From Lentilactobacillus dabitei (GTDB lineage: Bacteria > Bacillota > Bacilli > Lactobacillales > Lactobacillaceae), in assembly GCF_019061365.1 (NCBI RefSeq), contig NZ_JAHPPD010000009.1:1-50402 (forward strand): a DNA stretch of 50,402 bases, given 5' to 3'. Below the pieces are notes generated by a model, which searched no databases, was not told the origin of the DNA, and worked only from the letters and a program-made list of their open reading frames with translations. The stretch's first letter is position 1, and each line of letters opens with the position of its first letter. Shown here piece by piece: positions 1 to 50,402 of this stretch. The translations under genes were made by a program, and so were the position numbers.

Positions 1-71
1 TAAAAATTCCTTCCTTTTGAGAGACGATTTATTCATTATACGCTCTCTTAAAAGTTGTCTCAGGAATCAGC

Positions 72-137
72 TTACATCCAGCTACCATTGACCAATTTAG
101 TCATACCTTTATCGCCAACTTTAGTATATAGTTGCAT
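72..137 (-). pseudogene. N-terminal remnant of a PduO-type cobalamin adenosyltransferase
   Basis: A 21-codon ORF starts with ATG at 137-135 behind a strong AGGAGGGAA site at about 144-152. Its first residues, MQLYTKVGDKGMT, match the conserved start of PduO-type ATP:cob(I)alamin adenosyltransferases (YTKxGDKGxT). It stops at TAA 74-72, far short of the family's roughly 190 residues, and neither other frame downstream continues the conserved part. It therefore looks like a gene cut off after its start. The family makes AdoCbl, the cofactor of EutBC, which fits the neighbourhood. Promoter, ANTAR leader and RBS all look intact. A functional short peptide is possible but unsupported. Confidence 0.6.
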
Positions 138-156
138 GTAAGTTCCCTCCTTAGTA

Positions 157-219
157 CGCAAAGAAAGACGCCAAATAACCTGCTCAACCATGAGTAGATT
201 ATTTGGCGCCTTTGCCAAA
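157..219 (-). promoter_or_regulatory. ANTAR tandem-hairpin antiterminator plus intrinsic terminator
   Basis: On the minus strand, hairpin P1 (219-202) has stem TTTGGC/GCCAAA and a six-base loop AAAGGC. P2 (197-180) has stem CTACTC/GAGCAG with one mismatch and loop ATGGTT. Both loops have A at position 1 and G at position 4, the EutV ANTAR recognition rule. A terminator, GGCGCCAAATAA paired with TTATTTGGCGTC followed by TTTCTTT, uses the 3' arm of P1 and encloses P2, so it excludes P1. This leader sits directly before the adenosyltransferase remnant. Confidence 0.78.
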
Positions 220-230
220 CATTTGTGATA

Positions 231-259
231 AGTGTAACGCTTACATTTACATAATTCAA
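231..259 (-). promoter_or_regulatory. Sigma-A promoter with cre-like site in the spacer
   Basis: On the minus strand, -35 TTGAAT (259-254) and -10 TACACT (236-231) are 17 bp apart. The spacer carries TGTAAGCGTTACA (245-233), a near-palindromic cre-like sequence one base shorter than the usual 14-mer. The layout copies the eutG promoter at 611-639. CcpA repression is inferred. Confidence 0.6.
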
Positions 260-330
260 GCTTTAAATATTGCGAGTTCATGGAAGCTTTTTAATTATGA
301 TGAGATATTGGGTTGATTAGATAAATAATG

Positions 331-358
331 TTGACTATATTATGTTAATTATGATATC
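331..358 (+). promoter_or_regulatory. Possible promoter of the riboswitch RNA
   Basis: TTGACT at 331-336 is followed by weak -10 candidates (TATGAT at 350, GATATC at 353). The site lies about 20 bases upstream of the AdoCbl aptamer, as needed for an independently transcribed EutX-like RNA. The -10 is poor, so only a tentative call. Confidence 0.35.
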
Positions 359-374
359 GTTTGATTGTTGATTT

Positions 375-476
375 GAATAAGTGCAACGGATAAATGGAAA
401 CCGGTGTAATTCCGGTACGGTCTCGCCACTGTAATTAGCGATATGCTATAAGTCAGATCTTTTTATTTGTTGCCCG
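375..476 (+). ncRNA. Cobalamin (AdoCbl) riboswitch aptamer
   Basis: Conserved blocks appear in order: GGAAACCGGTGTAATTCCGG with its short hairpin, then ACGG, GCCACTGTAA, and the B12 box AAGTCAGA at about 450-457. A closing stem can form from GCAAC near 383 and GTTGC near 469. The core matches AdoCbl-type aptamers. It probably controls the terminator that follows. Confidence 0.88.
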
Positions 477-480
477 CATC

Positions 481-514
481 GCATTCTGTCTCGAGCCTAG
501 ATGGAGTGCTTTTC
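481..514 (+). terminator. Riboswitch-controlled terminator
   Basis: GCATTCT (481-487) pairs with GGAGTGC (503-509, with wobbles) and is followed by TTTT. It lies immediately after the aptamer, where ligand binding would give the short RNA. The stem is moderate, so less certain than the distal terminator. Confidence 0.5.
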
Positions 515-528
515 ATATCAACAAATTA

Positions 529-568
529 TTGTACAAAGGCGTGCAATAACATGAACAACGGCGTTTAT
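529..568 (+). promoter_or_regulatory. ANTAR P1-P2 hairpins of the EutX-like RNA
   Basis: P1 (529-546) is TTGTAC, loop AAAGGC, GTGCAA. P2 (551-568) is ATGAAC, loop AACGGC, GTTTAT. Each has a six-base-pair stem and a six-base loop with A1 and G4, and they are four bases apart. They are probable EutV dimer-binding sites that act as a decoy rather than controlling a gene. Confidence 0.82.
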
Positions 569-572
569 GGGA

Positions 573-597
573 AGTCGCCAAATAGCGGCTTTTTTTG
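573..597 (+). terminator. Distal terminator of the EutX-like RNA
   Basis: AGTCGC (573-578) pairs with GCGGCT (585-590) and is followed by a run of T. It ends the RNA before the eutG promoter. Confidence 0.7.
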
Positions 598-610
598 TTA
601 AGAGAAATTG

Positions 611-639
611 TTGACATTCATAAATGTAAGCGCTATACT
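611..639 (+). promoter_or_regulatory. eutG promoter with embedded cre-like site
   Basis: -35 TTGACA (611-616) and -10 TATACT (634-639) have a 17-bp spacer. TGTAAGCGCTATAC (625-638) matches the cre consensus at about 12 of 14 positions and covers spacer and -10, so CcpA binding would block the polymerase. It is the same arrangement as on the minus strand at 231-259. Confidence 0.72.
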
Positions 640-662
640 TCATTCGTAAATAAAAATAATAC

Positions 663-742
663 TAGTACAATGGCGTACTAAAAAAGCAATGACGCTTTGG
701 GATACCTAGATCATAGGTGTCCCGAAGCGTCGTTTTGTTTTT
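663..742 (+). promoter_or_regulatory. eutG ANTAR tandem hairpin and overlapping terminator
   Basis: P1 (663-680) is TAGTAC, loop AATGGC, GTACTA. P2 (683-698) is AAAGC, loop AATGAC, GCTTT. The 3' part of P2 is the first part of an 18-bp terminator stem (691-708 with 714-731) followed by a T-rich run. EutV binding of P1-P2 would prevent the terminator. This is a textbook EutV antitermination leader for eutG. Confidence 0.88.
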
Positions 743-779
743 ATTTATAAACTAAATGTTTATAAAGGAGGTTTGCTGA

Positions 780-1919
780 TTGGAAAAAATACAGTTTAAA
801 ACTCAGATCTGGACAGGTGATGGGTCCCTTGCTGGATTGAATAAGATTAATGATCAAAGAATCTTTGTTGTAACAGATCCATTCATGGTGAAATCAGGTA
901 ATTTGGATCAAATTACTGATCATCTGAAAAGTAACAACAAAATCGAAATCTTTTCAGACATTCATCCAGATCCATCAATTTCAACAATTGTTGAAGGTAT
1001 TGAAGCACTTCAGAAATTCGGTGCTACATTGTTGGTAGCTGTTGGCGGTGGTTCGGCAATTGATGCAAGTAAAGGAATGAAATATTTTGCCAAACAGATG
1101 GCCAAGGATGATCAAACTTTGGATTTGATTGCTATTCCGACGACGAGTGGTACTGGCTCAGAAGTTACGAATTTTGCTGTCATTACCAATACCGATAAAG
1201 GGATTAAATATCCATTAGTGACGGATGACATTTTACCTAAAATTGCTTTGCTAGATCCGGAACTTGTTGCCTCGGCTCCACAAAACATTACGGTTGATAC
1301 TGGGATGGATGTATTGACCCACTGCTTAGAGGCTTACGTTTCTACTGATGCAAACGATTTTTCGGATGCCCTCGCCGAAAAAGGGTTCCAAATGGTATTT
1401 AAGTACTTGGAGCGTGTCAGCAAAGATGGAAAAGATATGGAAGCCAGACAAAAGATGCATGATGCTTCTTGTATTGCCGGGATGGCATTTAACCTAGTTA
1501 ATCTTGGGTTGAACCACGGGATTGCCCACGCTGCTGGTGCTCAATATCATATTGCCCATGGTCGGTTGAATACAATCCTGATGCCACAAATTATTGCTTT
1601 TAATTCAGAATTGGATAAAGGAATTATGGAACAACCTAATCGAGCCGCTACTAAGTATGCAAATTTGGCTCGCTTGATTGGAATTCCTGTTAATAATCCC
1701 AAAATTGCTGTAAAACGATTGATTACAACAATTGTTCAATTACGAAAGAGGCTTAAAATGCCAGCAAGTTTTGCCGAGTATGGACTGGATCGACAAAAGT
1801 TTGATGAAACGAAGAATGAAATTTCCGCTGCCGCTTTGAAAGATGGGACAACGGTCACTAATCCAAGAAAGCCGAGCCAAGAACAAGTTTTGGATATACT
1901 AGAAAAAAGTTATTCCTAA
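780..1919 (+). CDS. eutG: Iron-dependent alcohol dehydrogenase EutG
   Basis: A 379-residue group III alcohol dehydrogenase that reduces acetaldehyde to ethanol in the microcompartment and regenerates NAD+ for EutE. The NAD-binding motif GGGSAIDASKG is at residues 89-99 and PTTSGTGSEVT at 120-130. Candidate iron ligands D177, H181, H246 and H260 have the spacing of FucO-type enzymes. The TTG start at 780 is chosen because AAGGAGG lies eight bases upstream. Transcription passes the ANTAR terminator at 663-742. It probably reads into eutVW, which also have their own promoter. Confidence 0.9.
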   Translation: MEKIQFKTQIWTGDGSLAGLNKINDQRIFVVTDPFMVKSGNLDQITDHLKSNNKIEIFSDIHPDPSISTIVEGIEALQKFGATLLVAVGGGSAIDASKGMKYFAKQMAKDDQTLDLIAIPTTSGTGSEVTNFAVITNTDKGIKYPLVTDDILPKIALLDPELVASAPQNITVDTGMDVLTHCLEAYVSTDANDFSDALAEKGFQMVFKYLERVSKDGKDMEARQKMHDASCIAGMAFNLVNLGLNHGIAHAAGAQYHIAHGRLNTILMPQIIAFNSELDKGIMEQPNRAATKYANLARLIGIPVNNPKIAVKRLITTIVQLRKRLKMPASFAEYGLDRQKFDETKNEISAAALKDGTTVTNPRKPSQEQVLDILEKSYS

Positions 1920-1949
1920 TTGACGCCATTGTACTAAATGCTTTATACT
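1920..1949 (+). promoter_or_regulatory. Promoter of eutVW
   Basis: TTGACG (1920-1925) begins immediately after the eutG stop and is 18 bp from TATACT (1944-1949). No ANTAR hairpin or terminator lies between it and eutV, so it probably gives basal expression of the two-component system. A perfect 16-bp palindrome, CAATTGTTAACAATTG, lies downstream at 1990-2005; its role is unknown. Confidence 0.6.
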
Positions 1950-2067
1950 TTAAAAGGATTTACGAAGGTTTGTTTTAATTCGCTTTGCTCAATTGTTAAC
2001 AATTGGATTCCAAGATATTGCGTTGTTGTACATTTAGAAATTGGCGTTTCAATAAGGAGTGTTTACC

Positions 2068-2643
2068 ATGAAAGAAAAAATAGCTATTGTAGATGATGAG
2101 CCAATCACAAGAATGGATATCCGGGACATAGTTGAACAAGCTGGATATGAAGTTGTTGGTGAAGGTGGGGATGGTTTCGAAGCTATCGACATTTGCCAAC
2201 AGGAAAAACCGGATGTTGTGATTATGGATATTAGGATGCCTTTGCTTGATGGATTAAAGGCTGGGAGAAAGATTTTGGATGAACAGTTGGCAGAGTCAAT
2301 TGTCTACCTTTCTGCATATAGCGATGAGGAGGACACCTCTACTGCAAGTCAAATTGGTGCAATCGGGTATCTCGTGAAACCGCTATCAGAGCGCTCTTTG
2401 CTCACTACAATACAAGTTGGACTTGCATATGGTAAACGTTCCAACAAATTGAATGAAAAGGTTCAACAACTCCATACGAAATTAGAGCAAAGAAAGATTA
2501 TTGAACGGGCAAAAGGAATTCTAATGCAGGAGAATCATTTGTCAGAAGATGCTGCTTATCAAATGCTACGTAAATTAAGTATGAGTAAACGACGACCAAT
2601 GAATGATATTGCCGAATTGATAGTGTCGATGCCTAATGAATAA
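2068..2643 (+). CDS. eutV: ANTAR-domain response regulator EutV
   Basis: A 191-residue receiver plus ANTAR protein. Acidic pocket D9/D10, phospho-acceptor D54 in VIMDIRMP, K104 in LVKPL, then a helical linker and an ANTAR domain at about 136-188. Phosphorylated EutV binds tandem hairpins in eut leaders and prevents termination. The ATG at 2068 is chosen over GTG 2059 because AAGGAG lies at 2054-2059, eight bases before the ATG. The stop overlaps the eutW start. Targets visible here are at 157-219, 529-568, 663-742 and 4065-4174. Confidence 0.93.
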   Translation: MKEKIAIVDDEPITRMDIRDIVEQAGYEVVGEGGDGFEAIDICQQEKPDVVIMDIRMPLLDGLKAGRKILDEQLAESIVYLSAYSDEEDTSTASQIGAIGYLVKPLSERSLLTTIQVGLAYGKRSNKLNEKVQQLHTKLEQRKIIERAKGILMQENHLSEDAAYQMLRKLSMSKRRPMNDIAELIVSMPNE

Positions 2644-4075
2644 ACTAATAGAAATGTGTCGCGAATATACAAGTTTAAGCGAAAAAGATATTGGCCGATT
2701 AGTAACAGAGATCAAGTCAATTGAAAATAATCGAAATTTTGAAGATTTTGATGTCTTCATTGATGTTTTAAATGATTTCAACACTAATGCATTGGTTGTT
2801 TATCATAAGCTTCCCCAAAATGTGCCTTCCCTTTATCACGAAGTAGTTGTTGGCAAGGCTGCCTTGAGAGAAAACGAGCCTGGCGTATTCCATACATTTG
2901 GGACAAAGCTGAAATCAGTAAATTTGTTGGCAAAAACTCAAGAACAAAAGCTTATTCATCAAAAGATTTTTCCGATTCTGAATGGTGACAAAGTTATTGG
3001 GACAACGATTGTTGAGTCCGATGTTTCACATGATGTATTAAATGATTTTGAGGGTGAAAACGGAAAGACACGTTACAACGATATATCGGCCGCAATTCAA
3101 ATGTTTGGGCGCTTAGATCGACATGTTGCTGATCAGCTGGGTGATGCAATTTTGGGGTTTGATCAGAGTGGCAAATTGGTTCTTGCCAATCAGACTGCAT
3201 TAGCTCTGTATAAAAAGGTTGGCTATATTGGAAACGTTATCGGTCAAACTTACGAAAACCTTTCTCTTGATGGCACGACTTTTGACCACGTGTATCAGCA
3301 ACTACGACAAATGCCAGAGGCTAGTCAACCAATGATTACGAATTTTAATTATTTAAATTATTTTTTCCTGTCTAGAAAATTTTGGAATAAAAAAAGTAAG
3401 CAATTGGTTATCCTGATTCAGGACAGAACGGAGGTTAAAATTAAGGAAGCGGAGATTGTTTCAAAGTCAGTAATGCTTCGCGAAATTAATCATCGAGTAA
3501 AGAATAACTTGCAGTCTGTTATTTCTCTGTTACGAATTCAGCAACGTCGTCTGAAAAGTGCGGAGGCAAAAAAAGTTCTCAATGAAAGTGTTAGCCGAAT
3601 TATGGCAATTGCATCGACCTATGAGTTGATGTCCAAACAACTTGGAGACGCGACAAATTTAAAAGAATCGATTCAGCTATTAATTTCTCACTTTGTTCAA
3701 TTAAATGATCGAGCAGATCAACTGAACATTGAACTAGATGTTGATCCGTCAATTCAAATCGATAGTGATCAAGTTGTGACGGTTTCGATCATCATTAATG
3801 AACTCCTTCAAAATGTTGTTTCGCACGCTTTTTCAGCAAAGACTATTTCCACCGGCAGAGTCTTAATTGAAGGTCGAGAAGCCGATGGGATAATTACCAT
3901 AAGAGTAAAAGATAACGGAATTGGATTTGATTTGAACCACACCCGTACTGGTAGTTTAGGGTTAACAATAATCCGTAGTTATGTTTCCGATAAGTTATTA
4001 GGTCGTTTGAAAATTGAATCATCACAAAAGGGAACGGACGTTAGTTTCTCATTTGATCAAAAAACGCAACACTGA
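2636..4075 (+). CDS. eutW: Sensor histidine kinase EutW
   Basis: A 479-residue soluble kinase with no membrane segment. The N-terminal half (about 1-270) looks like a sensory region followed by a PAS-like fold. The HisKA_2-type H box LREINHRVKNNLQ has its histidine at residue 286, and the ATPase N box NELLQN and G box DNGIGFD follow. It is the EutV partner, and ethanolamine sensing is known for this family. The start ATG overlaps the eutV stop, so the two are translationally coupled. The last codons and the stop form part of the first ANTAR hairpin of the eutA leader. Confidence 0.92.
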   Translation: MNKLIEMCREYTSLSEKDIGRLVTEIKSIENNRNFEDFDVFIDVLNDFNTNALVVYHKLPQNVPSLYHEVVVGKAALRENEPGVFHTFGTKLKSVNLLAKTQEQKLIHQKIFPILNGDKVIGTTIVESDVSHDVLNDFEGENGKTRYNDISAAIQMFGRLDRHVADQLGDAILGFDQSGKLVLANQTALALYKKVGYIGNVIGQTYENLSLDGTTFDHVYQQLRQMPEASQPMITNFNYLNYFFLSRKFWNKKSKQLVILIQDRTEVKIKEAEIVSKSVMLREINHRVKNNLQSVISLLRIQQRRLKSAEAKKVLNESVSRIMAIASTYELMSKQLGDATNLKESIQLLISHFVQLNDRADQLNIELDVDPSIQIDSDQVVTVSIIINELLQNVVSHAFSAKTISTGRVLIEGREADGIITIRVKDNGIGFDLNHTRTGSLGLTIIRSYVSDKLLGRLKIESSQKGTDVSFSFDQKTQH

Positions 4076-4174
4076 AGTTGCGAAGGAGCAATGGAGCTCA
4101 AGATCAAACCTACGATTCTTCTAGAAGATGTCTTCTAGAAGTAATAGTGGCTTGATCTTGAGCTCCATTTTTTT
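4065..4174 (+). promoter_or_regulatory. eutA ANTAR leader overlapping the eutW stop codon
   Basis: P1 (4065-4082) is CGCAAC, loop ACTGAA, GTTGCG, and the loop contains the eutW stop TGA. P2 (4086-4099) is GAGC, loop AATGGA, GCTC. P2 overlaps the 5' arm of a 17-bp terminator stem (4091-4107 with 4152-4168) followed by seven T. The large terminator loop holds two copies of CTTCTAGAAG. Both hairpin loops satisfy the A1/G4 rule, so the leader controls eutA and the genes beyond. Confidence 0.85.
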
Positions 4175-4189
4175 GAAAGGAGGGGCGAA

Positions 4190-5623
4190 ATGAAAGATGA
4201 TCAAATTTTGAGCGTTGGAATTGATTTGGGAACATCAACTACGCAACTTGTATTATCTCGATTAACGATTAAAAATTTTGCATCAGCATTTTCAGTTCCA
4301 AGAATTAATATTTCAAAAAAAGAAGTTATATATAAAAGCGATATTATCTTTACGCCATTATCAACTCAAACTGAAATCGATGCAAATGCTATAAAGAGAT
4401 TTGTTGCTAATCAGTATCAAAAAGCTGGAATTGACAAGCAGGATATTCAAATGGGAGCCGTCATTATAACAGGTGAAACTGCGAGAAAACAAAATTCGAG
4501 CGCAGTCACTCAAGCACTGAGCGGATATGCAGGTGACTTTGTTGTTGCAACGGCTGGACCTGATTTAGAAAGTATCATTGCAGGGAAAGGGGCTGGTACG
4601 AACCTGCTAGCTAAAGAACATCGAAAAAATATTGTCAATATGGATATTGGGGGTGGAACAAGTAACCTGGGGTTGTTCAGCGATGAAGACATTATTGATA
4701 CCGCGTGCTTTGACGTTGGCGGACGACTTATAAAAGTTACACCTAAAGAACACAGAATTACCTATATTTCTCCTAAGGTAAAGGAATTAATCAGTTCTCT
4801 TGAATTAAATATCCAAGAAGAAATGATTGTAACTGCTGATGAGCTAAAGCCAATTATCAATTGTTTAGTTCAAGTGTTAGAAAATTCAATCGGCTTAGGA
4901 ACCAAGAGCCCATACTTTGATACGTTCATCACCAATCATCCTCTTCATCCTGAAAATAGGATTGACGGCGTTACATTCTCAGGAGGTGTAGCCGATTGTT
5001 TGAATGAAACAATGCCTGCCGATGAGTTTCGATATGGGGATATTGGGTTGCTATTGGGAAGTGGCGTTCGCAATTCTCTCATTTTCAAAGAGAAAACAGT
5101 TTATCCATCGATTGAAACAATTAGGGCAACAGTTGTTGGTGCAGGATCTCATACAACTGACGTAACTGGTAGCACAATTGCTTATACAGACGGTATCCTG
5201 CCCTTACGGAATTTACCAATTCTCAAAATTGCTCAGAGTGATGAGCTACTAGAGTCTGAGGACCTATCAGAAAAAATAAGTGAAAAGATTAGCTGGTATC
5301 AGGTTGAAAACGAACTCAATAACGTGGCAATTGCATTAGTTGGGAAACATAGCCCATCATTCGATGATGTTCAGCGTTATGCTGCAGGGATTGTTAAAGG
5401 CGCTCAGGTATTGATAGCTAAACATGAGCCACTGATTATCATGATCCATGAAGATATGGCAAAGGCTTTAGGGCATAGTATGTTTGCGAGATTACCGGCG
5501 CATTACCCGTTTGTATGCATTGATAGTGTCAAAGTTGAAAATGGCGATTACATCGATATTGGAGAACCAATTGCTGGGGGAGAGGTATTGCCGGTTATCG
5601 TGAAGACTTTAGTTTTCGGTTAA
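4190..5623 (+). CDS. eutA: Ethanolamine ammonia-lyase reactivating factor EutA
   Basis: A 477-residue actin-fold ATPase that exchanges damaged cobalamin in EutBC for intact AdoCbl. Phosphate-binding motifs are visible: GIDLGTSTTQ near residue 10 and MDIGGGTSN near 150. The ATG follows AAAGGAGGGG at the correct spacing. It is the first gene after the third plus-strand ANTAR leader and lies 31 bp before eutB. Length fits the family. Confidence 0.93.
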   Translation: MKDDQILSVGIDLGTSTTQLVLSRLTIKNFASAFSVPRINISKKEVIYKSDIIFTPLSTQTEIDANAIKRFVANQYQKAGIDKQDIQMGAVIITGETARKQNSSAVTQALSGYAGDFVVATAGPDLESIIAGKGAGTNLLAKEHRKNIVNMDIGGGTSNLGLFSDEDIIDTACFDVGGRLIKVTPKEHRITYISPKVKELISSLELNIQEEMIVTADELKPIINCLVQVLENSIGLGTKSPYFDTFITNHPLHPENRIDGVTFSGGVADCLNETMPADEFRYGDIGLLLGSGVRNSLIFKEKTVYPSIETIRATVVGAGSHTTDVTGSTIAYTDGILPLRNLPILKIAQSDELLESEDLSEKISEKISWYQVENELNNVAIALVGKHSPSFDDVQRYAAGIVKGAQVLIAKHEPLIIMIHEDMAKALGHSMFARLPAHYPFVCIDSVKVENGDYIDIGEPIAGGEVLPVIVKTLVFG

Positions 5624-5654
5624 CAAATATTAAGTAGTAAAAGGAGGCAACAGA

Positions 5655-7019
5655 ATGATTTTACAGACGAAGTTATTTGATCATTTGTATAGTTTTGGAT
5701 CAGTAAAGGAAGTCCTGGCAAAAGCCAACGAGGTTAAATCAGGAGATGAGTTAGCTGGTGTAGCTGCGACAGACGCAACTGAACGAGTTGCTGCAAAAGT
5801 CGTGTTGAGTAATTTAACACTTCAAGACATATATAACAATCCAGTTGTTCCGTATGAAGATGATGAGGTTACTCGGATTATTATTGATGGTGTTAATAAG
5901 CGCATCTACGAAGAAATTAAGAATTGGACGGTTTCAGATTTCCGCGAATGGATTTTGGATGATAATACGCAAGATCACGAAATCAAACGAATTCGCCAAG
6001 GGATTACGTCTGAAATGGCGGCTGCAGTTACGAAACTAATGACAAATATGGATTTGGTTGTTGCAGCAAAGAAAATTGATGTTGAGAAGACTGCTAATAC
6101 AACGATTGGTCGTCCAGGTACATTCTCTTCAAGACTTCAGACAAATCATCCAACTGACGATATTGACGGTATTATGGCCGGAGTGATGGAAGGATTGAGT
6201 ATGGGCATTGGGGATGCAGTTATCGGCTTAAACCCTAATGATGACTCAGTAGATAATGTTGTTAAGATCCTGAACAAATTTGAAGAATTCCGGGCACAGT
6301 GGGATGTCCCAACACAATGTTCAGTTTTAGCGCATGTTACAACTCAAATGGAAGCTCTCAAGCGTGGGGCACCTGTTGGACTTTGTTTCCAATCTATTGC
6401 TGGTTCAGAAAAAGGGAACACAGCGTTCGGTATTACAGCAGATATGCTCAGTGAAGCTCGTGATCTAACGCTTCATCAGGGACAAGCTGCTGGACCTAAT
6501 GTGATGTACTTTGAAACTGGTGAAGGATCTGAATTATCAGCAGAAGCAAACTTTGGCGCTGATGAGTTAACGATGGAATCACGTTGTTATGGATTCGCGA
6601 AGAAGTTTGATCCATATATTGTAAACACTGTGGTTGGATTCATTGGCCCTGAGTACTTATATAACTCAAAACAAGTTATTCGAGCAGGGCTAGAGGATCA
6701 TTTCATGGGTAAATTACAAGGAATCTCAATGGGATGTGATGTTTGTTACACCAACCATATGAAAGCAGATCAAAATGATGCGGAAAACCTTGCAGTTCTT
6801 CTTGGTGCAGCCGGCTGTAACTACATTATGGGGGTTCCTCATGCTGATGATGTTATGTTGAACTATGAGTCAACTGGATATCAAGAAACCGCAACAATTC
6901 GTGAAATCTTTGGTTATCATCCAATTAAAGAATTTGAAGAATGGATGGAGAATATGGATCTCAGCCATAACGGCAAATTAACCGAACGTGCTGGTGATGC
7001 TTCGATTTTCTTAAACTAA
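5655..7019 (+). CDS. eutB: Ethanolamine ammonia-lyase large subunit EutB
   Basis: The 454-residue TIM-barrel catalytic subunit that converts ethanolamine to acetaldehyde and ammonia with AdoCbl. Highly conserved stretches such as RPGTFSSRLQTNHPTDDIDG (about 154-173) and GMDLS-type C-terminal sequence (here NMDLSHNGKLTERAGD) are present, and length is standard. The ATG follows AAAGGAGG. It is co-transcribed with eutC 17 bp downstream. Confidence 0.97.
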   Translation: MILQTKLFDHLYSFGSVKEVLAKANEVKSGDELAGVAATDATERVAAKVVLSNLTLQDIYNNPVVPYEDDEVTRIIIDGVNKRIYEEIKNWTVSDFREWILDDNTQDHEIKRIRQGITSEMAAAVTKLMTNMDLVVAAKKIDVEKTANTTIGRPGTFSSRLQTNHPTDDIDGIMAGVMEGLSMGIGDAVIGLNPNDDSVDNVVKILNKFEEFRAQWDVPTQCSVLAHVTTQMEALKRGAPVGLCFQSIAGSEKGNTAFGITADMLSEARDLTLHQGQAAGPNVMYFETGEGSELSAEANFGADELTMESRCYGFAKKFDPYIVNTVVGFIGPEYLYNSKQVIRAGLEDHFMGKLQGISMGCDVCYTNHMKADQNDAENLAVLLGAAGCNYIMGVPHADDVMLNYESTGYQETATIREIFGYHPIKEFEEWMENMDLSHNGKLTERAGDASIFLN

Positions 7020-7036
7020 GAAGAAGGTGATATGAC

Positions 7037-7969
7037 ATGAATGAAGAAGATTTGAAAACAATGATCGAAGGTATCTTAACAGATATGACTTCAGGTAAAG
7101 GTTCTTCAGAAAAGAAAGCAATTTCTAACACTCAGGGTAGCAACATCGCTTCTGGTACAACTGCTGGTTCTGTTGCATCGGGTGAAGTGTTGGATGACAT
7201 TACGAAAATTGACTTACGTAAACAATTTCTAGTTCCTCATCCACACGATCGAGAGGGTTATCTAAAGATTAAATCATTTACTCCCGCTCGTTTGGGGATG
7301 TGGCGGGCAGGCTGTCGTTATAAAACCGCTTCAGTTCTTCGATTTAGAGCTGATCATGCTGCTGCTCAAGATGCCGTATTTAGTGATGTTGATCCGAATC
7401 TGCCTAAGGAAATGGGCTTCTTGGAAACTCAAACCACGTGTACGTCAAAGGACGAGTATTTAACTAGACCAGATTATGGGAGAAAATTCTCTGATGAAAT
7501 GGTAGCTAAGATAAAAAATGGGGTGACACCAAACCCAAAAATTCAAATGATTGTCGGTGATGGCCTTAGTTCTGCAGCTATTGAGGCAAATGTGAAAGAT
7601 ATTATTCCAGCTATCCAACAAGGTCTAAAAGTATATAACCTTGGCTTTGAAACCAAAGATGTTATTTTTGTTAAATATGCTCGAGTTGGTGCGGAGGATC
7701 AGATTGGTGAGATTACCAATGCGGATGTTGTATGTATGCTGGTTGGCGAACGCCCTGGTCTGGTAACTGCTAAGTCTATGAGTGCTTACATTGCTTATAA
7801 GCCGAAGATCGGAATGCCGGAAGCTAATCGTACGGTTGTATCAAATATCCATGATGGTGGGTTGCCTGCCGTTGAAGCGGGTGCCTACATTGCGGAAATG
7901 TTGGACAAGATGTTACGACTCAAGAAGTCTGGTATTGACCTGAAAGCCGCAGAAAATGCAGGTAATTAA
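7037..7969 (+). CDS. eutC: Ethanolamine ammonia-lyase small subunit EutC
   Basis: A 310-residue cobalamin-binding partner of EutB. The first 20 residues ([20 protein letters not shown]) form a short amphipathic helix followed by a Ser/Gly/Thr-rich linker to about residue 50, the usual form of an encapsulation peptide. The core begins at [16 protein letters not shown] and includes the conserved [10 protein letters not shown]. The RBS is GAAGGTGAT. Confidence 0.95.
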
Positions 7970-8004
7970 TTGAATTCTTCTAAAATGAAAGGAGGAATCG
8001 CACA

Positions 8005-8658
8005 TTGAAAGATGATTTCATTAAAGCAAATGTTTTAAGTACGAGGTTGATTCCCAACGTCGATGAAGCACTCGCAACATCATTAGATTTACCCAATCAT
8101 ATCAAAAGTCTTGGCCTCATAACATCAGATTGTGATGATGTGACATATGTTGCCCTGGATGAAGCAACCAAAACTGCTGATGTGGAAATTGTTTATGGGA
8201 AGAGTATGTATGCAGGTGCAGGAAATGCATCAACAAAATTGGCTGGAGAGGTTATCGGTATCCTCGGTGGACCAAATCCGGCAGAAGTTAGAAGTGGTCT
8301 TGATACTTGTGTTCAAGTTATTGAAGAGGAAGCTCACTTTGTGAGTGCGAATGATGATGACAGTATTGTTTACTTTGCTCATACAATTTCTCGAACTGGA
8401 AGTTATTTATCAAAAGTTGCAGGTGTTGCTGAGGGTGGCGCAATCGCCTACCTCATTGCACCACCACTTGAATCGATTTATGGCATTGATGCTGCTATGA
8501 AGGCGGCCGATGTAGATATGGGGGTACTCTATGGCCCACCTTCGGAAACCAACTTTGGTGGCGGATTGTTAATCGGAAGCCAATCAGCATGTAAGGCTGC
8601 CTGTGACGCCTTTGCAAACGCAGTTAAAGAAATCGCCGCAGTGCCAAAGGTGGATTAA
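8005..8658 (+). CDS. eutL: Microcompartment shell protein EutL
   Basis: A 217-residue tandem-BMC shell protein forming pseudohexameric trimers with a gated pore. It has the EutL signature near the start (KANVLSTRLIPNVDEALA) and two glycine-rich BMC halves. The TTG start at 8005 follows AAAGGAGG at 7988-7995. It lies directly between eutC and the eutK-like gene. Confidence 0.93.
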   Translation: MKDDFIKANVLSTRLIPNVDEALATSLDLPNHIKSLGLITSDCDDVTYVALDEATKTADVEIVYGKSMYAGAGNASTKLAGEVIGILGGPNPAEVRSGLDTCVQVIEEEAHFVSANDDDSIVYFAHTISRTGSYLSKVAGVAEGGAIAYLIAPPLESIYGIDAAMKAADVDMGVLYGPPSETNFGGGLLIGSQSACKAACDAFANAVKEIAAVPKVD

Positions 8659-8672
8659 GGATGTGACAAATT

Positions 8673-9278
8673 GTGGAAATTGAAAGTCTCGGAATGATTG
8701 AAGTGAGAGGCTTCTTGGGAGCTGTGGTTGCAGCCGATAGCGCGTTGAAGGCGGCGGAAGTGCGCTTGCAAGATCTCCACATCACTCGTGGAGGACTTGT
8801 GACGGTTCTGATGACTGGAGATGTTGCAGCTGTGAATGCCGGTGTTGATGCTGGAGTTTCAAGCATCGAACAATTTAATTGCTTGATCTCTAATCGAGTA
8901 ATTGCTCGATTAGACCAGCAAGTGATTGGATTATCCCAGCCACCTACTCCTGAAAAGCTATCTCAAGCAAAGCCAACTATGAATGAGGCGCAAGCTAAGT
9001 TGATAGAAACGAATGAAAAGCCAGCGTCAATTAGAAAAAATGTAAGCGATACCAGTGATGATGCTGATGGGGCAACAAATACGAAAACACAATCCAAAGT
9101 AGATCCTAAGTGGGTAACTGATCCAAAAGCATTAGAACGGATGCGAGTTGTTGACTTAAGAAAACAAGCATATCGAATGGAGATCAAGACATTAACAAAG
9201 AAGCAAATTAAGATGGGCACAAAACGAGTATTAATCCAGGCCATCTTAAAAGATTTACAAAGGAGGGATAACATTTGA
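8673..9278 (+). CDS. eutK: BMC shell protein with C-terminal SAP/Rho-N-like tail (EutK-like)
   Basis: Residues 1-90 are a single BMC domain (ESLGMIEVRGFLGAVVAADS). Residues 90-150 are a polar linker, and 150-201 form a basic helical tail (RMRVVDLRKQAYRMEI, then GTKRVLIQAILKDL) resembling SAP or Rho-N nucleic-acid-binding folds. EutK of enterobacteria has the same plan, with a winged-helix tail. The GTG start follows AAGGATG. The stop overlaps the eutE start. The EutK name rests on architecture; the tail assignment is inference. Confidence 0.8.
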   Translation: MEIESLGMIEVRGFLGAVVAADSALKAAEVRLQDLHITRGGLVTVLMTGDVAAVNAGVDAGVSSIEQFNCLISNRVIARLDQQVIGLSQPPTPEKLSQAKPTMNEAQAKLIETNEKPASIRKNVSDTSDDADGATNTKTQSKVDPKWVTDPKALERMRVVDLRKQAYRMEIKTLTKKQIKMGTKRVLIQAILKDLQRRDNI

Positions 9279-10756
9279 ATTTAACAGATGAGGACCTAGC
9301 TTCAATCCAGGAAGTTAGAACGCTATTGCATCAAGCAACCCGCGCGCAAAAGATCTTTAGTCAGTTTTCACAAGAAAAGGTGAATGCAATTTGCCAAGCA
9401 ATGGCAGACGCGGGTGTAGAAGCCAGCGAACGATTGGCTAAGATGGCACAAAAGGAAACGGGTTATGGTATCTGGCAGGATAAAGTATTAAAAAATATTT
9501 TCGGTTCAAAAACAGTTAATGAACGTTATCGTGATATGAAAACGGTAGGAATCTTATCAGAGGATCCAGAACATAAAATCATTGATATGGCTGTTCCAGT
9601 TGGTGTCATTGCTGGATTGATTCCATCAACCAACCCAACTTCATCCGTATTTTACAAATCAATTATCTCAGTAAAATCTGGGAATGCAATCGTTATATCA
9701 CCTCATCCTAAGGCTAAGGAATGTACGCTGGAAGCCATTAAAGTTGTCAGTGAAGCGGCTTATAAAGCCGGTGCTCCAGCTGGATTGATTTCTGGAATTA
9801 CAATTCCAACGCTTGCCGGTACTGATGAGTTGATGCGCCATGATGAAACTAAATTAATTCTTGCTACTGGTGGGGGTGCAATGGTTCATGCAGCTTACTC
9901 ATCGGGAACACCTGCACTAGGCGTTGGCCCAGGAAATGGTCCAGCATATATTGAAAAGAGTGCTGACGTTGCTCAGGCTGTTAAGCGAATTATGGATTCT
10001 GAAACGTTTGATAACGGGACAATTTGTGCTTCTGAACAATCGATTATTGTTGAAGAAGCCAATAAAGATGCAGTTAGAAGAGAATTGGAAAACCAGGGTG
10101 GTTACTTCTTAACTTCCGATGAAATTGGCAAACTTTCCAAGTTTATTCTTCGAGCTGATGGCACAATGAATCCACAAATTGTTGGGAAATCCATTAAACA
10201 ACTCGCTGATTTAGCAGATATTGATGTTCCAGCGGGGACCCGAGTATTAATTGCCAGGGATTCCGAGGAAAACATTGGTCCGGATGATCCATATTCTCGA
10301 GAAAAGTTAACGCCAATCCTAGCTTACTTTGAAGTTGATGATTGTAATGCAGCTGCAGCTCTTACAACTAAATTGTTGCTAAATGAAGGTGCAGGTCATA
10401 CCGCAATCTTACATTCTGAAAATCAAAAATTGATTCGCCAATATGCCTCTCTAGTGCCTGCTTCACGTGTATTGGTTAATACACCAGGGGCTTTAGGTGG
10501 AATTGGTGCGACGACCGATTTGAATCCAGCATTGACTTTGGGATGTGGTGCAATTGGTGGCAGTGCTACTTCTGATAACATCAGCCCAATGAACTTAATG
10601 AACTTGAAACGAGTTGCAGTCGGTATGCGTGAGCTCAAAGATATTAAGGCAGATAGTAGCGTTAGTCAAACTCATAGTATTGAATCAAGCGGTGATTTGG
10701 ATCATGAACAATTGGTTGAAGAACTTGTTCGACAAGTTTTAGCGCAGATTAAATAA
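9275..10756 (+). CDS. eutE: CoA-acylating acetaldehyde dehydrogenase EutE
   Basis: A 493-residue enzyme that oxidises acetaldehyde to acetyl-CoA with NAD+. The catalytic cysteine is C251 in NGTICASEQS, and GVGPGNGPAY at about 216-225 is conserved. The N-terminus lacks the helical encapsulation peptide of enterobacterial EutE. Instead the last 17 residues, HEQLVEELVRQVLAQIK after a Ser/Asp-rich linker, look like one. The TTG start at 9275 follows AAGGAGG and overlaps the previous stop. Confidence 0.95.
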   Translation: MNLTDEDLASIQEVRTLLHQATRAQKIFSQFSQEKVNAICQAMADAGVEASERLAKMAQKETGYGIWQDKVLKNIFGSKTVNERYRDMKTVGILSEDPEHKIIDMAVPVGVIAGLIPSTNPTSSVFYKSIISVKSGNAIVISPHPKAKECTLEAIKVVSEAAYKAGAPAGLISGITIPTLAGTDELMRHDETKLILATGGGAMVHAAYSSGTPALGVGPGNGPAYIEKSADVAQAVKRIMDSETFDNGTICASEQSIIVEEANKDAVRRELENQGGYFLTSDEIGKLSKFILRADGTMNPQIVGKSIKQLADLADIDVPAGTRVLIARDSEENIGPDDPYSREKLTPILAYFEVDDCNAAAALTTKLLLNEGAGHTAILHSENQKLIRQYASLVPASRVLVNTPGALGGIGATTDLNPALTLGCGAIGGSATSDNISPMNLMNLKRVAVGMRELKDIKADSSVSQTHSIESSGDLDHEQLVEELVRQVLAQIK

Positions 10757-10785
10757 TACAGATAGAAATTTAGGAGGAAATTATT

Positions 10786-11094
10786 ATGTCAAACACAAAC
10801 GCTCTTGGAATGATCGAAACAAAAGGTTTAGTTGGTGCAATTGAAGCAGCCGATGCAATGGTTAAAGCTGCAAATGTTACTTTGATTGGTAAAGAACAAA
10901 TTGGTGCTGGGCTTGTTACAGTTATGGTTCGTGGGGATGTTGGTGCCGTTAAAGCAGCTACAGATGCTGGTGCTTCAGCAAGTGAAAAGGTTGGTGAATT
11001 GATTTCGGTTCATGTAATCCCACGTCCACACAACGAAGTTGATGAAATATTACCACATATGTTAAATGACAAAGCTAACCTCAGCGAGGATTAA
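10786..11094 (+). CDS. eutM: Major hexameric shell protein EutM
   Basis: A 102-residue single-BMC protein that tiles the microcompartment facets. The sequence [20 protein letters not shown] is typical, and the length is slightly above the usual 95-97 because of a short acidic C-terminus. The RBS is AGGAGG. It sits between eutE and the EutT-like gene. Confidence 0.96.
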
Positions 11095-11134
11095 TAACGG
11101 CAACTCGTAAGTCTTATACGAAAGGGGGTGCCTC

Positions 11135-11815
11135 TTGGACAAACTACTAACTGAATATTCTGTTCGCCAATTAATGAAACAAAATAAATTGACCGATAAT
11201 GCACAGATTACTTTACCAAGGGGTACGATTTTAACTCCCTCTGCCCGTAGCTTTTTGGGAGAACATCAGATCAAAATTGAACAAGGTAAATCAGATGTTG
11301 TTGAAACACAACGTCAAGTTGATGCTAAGAATCCTTGGATGAATGACATTAAAGTTGATTATCCATCTATCGACTTTAATAAAATCAATCATTTTGCCAC
11401 CCCTCTTATTAGCTTACAGTATTGTCTTCGCAAACAATTTCTATTAGTTTTAACCTTGCTTGATCAGCAGAAAAAAGATGTTGACCTAGAAATTGTGACA
11501 GATCTAGTAAAGTTCGTTAATGAGATTGTCACAGTTGATTATGATCAAATTATAGCAAATGATGATTATTCGGTTTTAAATTTGAAATTAATAGAATTGA
11601 ACCTAAGTGAGCCAAATACTTTGGGTATACAAATGATTCAAGAGAGTTTGGCTGAAACGGCGACAATCCTAAATGCTTATATACTGGTTCAACCAAATAT
11701 GGCTGAGTCAACATATTGTCAGACGATTGTGTCCTGGGAGAATATGCTTCAGGACTGGACGAAACTAATGTTGGAGGGCGGTGATGGAAACGCAAAATTT
11801 AAACGTAATCGTTGA
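11135..11815 (+). CDS. eutT: EutT-like protein (putative corrinoid adenosyltransferase)
   Basis: A 226-residue protein. Residues 1-60 (ITLPRGTILTPSARSFLGEHQIKI region) match the N-terminal domain of EutT, whose enterobacterial form reads LPADSRLTPSARELL. The rest is helical as in adenosyltransferases, but the H-X11-CCXXC metal motif of Salmonella EutT is absent and only two isolated cysteines remain. It may be a metal-independent or divergent EutT. The TTG start follows AAAGGGGGTG. Its end overlaps the next gene by 32 nt. Confidence 0.62.
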   Translation: MDKLLTEYSVRQLMKQNKLTDNAQITLPRGTILTPSARSFLGEHQIKIEQGKSDVVETQRQVDAKNPWMNDIKVDYPSIDFNKINHFATPLISLQYCLRKQFLLVLTLLDQQKKDVDLEIVTDLVKFVNEIVTVDYDQIIANDDYSVLNLKLIELNLSEPNTLGIQMIQESLAETATILNAYILVQPNMAESTYCQTIVSWENMLQDWTKLMLEGGDGNAKFKRNR

Positions 11816-12413
11816 GGAAATCGTAAAAGAACTTCGTAACAAGACTTCATTTATTATTGAGGCTTCCGCGCGACACGTTCACTTGGATCAAGAAACTGTT
11901 GAAGCGTTGTTTGGAGATGGACATGAGCTAACACCGGTTAAGCCATTATCTCAGCCGGGACAATTTGTCAGTAAAGAATGGGTAACAGTTCTTGGACCTA
12001 ATGGACAATTAGAAAACGTTGCTGTTCTGGGACCCGTTCGGAAACAATCACAAGTTGAAGTCTCATTAACGGATGCTCGAACACTTGGTATTTTAGCGCC
12101 AATACGAGAAAGCGGGGATTTGGATCAAACCCCTGGAATAACCTTGATTAGTCGAGGTGGAAGAATAAATCTGGATAGTGGGGTCATTGTTGCTCAACGA
12201 CATATTCACATGACTCCTGAAGATGCTCATTTATTTGGTGTTGCAAATGGCGATATCGTGAGTGTGAAAACTCCTGGTTCACGTGGATTGATTTTTGAAA
12301 ATGTGGTTATTAGAGTGAGTAAAAAGTTTGCAACCCGGATGCATGTAGATTTTGATGAAGCCAATGCTTGTAATTTAGGCAAAGGAATGCGAGGCACGAT
12401 ATATAAAAAGTAG
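11784..12413 (+). CDS. pduL: PduL-type phosphotransacylase
   Basis: A 209-residue enzyme converting acetyl-CoA and phosphate to acetyl phosphate, the step filled by EutD in enterobacteria. The two zinc-binding halves show ASARHVHL and QRHIHMTPEDA. The first 20 residues, LNVIVEEIVKELRN, form a likely encapsulation helix. ATG 11784 is preferred over GTG 11781 because GGAGG at 11773-11777 is better spaced. It overlaps the EutT-like gene. Confidence 0.9.
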   Translation: METQNLNVIVEEIVKELRNKTSFIIEASARHVHLDQETVEALFGDGHELTPVKPLSQPGQFVSKEWVTVLGPNGQLENVAVLGPVRKQSQVEVSLTDARTLGILAPIRESGDLDQTPGITLISRGGRINLDSGVIVAQRHIHMTPEDAHLFGVANGDIVSVKTPGSRGLIFENVVIRVSKKFATRMHVDFDEANACNLGKGMRGTIYKK

Positions 12414-12422
12414 GTCTTAAAA

Positions 12423-13046
12423 ATGCAGTCTACTGAAATAGATAAGATTATTCAAGTTATAACGGATCAAGTGATTAAAAAACTTGAAGCAGTTACAGAA
12501 GATAAGATTCTCTGTCGAGGAGAAAATAAAACGTATCCTGCACAGTATCTGCAAAAACTTTCAGCTGACTATCATTTAGAGTTTGGGACAAAGCAGGATA
12601 GCGATGCTATCCTGCTTTGTCTTCGTGAGGCAACATTAACTCAACTGTTAGCGATTAGTAACTTAAATGTTGTTGATTCTCTGACGAAACAGGTCATTAG
12701 TTTTTTACTTGCTGGGAAACCGATTTGGATATTTGATGATGCTCCTAAATTGAGTAAGTATCGGCACACAACTCGATTTGAGGTGTGGCGTTTGCTTCAA
12801 CGAGCTTTAGAGCGCCTTAATAAGTTTGATATTCAATTTATCAATAGTGATGAACAGTTAAAGGAGGCTTTGGTCAAGCTTGAAAAACTGACCAGGCCTA
12901 CACAGGTTAAAAAGAAGTTCATTACAGAATCAGTTCTTATAGAAAGATTGCTGAATAATGAAAACCTTGTTAACTCAGGGGAATTGCTAACGTCGCTAGC
13001 ATCAGATTGGTTTAAGCAACATCAAATAAATATGGAAAACAGGTAG
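12423..13046 (+). CDS. Eut-cluster hypothetical protein (possibly TIGR02536-like)
   Basis: A 207-residue soluble protein. The N-terminal helix IDKIIQVITDQVIKKLEAV resembles an encapsulation peptide, followed by an alpha/beta region and a basic C-terminal half. Its place between pduL and eutN matches a poorly characterised family conserved in Firmicute eut operons. I see no catalytic motif. The RBS is weak (AGTAGGTC). Confidence 0.6.
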   Translation: MQSTEIDKIIQVITDQVIKKLEAVTEDKILCRGENKTYPAQYLQKLSADYHLEFGTKQDSDAILLCLREATLTQLLAISNLNVVDSLTKQVISFLLAGKPIWIFDDAPKLSKYRHTTRFEVWRLLQRALERLNKFDIQFINSDEQLKEALVKLEKLTRPTQVKKKFITESVLIERLLNNENLVNSGELLTSLASDWFKQHQINMENR

Positions 13047-13060
13047 TAGGAGGCCAGTGC

Positions 13061-13333
13061 ATGGTTACAGGAAAAGTGGTTGGTAATTTATGGTCAACTA
13101 AAAAGGTGGAAAGTCTGTCTGGATCACGCTTTATGCTGGTCGATGTTGCTGATAAACAAGTTGGAGTTGACTGGCAAACAAGAAGGATTGTTGCCAGAGA
13201 TGAGGTTGGCGCAGGATATGGTGAACAAGTATTGATTGTTGAAGGTCCAGGAGCGAGAATGATTGCTTCAGAAGAGATGATCCCAATAGATGCAACAATT
13301 ATTGGAATTATTGATTCAATTGATGAACATTGA
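13061..13333 (+). CDS. eutN: Microcompartment vertex protein EutN (first copy)
   Basis: A 90-residue EutN/CcmL-type protein that forms pentamers closing shell vertices. MVTGKVVGNLWSTKKVESL and the C-terminal AGYGEQVLIVEGPGAR are family hallmarks. AGGAGG precedes the ATG. A second paralogue lies at 15425-15697. Confidence 0.92.
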   Translation: MVTGKVVGNLWSTKKVESLSGSRFMLVDVADKQVGVDWQTRRIVARDEVGAGYGEQVLIVEGPGARMIASEEMIPIDATIIGIIDSIDEH

Positions 13334-13361
13334 TTTGAATTTTGAGAGGAGGTCGTTATTT

Positions 13362-14480
13362 ATGGGAATTAATGAAATTATTATGTATATCATGGTGCTC
13401 TTTATGGCTTTGGGAGCTCTTGACAAAATGTTTGGAAATCACTTTGGATTAGGTGCAAAGTTTGATGAAGGTATTATGGCAATGGGTTCTTTGGCGCTTT
13501 CTATGGTTGGTATTATCATTTTGGCTCCAATCCTGGCAAAAATTTTGTCGCCAGTTGTTGTGCCATTTTACCAATTTTTGGGTGCAGACCCATCAATGTT
13601 TGCAACAAGTCTAATTGCAATTGATATGGGTGGATTTCAGCTTGCAGCAAAAATGGCATTAGATCCTCAAGCTGGATTATTTGCTGGAGTGATCCTTGGA
13701 TCAATGATGGGGCCTACTATTGTATTCTCTATCCCAGTTGCTCTAGGAATTATTGACAAAAAGGATCATAAATTCTTAGCTACTGGTGTTTTATCGGGTA
13801 TGATCACTATCCCAATTGGTTGTTTCGTGGGTGGTTTGATCATGGGGATGCCAATTGTTGCCGTTCTTAAAAACTTGGTACCAATCATTTTATTTGCTGT
13901 TTTGATTGCACTTGGTTTGTGGTTCAAACCGGAAGCGATGATAAAAGGGTTCTCGGTCTTTGGACAGGCAATTGTTGTGATTGGAACATTTGGGTTAGCA
14001 CTTGGTGCGGTTCAATCAATGGTTGGTGTGAAGCTCATCCCAGGGGTTGGTTCCGTTCGAGGTGGTATTCAAGTTGTTGGTAGTATTGCATTGACTTTAG
14101 CTGGTGCATTTACGCTGGTGTATGTCATTACCAAGTTGTTTAATAAGCCATTGATCAAGATGGGGAAGGCAATGGGAATGAATGAGACCGCAGCTGCCGG
14201 TTTAGTTGCAACTCTTGCAAACAATATTCCAATGTTCGAAATGATGAAAGATATGGACGATCGAGGGAAAATTATTAACGTTGCATTTGCTGTTTCTGCA
14301 GCTTTCGTCTTTGGGGATCATCTTGGATTCACTGCCGGGGTTGCCAAAGATATGATTTTCCCAATGATCGTGTCGAAACTAGTTGCCGGAATTACAGCCA
14401 TTGGTGTTGCAATGTTTATGGCTAATCGGGTTCTCGGTAAACAAGATAAAGAAAAGAGTGTGACAGCCGATGAACATTGA
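13362..14480 (+). CDS. eutH: Ethanolamine transporter EutH
   Basis: A 372-residue polytopic membrane protein with about ten hydrophobic segments. EutH facilitates ethanolamine entry at low concentration or low pH. Conserved stretches include ATSLIAIDMGGFQLA and ATLANNIPMFEMMKDM. The start at ATG 13362 follows GAGAGGAGGT; an upstream in-frame start would lie inside eutN without an RBS. The gene end overlaps the eutQ start. Confidence 0.94.
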   Translation: MGINEIIMYIMVLFMALGALDKMFGNHFGLGAKFDEGIMAMGSLALSMVGIIILAPILAKILSPVVVPFYQFLGADPSMFATSLIAIDMGGFQLAAKMALDPQAGLFAGVILGSMMGPTIVFSIPVALGIIDKKDHKFLATGVLSGMITIPIGCFVGGLIMGMPIVAVLKNLVPIILFAVLIALGLWFKPEAMIKGFSVFGQAIVVIGTFGLALGAVQSMVGVKLIPGVGSVRGGIQVVGSIALTLAGAFTLVYVITKLFNKPLIKMGKAMGMNETAAAGLVATLANNIPMFEMMKDMDDRGKIINVAFAVSAAFVFGDHLGFTAGVAKDMIFPMIVSKLVAGITAIGVAMFMANRVLGKQDKEKSVTADEH

Positions 14481-14913
14481 TCGAAAACAAATTGAAGCCC
14501 TGGTTCAGCAAATTGTTTTGGAAAAATTGAGTTCAAAAAAGAAAGTTACTGCTGATGGCCTGATTACAATAGATTTGCCAGAATGGAATGTCGATGAAAG
14601 CGATCGAATGGATACTGGTAATCCTAATGATCAAGTTTACACGAAAGATTTCTTTGATCTAAAAGAAAGCCCAAGGTTAGGGGCTGGGCTTATGATGATG
14701 AAAGAAAGTACCTTTGATTGGACGCTTAATTACGATGAAGTTGATTATGTCATTTCAGGAGAATTGAGCGTGATTGGTAGAAATGGAACGGCAACTGCCG
14801 GCGCTGGGCAAATGATTCTTATTCCCAAAGGTAGCCAGATTAAATTTTCTGCACCAAAAGAATCAAGATTTATCTATATCACATATCCTGCAGACTGGGA
14901 AGACCAAAAGTAA
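14470..14913 (+). CDS. eutQ: Cupin-fold protein EutQ
   Basis: A 147-residue protein containing the C-terminal cupin domain of EutQ (YDEVDYVISGELSVIGRNGT). The N-terminal helix IDRKQIEALVQQIVLEKL is a probable encapsulation peptide. EutQ has been reported to have acetate kinase activity; whether this short form does is unknown. Its ATG lies inside the eutH end with no clear RBS, suggesting coupled translation. Confidence 0.9.
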   Translation: MNIDRKQIEALVQQIVLEKLSSKKKVTADGLITIDLPEWNVDESDRMDTGNPNDQVYTKDFFDLKESPRLGAGLMMMKESTFDWTLNYDEVDYVISGELSVIGRNGTATAGAGQMILIPKGSQIKFSAPKESRFIYITYPADWEDQK

Positions 14914-14985
14914 TTGAGTTTACAGGTTAGTGCTAAGAAAGCTCTAATTTAGAGAGTACGCTGAAGCTTCAGGTGAGGGAATACA

Positions 14986-15354
14986 TTGGAAAATACTGAT
15001 ATACGGGATCAAAGTCATAAGCCTGAACGGATGATTCAAGAATATGTTCCAGGTAAGCAGATTACATTGGCTCATATCATTGCAAATCCCGATAAAGATA
15101 TTTTTGAAAAATTAGGCTTAAGTGAACAGCATACGGCATTGGGTATCTTGACAATTACTCCTAGTGAAGCTTCGATTATAGCAAGTGATATTGCGACCAA
15201 GGCCGGAAGCGTAAAGCTTGGATTTATCGATCGCTTTAGTGGCTCTGTAGTGGTATATGGTGAAGTATCTGAAGTTGATGCCGCACTTCATCAAGTTGTG
15301 TCGAAATTACGGAGCATCCTTGATTTTTCGGTTTCTGGAATAACCCGAACTTGA
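14986..15354 (+). CDS. eutS: Shell protein EutS
   Basis: A 122-residue permuted BMC protein of the EutS type ([20 protein letters not shown]), forming bent hexamers at shell edges. The TTG start at 14986 follows GGTGAGGG. The 72-bp gap before it holds a short CTCTAA/TTAGAG hairpin, but I find no convincing ANTAR pair, unlike the eutS leader of Enterococcus. Confidence 0.93.
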
Positions 15355-15424
15355 GATACCTTTGGATGTAGGTATTAACGCATAATCCCAAATTGGCAGT
15401 ATGTAAAGAAGGTAGGTGAGTAAG

Positions 15425-15697
15425 ATGTATATGGGGAAAGTAATTGGCAGTATTGTTTCAACTCAAAAGAATGAATCATTGGTTGGCCGTAAACTGATGA
15501 TCGTCCAGGAAGTAGATTACACAGGCTCCCCACGACAACGTCAAGAGGTTGCTGCAGATACTGTCGGTGCAGGTATCGGGGAATATGTGCTATACGTTCG
15601 TGGTGCAGGTGCACGAAATAGTCAAGATAATTTGGATCCTCATGAAGATGTTATGGATGCTGCGATTGTTGGGATTATTGACAGTTTTGATATGTAA
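15425..15697 (+). CDS. Second EutN/CcmL-type vertex protein
   Basis: A 90-residue paralogue of EutN (MYMGKVIGSIVSTQKNESL, then GIGEYVLYVRGAGAR). It is longer around residues 30-40 than the first copy. ATG 15425 is preferred over GTG 15416 because homologues start at this residue and AGGTGA is well spaced. It lies between eutS and eutP, giving the operon two vertex proteins. Confidence 0.87.
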   Translation: MYMGKVIGSIVSTQKNESLVGRKLMIVQEVDYTGSPRQRQEVAADTVGAGIGEYVLYVRGAGARNSQDNLDPHEDVMDAAIVGIIDSFDM

Positions 15698-15723
15698 TGA
15701 TTTTTTAAGGAGACATCGATCGT

Positions 15724-16167
15724 ATGAAGAAACCAATTTTCATTGGGGCAGTTGGTTGCGGTAAGACAACCCTTTGCCAACGATTATTAGGGAGCGCCCT
15801 CTCTTATAAAAAGACGCAAGCCATTGAATTTTACCGTGGCAATCAAGTTATTGACACCCCTGGGGAATTCTTGGAGCATAGGGAGAGATACAGCGCGTTG
15901 ACAATAACGGCGGTAGATGCTGATGTCGTTGTATTGTTGCAAAGTGCAGCGGATCATCGACAGACTTTCTCACCAAATTTTGGAAGTATGTTTCCTAAAC
16001 CTAAAATTGGGATTGTGACTAAATTAGATGATGCTACCAGTCAGCATGATATCGATTGGGCGTCAAATCAACTTATTTCTGCAGGTGCTGAAAAAGTATT
16101 ATATGTTTCAGCAAAGTGTAATGATGGGGTTGAATTGGTAAGCCGATTTTTGAAGATTGCACAATAG
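15724..16167 (+). CDS. eutP: EutP/PduV-family GTPase
   Basis: A 147-residue P-loop protein. G1 GAVGCGKTT is at residues 8-16, G3-like VIDTPGE near 43 and G4-like TKLD near 98. EutP has been linked to acetate kinase activity, and its PduV relatives to microcompartment positioning. The RBS is AAGGAG. Here it is near the operon end rather than first, as in Enterococcus. Confidence 0.92.
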   Translation: MKKPIFIGAVGCGKTTLCQRLLGSALSYKKTQAIEFYRGNQVIDTPGEFLEHRERYSALTITAVDADVVVLLQSAADHRQTFSPNFGSMFPKPKIGIVTKLDDATSQHDIDWASNQLISAGAEKVLYVSAKCNDGVELVSRFLKIAQ

Positions 16168-16196
16168 GTCATTATTCTTTTGAGGGGGTAATCAAG

Positions 16197-16985
16197 ATCA
16201 ACGAGAGACTCATAAATCTATCTCAAGCTATCAATGTGAGAGATCTTGGTGGCTATATTACCTCTAATGGTAAGCATACCAAGTGGAATAAATTAATTCG
16301 TGCGGGAGAGATGGCTGATCTTTCTTCAGATGACAAAAACATCTTACTCAATTATGGTGTTAATTGTGTAATCGATTTGAGATCAGACGCTGAAATTTTG
16401 AAATCTCCAGACGCTTTGCCATCTGAAATTGAATATGTTCAAATACCGTTATTTAATGATGATGAGACTGAAAGCTCGGAAGTAATCAATCAGATGAATC
16501 GTCTTTATTCACGTGATCCTCATAGTGGGCATATTCGGATGATGGAGGTTTATCGAAAGCTTGCGATTGGCAAGCAACCGCAAGGGGCTTATCAAAAGTT
16601 CTTTCAATTATTACTGAATAGTGGGGAAAGACAAAATATCCTCTTTCATTGTTCAGCTGGAAAGGATAGGACGGGGATTATTGCTGCATTAATTCTTGGT
16701 GCCCTCGGAGTTGATGAGTGGATCACTAAACAGGATTATCTTTTAACAAATAAGCTGATTTTTTCGAGAGTTCAAAGGAGAATTGAACATGCAATTGCAG
16801 CAAATATGAATGCTCAGTTCATTACATCATTGTTTTCCTTGTCAACGGTATCGTTGGATTATTTTGATGCTGCTTTTGCAATTATCAATTATACCTTTGG
16901 TGGCGTCCAGCAATATTTGAAGGATTGGGTGGGCCTAACAGCCGACGATATAACAAAGTTACAGCAAATATATCTGGAGTTTTGA
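16197..16985 (+). CDS. Tyrosine-phosphatase-like protein, possible ATC start
   Basis: Contains the active-site loop HCSAGKDRTG and the lactobacillus/listeria-type N-terminus LINLSQAINVRDLGGY. The first canonical start, GTG 16236, lacks an RBS and cuts off the conserved LINLSQAIN. An ATC at 16197 has GAGGGGG eight bases upstream and gives the expected N-terminus (262 residues). It may be a protein-tyrosine or phosphoinositide phosphatase. Co-oriented with eutP 30 bp upstream and overlapping no other gene. The role in ethanolamine use is unknown. Confidence 0.75.
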   Translation: MNERLINLSQAINVRDLGGYITSNGKHTKWNKLIRAGEMADLSSDDKNILLNYGVNCVIDLRSDAEILKSPDALPSEIEYVQIPLFNDDETESSEVINQMNRLYSRDPHSGHIRMMEVYRKLAIGKQPQGAYQKFFQLLLNSGERQNILFHCSAGKDRTGIIAALILGALGVDEWITKQDYLLTNKLIFSRVQRRIEHAIAANMNAQFITSLFSLSTVSLDYFDAAFAIINYTFGGVQQYLKDWVGLTADDITKLQQIYLEF

Positions 16986-17002
16986 TTGGAGATGTGCTTA
17001 TC

Positions 17003-17863
17003 TTGAAGAAAGTTGGTCTGTTGGTTGGTAGCCTGCGACAGGGATCATATTCAAAGCAGTTGGCAAAAAACATTGCGTTGTTATTTCCTGTAGAAGTTAT
17101 TCCAAAGGTAATCGGTATTAATGATCTTCCGTTGTTCAACGAGGATTTAGAGAGTAAAGAAGTTAATTCATGGAACCGATTTAGGGAGCAGGTCAACGAT
17201 GTCGATGGATTAGTGTTTGTAACCCCTGAATATAATAGATCTGTTCCGGGATGCTTGAAGAATGCCTTGGATATTGGATCCAGGTCAGAAAAGAAGATTT
17301 TTGCTGGGAAACCGGCGATTGTGGTTTCCTGCTCTGTTGGTAAAATGGGAGGGTTTGGTGCGAGTCAGCATCTCAAACAAATTGTCCTATCACTCGGAAT
17401 GGAACTTGTTCAACCTGCCGAAATCTATCTTGGATCTGTTCAAACTCTATTTAATGACAGCGGTTTCCTAAATAACGATTTTGTAAATAATTTGCTAAAT
17501 AATGCTGTTACAGGACTTTTGAAATTGATAAATCCAGATTTAGTGTTTGGATCATGTGAAATTTCGATTCAAGATGAACAATTGAACAAGATTCAAAAGT
17601 TTGATTTTCAAAATGATCGACTGGTTGCCCTGAATAAGGATGAAGAAACCATCTGTGAAGCTCGCTATCAGATTACCGGTTGCGTTCTAACTATAAACAG
17701 AATTAGTACCTATCCCAGTTTTGTTGGAAAAGGCAATGCGTCTAAAGTTCTTTTGAAACTAGTAATGCTGGCAACGTTATTTGACCTTGTAATTGAGCCA
17801 AATTGCTCATTTGTTCAAAGCTTCTTCGCAGATTATGCAGAACTAAAAGCGTTGACTATTTAG
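17003..17863 (+). CDS. NADPH-dependent FMN reductase fused to a COG2388-like acetyltransferase
   Basis: A 286-residue protein. Residues 1-175 are a flavodoxin-fold FMN reductase (KKVGLLVGSLRQGSYSKQLA, then FVTPEYNRSVPGCLKNALD). Residues 200-286 resemble a small GNAT of the YidJ/COG2388 type (ARYQITGCVLTINRISTYP, GKGNASKVLLK, IEPNCSFVQSFF). The TTG start at 17003 follows GGAG. It is the last gene before the operon terminator. A role in reducing corrinoid for adenosylation is a guess from context. Confidence 0.75.
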   Translation: MKKVGLLVGSLRQGSYSKQLAKNIALLFPVEVIPKVIGINDLPLFNEDLESKEVNSWNRFREQVNDVDGLVFVTPEYNRSVPGCLKNALDIGSRSEKKIFAGKPAIVVSCSVGKMGGFGASQHLKQIVLSLGMELVQPAEIYLGSVQTLFNDSGFLNNDFVNNLLNNAVTGLLKLINPDLVFGSCEISIQDEQLNKIQKFDFQNDRLVALNKDEETICEARYQITGCVLTINRISTYPSFVGKGNASKVLLKLVMLATLFDLVIEPNCSFVQSFFADYAELKALTI

Positions 17864-17914
17864 GTTGATTTTTCAGTAATCGATTTTGATGAAATATAAT
17901 ATTTTAAACTTTAA

Positions 17915-17942
17915 GGTTGATATTCAAGTATCAATCTTTTTT
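17915..17942 (+). terminator. Terminator of the eut operon
   Basis: GGTTGATA (17915-17922) pairs with TATCAATC (17929-17936), with one wobble, and is followed by TTTTTT. Confidence 0.8.
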
Positions 17943-18040
17943 GTTTTGAATACGTTATTATTAATTGATGTCCTGGCAACCAAATGATTGAAACCTTTGG
18001 TTAGAACGAATCTTCAAAATTCCTAATCCAAAGTTAATAT

Positions 18041-18090
18041 AAAAAAGCCAGCTAAATTGCGATATCGTCTCACAATTCTGCCGGCCTTTT
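18041..18090. terminator. Bidirectional terminator after xylT
   Basis: AAAGCCAGC and AATTG pair with CAATT and GCCGGCCTTT, giving an interrupted long stem with A and T runs on the outside. It serves xylT on the minus strand and backs up eut on the plus strand. Confidence 0.7.
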
Positions 18091-18108
18091 AAAATTATTT
18101 AATTGAAA

Positions 18109-19521
18109 TTAATTATTACTGTGTGCTTCCATATTCTTAGCATCTGATTTTGCCATTCGAGATCGCAAGGTTTCTTCGATATCTTCGAGAGAACGGTTTC
18201 TGGTTTCGAAGACTTTCTTTTGAACGAACCAGATTGAAGCGAAGCAGAGAACGGCGTACCCAATAAACAGGCTTCCGGTACCAAAGAAGTCAAGCAATGG
18301 TGGGAAAGTTAATGAAACAATCATATTGGCACTCCAGTTGATCACGCTTGAGAAGGAGTTACCCAGCCCACGAATGTTTAGTGGGAAGACTTCACCGATC
18401 ATGACCCACATTACAGACCCCCAAGTTGCGGAGAAGAACGCAATGTAGATGGTAAGGGCAATAACACAGATCACGCCGGCGGTCAGACTTTGACCGGAGA
18501 ACTTCATGGCAAAACTCATAACCAATAGAGAGACGCCCATTCCCATGGCACCGATGTTTAACATCTTTCGGCGATCGATTTTATCCATAATTGCCACGGC
18601 GATAGCGGTTACAATTACGTTAAAAATTCCAATCCCGATATGGGCAATCAAAGCGGCGGATACACCAAAGCCAACGTCGGTAAAAATAGTTGGGGCATAG
18701 TAAAGCACGGTGTTACAGCCCGTGACTTGTTGGAAGATGGCTAAACCAACCCCAATCACGAGGGAAGGACGAACTAATTTACCAAATAATTCTTTCCAGC
18801 CGCCACTCTTGATGGCTGCCTGTTCCTTAATGTCAGAAAGTTCGCTATCCACGACACCAGGGTTCTTTTTATTCATGATCTTAAGAATCTGTTTTGCTTC
18901 TTCGGGCTTGTTTGCCTTAACCAGAAAACGGGGGCTTTCCGGCAAGATCAAGGCGCCAAAGAATAGCAACGCTGCTGGAACGGCGGCAAATCCTAACATC
19001 CAACGCCAGCCTGTGTAGAAACCGGATAGCCCGTAGTTAGTAACGTAAGCCAGGAAGATTCCAGTCATAACCATCAACTGAAACAAACTAGACATTGAGC
19101 CTCGTTTATCGGCAGGTGATAGTTCTGCCAGATAGGTTGGAATCAAGGCAGAGGCGGTCCCAACGGCCATCCCCAAGATAATTCGCGATAGAATCAGTGT
19201 CCAGAATTCTGGTGAAAAAGCGGAGCCAATTGCCCCAACAAAGAAGATAATAGCTGATAACAAAACGAGCTTTCGACGACCAAACCGATCAGACATTGGT
19301 CCAATCACGGCAGCTCCCAGGATCGCGCCAAGTAACACGGCACTAACGACCCAGCCCTGCTGCCATGAATCTAGATGGAGTTGCCTTTCAATAAAGAGGA
19401 TCGCCCCGGAAATAACTCCGGTATCGTATCCAAATAGTAGTCCACCTAAAGCGCCAAAGAAGTAGACAAATCCGGCTGATACTTTATGAATCTTAACTTG
19501 TGGCTTTGAAGAATTTTCCAT
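18109..19521 (-). CDS. xylT: D-xylose:H+ symporter XylT
   Basis: A 470-residue major-facilitator sugar porter with 12 hydrophobic segments. Signatures GGLLFGYDTGVISGA, DRFGRRK, PESPRFL, QQVTGCNTVLYYAP and a C-terminal cytoplasmic tail identify the sugar porter subfamily closest to XylT of L. brevis. ATG 19521 is chosen because GAGGTG lies seven bases upstream; GTG 19530 overlaps that RBS. It is divergent from xylR, with a cre-like site, an operator and three hairpin repeats in its long leader. Confidence 0.88.
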   Translation of the reverse strand: MENSSKPQVKIHKVSAGFVYFFGALGGLLFGYDTGVISGAILFIERQLHLDSWQQGWVVSAVLLGAILGAAVIGPMSDRFGRRKLVLLSAIIFFVGAIGSAFSPEFWTLILSRIILGMAVGTASALIPTYLAELSPADKRGSMSSLFQLMVMTGIFLAYVTNYGLSGFYTGWRWMLGFAAVPAALLFFGALILPESPRFLVKANKPEEAKQILKIMNKKNPGVVDSELSDIKEQAAIKSGGWKELFGKLVRPSLVIGVGLAIFQQVTGCNTVLYYAPTIFTDVGFGVSAALIAHIGIGIFNVIVTAIAVAIMDKIDRRKMLNIGAMGMGVSLLVMSFAMKFSGQSLTAGVICVIALTIYIAFFSATWGSVMWVMIGEVFPLNIRGLGNSFSSVINWSANMIVSLTFPPLLDFFGTGSLFIGYAVLCFASIWFVQKKVFETRNRSLEDIEETLRSRMAKSDAKNMEAHSNN

Positions 19522-19545
19522 ATTTTGCACCTCTTAAAAAGATAA

Positions 19546-19665
19546 GTGAGCTAAGTAAAGCGGTTAGAAGTCGGAGTGTAAGTCTCCACCGAGGGAAATT
19601 CCCGGTTCTGGAATTTTTCTCGGTGGTGCTTACATGCAGACTTCTGCTTTGCGGAGCTGTCCTAA
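19546..19665 (+). repeat. Palindromic hairpin repeat, copy 1
   Basis: About 120 bp from GTGAGCTAAG to GCTGTCCTAA. Nested arms pair: AAAGC/GCTTT, AGAAGTC/GACTTCT, GTGTAAG/CTTACAT, CCACCGAG/CTCGGTGG, AAATTCC/GGAATTT. Conserved unpaired pieces are GGTT, GGA, TCT and GCA. Confidence 0.88.
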
Positions 19666-19670
19666 GAATA

Positions 19671-19790
19671 GTGAGCAGAGCAAAGCGGTTAGAAGTCGGA
19701 GCGTAAGTCTCCTCAAACGGAAATTCCGGGTTTGGGAATTTTTGGTTGAGGTGCTTACGTGCAGACTTCTGCTTTGCGGAGCTGTCCTAG
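19671..19790 (+). repeat. Palindromic hairpin repeat, copy 2
   Basis: Same plan, directly following copy 1. Arms GCAAAGC/GCTTTGC, AGAAGTC/GACTTCT, GCGTAAG/CTTACGT, CCTCAA/TTGAGG, AAATTCC/GGAATTT. The inner stem sequence differs from copy 1 on both sides. Confidence 0.88.
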
Positions 19791-19796
19791 AAATAA

Positions 19797-19916
19797 GTGA
19801 GCTAAGTAAAGCGGTTAGAAACTGGAGCCTAAGTCTCCTTCTGTAGAAATCCCCGTCTCTGGGATTTTTGCAGAAGGTGCTTAGGTGGAAGTTTCTGCTT
19901 TACGGAGCTGTCCTAA
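19797..19916 (+). repeat. Palindromic hairpin repeat, copy 3
   Basis: Third tandem copy. Arms AAAGC/GCTTT, AGAAACT/AGTTTCT, GCCTAAG/CTTAGGT, CCTTCTG/CAGAAGG, AAATCCC/GGGATTT. All four inner arms changed relative to copy 1 with pairing kept. Confidence 0.88.
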
Positions 19917-19921
19917 AAATA

Positions 19922-19963
19922 GTGAGCTGAACAAAGCGGTTAGGTTTTGAGCAGCTGTCCTAA
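19922..19963 (+). repeat. Hairpin repeat remnant, copy 4
   Basis: GTGAGCTGAACAAAGCGGTT is joined to AGCTGTCCTAA, so the outer ends are retained and the internal hairpin is lost. Looks like deletion of the palindrome. Confidence 0.7.
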
Positions 19964-20059
19964 TTCACTGCCACCGAGAGGCCATTCTTGTAACCAACAA
20001 TTGGTTGATTATTAACGTTCGAAAGGTCTCTTGGCTTTAAACTATTGACACTGGGAAAC

Positions 20060-20097
20060 AAACAATGTAAGTTGATTGAGATAGTTGGTTTGTTGAA
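20060..20097. promoter_or_regulatory. Putative XylR operator of xylT
   Basis: AACAAAC near 20060 and GTTTGTT near 20089 form an inverted repeat around GTAAGTTGATTG, a sequence also found (GTAAGTTGGTTG) in the xylA operator. It lies just downstream of the xylT start site on the minus strand, a repressor position. Confidence 0.55.
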
Positions 20098-20117
20098 TGA
20101 ACTTTCCAACGAAAGAA

Positions 20118-20156
20118 ATACTAGCACATTTATTTTTGAAAAGCAACCGCTTACAT
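20118..20156 (-). promoter_or_regulatory. xylT promoter with cre site
   Basis: On the minus strand, -35 TTGCTT (20146-20141) and -10 TAGTAT (20123-20118) are 17 bp apart. ATGTAAGCGGTTGCT (20156-20142) matches the cre consensus WTGNAANCGNWNNCW at every position and covers the -35, so CcpA repression is expected. Confidence 0.72.
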
Positions 20157-20295
20157 TTTAGACTAATTTTCAGCGGGATAAATGCCTTATACTTTTGATA
20201 ACATCATTGTTGCCAAACTTGGTATATTGGTTGTAGAGTATAGAGTTAGTGAAGAGTGCAATTTTAGTAAACGTCAATGGGAAGGAATAAAGTCA

Positions 20296-21462
20296 ATGGT
20301 AAATGCAACGGGGAGGGAGCTATTTCACAAGCAAAACCTGGATTTGGTTCTCCAACAAATTTTTAATAATAAAAATATTTCACGAATCGATATTTCGCGA
20401 AGGTTGAATTTAAATAAGTCAACGGTTTCGGCCCTTTATAATGAGTTGGATGAAAAAGGCATCCTGAAAGAGGTCGGTTCGGGTGAATCTACCAGCGCCG
20501 GTGGCCGCAAGCCGGTGCTGGTTAAAATTAATGAGCGCTATGGCTACACGATGAACTTTGACCTAGGGTTTCGTCACCTTCACGTGATGGGCAATTATGT
20601 TAATGGTGAAGTTTTTTACTACCAGCGAATTGAGGTTGGTGGCCGCAATATTCATCAAATTGTGGACATAATCGACCAGCAACTGGCGGCCTCGTTTCAA
20701 AATGATCAAACTAAGCACGGCCTGCTTGGAATTGGGTTCTCAATTCACGGGATTGTGCAGGATAATCAAATTTTGAATTCACCGTTCATTGATATGGATG
20801 GAGTGGATTTAGTTGACCGGTATTCAACCAAGTTTGATATTCCCGTTATTTTGGAAAATGAAGCGAACCTTTCAGGCATCTACGAGCGGGATTTCAACGA
20901 TGGCCGCGATAAGGATAATATTGTGGCCATTAGTATTCATAAAGGAATCGGTGCCGGAATTGTCCTCAATAAGCAGTTGTATCGTGGCTTTAATGGTGAA
21001 GCGGGTGAAATTGGCCGCTCGTTGATGTTTACCGAAAATTTCACGGATAATAAGAATGATAAAGTGGAAGATTTTTGTTCTGAGGATGCCATTATTGATC
21101 AGGTGGAAGCTCAAACAAAGCGGCAACATCTTACCAGAGAAGATTTGGTTAAGATGAATCAGGCCGGTGATCAGATTGTTCAAAAAGAATTGGTTCACTT
21201 TACGTATGCCATTTCTCGGGTCATCTACAACGTGGCTATTAGCTTTGCCCCCGAGGAGCTGTATATCAATTCGCCACTCATTGAAGCGATCCCATCACTC
21301 TTTGATGATGTGGTTGCCAACACTCAGAAATTGGGGATGAAGATTCCAATTCGGTTAATCGTGCATTCAGGTTACGCGACCTTGTTGGGTTGCTGCTCGT
21401 TGGTGACCCATCGGGTGTTGAATATGGACGACTATGATTTGGCATTTGAATTGAAAGAGTAG
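20296..21462 (+). CDS. xylR: ROK-family xylose repressor XylR
   Basis: A 388-residue protein: winged-helix domain at about 10-75 (NISRIDISRRLNLNKSTVSALYNEL, read in two parts) followed by a ROK sugar-kinase-like fold (GFSIHGIVQDN, HKGIGAGIV, GEAGEIGR). In xylose regulons it represses xylAB and xylT until xylose binds. ATG 20296 is chosen because GAAGGA lies ten bases upstream and homologues start here; the reading frame stays open upstream to 20182. It is divergent from xylT. Confidence 0.85.
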   Translation: MVNATGRELFHKQNLDLVLQQIFNNKNISRIDISRRLNLNKSTVSALYNELDEKGILKEVGSGESTSAGGRKPVLVKINERYGYTMNFDLGFRHLHVMGNYVNGEVFYYQRIEVGGRNIHQIVDIIDQQLAASFQNDQTKHGLLGIGFSIHGIVQDNQILNSPFIDMDGVDLVDRYSTKFDIPVILENEANLSGIYERDFNDGRDKDNIVAISIHKGIGAGIVLNKQLYRGFNGEAGEIGRSLMFTENFTDNKNDKVEDFCSEDAIIDQVEAQTKRQHLTREDLVKMNQAGDQIVQKELVHFTYAISRVIYNVAISFAPEELYINSPLIEAIPSLFDDVVANTQKLGMKIPIRLIVHSGYATLLGCCSLVTHRVLNMDDYDLAFELKE

Positions 21463-21519
21463 TGAGCGACCATCGAGTCGGAACGACTCTCAAAACTTGT
21501 ACGTTATAAGTAACAAGCC

Positions 21520-21566
21520 AAAATAGCCACCAACCGGGCACATGTCGCTTGGTTGGTGGCTATTTT
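21520..21566. terminator. Bidirectional terminator between xylR and the permease
   Basis: AAAATAGCCACCAACC (21520-21535) and GGTTGGTGGCTATTTT (21551-21566) form a perfect 16-bp stem with A and T runs, between convergent genes. Confidence 0.88.
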
Positions 21567-21597
21567 GTTATATTTGGAGGAGAATCAGATAATCAAT

Positions 21598-22995
21598 TTA
21601 CTGTTCCGCATTTGCCGTAACCAAGCTGCGTTGATGCAGGTAGGTCACGCCACCGAAGACGACGGTCCAGATGATTGCGCCGATCGCACCGATGATATCT
21701 TGTGGGATGAAGAACAACGTGATAAAGATAATGCCAAAGAAGGCAATGGTGAGTGGGCTGGTGACTGAGTACCAAGGCATTTTGAAGCCATCTGGCAAGA
21801 AGTCGGTCGACTCACGATACTTTCTGTGAGCGATCATGGCAAGCGCATAAACGATGATGTACATGTCGTTAGATGAGCCGGCAACAATCGTGAAGACGGA
21901 AGCAGTGGCACTGGTTAAGCTCATGATCGGGGTGATCAATAAGAAGAGTGCTGAGACAATGATTGCGGCAGCGGGAACGCCGTTTTTGGAAATCTTGGCA
22001 ATGTGTTGGTGCATCCAGCTGTCTTCCGGATTTTCTTGAGCAATTTGATACATGTGGCGTCCCGCTGAGAAGATGAAACTATTCAGCGATGATGAAGCTG
22101 ACGTCAACACAACAAAGTTAATGATAGCAGCGGCTGCAGGGAAACCAGCTAATTTGAATACTTGAACAAATGGGCTGCTGGCTGCGTTGAGGTGGGTCCA
22201 AGGAATAATCCCCATGATGACAATTAAAGCGCCAAAGTAGAAGATCAAGATTTTCAGTAAGGTTTCATTAACGGCTTTCTTGATAATCTTGTGAGGGGTT
22301 TCGGCTTCACCGATGGTAATGCTGACAAATTCGATTCCTTGAAAGGCAAAGAAAACCATTGGAAAGGCGGAAATAAATCCTAAGCCACCATGAGGGAACA
22401 TTGTGAAGTTATGAAAAATGTTTTGAATGGATGCATGACCAAGTGGGGTGACTGAATGACTGAACATCATGAACGTCCCAGTAGCGATCAAGGCAAGAAT
22501 GGCAATAATCTTAATTAAAGCGAACCAAAATTCCGCCTCGCCAAACACTTTGGCGGCGATTAGGTTAACTGACGCTAGGGTTCCCAAGAAGGCTAATTGA
22601 ATAATCCACGATGGGATGTTGGGGAACCAGAATTGAATGTAAGTAGAAATGGCTGTGATTTCAGCCATGGCACAAAATGAAAGCCCCAGCCAGTAAGTCC
22701 AGCCTGTGAAGTGACCAACTGTTGGCCCCAAATAGCGGGTAATAAAGGCAACAAATGTATGTTGTGAGGGATCGGAATAAAGCATTTCACCGATGGATCG
22801 CATCATTAAGAAGAAAAAGATCCCTAACACTAAGTAAACTAATAAAATAGAGGGCCCAGTCTTGCTGATGGTGGTTCCGGATCCAAGAAACAACCCGGTA
22901 CCAATTGTGCCACCAATCGCAATCATTTGAACGTTGCGATTGCTTAAGGACCGCATCGTGCCATCTGCATTTTCAGTAATCTGAGATTTTTCCAT
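21598..22995 (-). CDS. APC-family amino-acid permease
   Basis: A 465-residue membrane protein with about 12 helices. The helix-1 signature MIAIGGTIGTGLFLGSG identifies the amino-acid/polyamine/organocation family, closest in type to AnsP, CycA or GabP-like permeases. Substrate cannot be read. An Lrp-family regulator gene lies upstream in the same orientation, and a palindrome at 23034-23050 precedes the start. The RBS is GGAAGGAAG. Confidence 0.85.
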   Translation of the reverse strand: MEKSQITENADGTMRSLSNRNVQMIAIGGTIGTGLFLGSGTTISKTGPSILLVYLVLGIFFFLMMRSIGEMLYSDPSQHTFVAFITRYLGPTVGHFTGWTYWLGLSFCAMAEITAISTYIQFWFPNIPSWIIQLAFLGTLASVNLIAAKVFGEAEFWFALIKIIAILALIATGTFMMFSHSVTPLGHASIQNIFHNFTMFPHGGLGFISAFPMVFFAFQGIEFVSITIGEAETPHKIIKKAVNETLLKILIFYFGALIVIMGIIPWTHLNAASSPFVQVFKLAGFPAAAAIINFVVLTSASSSLNSFIFSAGRHMYQIAQENPEDSWMHQHIAKISKNGVPAAAIIVSALFLLITPIMSLTSATASVFTIVAGSSNDMYIIVYALAMIAHRKYRESTDFLPDGFKMPWYSVTSPLTIAFFGIIFITLFFIPQDIIGAIGAIIWTVVFGGVTYLHQRSLVTANAEQ

Positions 22996-23033
22996 GAGCT
23001 AACTTCCTTCCAAAAATTTAAATAATAGCTTAA

Positions 23034-23050
23034 ATTAGAGAATCTCTAAT
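23034..23050. promoter_or_regulatory. Perfect palindrome upstream of the permease
   Basis: ATTAGAGA-A-TCTCTAAT is an 8-1-8 palindrome about 40 bp before the permease start. It has the size and AT character of an Lrp/AsnC-type operator, and the neighbouring gene encodes such a protein. The link is inferred. Confidence 0.45.
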
Positions 23051-23197
23051 CAAAGTGGCATTATCCTACCACAGATGACCATTGTGGTGGCATTTTCGGG
23101 AGAAAGTTTTAACATCATTTTGTAATTCTAAAATATTTTTAATGAAAATAAGGCAAATCTGGCGCTCTGCCTATGAAAATGAAAAAGTTTTTTCAGA

Positions 23198-23312
23198 GTG
23201 TGGAACCAAGCGATAGAAGTCGGAACATAAGTCACCGGTAACGGAAATCCCGGGTTTGGATTTTTGTTAGCGGTGCTTATGAGCAGACTTCTGCTTGGAG
23301 GAACACATTTTA
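23198..23312 (+). repeat. Palindromic hairpin repeat, copy 5
   Basis: Variant with arms CCAAGC/GCTTGG, AGAAGTC/GACTTCT, CATAAG/CTTATG, CCGGTAAC/GTTAGCGG (one mismatch) and AAATCC/GGATTT. Ends are GTGTGGAACC and GAACACATTTTA, differing from copies 1-4. Confidence 0.82.
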
Positions 23313-23317
23313 GATCA

Positions 23318-23415
23318 GTGGAACCAAGCGATAGAAGTCGGAACATAAGTCTCCGGTAACGGAAATCCCGAGTTTTGGGGCCCTGTTAGCGGTGCTTATG
23401 CTCCGATTTCTGCTA
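23318..23415 (+). repeat. Palindromic hairpin repeat, copy 6, abutting lrp
   Basis: Nearly identical to copy 5 in the 5' arm, but the 3' arm is shortened to CTCCGATTTCTGC and ends on the stop codon of the minus-strand lrp gene. Confidence 0.78.
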
Positions 23416-23856
23416 CTTATCTTCTGGTAGTTTTAACGGTCGGGGACCAATGTTGGTCGTAAAGGCCACGTTCGTATGGGTATTTCCGAACTCCTTTAAT
23501 GACGCGTTAAATTCATTCAGTTCAGTCATCGTCTTGTAAAAGACTTTAAGTTGAACGGCGGCGTCCCCAGTGATGTAGTTACACTCGACGACATTAGGAA
23601 CCTTTGAAATAAAGTCAACAAACTTTGGCATTTGCTTGTAGCTGACATCCAGCCGGACGAATGCTTTGATGAGGTAACCTAATTTTTCGTAATTGACGTT
23701 AGCGGTGTAGCCATTAATAAATCCATGGTTTTCCAAGTTCTGTAGTCGAACGGAAGCCGATGGTGCAGAAATGAAACAGCGTTCCGCGATACTTTTAACC
23801 GAAGCGCGGCCGTCTTCTTGTATAATATTGAGAATTTTGCGATCTAATTTATCCAT
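23413..23856 (-). CDS. Lrp/AsnC-family transcriptional regulator
   Basis: A 147-residue protein with an N-terminal helix-turn-helix (LDRKILNIIQEDGRASVKSI, then SAPSASVRLQNLENHGFI) and a C-terminal RAM ligand-binding/oligomerisation domain. The ATG follows AAGGGAG. An extended -10 (TGATATAAT) is visible about 45 bp upstream. It is divergent from xylA and upstream of an amino-acid permease, its likely target. The stop codon touches a hairpin repeat. Confidence 0.88.
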   Translation of the reverse strand: MDKLDRKILNIIQEDGRASVKSIAERCFISAPSASVRLQNLENHGFINGYTANVNYEKLGYLIKAFVRLDVSYKQMPKFVDFISKVPNVVECNYITGDAAVQLKVFYKTMTELNEFNASLKEFGNTHTNVAFTTNIGPRPLKLPEDK

Positions 23857-23960
23857 CTAATCGGGCTCCCTTTGTAAACCAAATGATTAAACTACATTAT
23901 ATCATCACCAAATTGGGTTTGCTGATCTAAGCATTTCAGCGAATTATGTCAAAAAATCAG

Positions 23961-24029
23961 TGAAAGGGCTTGCAAATAAATTCTAATGTTGTAGAATATA
24001 GTTTGTAAGTTGGTTGTGCAAACAAACTA
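23961..24029 (+). promoter_or_regulatory. xylA promoter, cre-like site and XylR operator
   Basis: -35 TTGCAA (23970-23975) and -10 TAGAAT (23992-23997) have a 16-bp spacer. TGAAAGGGCTTGCA (23961-23974) matches the cre consensus at 13 of 14 positions and overlaps the -35. TAGTTTGT (23999-24006) and ACAAACTA (24022-24029) form the inverted repeat expected of a ROK XylR operator, just after the -10. Confidence 0.75.
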
Positions 24030-24052
24030 ATTAAAAATTGGAGGACTTCTAA

Positions 24053-25390
24053 ATGAGTTATTGGAATGTCGATAAAATCAAGTACGTTGGTACCGGAGAA
24101 AAAAAGTCAGGATTAGGGTTCCAGTATTACAATCCAGATGAAGTTGTTGGTGGTAAGAAAATGCGTGACTGGTTACGCTTTGCCGTAGCATACTGGCACA
24201 CATTTGATCAACGACTAGTCGATCCATTTGGCGACGGAACTGCGCTTCGCCCATATGACAAGTATACGGATCCAATGGACCAAGCATTGGCAAAAGTGGA
24301 TGCTGCCTTTGAATTCTACGACAAATTAGGCGTTGACTTCCTTTGCTTCCATGATCGTGACTTAGCTCCTGAAGGTGACACCCTTCGTGAAACTAACAAG
24401 AACTTGGACAAAGTGGTTGATAAGATTGTTGAGAACCAAAAGACTTCCGGAATGAAAGTTCTTTGGAATACTTCAAACTTGTTCACGAACCCTCGATTTG
24501 TTGAAGGTGCCGGTACTTCTCCATACGCAGACATCTTTGCCTACTCAGCTGCTCAATTAAAGCACAGCCTTGAAATTGGTAAGCGAGTTGGATCTGAAAA
24601 CTACGTATTCTGGGGCGGTCGTGAAGGTTACGAATCACTGTGGAACACTGACATGAAGCGTGAGCAAGAGCATGCTGCCAAATTATTCCACATGGCTAAG
24701 GATTATGCCAACGAAATTGGCTTCGACGCTCAGATGTTGCTCGAACCAAAGCCAAAGGAACCAACCACTCATCAATATGACTTTGATGCCGCAACTACCA
24801 TTGCGTTCATGAAGGAATATGGCTTGGACAAAGACTTCAAGTTGAACTTGGAAGGCAACCACGCTAACTTGGCTGGCCACACTTACCAACACGAAATCCG
24901 TGTTGCCAGAGAAGCTGGTTTGCTTGGTTCCCTTGATGCAAACCAAGGTGACAAGTTAATTGGCTGGGATATTGATGAATACCCATCAAACCTTTACGAG
25001 ACAACCGCTGCAATGACTGAAGTTGTTGAAAATGGCAGCATCGGCCCTCGCGGTGGCTTGAACTTTGACGCTAAGCCACGTCGTTCATCATTTGAACCAG
25101 AAGACCTCTTCTATGGCCACATTGTTGGAATGGATAGCTTTGCCGCTGGTTTGCGGGTAGCGGTTGCCATGAAGAGTGATGGCGTTCTTGATAACATTGT
25201 TAAGAACCGTTACAGCTCATTTGATTCCGGAATTGGTGCCGACATCGAAAGTGGCAAGGCAAGCATGGCTGACCTTGAAAACTACTCATTAGATAAGACT
25301 CAAAAAGAATTGCGTGACGCAACGCATTCTGATCATTTGGAAGAGATTAAAGATACGATTAATCATTATATTATTCAGACACTAAAGTAG
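24053..25390 (+). CDS. xylA: Xylose isomerase XylA
   Basis: A 445-residue class II xylose isomerase converting D-xylose to D-xylulose with divalent metal. Catalytic H100 and D103 are in [46 protein letters not shown] and DANQGD supply conserved metal-site regions. The RBS is GGAGGA. Codon use looks like that of a highly expressed gene. xylB follows after two hairpin repeats and a terminator-like stem. Confidence 0.97.
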
Positions 25391-25393
25391 AGA

Positions 25394-25513
25394 GTGAGCG
25401 GAGCAAAGCGGTTAACAATCGGAGTGTAAGTCTCCTCTCTCGGAAATTCCTGGTTTGGGAATTTTTGAGAGAGGTGCTTACACGCAGATTGTTGCTTTGC
25501 GGAGCTGTCCTAA
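25394..25513 (+). repeat. Palindromic hairpin repeat, copy 7
   Basis: Starts four bases after the xylA stop. Arms GCAAAGC/GCTTTGC, AACAATC/GATTGTT, GTGTAAG/CTTACAC, CCTCTCTC/GAGAGAGG, AAATTCC/GGAATTT, all paired. Confidence 0.88.
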
Positions 25514-25520
25514 AACGCAA

Positions 25521-25636
25521 GTGCGGAACCAAGCGGTTAGAGATCGGAGCATAAGTCTCCATTACCAGAAATTCCTGGGCTTGGAATTTCTGGTAATGGT
25601 GCTTATGTGCAGATCTCTGCTTGGTGGAGCACGTTT
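25521..25636 (+). repeat. Palindromic hairpin repeat, copy 8
   Basis: Arms CCAAGC/GCTTGG, AGAGATC/GATCTCT, GCATAAG/CTTATGT, CCATTACCAG/CTGGTAATGG, AAATTCC/GGAATTT. The usual end CAGCTGTCCTAA appears displaced to about 25669-25680 after an extra 30 bases. Confidence 0.85.
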
Positions 25637-25757
25637 CCACTGTATAACGGAAACCGGATGCAAACACACAGCTGTCCTAACCCATAAAGCATCGGACAAG
25701 CACTCAGCATTTGAGTCATTCTACTTTTCAGCAATATAATGGTTGAACACAACGTAT

Positions 25758-25792
25758 AATGGGAATGGAATTAATTTTCCATTCCCATTTTT
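25758..25792 (+). terminator. Terminator-like stem just before xylB
   Basis: AATGGGAATGGAA (25758-25770) pairs with TTCCATTCCCATT (25777-25789) and is followed by TTTT. It lies five bases before the xylB ribosome binding region. It may attenuate xylB or stabilise processed ends. Confidence 0.7.
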
Positions 25793-25811
25793 AGATGAAG
25801 GAGGAACACAT

Positions 25812-27326
25812 ATGACCGACTGCGTATTAGGAGTGGATCTCGGCACGAGTGCCGTTAAGGTCTCGGCTGTCACCCAATCCGGGGAGATTATCGCCCAAGA
25901 AGGGATGGATTTCCCACTTAATCAACCCAAGCCAGGCTATGCGGAACAAAACCCCAACGACTGGGTGAACGCAACGACTGTGGCGATTGTAAAATTGATT
26001 TTAAATGATTCACTGAAACCAGAACAAATTAAAGGGATCAGTTATTCCGGTCAAATGCATGGACTGGTCTTATTAGATGAAGATAATAAGGTCTTGCGGC
26101 CAGCCATGCTCTGGAATGACACCCGTTCAACTAAACAACGCGAAGAAATTATGGCTAAGATGGGTGACCGCTTTGTTCAAATTACCCATAATCAGCCACT
26201 TGAAGGCTTTACGCTGCCAAAACTCCTTTGGGTGAAGGAAAATCAACCAGAAATCTTTGCCAAAGCGAAGACCATGTTACTGCCCAAGGATTACCTGCGA
26301 TTTAGAATGACCGGCAAGTTGGCGATCGATTATTCGGACGCAACTGGGACGGTCATGCTGGATGTGGACAAACAGGCCTGGAGCCAAGAAATCTTAGACG
26401 CCTTCGATATCCCAGCTAGTCTCTGCCCACCGTTGGTTCGTTCCATTGATAACACAGGTAATATTGACGAATGGTATTCAATGTATTCCGGCCTATTGAC
26501 CGATACCGTCACGTTTGGTGGTGGCGCAGATAACGCCTGTGGAGCCGTAGGTGCTGGAATTGATAGCCCATCTAAGGTACTTTCAAGTATTGGTACTTCT
26601 GGGGTAATTTTGAAATATGAACCCCAAAAGGAAACCAACTATGATGGCGTCTTGCAGTATGAAGACCATGCAATTCCGGATGCCTACTACTCAATGGGTG
26701 TCACTTTGGCAGCCGGTTTTTCACTCAGCTGGTTCAAAAAGACATTTGCGGAAAAAGAAGACTTTACTGAAGTCGTAGACAGTGCCGCCAAATCAACAGT
26801 TGGTGCCAATGGATTATTGTTTGCCCCATACATTGTGGGTGAGCGGGCCCCTTATGCCGATGCTGATGTTCGAGGCAGTTTTATCGGGATTGACGGTATT
26901 CACAAACGCTATGACTTTGTTCGGGCCGTCTTGGAAGGGATCATCTTCTCATTCAGGGATATCTTGGACATCTATGAAAAAGAGGGCGCCAAGTTTGACA
27001 CCGTGGTTTCCATCGGTGGTGGAGCCAAGAGCCCATTGTGGCAACAAATTCAAGCTAATATTTTCAATACCAAAGTGGTTTCCCTGCAAAATGAACAGGG
27101 ACCAGGCTTGGGAGCCGCAATGCTGGCTGCCGTTGGTCTCGGCTGGTTTGAAAATATGCAGGAATGTACTAAAGTTTTTGTGAAGTTTAAGGATGTATTC
27201 CTGCCAGAAGAAGACGACGTTGCGAAGTATCAGAAATTGCATGACATTTATAAGCAGATTTATCCAAGTACCAAGCAGATTACCCATGAGTTAGTCGCTT
27301 ATCGTCGGAAGAATGAAGAAAAGTAA
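25812..27326 (+). CDS. xylB: Xylulokinase XylB
   Basis: A 504-residue FGGY-family kinase that phosphorylates D-xylulose to xylulose 5-phosphate for the phosphoketolase pathway. It has [14 protein letters not shown] near residue 8, [10 protein letters not shown] near 80 and [11 protein letters not shown] near 410. ATG 25812 follows GAAGGAGGAA; an upstream in-frame start at 25743 would place the terminator-like stem inside the gene. Confidence 0.95.
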
Positions 27327-27343
27327 GCCATTAGGTTGATAAT

Positions 27344-27383
27344 AAAAAAGAACCGCTTCCTATTCAGGAAAACGGTTCTTTTT
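27344..27383. terminator. Bidirectional terminator between xylB and the SDR gene
   Basis: AAAAAAGAACCG pairs with CGGTTCTTTTT across an 18-base loop, between convergent genes. Confidence 0.82.
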
Positions 27384-27398
27384 GCATCGTTATTGAAA

Positions 27399-28175
27399 TT
27401 ATCTGTAAACCATCCCACCATCAACCAGAATTGTTTGACCGGTAATGTAGTCTGAATCCGGGGATGCTAAGAATGAAACGAGGTTGGCAACATCTGATGG
27501 GACTTCATAACGGCCTAATGAAATATCAGCCGTGTATTGGGCAAATGCGTCGCCTGGTTTGAGGGATGGATCGTTCCTAACCATCTCGGCGTCAATCCGA
27601 TCCCACATCTTAGTTTTAGCAACGCCGGGTGCATAAGCATTGACATTAATCTTGTATTTAGCGAGCTCTTTTGAGGCTGTTTGAGTAAATGAACGAATCA
27701 CGTGCTTGGTAGCAGAATAAGTGCCTAACATTGGATAGGATTCGTGGCCGGCAATACTAGAGGCGCTGATAATTTTACCGCCACCACCTTGTTTGATGAA
27801 CTGGTCGGCGGCTGCCTGGGTACCAAAGAGCATTCCGAAGGCGTTAATTGAGAACAGTCGTTGAAGTTCATTTTCGTCAATCTCAAGTAATGGCTTAACC
27901 GCTTCTACCCCAGCATTATTAACGAATACGTCCAAGCGGCCGAAGGTATCAACCGCATGTTTTACCAAGGCGAATTGGTCATCTCGTTTGGAGACGTCTC
28001 CAGAAAAACTGGTTACCTCAATTCCTTTATCCTTAAATTCTTTTTCAGTTTCAGCTAATAAATCCTTATTAATGTCGTGAAGTACAATTGCAAACCCATC
28101 TTTTGCCAGTCGTTCAGCGATGCCTTTCCCCAAACCACCTGCTGAACCAGTAATAACTGCAACTTTTTCTGCCAT
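27399..28175 (-). CDS. butA: Short-chain dehydrogenase, probable diacetyl/acetoin reductase
   Basis: A 258-residue classical SDR. Cofactor motif [10 protein letters not shown] is near residue 10, NNAG near 87, and the catalytic triad S in ASSIAG with YSATK near 152. The best family match by sequence character is diacetyl/acetoin reductase (meso-butanediol dehydrogenase), but substrate is not certain. ATG 28175 follows GGGGAGGAA; the frame stays open to 28283 through a hairpin repeat, which is not coding. Confidence 0.82.
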
Positions 28176-28197
28176 GATTAATTCCTCCCCAAAACAA

Positions 28198-28316
28198 GTG
28201 AGCGGATCCAAGCGGTTAGAGATCGGAGTGTAAGTCACCACAAGTAAAAAGCCAGAATCCACTGAATTCACATGGACAATCACACGTTGATCTCCGCCTG
28301 AAAAAGCCGTCCTAAT
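28198..28316 (+). repeat. Palindromic hairpin repeat, copy 9 (degenerate)
   Basis: The 5' half GTGAGCGGATCCAAGCGGTTAG onward is intact through GTGTAAGTC; the 3' half is diverged, keeping GATCTC and CCGTCCTAA. It lies just upstream of the minus-strand SDR gene. Confidence 0.7.
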
Positions 28317-28486
28317 AGGTAACTAAAGCATTTGAATACAGTTACATAATACCTCGCTTGTGAATTGATTGCACACAATTACGTTTTAATTTTTGGTCGA
28401 GCTGATTAATTATTTTTTCTGTTAGCTGAGCAACTTTCTTAACCAGTTGGAAAGGATTTCAAAGTAAGTTCATCGCCGGCAACAAG

Positions 28487-28515
28487 TTGCTACCTACAAT
28501 GATAATTGCTATAAT
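28487..28515 (+). promoter_or_regulatory. Promoter of the MFS gene
   Basis: TTGCTA (28487-28492), a 17-bp spacer and TATAAT (28510-28515). The preceding stretch from 28317 shows nothing else I recognise. Confidence 0.65.
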
Positions 28516-28559
28516 GAACTGCATATGCAAAAATTCGATTTTAGTAAGGATCTTGAAAT

Positions 28560-29783
28560 ATGACAAAAAATAAACGGCCTCAATGGCAAAAAAACATGTG
28601 GGCCTTGTGGTTTGGCAACTTTGCAACTGGTGCCGGCGCGAGCATGTCGATGCCGTTTCTACCATTATTTATCAATGAAATGGGTAACTTTCCCAAATGG
28701 CAACTGACCCTTTACGCTGGGCTGGCTTTTTCCAGTGTGTTTCTTAGTCAGGCAATCGTGTCACCCTTGTGGGGCAGTTTGGCCGATCGAACAGGGAGAA
28801 AGCCGATGTTACTGCGGGCATCGATTGGAATGACGATCAGTGCCACGTTGACTGGGCTCTCAACGAATGTGTGGATGCTGATTGCCATTCGTCTTATCCA
28901 AGGAACGTTTTCTGGTTATATCAATAATGCGTATGCACTCGTTGCTAGTGAAGTCCCCCGTGAACAAAGTGGCCGGACGATGGGGGCATTAACGACTGGA
29001 AACGTTGGTGGTCAACTCATCGGGCCAATCATTGGCGGCTATCTCTCAGGCATCTTCGGTTATCGGCTACCCTTTTATATGTTTGGCTTCATGATGTTTT
29101 TAGCGTCACTTTCAACGTGGCTATTTGTGAAAGAAGATTTCAAGCCGACAAAGAAGTCTGCAAAAACTGGGATTAAAGATGCGTTTGTGGGTATTGAGCA
29201 TAAACGCGTCGTAGTTGCCATGATTATTTCTTCTATGTTAATTATGGCGGCAACAACCTCGATTAATCCAATTATCAGTTTGTTTGTCAAAGAATTGATG
29301 CACAACCACGGTAACATTGCGTTTGCCAGTGGGATTATCGCCGCATTGCCTGGGATTGCCACGTTGTTTACAGCGCCGTCTCTAGGCCGACTCGGGGATC
29401 ACGTTGGTCCTGAAAAAATTTTACTAGCTGGTTTAATTTTTTCAGCGGTCGTCTTTTTCCCTATGTTCTTTGTAACAACTGTGCTAATGTTGGGAATTTT
29501 ACGCTTCTTGATTGGCATTGCTAACGCGGCATTGTTGCCAATTACTCAAACGGTCATGACCTTGGAAGCCCCGGCTAGATCAGTTAGTCGAATCTTCAGT
29601 TATAACCAGTCATTTCAGGCATTAGGCGCGGTTGTTGGCCCAATGTTGGCCTCAGTGGTTGCTGGTGTCTTGGATTACCGGTACGTGTTCTTGATGACGA
29701 CAATCTTAGTCCTGATTAACTTGGGCGTTGTGATTTACGCCTATAAAAAGGATAAAGTAAAGGTTACTTCGATCGCTGACTAA
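28560..29783 (+). CDS. MFS multidrug-type exporter
   Basis: A 407-residue 12-helix transporter of the major facilitator superfamily (SLADRTGRKPMLL loop motif A near residue 75; GNVGGQLIGPIIGG near 140, motif C of antiporters). This points to proton-driven drug export; substrate unknown. The ATG follows AAGGA. Single-gene unit with its own promoter and terminator. Confidence 0.82.
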   Translation: MTKNKRPQWQKNMWALWFGNFATGAGASMSMPFLPLFINEMGNFPKWQLTLYAGLAFSSVFLSQAIVSPLWGSLADRTGRKPMLLRASIGMTISATLTGLSTNVWMLIAIRLIQGTFSGYINNAYALVASEVPREQSGRTMGALTTGNVGGQLIGPIIGGYLSGIFGYRLPFYMFGFMMFLASLSTWLFVKEDFKPTKKSAKTGIKDAFVGIEHKRVVVAMIISSMLIMAATTSINPIISLFVKELMHNHGNIAFASGIIAALPGIATLFTAPSLGRLGDHVGPEKILLAGLIFSAVVFFPMFFVTTVLMLGILRFLIGIANAALLPITQTVMTLEAPARSVSRIFSYNQSFQALGAVVGPMLASVVAGVLDYRYVFLMTTILVLINLGVVIYAYKKDKVKVTSIAD

Positions 29784-29839
29784 GAATCGGTTTAGTTGCT
29801 AACTCACCCGGGGGTTACGCAATAGACCGATCCTTTTTT
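29784..29839 (+). terminator. Terminator after the MFS gene
   Basis: AATCGGTTTAGTTGC pairs (with wobbles) with GCAATAGACCGATC around a GC-rich loop hairpin TAACTCACCCGGGGGTTA, followed by TTTTTT. Confidence 0.75.
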
Positions 29840-29972
29840 GTTGCGAATTCATTACAGCAATAAGACTTTATGATTAACTTCAGGCATAACTTTTCCACCC
29901 CAATCGGGATCGTGGTAACATTTAAATAGCGTCAAGTATTCTGGACGTGAAAATATGTGGGGAGTTGAACTT

Positions 29973-31247
29973 ATGAATTTAGGATTAAAAAGATCATTAT
30001 ATTTTGGGTTGGCAGCTGTTTCAATGTTAGCTGCGTCAGGTTTGGCCACAACGAATGCAAGTGCCAAATCATATGCAAAAGTGACATCAAACGAAACAAT
30101 GACAAGTGCGCCGGCAACTCGCAACGTTACGACTAATGGATCAAATGCTTTGTATACCAAAGCTGGTACGTTGCGTGGAGCCCGCTTGATTGCTTCCAAG
30201 TACACATTGCAGAGCTATGGAAATTCCAAGAGCTCAACTAAATACTTCCGGGCATATCGAGTGGCAACCACTAATAAGGGATCTGTCTACTATAAGGTGG
30301 TTTCATTCAACGGAAATTATCGTGGATGGATCTACGGTGGTAAGGCCACTGGTAGTTTTGGTGGTGGTCTCGCAACTGCTAATACCATGACGAATGCGAA
30401 CATGCCAACAGTTACAACTGGTTACACTTTAAAAGATAATAACAAGAATACGCTTTGGGTTAATCCTAAGTGGTCACAGTATAAAGCTCAGCAAACGAAC
30501 ATGAGTGGGTACAAGACCGGCGATACATTTACAATTACCGGTGCTGCTACCAAGACTCGTGAGGGTTATCTCTATTATCAAGTGACTGACGATAACAACA
30601 CTGCAATTACTGGTTGGGTCTATGCAGGTGGCTTGAATGCCCCCGTAAATAACAACACGCCAACTTCCAACAACAGCTTAAAGATTAATTATCTTAATGC
30701 TCAGGGTCAGTCAGTTGGTAGTTACCAGTGGATTATCCAACCAAGTGATTTAAAGAGTGGTGCTAAATTATTATATGGTGCCAAGCTAGGCGACATCTTG
30801 AACACAACTGATTCACTCACTTCAGCCGTTTCCAAGAATGTCCCTGCAGGTTATGTGGTAAGCAAGACCCAACCTAATACAAGCCTTGCTAATCTGACAG
30901 TTGGTAGTGATAACTATTCGGTTTATGTTGATGCTGCGAATGCCCAATATACATCACAAGTTACTTATTATTTGACTAACACCAATAGTCAAATTAACGC
31001 TGGTCAACTCGTCGGAAACACATATCCGGCATTGTCCGATTCAGAAAAGGTCCTCTTCTCTAGTAACGGCCAGGGCGTGATTGCGACATCACTATTTGAT
31101 AATCAGTTGTTTACAACTGGTAAGCTTGCTACGTTAAATGGTGTTGGCGGAACAACCTATTACTTTGACAAGAATCGAACACTTACCGAAAATGCTAATG
31201 CTCGTTATGGTGACACGTTGAAACTGTACTATATGCAACGACAGTAA
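29973..31247 (+). CDS. Secreted SH3-like (S-layer-type) surface protein
   Basis: A 424-residue secreted protein. The signal peptide is MNLGLKRSLYFGLAAVSMLA with ASA cleavage near residue 32. Two SH3/GW-like modules follow (TKAGTLRGARLIASKYTL ... VYYKVVSFNGNYRGWIYGG at about 55-110; VNPKWSQYKAQQ ... YYQVTDDNNTAITGWVYAGG at about 155-220). These modules anchor lactobacillus S-layer-type proteins to the wall. From about 235 a MucBP-like beta region starts (LKINYLNAQGQSVGSYQW). No LPXTG. ATG 29973 follows GGGGAG. Confidence 0.75.
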   Translation: MNLGLKRSLYFGLAAVSMLAASGLATTNASAKSYAKVTSNETMTSAPATRNVTTNGSNALYTKAGTLRGARLIASKYTLQSYGNSKSSTKYFRAYRVATTNKGSVYYKVVSFNGNYRGWIYGGKATGSFGGGLATANTMTNANMPTVTTGYTLKDNNKNTLWVNPKWSQYKAQQTNMSGYKTGDTFTITGAATKTREGYLYYQVTDDNNTAITGWVYAGGLNAPVNNNTPTSNNSLKINYLNAQGQSVGSYQWIIQPSDLKSGAKLLYGAKLGDILNTTDSLTSAVSKNVPAGYVVSKTQPNTSLANLTVGSDNYSVYVDAANAQYTSQVTYYLTNTNSQINAGQLVGNTYPALSDSEKVLFSSNGQGVIATSLFDNQLFTTGKLATLNGVGGTTYYFDKNRTLTENANARYGDTLKLYYMQRQ

Positions 31248-31281
31248 CAGTTAGGTAATTTTAATAATCTGAGTACAGCGA

Positions 31282-31317
31282 AGCCAACCTCTATTCTGAT
31301 GGGGTTGGTTTTTGTTT
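31282..31317 (+). terminator. Terminator after the surface protein
   Basis: AGCCAACCTC pairs with GGGGTTGGTT and runs into TTTTTG. Confidence 0.72.
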
Positions 31318-31668
31318 TCAGAAATTGCAGGCAGAATAAATGACAACATCATTTATCACATGCTAATATGATTATCGGGATAATTTCTGTTTGTAAGTAG
31401 TTAATTTTCCCGACTGTTATAACGGCATGACGCAGTGGGACGCAGGGGATGCTCATTTGACATGGCTGAATCATTACGGGGGATTGACAACTGTCAAGAT
31501 TAATGTTGTTCAGCTAAAATCAAAACTGCTGTATGCTAAATATTCTCCGAGGCAAGGCCCAAAATGACGATTTCTGGGTCTTTTTTGGTGCGACATTCTC
31601 GCGTTTCATTCCTAAAAGCGTCATAATAAAGTTACACATCACAATTAAATGAAAAAGGGGAGACGAAC
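31318..31668. other. Gene-poor stretch with a terminator at 31555-31586
   Basis: A 351-bp spacer. AGGCCCA (31555-31561) and TGGGTCT (31575-31581) plus a T run form a terminator-like hairpin. A 46-codon frame at 31427-31567 has no RBS and no recognisable motif, so it is not called. TTGACAACTGTCAA at about 31487-31500 is a short palindrome. Confidence 0.5.
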
Positions 31669-32494
31669 ATGTCAATCTTAACTGATACCTACGAATTAAA
31701 TAACGGAATCACCATTCCTAAAGTTGGCTTTGGCACCTGGCAAATTCCAGGTGGCCAGCAAACGTACGACGCCGTTAGTCTGGCGCTTAAGGCAGGATAC
31801 CGCCATATTGATACCGCTAAAGCTTACCGCAATGAAAAAAGCGTTGGTGAAGCAATCTTAGATTCCGATGTTGATCGCGAGAACGTTTTTGTGACTTCCA
31901 AGTTGCCGGCGGCTACTAAAACATACGATGGCGCAATTGCCGACTTTCGGTCAACCATGAAGGAACTAAACCTTTCATATCTTGACCTGTACCTCATTCA
32001 TGCGCCGTGGCCATGGAATGAACGTGGCGCCAACTATGATGAAGGGAATGTGGAAGTGTGGAAGGCCATGCAGGATATCTATGCTAGCGGCGATGTTAAG
32101 GCAATTGGCGTTTCCAATTTCAATGTGCATGATCTCGAAAATATTTTGCAGGTGGCAGATGTGAAGCCAATGGTTGATCAAATTCGCTATTTTGTGGGGG
32201 TACACAGAACCCCAGATTACCAAATTTGCCCAGGAGAACGGAATGCTGGTTGAAGCTTATTCACCTTTAGCAACCGGAGGGATTTTGGAGAACGAAGACA
32301 TCACCCAAATGGCTGACAAATATGGGGTGAGCGTTGCCCAACTAGCGATTAATTTTGTTCTGCAGAATGGCGTTTTACCACTACCAAAAGCAACTCATCA
32401 AGCACATATTGAAAACAATACTAAATTGGATTTTGAAATTAGCCCGGAAGATATGCAGGCACTGAATGCAATGTCTGGAACCGATATGGGTTAA
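31669..32494 (+). pseudogene. Aldo/keto reductase interrupted by a frameshift
   Basis: A 2,5-diketo-gluconate-reductase-type aldo/keto reductase. The first frame has GFGTWQIPGG, D and Y of HIDTAKAYRNE, and K in VTSKLP. It runs correctly to DQIRYFVG near 32195, then loses homology and stops at 32253. The second frame resumes with YTEPQITKFAQENGMLVEAYSP. Removing one G from the GGGGG run at 32196-32200 restores a 274-residue enzyme. Either a real +1 mutation or a sequencing error at a homopolymer. The RBS is AAAGGGGAG. Confidence 0.85.
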
Positions 32495-32537
32495 CGGTAT
32501 TAGCATCAACAAATGAATAGGGGAGAATAAATCAATT

Positions 32538-33179
32538 ATGGCAAATGTATTAATTTTAGGTGCAAATGGTCAGATTGCAAAACTAGCTGAGAAGCAATTG
32601 TTAAATGAAACAGAACATCATTTGACGTTATTCTTGAGGAATTCTAAACGGCTCTCGATCAGTGATCCGAGTCGTGAAAGGGTGATTGATGGGGATGCCG
32701 CTGATGTCAAGGACATTGTGGCAGCCTTAGATGGTATTGACATCGTTTATGCAAACTTGGCTGGTCACAACATTGAGGATGAGGCCAAGTCCGTATTGGC
32801 CGCAATGGATCAAACCGGCGTCAAGCGGTTGATTTGGATTTCAACTTTAGGGATTTACGATGAAGTTCCTGGCAACTTTGGTAAATGGAATCATCAGCAG
32901 TTAGACGGTGGGTATCTTGAGCCCTATGCTGCTGCCGCAAAGGTTATCGAAAGCTCGGGCTTGGATTACACCATCATCCGGCCGGCCTGGTTGTCAAACG
33001 ATGATATTGTGAGTTATGAAACAACCCAAAAGGGTGAGCCATTCAAAGGTACCAAGGTGTCGCGTAAGAGTATTGCAGACTTTGTCGTGCATTTGATTAA
33101 TGATCCAAGCGCTCAGGTTCGCCATTCGGTTGGGGTTAACCAGCCGAATACAGATGGAGATAAGCCGTCGTTTATGTAG
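32538..33179 (+). CDS. NAD(P)-binding NmrA/SDR_a5-like protein
   Basis: A 213-residue atypical SDR with ILGANGQIAKLAEK at the N-terminus (GxxGxxA nucleotide loop) and RLIWISTLGIYDEVPG in the middle. Such proteins are common oxidoreductase-like genes in lactobacilli; substrate unknown. The ATG follows AGGGGAGAA. It is 43 bp after the aldo/keto reductase and may be co-transcribed with it. Confidence 0.8.
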   Translation: MANVLILGANGQIAKLAEKQLLNETEHHLTLFLRNSKRLSISDPSRERVIDGDAADVKDIVAALDGIDIVYANLAGHNIEDEAKSVLAAMDQTGVKRLIWISTLGIYDEVPGNFGKWNHQQLDGGYLEPYAAAAKVIESSGLDYTIIRPAWLSNDDIVSYETTQKGEPFKGTKVSRKSIADFVVHLINDPSAQVRHSVGVNQPNTDGDKPSFM

Positions 33180-33236
33180 TGAGCGAAGTAACCCAGCAAA
33201 GTCAATGATGCTTCATTAATTGAATAGCCAAAAATG

Positions 33237-33278
33237 ACCGCAAACTTCAGTTTCCATTAAGAAGTTTGCGGTTTTCTT
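33237..33278 (+). terminator. Terminator after the NAD(P)-binding gene
   Basis: ACCGCAAACTTC (33237-33248) pairs with GAAGTTTGCGGT and is followed by TTTCTT. Confidence 0.8.
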
Positions 33279-33313
33279 AAACCCAAGAGGATTTTGAGGG
33301 TTAATTTGCGATT

Positions 33314-33345
33314 TTAAGCTTCGGTTAAGTCAGTTCAATTACTCT
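33314..33345 (+). promoter_or_regulatory. Promoter with 11-bp direct repeats, copy A
   Basis: TTAAGC at 33314 and TTAAGT at 33325 are 11 bp apart and 10 bp (second-repeat end) before a -10 TACTCT at 33340. The same arrangement recurs at 33895-33926. Direct repeats of this phase are typical of OmpR-family regulators. Confidence 0.5.
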
Positions 33346-33425
33346 AGGGACAATCAAATATGAAAGGACGGGATGCAGAGAACAAACAAAATACCTATAT
33401 TGAAACAAAGGGGAGATTGAACACG

Positions 33426-33833
33426 ATTAAACTGAAGAAAGTATTATTTACAGCAGGTGCCAGCTTGGTGATGATGGGGACAATCTTCGGATCGGTGATT
33501 TCTGCTAACGCAGCGGTCACCTCGACACAACCTCAACAGGCCAAAAAGTTTCGGCCGAGTGTTGAAACTGAAAATCAGCATCTCGATCCTGACCTGATGG
33601 CTAAAGTGGATCTCACACCCAACCAAGACAATTCATTAAAGAACGTTGAACCACCAAAAATAGCAACCACTCAGTCGGAAACCTCGGCGGAAACTTTAAC
33701 CAATAACAGTGGCTTTGAGCACCGACCTGAAAAGCTCACCAATTCATCATATAAGACGGTTGATTCGGGATTGACCGACAATGGCAATGTTAATAGCAGC
33801 CAAAGCAGTATCAGATATACCCAATCCAGTTAA
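33426..33833 (+). CDS. Small secreted protein of unknown function, possible ATT start
   Basis: A signal peptide (KLKKVLFTAGASLVMMGTIF, cleavage after ANA) is followed by a Gln/Thr/Ser/Asn-rich, low-complexity mature part of about 105 residues; no known domain. The frame is open from ATG 33360, but the only good Shine-Dalgarno, GGGGAG at 33411-33415, lies nine bases before ATT 33426 and touches TTG 33417. An ATT start would place the lysine-rich signal sequence at the N-terminus. TTG 33417 or ATG 33360 remain possible. Confidence 0.55.
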   Translation: MKLKKVLFTAGASLVMMGTIFGSVISANAAVTSTQPQQAKKFRPSVETENQHLDPDLMAKVDLTPNQDNSLKNVEPPKIATTQSETSAETLTNNSGFEHRPEKLTNSSYKTVDSGLTDNGNVNSSQSSIRYTQSS

Positions 33834-33894
33834 TTCCAGAGATAACAAGAAAGGTGATGACCAAATAAAAAAATTATTGAGATTCTTTCCGGAT

Positions 33895-33926
33895 TTAAGC
33901 TTCAGTTAAGCTCAACTCGATATTAT
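33895..33926 (+). promoter_or_regulatory. Promoter with 11-bp direct repeats, copy B
   Basis: TTAAGC at 33895 and TTAAGC at 33906, with -10 TATTAT at 33921, repeat the spacing of copy A, and both copies run on into GACAATCAAATATGAA. No intact gene follows. Confidence 0.5.
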
Positions 33927-33939
33927 ATAGACAATCAAA

Positions 33940-34316
33940 TATGAAGGAAGGCGATAACAACAGCACAACCCAACATGATTTCTAACCCGGCTTCTCCAAT
34001 AATGATTCACACGAAAGGAAGGATGCACACAGTGCCTACAACAACAAACCGAAAATTATATTTTAAATATGATCGACAAGAAACTTCCAATCATCAAAAG
34101 ATTATTGTTTGGAGTTGCTACTAAAACCGAAGTGAGTTAACCCGGTCCGTGAGCCGAAACTCGAAATCTATTTTGAAAGAAGGGATGCCCGTGAATCAAT
34201 AAGCCGATTGGCAACGATACACCCAAATATAATAATTCACCCCTCAAATAATTACTAAGAAACCCCAACGATTTCTTAACTTCATGAATTACCCCTCAAT
34301 ATGAAAAAATCCCTTA
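33940..34316 (+). pseudogene. Region of gene remnants between the small secreted gene and the CRISPR array
   Basis: Only very short frames exist here. Three related RBS-like starts recur: GAAAGGACGGGATGC (33362), GAAAGGAAGGATGC (about 34013) and GAAAGAAGGGATGC (about 34176), the last two leading into frames of 30 and 3 codons. Together with the duplicated promoter, this suggests decayed duplicates of the small secreted gene or of exported-peptide genes. Confidence 0.4.
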
Positions 34317-34346
34317 AGTCCCTGCGTGTTAGCAGGGGCTTTTTTG
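34317..34346 (+). terminator. Intrinsic terminator before the CRISPR leader
   Basis: AGTCCCTGC pairs with GCAGGGGCT (one wobble) and is followed by TTTTTT. Confidence 0.8.
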
Positions 34347-34575
34347 TGCTTTTGTAAAATGATTAGGGATTTGAGATGGGGTCTTTGTGAGTGGTCCACT
34401 ATTTACCATTTCAACAACCCAATTTTCGTAGCATCAGCAAATATTTTTTGTTATTCTTAAGGTGGCCAATTGGTTAGGAGTATGGATTGGTGTAGGAAGG
34501 AACTTTCGAGTCCAAACTAATGAAAAACAGCTGGATTGGAATTTTCAAATGCCGAGATGACAGGCTTTCTTTAGT
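34347..34575 (+). other. Probable CRISPR leader region
   Basis: A 229-bp AT-rich, non-coding stretch directly upstream of the first repeat. Orientation is inferred from the repeat, which in type I-E systems is transcribed with the hairpin CCCCAC...GTGGGG followed by GTGATCC. Confidence 0.45.
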
Positions 34576-35095
34576 GTATTCCCCACATATGTGGGGGTGA
34601 TCCCTTTGGATTAGCTTCTTATCGTTTGGCCAGTTGAGTATTCCCCACATATGTGGGGGTGATCCTATTACTCATCAGATCTACATCATGAGTGCCCCGT
34701 ATTCCCCACATATGTGGGGGTGATCCCGAGCCATTGATGATGAACCAAGTGCGGATGTTAGTATTCCCCACGTATGTGGGGGTGATCCTAATACCATAGT
34801 TGCGATTAAAGAAAATATTTCGTATTCCCCACGTATGTGGGGGTGATCCTGACTTGTTCCAAAGTCATGTTTTTAACGGTAAGTATTCCCCACGTATGTG
34901 GGGGTGATCCCAAAGTTTGGTACTACATCGATAGTGATTGGGGGTATTCCCCACGTATGTGGGGGTGATCCTAACCACCTTCAATGATGTTAGCCCCGGC
35001 AAATGTATTCCCCACGTATATGGGGGTGATCCTCACCCCAGAAGCTGACTATGAGTTAGCCCCCCCAGTATTCCCCACGTATGTGGGGGTGATCC
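34576..35095 (+). CRISPR. CRISPR array, nine 28-bp repeats, type I-E-like
   Basis: Repeats begin at 34576, 34638, 34699, 34761, 34822, 34883, 34944, 35005 and 35068. Each begins GTATTCCCCAC and ends GTGGGGGTGATCC, with a palindromic CCCCAC/GTGGGG core. Repeats 1-3 have ACATATG in the core, repeats 4-7 and 9 have ACGTATG, and repeat 8 has ACGTATATG. Eight unrelated spacers of 33-35 bp. No cas genes lie in the window, so the array is either orphan or served from elsewhere. Confidence 0.96.
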
Positions 35096-35243
35096 TTTAT
35101 AACCGCCACAAGACCTACTTTAAGCAATTGCATCAATCACGTGAGGATATTAATCATACTTATTACAAATATTAATCACCAGAGACTGGGAATAGGCATT
35201 TTGATTCCGGCCTTTTTCTTTCTTCAATTCGGTTTATGAAGGT

Positions 35244-35270
35244 AAAACAAAAGCCGCTGATTTAAGCGGC
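35244..35270 (-). terminator. Terminator of the CAP-domain gene
   Basis: On the minus strand, GCCGCT, a six-base loop and AGCGGC are followed by TTTTGTTTT. Confidence 0.75.
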
Positions 35271-35350
35271 GGAAATGGGTTTGAATTGACAGTTATTGCG
35301 GAGGCTGACAGTTCATATTTAAAAAACACCTTATAGCTAGACAACTTTTC

Positions 35351-36148
35351 CTACTTACCCAGTTCAAACAACTGGGCCATCATGCCCGAGCCATCCGCGT
35401 GGAAACTAAATGCTGGCTCGCTGTAAGTTGCCCATTTGTTTAATTCAGTGTCTCGATGTTCCTGATCACAAGTCAACAATTCGTTGCTGGCAGTTTTGGC
35501 GGTCTTCTTGTATGAAACGAGGCCGTTGGTGTTGTAGACCAGCATTGCTCCTAGGCCGGTATTGGTTGTAGCAATTCCTGTCGACAAAAAGTAAGCTGGC
35601 AATACTGCCATAACTTCGGCGTACCCACTGAGGTTGGCATTGTAAGATTGTCCATTCGGACGGACATGGCTTGTCTTTTGCCATAATTCCTTTGAGCGGA
35701 CAATTGCTTTTGATTTCAAAGACTTGTTGTGCTTGAACGACTTCAAGCCTTGGGTTGCTCTGTAGGCGTTGATCTGCTTTAGGTACTGCTTCTCAACTCG
35801 ACGTGCCAATGTCGATTCTTTTATGTACTTCACGGTCAGTGAGGCGGGCATTTGATCGTAGGCATAGTCTTTCTGAAGTTGATAAGGGACGTAGCCTTTT
35901 ACCTTTTTAACATACCCCTTCGATGAGGTATAACCACCACTTGTAGAATAAGCCAGACCAGATCCAAATGCCGACACACCATTGACCGACCGATGATAAG
36001 TGAGTGGTGTGCGAACTTGTTGGCCGGTTGTTGAAACATAATTAACGGTCATCGCTTTAATAGTCTGTGCGTTCGCCACCGAAGCCGAAGCACATAAGAA
36101 TCCCAACGCCAGCCCCAATGAGGTTAGTACCTTACATATTAATTTCAT
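35351..36148 (-). CDS. Secreted CAP (SCP/PR-1) domain protein
   Basis: A 265-residue protein. The signal peptide starts MKLICKVLTSLGLALGFL with cleavage at VANA. An N-terminal MucBP/S-layer-like beta region (about 30-110) is followed by a CAP domain from about 120 (YLKQINAYRATQGLKSFKHN, SKELWQKTSHVRPNG, GYAEVMA). The CAP H-E core residues are partly visible. ATG 36148 follows GGGGGAC. An extended -10 TGCTATAAT lies near 36204-36212. Extracellular role unknown. Confidence 0.75.
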   Translation of the reverse strand: MKLICKVLTSLGLALGFLCASASVANAQTIKAMTVNYVSTTGQQVRTPLTYHRSVNGVSAFGSGLAYSTSGGYTSSKGYVKKVKGYVPYQLQKDYAYDQMPASLTVKYIKESTLARRVEKQYLKQINAYRATQGLKSFKHNKSLKSKAIVRSKELWQKTSHVRPNGQSYNANLSGYAEVMAVLPAYFLSTGIATTNTGLGAMLVYNTNGLVSYKKTAKTASNELLTCDQEHRDTELNKWATYSEPAFSFHADGSGMMAQLFELGK

Positions 36149-36486
36149 ATTAAGTCCCCCAAAAGAAAGAATGAATAAATGATCACAAACAGTATTTAAT
36201 TTCATTATAGCAAATCCTGCCGGTCCCGTTCTAATAAATTTGAGAGTGCCTCCCGAATTTTAAGGATGCTAATATTCTCGGGATGTTGATAATAATTGGC
36301 AGGAAATCAAGCTGTCTATCGTGCAAAAACGTGATCGTCATTTTCTGACAGGGGTGTTAAATTCATAAAAATTAGAGATTTATTTGAAAATAATCATTTA
36401 AAATTAAGAGACAAGTAGCAAAAATTACTTCTATAAATTACCAAGAATAAAGACGTTGAGTTCAAACAATCAAATATAATTAACGG
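36149..36486. other. Intergenic region between divergent CAP and pip units
   Basis: AT-rich, with only the CAP-gene promoter (about 36204-36212, minus strand) recognised. No ORF or repeat seen. Confidence 0.5.
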
Positions 36487-36515
36487 TTGACAGATAATTC
36501 GGAACGGATTATGGT
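36487..36515 (+). promoter_or_regulatory. Promoter of the T-box transcript
   Basis: TTGACA (36487-36492), a 17-bp spacer and TATGGT (36510-36515), about 30 bp before the T-box structure. Confidence 0.6.
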
Positions 36516-36539
36516 GGTTACATTAAATATTAATGAGAA

Positions 36540-36817
36540 AAAATAAAGTGTTGACGAAGAAAGTAGTGCATGAAGACGTTGGGTAGCGAACCTGGATGAG
36601 TGAAAGCAGGGACAACAATTTGTGGACGAAAATCACTTTTGAGCTATGGACTGAACTAAGTAGGTAACCATCGGTACGCAACCGTTATAAATGCGGCAAA
36701 TTGCAATTCCAGCAATTTGGGATTGCCGTTTGTGTGAGGCTTTTTTAGCAAACAAAGGTGGTACAGTGCGTTGAGCGCCCTTTCAGAGATTCATTTCTCT
36801 GAGAGGGCGCTTTTTTT
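36540..36817 (+). ncRNA. T-box leader of pip-oppA
   Basis: The 5' part has the stem-I pattern GACGAAGAAAGTAG, AGCGAACCTGG and GAGTGAAAGCAGG. The T-box AAAGGTGGTACAGTGCG lies at 36754-36770. A 15-bp terminator follows (36775-36789 with 36796-36810, then TTTTTTT). The specifier region is around GAGCTATGGACTGAAC (36641-36656); CTA, TAT and TGG are all possible readings, and I could not settle which tRNA is sensed. Confidence 0.88.
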
Positions 36818-36847
36818 CTTGTCAAGATCAAAGGAGATGGCAGTTAG

Positions 36848-37750
36848 ATGCATGAAGATAGTCGGATTTTAACGTTGGCTAATGGATTTCACTTATTCAC
36901 AAGAACAGTTGGTGAAGGGGACGTGAAGCTGCTCTGCGTCCATGGCGGGCCGGGTAGTAATCACGAGGAGTTCGAAAACTTTGGTGAACAACTTGCTAAA
37001 TATGGTGTCCAGGTTTCGATGTACGATCAGTTGGGATCGTTTTATTCCGATCAACCCGATTTTACCAAGCCGGAGAATCAAAAGTATTTGACCCTTGATT
37101 ATTACTTGTCGGAATTAGAAGAGGTTCGGCAGGAACTTGGTCTGGACAACTTTTACTTGTTGGGTCATTCCTGGGGCGGCTTGTTAGCTCAGGAATATGC
37201 CTTGAAATACGGTGACCATCTCAAAGGCGTTGTCGTTATGAGCATGATCGATAACATTGAGGAGTACACGGTTCACATTAATCAGCTTCGCGAAAAAACA
37301 TTCTCCAAATTTGAAGTTGATTACATGAAAGATGTTGAAGAACACGAGCGGTTTGCTGATCCGAAGTATCAAGAGCTGGTTGCCCAACTTTATAGGATCT
37401 ATGTTAACCGCCATCCGCAAAGAGCGCCACAGCATTTAGTCGAGACGATGGCAACCCCGGTGTATAACCATTTTCAGGGAAACAACGAATTTGTGATGGT
37501 TGGCACCTTGAATGGTTGGGACCGCCGTGCTGATATTCATAACATCACCGTACCAACACTACTAACATTTGGGGATCACGACACCATGCCTTTAGCGACC
37601 GCCGAACGAATGCACAAACAGATTCCGCACTCCCGGTTGGTACTTACCCCAGATGGCGGGCATTGTCATAGCATCGACAATCCGACAGCATTTTTCAGCA
37701 CCCTTGGAGAATTTCTCACGGATGTTGAAACTGGAAACTTTAAAGATTAA
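36848..37750 (+). CDS. pepI: Proline iminopeptidase-family alpha/beta hydrolase
   Basis: A 300-residue hydrolase releasing N-terminal residues (usually proline) from peptides. HGGPG is at residues 32-36, the nucleophile S108 in GHSWGG, the acid D243 or D245 in FGDHD, and H272 in GGHCHS. YDQLG at 59-63 is typical of PepI. The RBS is AAAGGAGATGG. It follows the T-box and lies 33 bp before a peptide-binding lipoprotein gene, suggesting a starvation-induced peptide-use unit. Confidence 0.88.
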   Translation: MHEDSRILTLANGFHLFTRTVGEGDVKLLCVHGGPGSNHEEFENFGEQLAKYGVQVSMYDQLGSFYSDQPDFTKPENQKYLTLDYYLSELEEVRQELGLDNFYLLGHSWGGLLAQEYALKYGDHLKGVVVMSMIDNIEEYTVHINQLREKTFSKFEVDYMKDVEEHERFADPKYQELVAQLYRIYVNRHPQRAPQHLVETMATPVYNHFQGNNEFVMVGTLNGWDRRADIHNITVPTLLTFGDHDTMPLATAERMHKQIPHSRLVLTPDGGHCHSIDNPTAFFSTLGEFLTDVETGNFKD

Positions 37751-37783
37751 TGATTCAAAAATTGATGGTTGGAGGGATTACAG

Positions 37784-39403
37784 ATGAGAAAATTATTATT
37801 AACTTTGATGGTTGGGGCCTCAACGGTGTTACTAGCCGCTTGTGGCAGCAAAAGTTCCAGTTCCAAACGAAATTCAGTCTCACTCATGCAGACATCGGAA
37901 CTTCTGTCGCTGGATACATCGGAGCATGCGGACTTCACAACTTGGAATACGTTGGAAAATAGCATGGAAGGCCTCTATCGGGCTAACCAGGAAAATGAAC
38001 CGGTGCCGGCTTCGGCAACTTCCGTGGTTAAGCCCACGGATCATGGGTTAACCTATACGTTCCATCTTCGTAAAAATGCCAAATGGAGTAATGGTGATCC
38101 GTTGACTGCCCAGGATTTTGTGACTGCCTGGCGACGATCGGTATCCCCAACTTCTAAATCCGGATACAATTACATATTCTCTGGAATTAAAAACGCTGAC
38201 GCGATTACAGCAAATAAAAAGTCACCTAAGACCCTTGGTGCCTATGCTTTAAACAAACATACTTTTCAAGTTAAACTGGAACACCCAATGCCTTATTTCA
38301 ACAAGATGATGGTGTTGCCAGCCTTCTTCCCCGAGAACCCAACGGCATTAAAGAAATTTAGCTCTAAATACGGCACGCAATCGAAATATATGTATTACAA
38401 CGGGCCGTTTAAGGTTACCAGCTGGAATGGGACCAATGATAACTGGACGTTAAAGCGCAATAAGTATTATTATGATCAGAAAGCCATCCACTTGAATGAA
38501 TTGAAATATAGTGTGGTCAAGGATGCCAATACAGCTCATGAACTATTTGACCAAAAAAAGCTGGATGATGCCACGATTACCGGGGTAACCGCCAAGGGCC
38601 TTCAGAAGAACAAGGACTTAATTCATGAACGAAAAGCAGGCACCTATTATCTGCGATTGAATTTACGAAAAGGTCGACCACTGACCAATCAAAAGATGCG
38701 CCAGGCTCTGAGCCTTGTTTTGAATCGGAAACAATTAACCAAGGATGTTCTTGCAGACGGTTCTGAACCAGCTTACACCTATACATCACGCGATTTAACC
38801 AAGGATCCAACAACTGGTAAAGATTTTGCGACAGAAACCAAGCCAGCTGATACCTACGATGTTGCCAAAGCTAAGAAATTGTGGGCAGAGGGGGTTAAGG
38901 AATCCGGTCAAAAAGGAATCGTTAAGATGGATGTTGTTGGCGATGACCAAACCATCACGAAGAACGTTGCGCAATTTGTTCAGGCTTCGGTTAAGAAATC
39001 ATTGCCGGGAGCCGACGTTGCGGTTAAGAGTTTGCCAACGAAGGGTCAACAATCTGCAGAAGCTAACAGAGCCTTCGACATGGAACAGACATTCTGGTTA
39101 GCTGATTTTGCTGATCCAATCAGCTTCATGGGAATCTTGCAGAGCAGTAACCCTCAAGACTATGGAAAGTATAAAGACAGTTACTTTGATAAACAATACC
39201 AGGAAGCAAGCAGTTTTCATGCTGCGGATCCAAAACAATATTGGCAGAACATGCGCAATCTTCAAGAGCATTTGAATACGACGATGCCAGTTGTCCCATT
39301 GTATCAAATGGTTGAAAGTCACTTGGTTAACCCTAATTTGAAAGGCGTTTTGCGTCATCCAGTTGGCGAGGATGATTATACGCGGGCTTATTTGAGTGAT
39401 TAG
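37784..39403 (+). CDS. oppA: Oligopeptide ABC transporter substrate-binding lipoprotein (OppA-like)
   Basis: A 539-residue SBP_bac_5 protein. The lipoprotein signal is MRKLLLTLMVGASTVLLAAC with lipidated cysteine at residue 20, followed by a Ser-rich linker. The body shows YRANQENEPVPASA, TYTFHLRKNAKWSNGDPLTA and AYNYIFS-type motifs of OppA. ATG 37784 follows GGAGGGA. No permease or ATPase genes follow, so it is an orphan binding protein. Confidence 0.9.
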   Translation: MRKLLLTLMVGASTVLLAACGSKSSSSKRNSVSLMQTSELLSLDTSEHADFTTWNTLENSMEGLYRANQENEPVPASATSVVKPTDHGLTYTFHLRKNAKWSNGDPLTAQDFVTAWRRSVSPTSKSGYNYIFSGIKNADAITANKKSPKTLGAYALNKHTFQVKLEHPMPYFNKMMVLPAFFPENPTALKKFSSKYGTQSKYMYYNGPFKVTSWNGTNDNWTLKRNKYYYDQKAIHLNELKYSVVKDANTAHELFDQKKLDDATITGVTAKGLQKNKDLIHERKAGTYYLRLNLRKGRPLTNQKMRQALSLVLNRKQLTKDVLADGSEPAYTYTSRDLTKDPTTGKDFATETKPADTYDVAKAKKLWAEGVKESGQKGIVKMDVVGDDQTITKNVAQFVQASVKKSLPGADVAVKSLPTKGQQSAEANRAFDMEQTFWLADFADPISFMGILQSSNPQDYGKYKDSYFDKQYQEASSFHAADPKQYWQNMRNLQEHLNTTMPVVPLYQMVESHLVNPNLKGVLRHPVGEDDYTRAYLSD

Positions 39404-39430
39404 ATAGTTGGTTGGAGTGAAATTTAAAAG

Positions 39431-39456
39431 AGAAGTCAGAGATGGCTTCTTTTTTC
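39431..39456 (+). terminator. Terminator of pip-oppA
   Basis: AGAAGTCA pairs with TGGCTTCT (one wobble) across GAGA and is followed by TTTTTT. Confidence 0.8.
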
Positions 39457-39574
39457 ATGAAATAATTTAACGAACTGGGAAATGATCGTGTTGGTAATAT
39501 TTGGAAGCTGTATAATTAAATCGTTAACTGTTGATAATATGGTTAGCAATTTACATTTATTGGAGGGATCAATT

Positions 39575-39961
39575 ATGAGGGGAAACAAATTAATTGCGAT
39601 TGTTTTACTATCGGCAGGAATCGGATTTGGCATTACAGCGGCTATTCCTGTTAATGCTGCCAGCTGGCATAGTGGCACGCCAAAAATGTTGAGACATACT
39701 TGGCGAGGGTACGGAAAGTCCCAATGGTATAACTGGAAATTTTCCGCTACCAAGATCAAAGCGTGGAACAATGATAAAAGTGCGGCGGATTATGGGTCTT
39801 CTGAATACTGGAAGAATGTTAAGTACAAGAAGAGCAGCGGGACGACTTATAAACTAACTGGTTTTGCTGGCAAGGAGAAGGATCATTTTACTGTAAAAGT
39901 GAATGGTTCGGCCATTCATGTTTGGCAAGGAACTACTGATACTTTTTATTATCGAAAGTAA
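39575..39961 (+). CDS. Small secreted protein, first of three
   Basis: A 128-residue protein with signal peptide RGNKLIAIVLLSAGIGFGIT (cleavage at VNA) and a Tyr/Trp/Lys-rich mature part (TPKMLRHTWRGYGKSQWYNW). No family recognised; the composition is typical of lactobacillus surface proteins. ATG 39575 follows TGGAGGGATC. It starts a three-gene run of secreted proteins with gaps of 5-20 bp. Confidence 0.7.
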   Translation: MRGNKLIAIVLLSAGIGFGITAAIPVNAASWHSGTPKMLRHTWRGYGKSQWYNWKFSATKIKAWNNDKSAADYGSSEYWKNVKYKKSSGTTYKLTGFAGKEKDHFTVKVNGSAIHVWQGTTDTFYYRK

Positions 39962-39981
39962 AATAATTGGGGGAATTTCAC

Positions 39982-40557
39982 ATAGGAAACAATAAACTGC
40001 GAAGAGCAGCTTTAGCAATCTTAAGTACACTAGCGATTATCTTATTTTTCACTTCAACAACCGCTAATGCTAGTACAAAAACATACCGTGATCATCGCGA
40101 CAATGCTACGGTTACCGTTCACAAAAAGGGCAGTAAAGTTGTTTCGGTCATTTATCAACTTAAGAACACTAGCAAGTATAAGAAGCATTATCAAAAACGG
40201 TCAAAATTTTATACCAAGGTATCTGTGATTAATTCTAAGACGGCTAAGTTGCTGCGAAAAAACTATAAAGGCACGATCACATTTAATCGTACGATGGGGT
40301 ATTATGGTAAATCTTACGCTAATGAGCAGACAACTCCGGTTAAAGGGATGACCAACGATGCTACTGACGCAATTTTCATGAATGTTTCTTACTTCGGTAA
40401 GAACCCAAGTAAATATCACAATGCGCTGCTTTCGTTTGGATATTGGTGGAATGTTATGGATGAGGCACCGAAAGGGAATCCAGAAGGAAACGCTGTTGTG
40501 ATGAAGAATGGTCGAGTTTCGTTTTCAGATAATTTTTATGAAAAGTTACCGGATTAA
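39982..40557 (+). CDS. Small secreted protein, second of three, possible ATA start
   Basis: About 191 residues. Signal peptide GNNKLRRAALAILSTLAIIL, cleavage at ANA, then a Lys/Tyr-rich beta-type region (TYRDHRDNATVTVHKKGSK) and a C-terminal WWN motif. This resembles DUF1307-like small lipoprotein folds, but uncertainly. ATA 39982 has GGGGGAA seven bases upstream; the only canonical alternative, TTG 39967, overlaps that RBS and has none of its own. Confidence 0.6.
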   Translation: MGNNKLRRAALAILSTLAIILFFTSTTANASTKTYRDHRDNATVTVHKKGSKVVSVIYQLKNTSKYKKHYQKRSKFYTKVSVINSKTAKLLRKNYKGTITFNRTMGYYGKSYANEQTTPVKGMTNDATDAIFMNVSYFGKNPSKYHNALLSFGYWWNVMDEAPKGNPEGNAVVMKNGRVSFSDNFYEKLPD

Positions 40558-40572
40558 ACGAGGGACTGTCTA

Positions 40573-41517
40573 ATGAAAAATTCTATATTAAAACGGGTGC
40601 TCATATCGGTTTCAATCATGACTGCTGTTCTTGTTTCGGTGGTTGCCACGACGACATCAGTAAGTGCTGACAATAAATATAAAGTTGTTAAAAATTATTA
40701 TTTCAGCCCGCAGCAATATCACGTGAAGGGTGAAATTTACAAAAAGTCGTTTTCTGGCTTTGTTTCGCACAAGTACCGTCAGCAGGCCACATGGTTTGAG
40801 ACTCAACAAAAGTCGCTCGTTCGTCAACCTAATGGGAAAAAGGTAGTTTATTATTATATTGGGACATCGATACCACAACTTGACCAAAATGCTGGGTTAA
40901 CTGGTTATAAACCGTTAGGCGGTTGGATTAAGAAGGGACAACTTTATCATCGAAGAAGTCAGGCTCAGCCTAAGCGGGACCTTGCTTATCTCAGAGAATT
41001 AGTAAACACAATGCCCCAAAGCACTCAAAAACAGATCTTACCAATCTTTTCCAAGATCCATTTGGGAACTGCATATACTGGTTATACTGACAGCGACATG
41101 TCTGGTCGGATGACGCCCAAAAATATGAAGAAGCTCATGGCGGCACTGAACAATGAACAAATCATCTCTGATATTGAAAATGCCATTCCTGATGCATCAA
41201 TTGAAACCGATGATGAGGACTTTTATCCAACTTGGCAAGCTGCCGATCTTTACAAGATTTATCATCATTTCCGGCCACGATTTAAGCAGGAAATGAAGTC
41301 CTTAAAAGGTGCCGACCGATATGCCAGCAAGTTAAAAGAAATTTCAACTTGGTCACAAAGCCAATATAATCATTACCAAACAAGGCATAATGATGCTAAC
41401 GGTGACCCATGGGATCTTGACCAATTTTCTGAAGACTATCTTTATGGTTTGCTTGCAGGCTTAGGTAGGTCAAATATGTCGTACAAAGCATCATCTCCAT
41501 CGGCATACGCATTGTAG
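40573..41517 (+). CDS. Secreted protein, third of three
   Basis: A 314-residue protein with signal peptide MKNSILKRVLISVSIMTAVL (cleavage at VSA). Residues 35-125 form an SH3-like surface module (YYFSPQQYHVKG, VVYYYIGTSIPQ, GGWIKKGQLYHRRS). The C-terminal half is helical and charged, without a recognised domain. The RBS is GAGGGAC. Ends before a strong bidirectional terminator. Confidence 0.7.
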   Translation: MKNSILKRVLISVSIMTAVLVSVVATTTSVSADNKYKVVKNYYFSPQQYHVKGEIYKKSFSGFVSHKYRQQATWFETQQKSLVRQPNGKKVVYYYIGTSIPQLDQNAGLTGYKPLGGWIKKGQLYHRRSQAQPKRDLAYLRELVNTMPQSTQKQILPIFSKIHLGTAYTGYTDSDMSGRMTPKNMKKLMAALNNEQIISDIENAIPDASIETDDEDFYPTWQAADLYKIYHHFRPRFKQEMKSLKGADRYASKLKEISTWSQSQYNHYQTRHNDANGDPWDLDQFSEDYLYGLLAGLGRSNMSYKASSPSAYAL

Positions 41518-41551
41518 TCAAAAAACTGGGATTTGATCTCAGAATTTAGTT

Positions 41552-41600
41552 AAAAGCGGTGATGCATTCTGACTTTGGAATGCATCACCGCTTTTATTTA
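41552..41600. terminator. Strong bidirectional terminator
   Basis: AAAAGCGGTGATGCATTC (41552-41569) and GAATGCATCACCGCTTTT (41578-41595) form a perfect 18-bp stem between convergent genes. Confidence 0.9.
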
Positions 41601-41611
41601 AATGGCAGGGG

Positions 41612-41648
41612 GCAACTATTTGTCACAGGTTTCTTACCGAATAGTTGC
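41612..41648. repeat. Short inverted repeat
   Basis: GCAACTATT (41612-41620) and AATAGTTGC (41640-41648) are perfectly complementary. No T run follows on either strand; role unknown. Confidence 0.5.
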
Positions 41649-41721
41649 GGCGATCCAAGCCAATGGTTACTGATGGAAAATTATTATATGTCCAGCCTTT
41701 CTTTTATGTTAAGAAAGTTTC

Positions 41722-42666
41722 CTAAATAACCTTCAAATTAGTAATCAAAATACTCCCCACAATCACCAAAATCGTTCCCAGCACAATCTTGACCATCTGA
41801 TCGCCGGTCTTGTGTTCATGAAGGATGTAAATTCCACCAAAAGTGCCGACAATGATTCCCAACTGGGAAAGGGTGGCAGCAGTGGCTTGGCCGATTGCTG
41901 GGTTGGCGGCGGCGATAAACATAAACAAATTGCCGATCGCCCAATCGATTCCCGTGACAATGTTCTTGGCTGCTGGTTTCGTTAATAGTTTGCGCTCCTG
42001 AAGGAAGAAGAAGCCGATTAAAAATGAACCGACAACTTGGCCAACTGCCTGTGGGGTCACAATCGCCGTCATGTAATTGATGCCGTTGTTGGCATTATGG
42101 ATGGCTGGGCTAATAAAGCCGAACTTGAATAGCATGTTTGGAAAAATAAAATACAGTGCAAAACCAGCCGTCGAAGCTAAGATTGCAGCAATCCCTTCAC
42201 CGTATGAGACTGGCCGCTTTTTGGTAATCTTTTTCTCAGCCTTGGAACGGGCGGCAATGAGCAATGCGCCAAGCGTGACCAAGGCGATTGAAAGAATTCC
42301 AAATAACCACATCTTAAAGGTGATCCATTCGTTGAGAATCGCAGCGGCGAGAAGGGCGTTGGCAATGATTTGGCCAGCCGTCGAGAGTGGGAAGGCAGCC
42401 GAGACGCCCATCTTTTTATAAGCAATAAATTGGCCAGCGGTTCCGACTGACCAGAACAATCCGGAAAACAGCCCAACTAACCAAATTCGACCTGTGACTG
42501 CGACTCCATTGGGCAGCACAAAGAATAGATAGACACCAATTCCAAGTAGCAAAGCACCACAGGATTCGCCGAAGGTTTGTTGAGCAGCAGATCCGCCCAT
42601 TTTTGTGCCGATGATTCCAGTAGCTCCCCATGCGAGGGGTGGAATCAATGCTAATAAAATACTCAT
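41722..42666 (-). CDS. glcU: GRP-family sugar permease (GlcU/RbsU-like)
   Basis: A 314-residue, ten-helix glucose/ribose porter (MSILLALIPPLAWGATGIIG start; FQ-type QFIAYKKMGVSAAFPLSTAG in the middle). Members take up glucose or ribose with protons. ATG 42666 follows GGAGAAAAA. A cre-like site lies about 70 bp upstream. Exact sugar not determinable. Confidence 0.85.
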   Translation of the reverse strand: MSILLALIPPLAWGATGIIGTKMGGSAAQQTFGESCGALLLGIGVYLFFVLPNGVAVTGRIWLVGLFSGLFWSVGTAGQFIAYKKMGVSAAFPLSTAGQIIANALLAAAILNEWITFKMWLFGILSIALVTLGALLIAARSKAEKKITKKRPVSYGEGIAAILASTAGFALYFIFPNMLFKFGFISPAIHNANNGINYMTAIVTPQAVGQVVGSFLIGFFFLQERKLLTKPAAKNIVTGIDWAIGNLFMFIAAANPAIGQATAATLSQLGIIVGTFGGIYILHEHKTGDQMVKIVLGTILVIVGSILITNLKVI

Positions 42667-42732
42667 GATTTTTCTCCATATTCGTTTCAGATTTCCCTCA
42701 AAATACAATAACAGGTGAGATTATATCACATA

Positions 42733-42747
42733 CGAAAGCGCTTTTAA
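42733..42747. promoter_or_regulatory. Cre-like site upstream of glcU
   Basis: ACGAAAGCGCTTTTA matches the cre consensus at 13 of 15 positions and is almost a palindrome (AAAGCGCTTT). It lies between the divergent glcU and uracil-DNA glycosylase genes. Catabolite control of glcU is inferred. Confidence 0.5.
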
Positions 42748-42912
42748 AAATGAATCTAGTTTAAAAAGAAGCGGAATAAGAATCCTTTAGGACGACAATC
42801 CTTGATCTCGCGGCGTTTAATGATAAGTTATGAAAATGAAAATTTTTACCATTATTTTTAAATTTGGTCTATACTAATAATTGAAATGATAAAGTGAAAG
42901 GAGCTCAACAGC

Positions 42913-43545
42913 ATGGTTCTTCATACAATTTTAACTCCGGACTGGGTCAAAAATGCCAAACTCATTGCTGCAGAAAATCCGCGATTGGAAGGCTTTGTTC
43001 CCAGCGAGGGCGGGCGACATCCCAAGATTTTATTGCTTGGAGAAGCCCCTGGCGATCAAGAGGTCAAACAGGGTCGCCCATTCATGGGACCCGCTGGTAA
43101 GGAACTTGACCGTTGGTTGGCATCTCTTGGTTTGACGCGGGAAGATATTTATATCACGGGAGTCGTGAATTCTCGCCCGTTTTCGATTGGTAAAACCGGC
43201 CGCAAGCGGGATCGACGGCCCAATCAAGCGGAAGTGAAGCAGGCGGCACCGATGTTTGACTGGGAGCTGGCCCAATTCCCGGGAATCCTGTTGGTTCCGA
43301 TGGGCAATGCCAGCCTGCAACGGCTGCTGGGGAATCACGCTAAGATTGGCGAGCTGCATGGTCAACTTTTGGAACGCCCCATTCAGCAATTTGATCAAGC
43401 CGCCAACGCATTTAAATTTGCGACCGAGAAGCGCAGAATTTTCCCACTTTATCATCCGTCGTATTCAAAGCGATTTAAGAATATGCAGACGATTGTTGAT
43501 GAAGATTCACGCAAATTGAAACAAATTATTCTTAATGTGATATAA
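42913..43545 (+). CDS. Uracil-DNA glycosylase superfamily protein
   Basis: A 210-residue protein. Motif GEAPGDQEVKQGRPFMGPAG (about 37-56) and HPSYSKRF (about 181-188) match UDG family 4-like enzymes; the four iron-sulfur cysteines of thermophile family 4 are absent. It probably removes uracil from DNA. The ATG follows AAAGGAG. A -10 TATACT is seen near 42869. Confidence 0.85.
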   Translation: MVLHTILTPDWVKNAKLIAAENPRLEGFVPSEGGRHPKILLLGEAPGDQEVKQGRPFMGPAGKELDRWLASLGLTREDIYITGVVNSRPFSIGKTGRKRDRRPNQAEVKQAAPMFDWELAQFPGILLVPMGNASLQRLLGNHAKIGELHGQLLERPIQQFDQAANAFKFATEKRRIFPLYHPSYSKRFKNMQTIVDEDSRKLKQIILNVI

Positions 43546-43680
43546 AAAACGAATGGCTAGTAATTTTAAGCTGTAACGCTGTACAATTCACTTGAAGGGG
43601 TGAACAACGTATTTTTTATATGTTGCCGCCTGCTCTTGAATATCTCAATAATCTTCGTATTGCTGAGGAGAGGATAACCC

Positions 43681-44532
43681 ATGAATTTGAAATCAAGCCG
43701 ACTTATTTTGATGTTGTTAGCGACAGCCTTCACAATGGCTATGTTCCCAACTCAAACGTATGCCAAAAAAGAAGTTAGCCCGCCAAAGAGCGCCCAACTA
43801 TCCGAATATTACTTCAAAACCAAGAAACCAATCAGGACCTGGATTGGTGTCGATAATCCGACTGCCCACATGTTTCAGAGTCGCTGGATTACGATTCCCA
43901 AGGGAACGGTTGTGTCCGGTCACCCGATTGAAGTGAAAAATAAACAAATTAAAAAAATTACAGTGGTCGCCAGCAGCTTAAGTTATCAAGTGAAAAAGGC
44001 TGCAGTGATGCCGGGTTACTATTTGGAAGCATGGCAGGATCTGACTGGAGATATTAAGTACAGTAACGCCCGCTTTGAAAAAGTGAAAAAGCCCCAATAC
44101 ATGGTTCCATATAGCGATGGCAACTTCTATCTCGGAACCTCGCCAAAAGAATATCCAGATACGTTTTTAAGTGATCGATTAATGATTACCTCTGATGGCT
44201 ACGTTGAGTTGTATCACTATCAAGCAGGAGTCGGTCCAGAAGGATTTGGGAATAAGCCAATGGGATCCGCAAAGATTACGAAAACAATTGCCAAGAAAAA
44301 TAGTCGCTATTTGTATTATCGCCATCATGTGACCGGCTTAGATGACAAACGAGTGCATAAGACCGGAAAATATCAGTACCGGTTGAAAGTGGCCGATAAG
44401 GATGATATTAAAACTCAAACAATTTGGGATGACGGCCAGCAGTCGTTTGTTGCCAGAATTTATTATGCCCATTATGATGTTGGCGGGGTGACCTACTATA
44501 CAGAAGTAGGTGAGAAACCCTTAAGTGATTGA
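43681..44532 (+). CDS. Secreted protein of unknown function
   Basis: A 283-residue protein with signal peptide (MNLKSSRLILMLLATAFTMA, cleavage at TYA). The mature part is basic and rich in beta-forming Tyr/Lys repeats (WITIPKGTVVSGHPIEVKNK); no domain recognised. It resembles other lactobacillus secreted proteins with SH3-like folds. The RBS is AGGAGAGG. Confidence 0.65.
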   Translation: MNLKSSRLILMLLATAFTMAMFPTQTYAKKEVSPPKSAQLSEYYFKTKKPIRTWIGVDNPTAHMFQSRWITIPKGTVVSGHPIEVKNKQIKKITVVASSLSYQVKKAAVMPGYYLEAWQDLTGDIKYSNARFEKVKKPQYMVPYSDGNFYLGTSPKEYPDTFLSDRLMITSDGYVELYHYQAGVGPEGFGNKPMGSAKITKTIAKKNSRYLYYRHHVTGLDDKRVHKTGKYQYRLKVADKDDIKTQTIWDDGQQSFVARIYYAHYDVGGVTYYTEVGEKPLSD

Positions 44533-44621
44533 TTATGATTTGGTTCAGTTAAAACGATCAGTAATCATGCTGATTTTGGTAAAAGGTTCACAATTTTGCA
44601 AACGTTTAGCCATCAAAAAAA

Positions 44622-44671
44622 CGTCACGCTTCTCAATCCTGGAAATTGGATTGAGAAGCGTGACGCTTTTT
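44622..44671. terminator. Strong bidirectional terminator
   Basis: CGTCACGCTTCTCAATCC (44622-44639) pairs perfectly with GGATTGAGAAGCGTGACG (44648-44665) and is flanked by A and T runs, between convergent genes. Confidence 0.9.
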
Positions 44672-44708
44672 AAGTTATGAAAATAAAGTCGTGTAAGTTG
44701 ATTTTAAA

Positions 44709-45554
44709 TTACCGGATATCCAAAGGTTCTTTAGAAGTTGGCTTGGGAAATTCTTTATCAATTTCGGCCAATTCGTCAGCTGCCAGCGCTAAACTTGCAG
44801 CTTTCACATTGTCGACAGCATGTTTGGGATCACCAGACTGGGGAATTGCCAACGTGTTACCATCCCGAATTGCCCAAGCTAAGATGATTTGCCAAGGGGT
44901 TGCTTGATGAGCAGCCGCAATTTCTTTGACCACTTTATTGGTCGTTAACCGACCACGCTCATCACCGGCACCAACTGGGGTGTAGGCAATAAAGGGGATA
45001 CCTTGGTCTCGTTGCCATGGCAGCAAGCTATACTCCACACCACGGCTGCCGATGTTGTACAGGTCCTCGTTTGCGGCCACCTCATTGCCACCGGGAAGAT
45101 CGAATAGTTCTTCCATATCAGGCAGGGCAAAATTGGAAACACCCCAATGTTTGATCTTGCCTTTTTTCTGCATCGCTTGCAACGTTTCAACCGTTTCGCT
45201 CAACGGTACGGCGCCCCGCCAGTGATAAAGGTAGAGATCAAAATAATCTGTTCCCACTAATTTTAGGCTGGTGTCCAAACTATGCTCCAGTCGATTTCTG
45301 GAAGCGTTAGAAGGGAGCACCTTATCAATAATGAATAAGTTATCCCGGTTCAAATCACGAATAGCTTCGCCAATGAGGCTTTCACTGCGACCGTTCCCGT
45401 ACATTTCAGCGGTATCAATGACTTTTGCACCAGCCTCAATCCCGGCCTGAAGCGCTTTGATTTCTTGTGACCGAGTAGCAGGATGATCCCCCATATGCCA
45501 GGTACCTAAGCCAATTGCAGGAACCTTGGTGCCACCAATCGTTAACTCTCTCAT
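44709..45554 (-). CDS. Aldo/keto reductase
   Basis: A 281-residue NADPH-dependent oxidoreductase. Catalytic residues D and Y in VIDTAEMYGNG and K in DKVLPSN are present, with the H of LYLYHWRG. The C-terminal cofactor region AIPQSGDPKHAVDN is slightly atypical. Substrate unknown. The ATG follows AAGGAGG. Monocistronic. Confidence 0.87.
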   Translation of the reverse strand: MRELTIGGTKVPAIGLGTWHMGDHPATRSQEIKALQAGIEAGAKVIDTAEMYGNGRSESLIGEAIRDLNRDNLFIIDKVLPSNASRNRLEHSLDTSLKLVGTDYFDLYLYHWRGAVPLSETVETLQAMQKKGKIKHWGVSNFALPDMEELFDLPGGNEVAANEDLYNIGSRGVEYSLLPWQRDQGIPFIAYTPVGAGDERGRLTTNKVVKEIAAAHQATPWQIILAWAIRDGNTLAIPQSGDPKHAVDNVKAASLALAADELAEIDKEFPKPTSKEPLDIR

Positions 45555-45635
45555 AAAATAATAGCCTCCTTAAACCTGTTACTAAAATTATACCGCGGAA
45601 TTGAAAATTATGAAAATAATGATGAAAGCTAATTG

Positions 45636-47081
45636 CTAATTTTTCAACCAGTCAAAAATTTCTTGAGCGGCCTCTTTTGGCAAGTAGCGAATTTCGATGT
45701 TCTGATTATGATTGCCGTGACGGACGTTAACTTCAAGATGGGCAAGCTCTCTGGCACTCATCCAAATTGATTGGTGGAGGCTAAAGGACTGAACATTCTT
45801 CTTGGGGATGACGTATTGTGAGCGGGTAAATGAGTGACCAACCTGCATGATTAATTGGTCACCGCTGACTACCCAACCGGTGTTGCTGGCAGAATACCAG
45901 CCGAGAAAAATGGCAATCGGCAATAACGCCAGGCTCAACAGTCCCCAAACCGTGAAAAAATATACACAGATTACAATTGGGACGGCGGCAAACAGCATGG
46001 CATTTCGGATGAAATACCAATAAGGCGCTTTCTTTAAGCGATTCAGAGCAACGGCTTGCGTGGGTGTCCAGTCAATAAAGGGCCGGAGAGTTTTGAAAAC
46101 TGTTTGGGTGTTTACAACCGGCAAGATCATCAAGTCATTGCTCTTTTCATCATCGCCGGCAGAAGACGCGGCCAATGCTTGAACGGTTGAGATTTTACAC
46201 CATTGACGGATCACGTTTTGTTTGATGCGCAAGGCTTGGATCCGGTCGGTAGGGATGGTAACGGAATTTCGTTGAAACAAGCCCTGATAAGTTTTCAATT
46301 GGTTGGTCTGAGCTGTCAACGTGAACTTGTAGTAGCGCTGGACAATTGATAAATATGAACCGGCGATACTGATCAAAATGATTAAGATACCAACCACCAC
46401 GATGATAATGAGTGATTGATGAACAATTTCGCTGGTAACTGAATTGATCACTCGTTGTGGAATGGCTTCTTGGATTTTGCCATAGAGGGCGAGCAAAACC
46501 CCGATCAGGGGCAGAATGCCCAATGAGGTGAGAGCGAAAACGTTGAGCTCGTGAGGATTAATGACGTAAGTGGTCGCTGATTCAGCAGTTTTCTGGTTGT
46601 CGGTACCGGTTAAATCCGCTTTTGCTTCTGGGCCGGTAACGCGCCTGGCCTCAATTGCTGTTCGCACCGATTCAGGTACCAATGGCAGGACTGCCTCAGG
46701 GGTCTTATCGTCATGGCCGGCCGTTTCAATCTGGAGCTTTTCCAACTTGAATGGTTTTAAGAAAAACCACTGGCTGCGTTGGATGGTTTGAATTCGGCCG
46801 TAAGGGATGTGAGTGTGCTTTTTGATAAAAATCCCCGAATTAATTGTCAGCATGTCCGCCGCAATTTCAAAAGTGAAACAAAGGTAGCGAACAACGATCA
46901 GCATGATGATCAGGACCAGTAGGGCGCCAAACCCCAGAACCGGATTAATATGGAAGTGTTTAAGTAAACCAGTCAACGGGCCAACCGTTAAGATAACGTA
47001 GATGATCCAGTCCCAAACACGATGAAACAAAAAATAGAACATGGACAGCGGGTTCAAGTGATGCTTGGTTTCAGACGTCAC
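45636..47081 (-). CDS. PH-domain membrane protein (YdbT-like)
   Basis: A 481-residue membrane protein with three bacterial PH (bPH_2/DUF304) modules (HTHIPYGRIQTIQRS, RNSVTIPTDRIQALRIKQ, RSQYVIPKKNVQSFSLHQS), each after paired transmembrane helices. The YdbS-YdbT pair in Bacillus affects resistance to some antimicrobial peptides. It overlaps the upstream ydbS-like gene by 11 nt, so the two are co-translated. Confidence 0.85.
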   Translation of the reverse strand: MTSETKHHLNPLSMFYFLFHRVWDWIIYVILTVGPLTGLLKHFHINPVLGFGALLVLIIMLIVVRYLCFTFEIAADMLTINSGIFIKKHTHIPYGRIQTIQRSQWFFLKPFKLEKLQIETAGHDDKTPEAVLPLVPESVRTAIEARRVTGPEAKADLTGTDNQKTAESATTYVINPHELNVFALTSLGILPLIGVLLALYGKIQEAIPQRVINSVTSEIVHQSLIIIVVVGILIILISIAGSYLSIVQRYYKFTLTAQTNQLKTYQGLFQRNSVTIPTDRIQALRIKQNVIRQWCKISTVQALAASSAGDDEKSNDLMILPVVNTQTVFKTLRPFIDWTPTQAVALNRLKKAPYWYFIRNAMLFAAVPIVICVYFFTVWGLLSLALLPIAIFLGWYSASNTGWVVSGDQLIMQVGHSFTRSQYVIPKKNVQSFSLHQSIWMSARELAHLEVNVRHGNHNQNIEIRYLPKEAAQEIFDWLKN

Positions 47082-47550
47082 GGTCGTTCACCTCCACCGC
47101 CATTTTCATGATTTGGTTGCGGAGTTGGTCGCCAACTTCGGGCTCCAATCCATCGATTTTGTGAGAGGTTGAGGCAGTGGTAATCCGTACTTCCTGGAGC
47201 TTTTGCGATTGTAAAATTGGGCCGGCAGCCAAAGTGACGTCTTGAACCCGGGCGATGGGGATCGACACTAATTTTCTGAAAATGAATCCAGACCGTAATT
47301 CGACGGCATCATCGGTGAGGGTGTACAGCCAAAATGAGTAACGGTAGGGCACCAAAGTGAGTTCGACGATCAGGTCGATGATTGCCAGGGCTGCGAAGCC
47401 GAAGACACCATACGGCAGCCAACTCCAGTTCGTGAACTTGAAAACGATGAAGCCACCAATTGCGATGACTGCAAGGATTGTGAAGTTAATGAAGGCCGAG
47501 ATGCGCCAGACCGTTTTAATTTTTTGGGGTAAATGATTGGATTCTGTCAC
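47071..47550 (-). CDS. PH-domain membrane protein (YdbS-like)
   Basis: A 159-residue protein with two transmembrane helices and one bPH_2 module (RKLVSIPIARVQDVTLAAGP). It is the small partner of the downstream YdbT-like protein. The ATG on the minus strand follows AGGAGG-type sequence (CAGGAGGTTAAG). Confidence 0.85.
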   Translation of the reverse strand: MTESNHLPQKIKTVWRISAFINFTILAVIAIGGFIVFKFTNWSWLPYGVFGFAALAIIDLIVELTLVPYRYSFWLYTLTDDAVELRSGFIFRKLVSIPIARVQDVTLAAGPILQSQKLQEVRITTASTSHKIDGLEPEVGDQLRNQIMKMAVEVNDRDV

Positions 47551-47712
47551 GATACTTAACCTCCTGTTAGATATTTGTCAGTCATAGTGTACCAGATGAG
47601 GGTGGAATCTTACCAGTCGCCACCTCAAAGTTGCAGTGGATTGTGATGGACACGCCAGGACTTATAGCGTTATACTAACTTTTATGTACTATTACGAAAG
47701 GGGGCAATCAAC

Positions 47713-48918
47713 TTGTCAAAAAAGGTTAGAAATGCCATTATTGTCCTTATTTTTGGGAACTTTTTGGTTTGTATTGGGATGAGCCTGATTTTCCCAGTCA
47801 TGCCATTCATTAAAAACGAATTACATCTGTCTGCGACTGACATGGGAATCATGAACTCACTATTTGCATTGGCTCAGTTGATTGCTTCACCAACTGTCGG
47901 CCAAATCTCGGATAAGATTGGTCGCAAGCCCATCCTGGTCTATGGACTGCTGCTCTATATGGTGTCAGAAGTTTTATTTGCGCTCACCAACTGGCTCTGG
48001 ATGTTCGATATTTCACGGACAATTGGCGGCCTGTCAGCAGCAATGGTGGTCCCAACAACCAATGCCTTGGCGGCAGATTTGACGACACCCAGGCAACGAG
48101 CCCGCGTCATTGGGCTACTGTCTGCCGCGTTTAGTGGTGGCTTGATTCTAGGACCCGGAATTGGCGGGATCTTAGCCAAGTTTGACTATAAAACGCCGTT
48201 TTGGTTTGCGGCCGTCCTGGGCTTTTTAAGCATGTTATCGCTACTCTTCATGCTGCCAAGTGAAACGGAAATCAAAAAAATTGCCAGTAGAAATGACGTG
48301 CCACCTGTGCTGACTGAACGCAAGTACAGTAAGGCATCGTGGGAGCAGACCAAGAAATTGTTTTCTGGACCGATGGGCTTATTATTCGTTCTGATTCTGA
48401 TTTCATCGTTTGGCTTGGTCGGTTTTGAAAGCATTTATAGTCTGTATGTCAATGAAGTCTACAAGTTCACAATGGAAAACATTGCCTTGGTATTGACCCT
48501 GAACGGATTGACTTCACTAACTTTCCAGGCATTGTTATTTGATCGATTGGTCGTTTGGCTAACTGAAAAGCGACTGATTCGCTATTGTTTCTTCCTATCA
48601 TTTGCTGGCACCATCTGGATCATGTTGGCTCATTCCAAATTGGAAGTGATCATCGCGACGTTGATCGTCTTTACAGCCTATGATCTGATCCGTCCGGCGA
48701 TTACGACGTTGCTGACAAAGGCAAGTGCGACGGCTCAAGGGTTGATCAACGGGGTCAATATGTCACTCACCAGTGTGGGAAATATTATTGGGCCAATCAT
48801 GTCTGGGGCATTGCTGGACATGAATTACCACTATCCATATATTGTGGTGACAGTCTTCTTGGTCGCATCGTGGCTGATGACGTATAAGGTTAAGCAGAAA
48901 TTTACGGTGAGTTTGTAA
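47713..48918 (+). CDS. MFS transporter, drug-export type
   Basis: A 401-residue, 12-helix major-facilitator protein (GQISDKIGRKPILVYG motif A near 63; GLILGPGIGGILAKF motif C near 140). Likely drug:H+ antiporter; substrate unknown. The TTG start at 47713 follows AAAGGGGG. Confidence 0.83.
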   Translation: MSKKVRNAIIVLIFGNFLVCIGMSLIFPVMPFIKNELHLSATDMGIMNSLFALAQLIASPTVGQISDKIGRKPILVYGLLLYMVSEVLFALTNWLWMFDISRTIGGLSAAMVVPTTNALAADLTTPRQRARVIGLLSAAFSGGLILGPGIGGILAKFDYKTPFWFAAVLGFLSMLSLLFMLPSETEIKKIASRNDVPPVLTERKYSKASWEQTKKLFSGPMGLLFVLILISSFGLVGFESIYSLYVNEVYKFTMENIALVLTLNGLTSLTFQALLFDRLVVWLTEKRLIRYCFFLSFAGTIWIMLAHSKLEVIIATLIVFTAYDLIRPAITTLLTKASATAQGLINGVNMSLTSVGNIIGPIMSGALLDMNYHYPYIVVTVFLVASWLMTYKVKQKFTVSL

Positions 48919-49027
48919 ATAACAAAATAAAATAGGTGAGAGGCTGGGCAAATGGTTTTTTTTCCTTTCAGCCGCTCTTTTGCTATGCTTGAAGTGGACA
49001 CAATTAACAGAAACGGAGATGTTATTT

Positions 49028-49852
49028 TTGGACGGTTTAAATTCAACAATGACGCTGAACAATGGGATTAAGATGCCCCGATTCGGCCTTGGTGTTTGGA
49101 AGAGTGATAACCATGCAGCCCGTGACTCAGTTGCTGCAGCGATCCGCAACGGGTATCGAGCGATTGATACCGCCAAACAATATGGTAACGAGCAGGGAAC
49201 CGGCGCCGGCATTAAGTTAGGGCTCAAGCAGGCTGGCTTAAAGCGTGAAGATGTCTTTGTGACCACTAAGCTGTTTAATGGTGATCAAGGTGACTACGAT
49301 AAGGTTTCCAAGGCTTTTGAAGGTCAATTAAAGGACTTGGGATTGGATTACGTGGATCTTTATCTGATGCACTGGCCGGTTGACGCCTACTACCTTGAAA
49401 GTTACCAGGCGATGGAAAGATTGCTCAAGGAAAGTAAAGTGAGAGCGATTGGGGTCTCTAACTTTGATAATGATCGGATGAGTAAGCTGATTGAATCTGC
49501 CGACGTGATTCCAGCGATCAACCAGATGGAATTTAATCCGACCAATCAAGAACGGGATATTCTCAAATTTGACACCAGCCACAAGATCACGATGACAGCC
49601 TGGTCACCATTAGGCGGTGGCAAATCGTTAACTAACCCAGTGATTGAGAAGCTCGCTGATAAATATCATCGTAGTGCGGCCCAGATCATTTTGCGTTGGG
49701 AGTGGCAACGAGAGATCATTACCGTGATTAAATCGGTTCATGAAAAACGCATTATCGAAAATAGCCATATTTTTGACTTCGAACTGAGCGACGAAGACGT
49801 TGAAACCATCAATCAATTGGACGAAGACAAACGGGGGCCTATGGTACGATGA
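49028..49852 (+). CDS. Aldo/keto reductase (2,5-DKG reductase type)
   Basis: A 274-residue NADPH-dependent reductase. It has GLGVWKS, the D and Y of AIDTAKQYGNE, the K of TTKLFNG and the H of LYLMHWP; IKSVHEKRIIEN is the phosphate-binding end. TTG 49028 is chosen because GGAG lies nine bases upstream. The third aldo/keto reductase in the window. Substrate unknown. Confidence 0.87.
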   Translation: MDGLNSTMTLNNGIKMPRFGLGVWKSDNHAARDSVAAAIRNGYRAIDTAKQYGNEQGTGAGIKLGLKQAGLKREDVFVTTKLFNGDQGDYDKVSKAFEGQLKDLGLDYVDLYLMHWPVDAYYLESYQAMERLLKESKVRAIGVSNFDNDRMSKLIESADVIPAINQMEFNPTNQERDILKFDTSHKITMTAWSPLGGGKSLTNPVIEKLADKYHRSAAQIILRWEWQREIITVIKSVHEKRIIENSHIFDFELSDEDVETINQLDEDKRGPMVR

Positions 49853-49935
49853 CTTCAAGTGGCATCGACCAAGTGCGGACATTGGTGATTCTGTTGATCA
49901 GTGGGATGATACGGGGAAGTCACTTTCGTAGAAAC

Positions 49936-49978
49936 AATGGGATTGAGATCTTAATTGATACTCGATCCTTTTTTTGTC
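49936..49978 (+). terminator. Terminator after the aldo/keto reductase
   Basis: GGAT and GAG pair with CTC and ATCC across a short loop, followed by TTTTTTT. Confidence 0.65.
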
Positions 49979-50046
49979 TCCGAAAGCCGGCGCTGCAAGG
50001 AATAGTGGCGTTCAAAAAAGTCGAGATTAAAAATGACTGCCTGGTT

Positions 50047-50074
50047 ATTGACTATCCAGTCATTAATGATATAC
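50047..50074 (+). promoter_or_regulatory. Promoter of the ABC ATPase gene
   Basis: TTGACT at about 50047 and TATACT near 50069 with a 16-bp spacer. GACTATCCAGTC overlaps it and may be an operator half. Confidence 0.5.
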
Positions 50075-50141
50075 TGAGGGTGATTTTTGAAAGCGAGTCA
50101 GAATTGTGGTTCGCTTATCCGCTTAAAAAGGGGCGTGAGGA

Positions 50142-50333
50142 ATGATGAATCACACATTAGTAATGGATGTTAAGGGATTAAAGAAGTCATTTGGGAAGTT
50201 TGAGGCGCTCAAAGATGTTAACTTAACGCTTCATCCGGGAGAAGTCTTAGGATTTATCGGGCCAAATGGGGCTGGGAAGTCGACCACTATTCGAGTGATT
50301 TTAGGATTAATCAAGTCCTCTGAAGCTGTCTAA
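50142..50333 (+). pseudogene. ABC transporter ATPase, truncated shortly after Walker A
   Basis: 63 codons: KGLKKSFGKFEALKDVNLTL then GFIGPNGAGKSTTIRVILGL, the N-terminus and Walker A of a drug/bacitracin-type ABC ATPase. After GLIKSS the family sequence ends and a stop follows at 50331. Q loop, signature and Walker B are missing. The ATG start(s) follow GTGAGGA. Truncation is real in this sequence; the cause is probably an insertion. Confidence 0.8.
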
Positions 50334-50402
50334 AATCTCTTAAGTAATAGTGCTAAAAACGCTAAAACGACCATTTGCAGACTGGTGGTTAATTGACGCT
50401 CA
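50322..50402. mobile_element. Possible insertion-sequence end at the window edge
   Basis: Immediately where the ATPase homology stops, the sequence GAAGCTGTCTAAAA begins and no longer codes for the ATPase. It has the look of an IS terminal repeat, but the element runs out of the window, so neither transposase nor second repeat can be seen. Confidence 0.35.

Follow-up and report, generated by a model that had tools for sequence, protein, structure and literature searches.

Three putative RNA control elements of one eut regulon, with cre-like operators and an interrupted eutT, at the eut locus of Lentilactobacillus dabitei

Organization of the eut locus

The window, that is, the whole stretch of 50,402 nucleotides that was analysed, is one of the 224 contigs of a 2.81-Mb genome. 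The features at its left end are given below with the evidence for each.

1-80, no strand: insertion-sequence end at the contig edge, interrupting eutT (genome and plasmid matches)
81-137, minus: eutT (ATP:cob(I)alamin adenosyltransferase), first 19 codons MQLYTKVGDKGMTKLVNGS, then the insertion sequence (translation, relatives)
157-224, minus: eutT leader, a hexaloop hairpin and a competing terminator at about 213-163 (sequence, folds, loose scan, 7 relatives)
231-259, minus: eutT promoter TTGAAT (259-254)-17-TACACT (236-231) with cre-like TGTAAGCGTTACAC at 245-232 (sequence read by eye)
331-360, plus: possible EutX promoter TTGACT-18-TATCGT (promoter scan; weak)
369-512, plus: AdoCbl riboswitch aptamer of the EutX-like RNA (RF01482, terminator scan, fold)
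526-569, plus: putative EutV dual-hexaloop site of EutX, loops AAAGGC and AACGGC (loose scan, model R2, fold)
571-601, plus: terminal terminator of EutX (sequence and fold)
611-639, plus: eutG promoter TTGACA (611-616)-17-TATACT (634-639) with cre-like TGTAAGCGCTATAC at 625-638 (promoter scan)
663-734, plus: eutG leader, dual hexaloop 663-698 (AATGGC, AATGAC) and terminator 688-734 (scans, model R2, fold)
780-1919, plus: eutG, iron-containing alcohol dehydrogenase (alcohol dehydrogenase family matches, all below cut-off; synteny)
2068-2643, plus: eutV, response regulator with ANTAR domain (PF00072 and PF03861; match to chain 6wsh_A)
2636-4075, plus: eutW, sensor histidine kinase (kinase family matches, all below cut-off; synteny)
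4065-4099, plus: third canonical EutV dual-hexaloop site, upstream of eutA (loose scan, model R2)
4190-5623, plus: eutA, ethanolamine ammonia-lyase reactivating factor (NF007992, 692 bits against a cut-off of 598)

From position 780 the genes followed in the order eutG, eutV, eutW, eutA, eutB, eutC, eutL, a shell gene, an acetaldehyde dehydrogenase gene and eutM. The products of eutG, eutV, eutW and the shell gene scored below the NCBIfam cut-offs, and their names were taken from domains or synteny. The window EutV showed both the receiver (PF00072) and the ANTAR (PF03861) domain and matched the solved E. faecalis EutV (chain 6wsh_A, also 6ww6) with an E-value of 1.6e-73 over 184 aligned residues. 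With a deduced numbering offset of two, 8 of the 11 EutV residues of the structure paper were identical in the alignment to 6wsh_A, namely Arg142, Lys143, Lys149, Glu160, Tyr164, Arg168, Met172, and Arg175. Lys147, Asn173, and Arg177 were replaced by Arg, Ser, and Pro, respectively.

In the genus, eutV was detected at E ≤ 1e-30 in 2 of 24 genomes, the window genome and G355. At E ≤ 1e-40, EutV was present in 10 of 397 family genomes, the window genome counted among them. The 12 loci compared were those of the EutV-positive family genomes plus L. angrenensis (L024) and G724; the L. diolivorans locus is L022 and the L. brevis locus is L023. The L036 locus (G295, oriented 7305-9298) may be decaying, because its eutV has an internal stop and its eutV and eutW matches are in pieces; its leaders look intact.

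Canonical EutV sites and the eutG leader

Three canonical dual-hexaloop sites were found in the window. Model R2 gave 35.7 bits for 526-569, 45.3 bits for 663-698, and 35.2 bits for 4065-4099, and the next score in the window was 9.1 bits. These three scores are by construction, because the model was built from 26 canonical sites with the three of the window included. Independent support comes from the loose scan, whose sole requirement is A1/G4 hexaloops with stems: shuffles of 101-780 contained a mean of 0.024 dual-hexaloop sites under the loose rule, versus the observed sites 526-569 and 663-698.

In the eutG leader the terminator 688-734 overlapped the second hairpin of 663-698 (fold −35.7 kcal/mol), as in the EutV-ANTAR attenuators of E. 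faecalis. The first hairpin was free, the second competed with the terminator, and the hexaloops had A1 and G4, which is the canonical arrangement. The eutG leader and the site before eutA resembled the E. faecalis eutP, eutG, eutS, and eutA attenuators in having two hexaloop hairpins, A1/G4, and C-G closing pairs; in E. faecalis a terminator is also described upstream of eutA (PMC5821096). By its elements, the eutG leader belongs to the already-known type of ordinary EutV attenuators. The preliminary description had let both promoters feed an ANTAR leader, and for eutG this stands.

With R2 the eutG leader reached at least 30 bits in 11 of the 12 loci and was weak in L034. In that locus (G155) the first hexaloop hairpin alone was recognisable (18.8 bits) and the promoter had no cre-like element; we read its eutG control as degenerate or different. 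Outside the eut locus, the R2 search of nine genomes, in which 150 of the 826 to 1527 first-look candidates of each genome were scored, returned no match with an E-value under 0.01 (best 0.026). In the wider order, 28 loci with short flanks from 55 eutV genomes gave strict-rule dual hexaloops in 4 of 28, and no promoter or cre was called there.

The EutX-like RNA

An EutX-like RNA had been proposed between the two promoters, and the present results bear this out. RF01482 matched 369-512 at full length with 90.4 bits (gathering threshold 50), and the EutV site 526-569 and a terminator followed it. All 10 loci of relatives that were scanned had the AdoCbl aptamer, and the EutV site after the aptamer scored at least 30 bits with R2 in 11 of the 12 loci, with a weak score in L035. 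In the terminator scan and the fold, the last aptamer hairpin (481-509) was terminator-like, with 11 pairs followed by TTTTC. The minimum-energy fold placed the aptamer, the site 526-569, and the terminator 571-601 side by side, and the site did not overlap the terminator. As all these elements coexist in the fold, 526-569 reads as a sponge and not as an attenuator. Aptamer, EutV site, and terminator presumably belong to one transcript.

The EutX/Rli55 RNAs of E. faecalis and L. monocytogenes have the same order, an aptamer with a terminator-like last hairpin, a terminator-free EutV site, and the end (PMC5821096). In E. faecalis and Listeria the short AdoCbl form stops at the last aptamer hairpin, according to the same paper. 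Compared element by element with this published description, the window RNA showed no essential difference. Judged from sequence and fold, the region between the promoters is an RNA of the EutX/Rli55 type, which is already known.

The candidate EutX promoter carried TATGATAT, which by eye is common to L. diolivorans, and the cre-like element was absent from this promoter in the window. In L032 (G033) the EutX promoter TAGACA-ATGAAAGCGTTACATGT-TATAGT contained the cre-like TGAAAGCGTTACA.

Promoters and the cre-like element

The eutG promoter was the top sigma-70-like site listed by the promoter scan in 1-2100 (11/12). The eutT promoter scored 8/12, under the scan threshold of 9, and was hence unlisted by the scan. 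Both had been claimed earlier to have 17-bp spacers that share ATGTAAGCG, and this was confirmed by the sequence. The pattern TGWAAGCGYTANNNT occurred 4 times in the 2.81-Mb genome versus 1 for the control pattern, and two of the four sites were the eutG and eutT promoters, 380 bp apart. In 10 relatives it occurred 53 times versus 7 for the control. Inspection covered 32 sites, namely 30 of the 53 in the relatives and the remaining two in the window genome. Ten of them were eutG or eutT promoters. Others lay upstream of an alpha-L-arabinofuranosidase gene (in two genomes), a GH2 glycosidase gene, genes for two PTS components, and a transhydrogenase-like gene (Pfam). Several remaining sites in the relatives preceded genes without a clear carbohydrate link, and 5 of the 32 had no ORF downstream under the rule applied.

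The sequence TGWAAGCG adjoined the −10 in 10 of 12 eutG promoters (absent in L034 and L035) and in 7 of 8 eutT leaders (absent in L032). The cre-like elements were scored with the published cre forms of PMC2329647 (Table 1). Against the L. lactis consensus, eutG matched 13/14 and eutT 12/14 positions; against the four other published consensuses, the window elements matched 11-12/14. The L. lactis form alone was selective: the whole window has 3 sites that reach 13 or more, whereas at the eutG score the other four forms had between 86 and 2289. The right half of the element was a poor match. In L031 (G142) the eutG promoter had a 14/14 cre, TGTAAGCGCTATCA, merged with the −10 TATCAT, and it offers a clean test case for CcpA control of eut in lactobacilli. 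In L. brevis (L023, 4580-4608) the eutG spacer AGCGCTTATGTAAGCGC contained GCGCTTA-TG-TAAGCGC, an inverted repeat of 7 bp that may be a double operator.

CcpA is encoded in the window genome (539.5 bits, family cut-off 442.35), and ten further, weaker LacI-family matches to the CcpA model were found. CcpA is the likely ligand of the cre-like element, because the element also precedes arabinosidase, GH2, and PTS genes in relatives. In E. faecalis, CcpA is reported to bind a cre of the eutS promoter (Kaval et al. 2019, cited in PMC8262876), and the Listeria eut cluster has a predicted cre (PMC8547011). The window resembles these two cases in having a cre-like operator on a eut promoter, and differs from both in that the element is on the eutG as well as the eutT promoter and fixed against the −10.

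The eutT leader

The hairpin of the eutT leader is TGTTTGGC-AAAGGC-GCCAAATA (221-200). Its 3' arm is also the 5' base of the terminator, which runs to about 163, has the tip CTC-ATGGTT-GAG (194-183), and ends in a T-rich tail. With the usual spacing the RNA would begin some 7 nt downstream of the −10; as the hairpin starts at 221, 9 nt past the −10, no other hairpin fits before it. The canonical pair of a free first hairpin and a second one competing with the terminator is therefore missing here; the first hairpin itself competes.

The same plan was found in 7 relatives, where the hairpin started 11 to 17 nt after the −10. Eight loci thus carry a eutT leader of this kind, and L034 and L035 have eutT with no such leader. 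The loop was AAnGGC (A1, G4), closed by C-G, in 8/8 leaders. For each leader, no more than about 1% of shuffles of the 5' segment gave a stem equal to the observed one. Covariation support for the hairpin was weak: there was one compensatory change, U-A to A-U, common to two genomes of one genus. Paired cells made up 92.9% versus 86.8% in shuffles (22/500 as high), and slid versions gave 17-50%. The covariation score was reached by 17 and the changed-pair count by 334 of 500 shuffles.

The terminator tip CTC-N6-GAG was present in 6 of 8 leaders, with G4 in all six and A1 in five. By the loose rule, first hairpin and tip together formed a dual site in the window (221-183, loops 22 nt apart), and so they did in L023, L024, and L025. 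The tip hexaloop was dropped as a firm second EutV site: G724 has G at position 1, and L032 and L033 lack such a tip. It may still serve as a second site, because in the EutV structure G4 stacks on Tyr164 and A1 makes no specific contact (PMC8934654). Model R2 did not recognise the eutT leader; its best score, 4.1 bits, came from the second-hairpin part only.

Model R1 was built from five eutT leaders (window, L023, L024, L025, and L036). Among 397 family genomes, 66 matched at E ≤ 0.1, and the four above 60 bits were all model members. Among 35 Levilactobacillus genomes, 20 matched, four of them above 60 bits, of which only G724 was new. The weaker matches are probably ordinary terminators. 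Reading the sequence upstream of eutT, rather than R1, revealed the L032 and L033 leaders.

The earlier claim that both leaders have the same layout was thus not confirmed. Unlike in the E. faecalis attenuators, the one conserved hairpin of the eutT leader comes first and overlaps the terminator base, and a second hexaloop sits only inside the terminator tip (6/8 leaders). The leader is a variant outside the free-P1 definition, though it may work like such an attenuator, and a natural candidate for antitermination through a single hexaloop or the terminator tip.

The structure paper redefined the EutV binding unit as a single hexaloop, kept P1 as the recruitment hairpin needed for antitermination, and called for further bioinformatic and experimental work on single-hexaloop motifs (PMC8934654). 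Titles and abstract openings of the open-licence literature, among the matches listed, gave no lactobacillus eutT leader or single-hexaloop antiterminator besides that paper. The most far-reaching interpretation is that the lactobacillus eutT leaders are natural single-hexaloop antiterminators, in which EutV on the 5' hairpin, alone or together with the tip hexaloop, would prevent termination; we put this forward tentatively, at a little under an even chance. If true, a free recruitment hairpin P1 would not be a general need of ANTAR antitermination, and the hairpin used would form almost at the transcription start, close to the 5' extremity of the RNA. Lying beside canonical leaders that the same EutV presumably reads, the eutT leaders are a ready natural comparison in a commensal lactobacillus.

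The interrupted eutT gene

The eutT frame starts at 137, and its N-terminus, MQLYTKVGDKG..., agrees with the eut-linked adenosyltransferases of relatives. The gene is cut after codon 19, because bases 1-80 are an insertion-sequence end, which the preliminary description had missed. The genome contains 9 more matches to this end, 7 of which coincide exactly with contig ends, and at least five plasmid matches, including Loigolactobacillus plasmids, lay under annotated transposases. The 21-residue stub frame had no Pfam match when PF01923 was sought. PF01923 had three matches in the genome, three full adenosyltransferases elsewhere, and the truncated remainder of eutT was not among them.

In 9 of 9 relatives carrying eutT nearby, the gene was co-directional with EutX and eutG. 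In L022 and L031 no eutT adjoined EutX within the stretch read; L031 had an adenosyltransferase-like ORF about 3 kb upstream. Within the compared set the divergent layout is peculiar to the window genome. Comparison with related lactobacilli, which had been suggested as a check, showed the cre-like element, the aptamer, and the EutV sites kept in most or all of them and the divergence absent. The idea of a purposeful divergent pair is not supported, given a different leader, a 19-codon stub, and relatives with co-directional eutT.

Proposed regulation and published expression

Taken together, it is quite probable that three RNA devices of one eut regulon lie within 600 bp, with cre-like operators, and that the eutT leader now feeds a dead gene, the last because eutT is cut after codon 19 and inverted relative to its relatives. 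From the observed sequences, folds, and conservation we infer the transcription starts and the action of EutV, AdoCbl, and CcpA as follows. On the eutG side, polymerase would start after the promoter 611-639 and stop at 688-734 by default, and it would read through when EutV, phosphorylated by EutW upon ethanolamine, holds the hexaloop hairpins. The EutX RNA would span about 365 to 601. In the absence of AdoCbl it would extend to 601 and its EutV site would titrate EutV; with AdoCbl it would end at the last aptamer hairpin (about 512), so that EutV is freed. The eutT leader would be a reduced attenuator, in which the 5' hexaloop hairpin competes with the terminator base, and EutV holding this hairpin would allow transcription into eutT. 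CcpA on the cre-like operators at the −10 would block the eutG and eutT mRNA promoters when sugar is plentiful.

The control region thus probably reads sugar status, ethanolamine, and vitamin B12. The convergence of ethanolamine, catabolite, and AdoCbl control, proposed earlier, gains support from conservation in the 12 lactobacillus loci, though not in every one, and by analogy from EutX/Rli55 (PMC5821096) and the E. faecalis eutS cre (PMC8262876). If the EutV reading of the eutT leaders is right, a cofactor-making enzyme shares its ethanolamine and sugar control with the operon in which that cofactor is used.

In L. brevis ATCC 14869, ethanolamine plus AdoCbl changed transcripts including eutT, eutG, eutV, eutW, eutA, eutB, and eutC, in a table that stands under an upregulation heading; given singly, ethanolamine changed 14 genes and AdoCbl did not change any (PMC11086012). 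The leaders compared here include that of L. brevis eutT (L023). The table gives the change of eutT and not its means. The pdu genes also changed with ethanolamine plus AdoCbl (PMC11086012), and EutV sites outside eut as the cause were dropped, as the nine-genome R2 search (150 candidates scored per genome) found no dual-hexaloop site to explain this. Because the pdu genes changed with no EutV site detected, the RNA-seq data are no proof of EutV action at eutT.

Alternative explanations

At the promoters, the cre-like element could be the operator of another LacI-family regulator, or a mere promoter feature, rather than a CcpA site. LacI-family operators do resemble cre (PMC2329647), the genome has ten further LacI-family matches, and the right half of the element is degenerate; but the identical element stands upstream of several carbohydrate genes in relatives, the L031 eutG promoter has a perfect cre, and CcpA binding is reported for E. 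faecalis eutS (PMC8262876) and a cre predicted in the Listeria eut cluster (PMC8547011). We regard this alternative as improbable, and CcpA as the likely ligand. At the eutT leader, EutV may have no target at all. The 5' hairpin would then be a by-product of the G/C-rich arm of the terminator, and control would consist of the promoter (cre) and a fixed read-through. This seems unlikely when the 5' arm, which has no terminator role, yet pairs in 8/8 leaders, when the loop retains the EutV signature A1/G4 with C-G closing, and when the transcripts that ethanolamine plus AdoCbl changed include eutT, with the single-compound results given above (PMC11086012). It draws its weight from the missing R2 score, the single hairpin before the terminator, the weak covariation, and the published model in which P1 is needed for antitermination in vivo (PMC8934654).

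Rearrangement is the probable cause of the divergent layout, because eutT is co-directional in 9/9 relatives; the gene break itself is observed. An assembly error is possible. It could also be that the divergent arrangement is native and functional in the species and eutT was cut only recently in this strain, which would suit an intact eutT leader and promoter. A eutT 3' remnant at 236-368 was sought by local alignments with the 200-base stretch that precedes the aptamer in each of 10 relatives, and the p-values against shuffles (0.03 to 0.97) were not convincing. An inversion scar in the form of such a remnant was accordingly dropped, and the missing remnant also favours a native arrangement. 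The co-directional eutT near EutX in all nine relatives, the insertion sequence located at the break, and the lack of a eutT remainder among the PF01923 matches speak against it, and we consider it somewhat unlikely. A rearrangement remains our preferred explanation.

Some match to 1-2100 of the window was found in 389 plasmid records, most of them from Lactiplantibacillus, Pediococcus, and Lacticaseibacillus. Among the plasmid matches listed, the lactobacillus ones hit the insertion-sequence end at 1-80.
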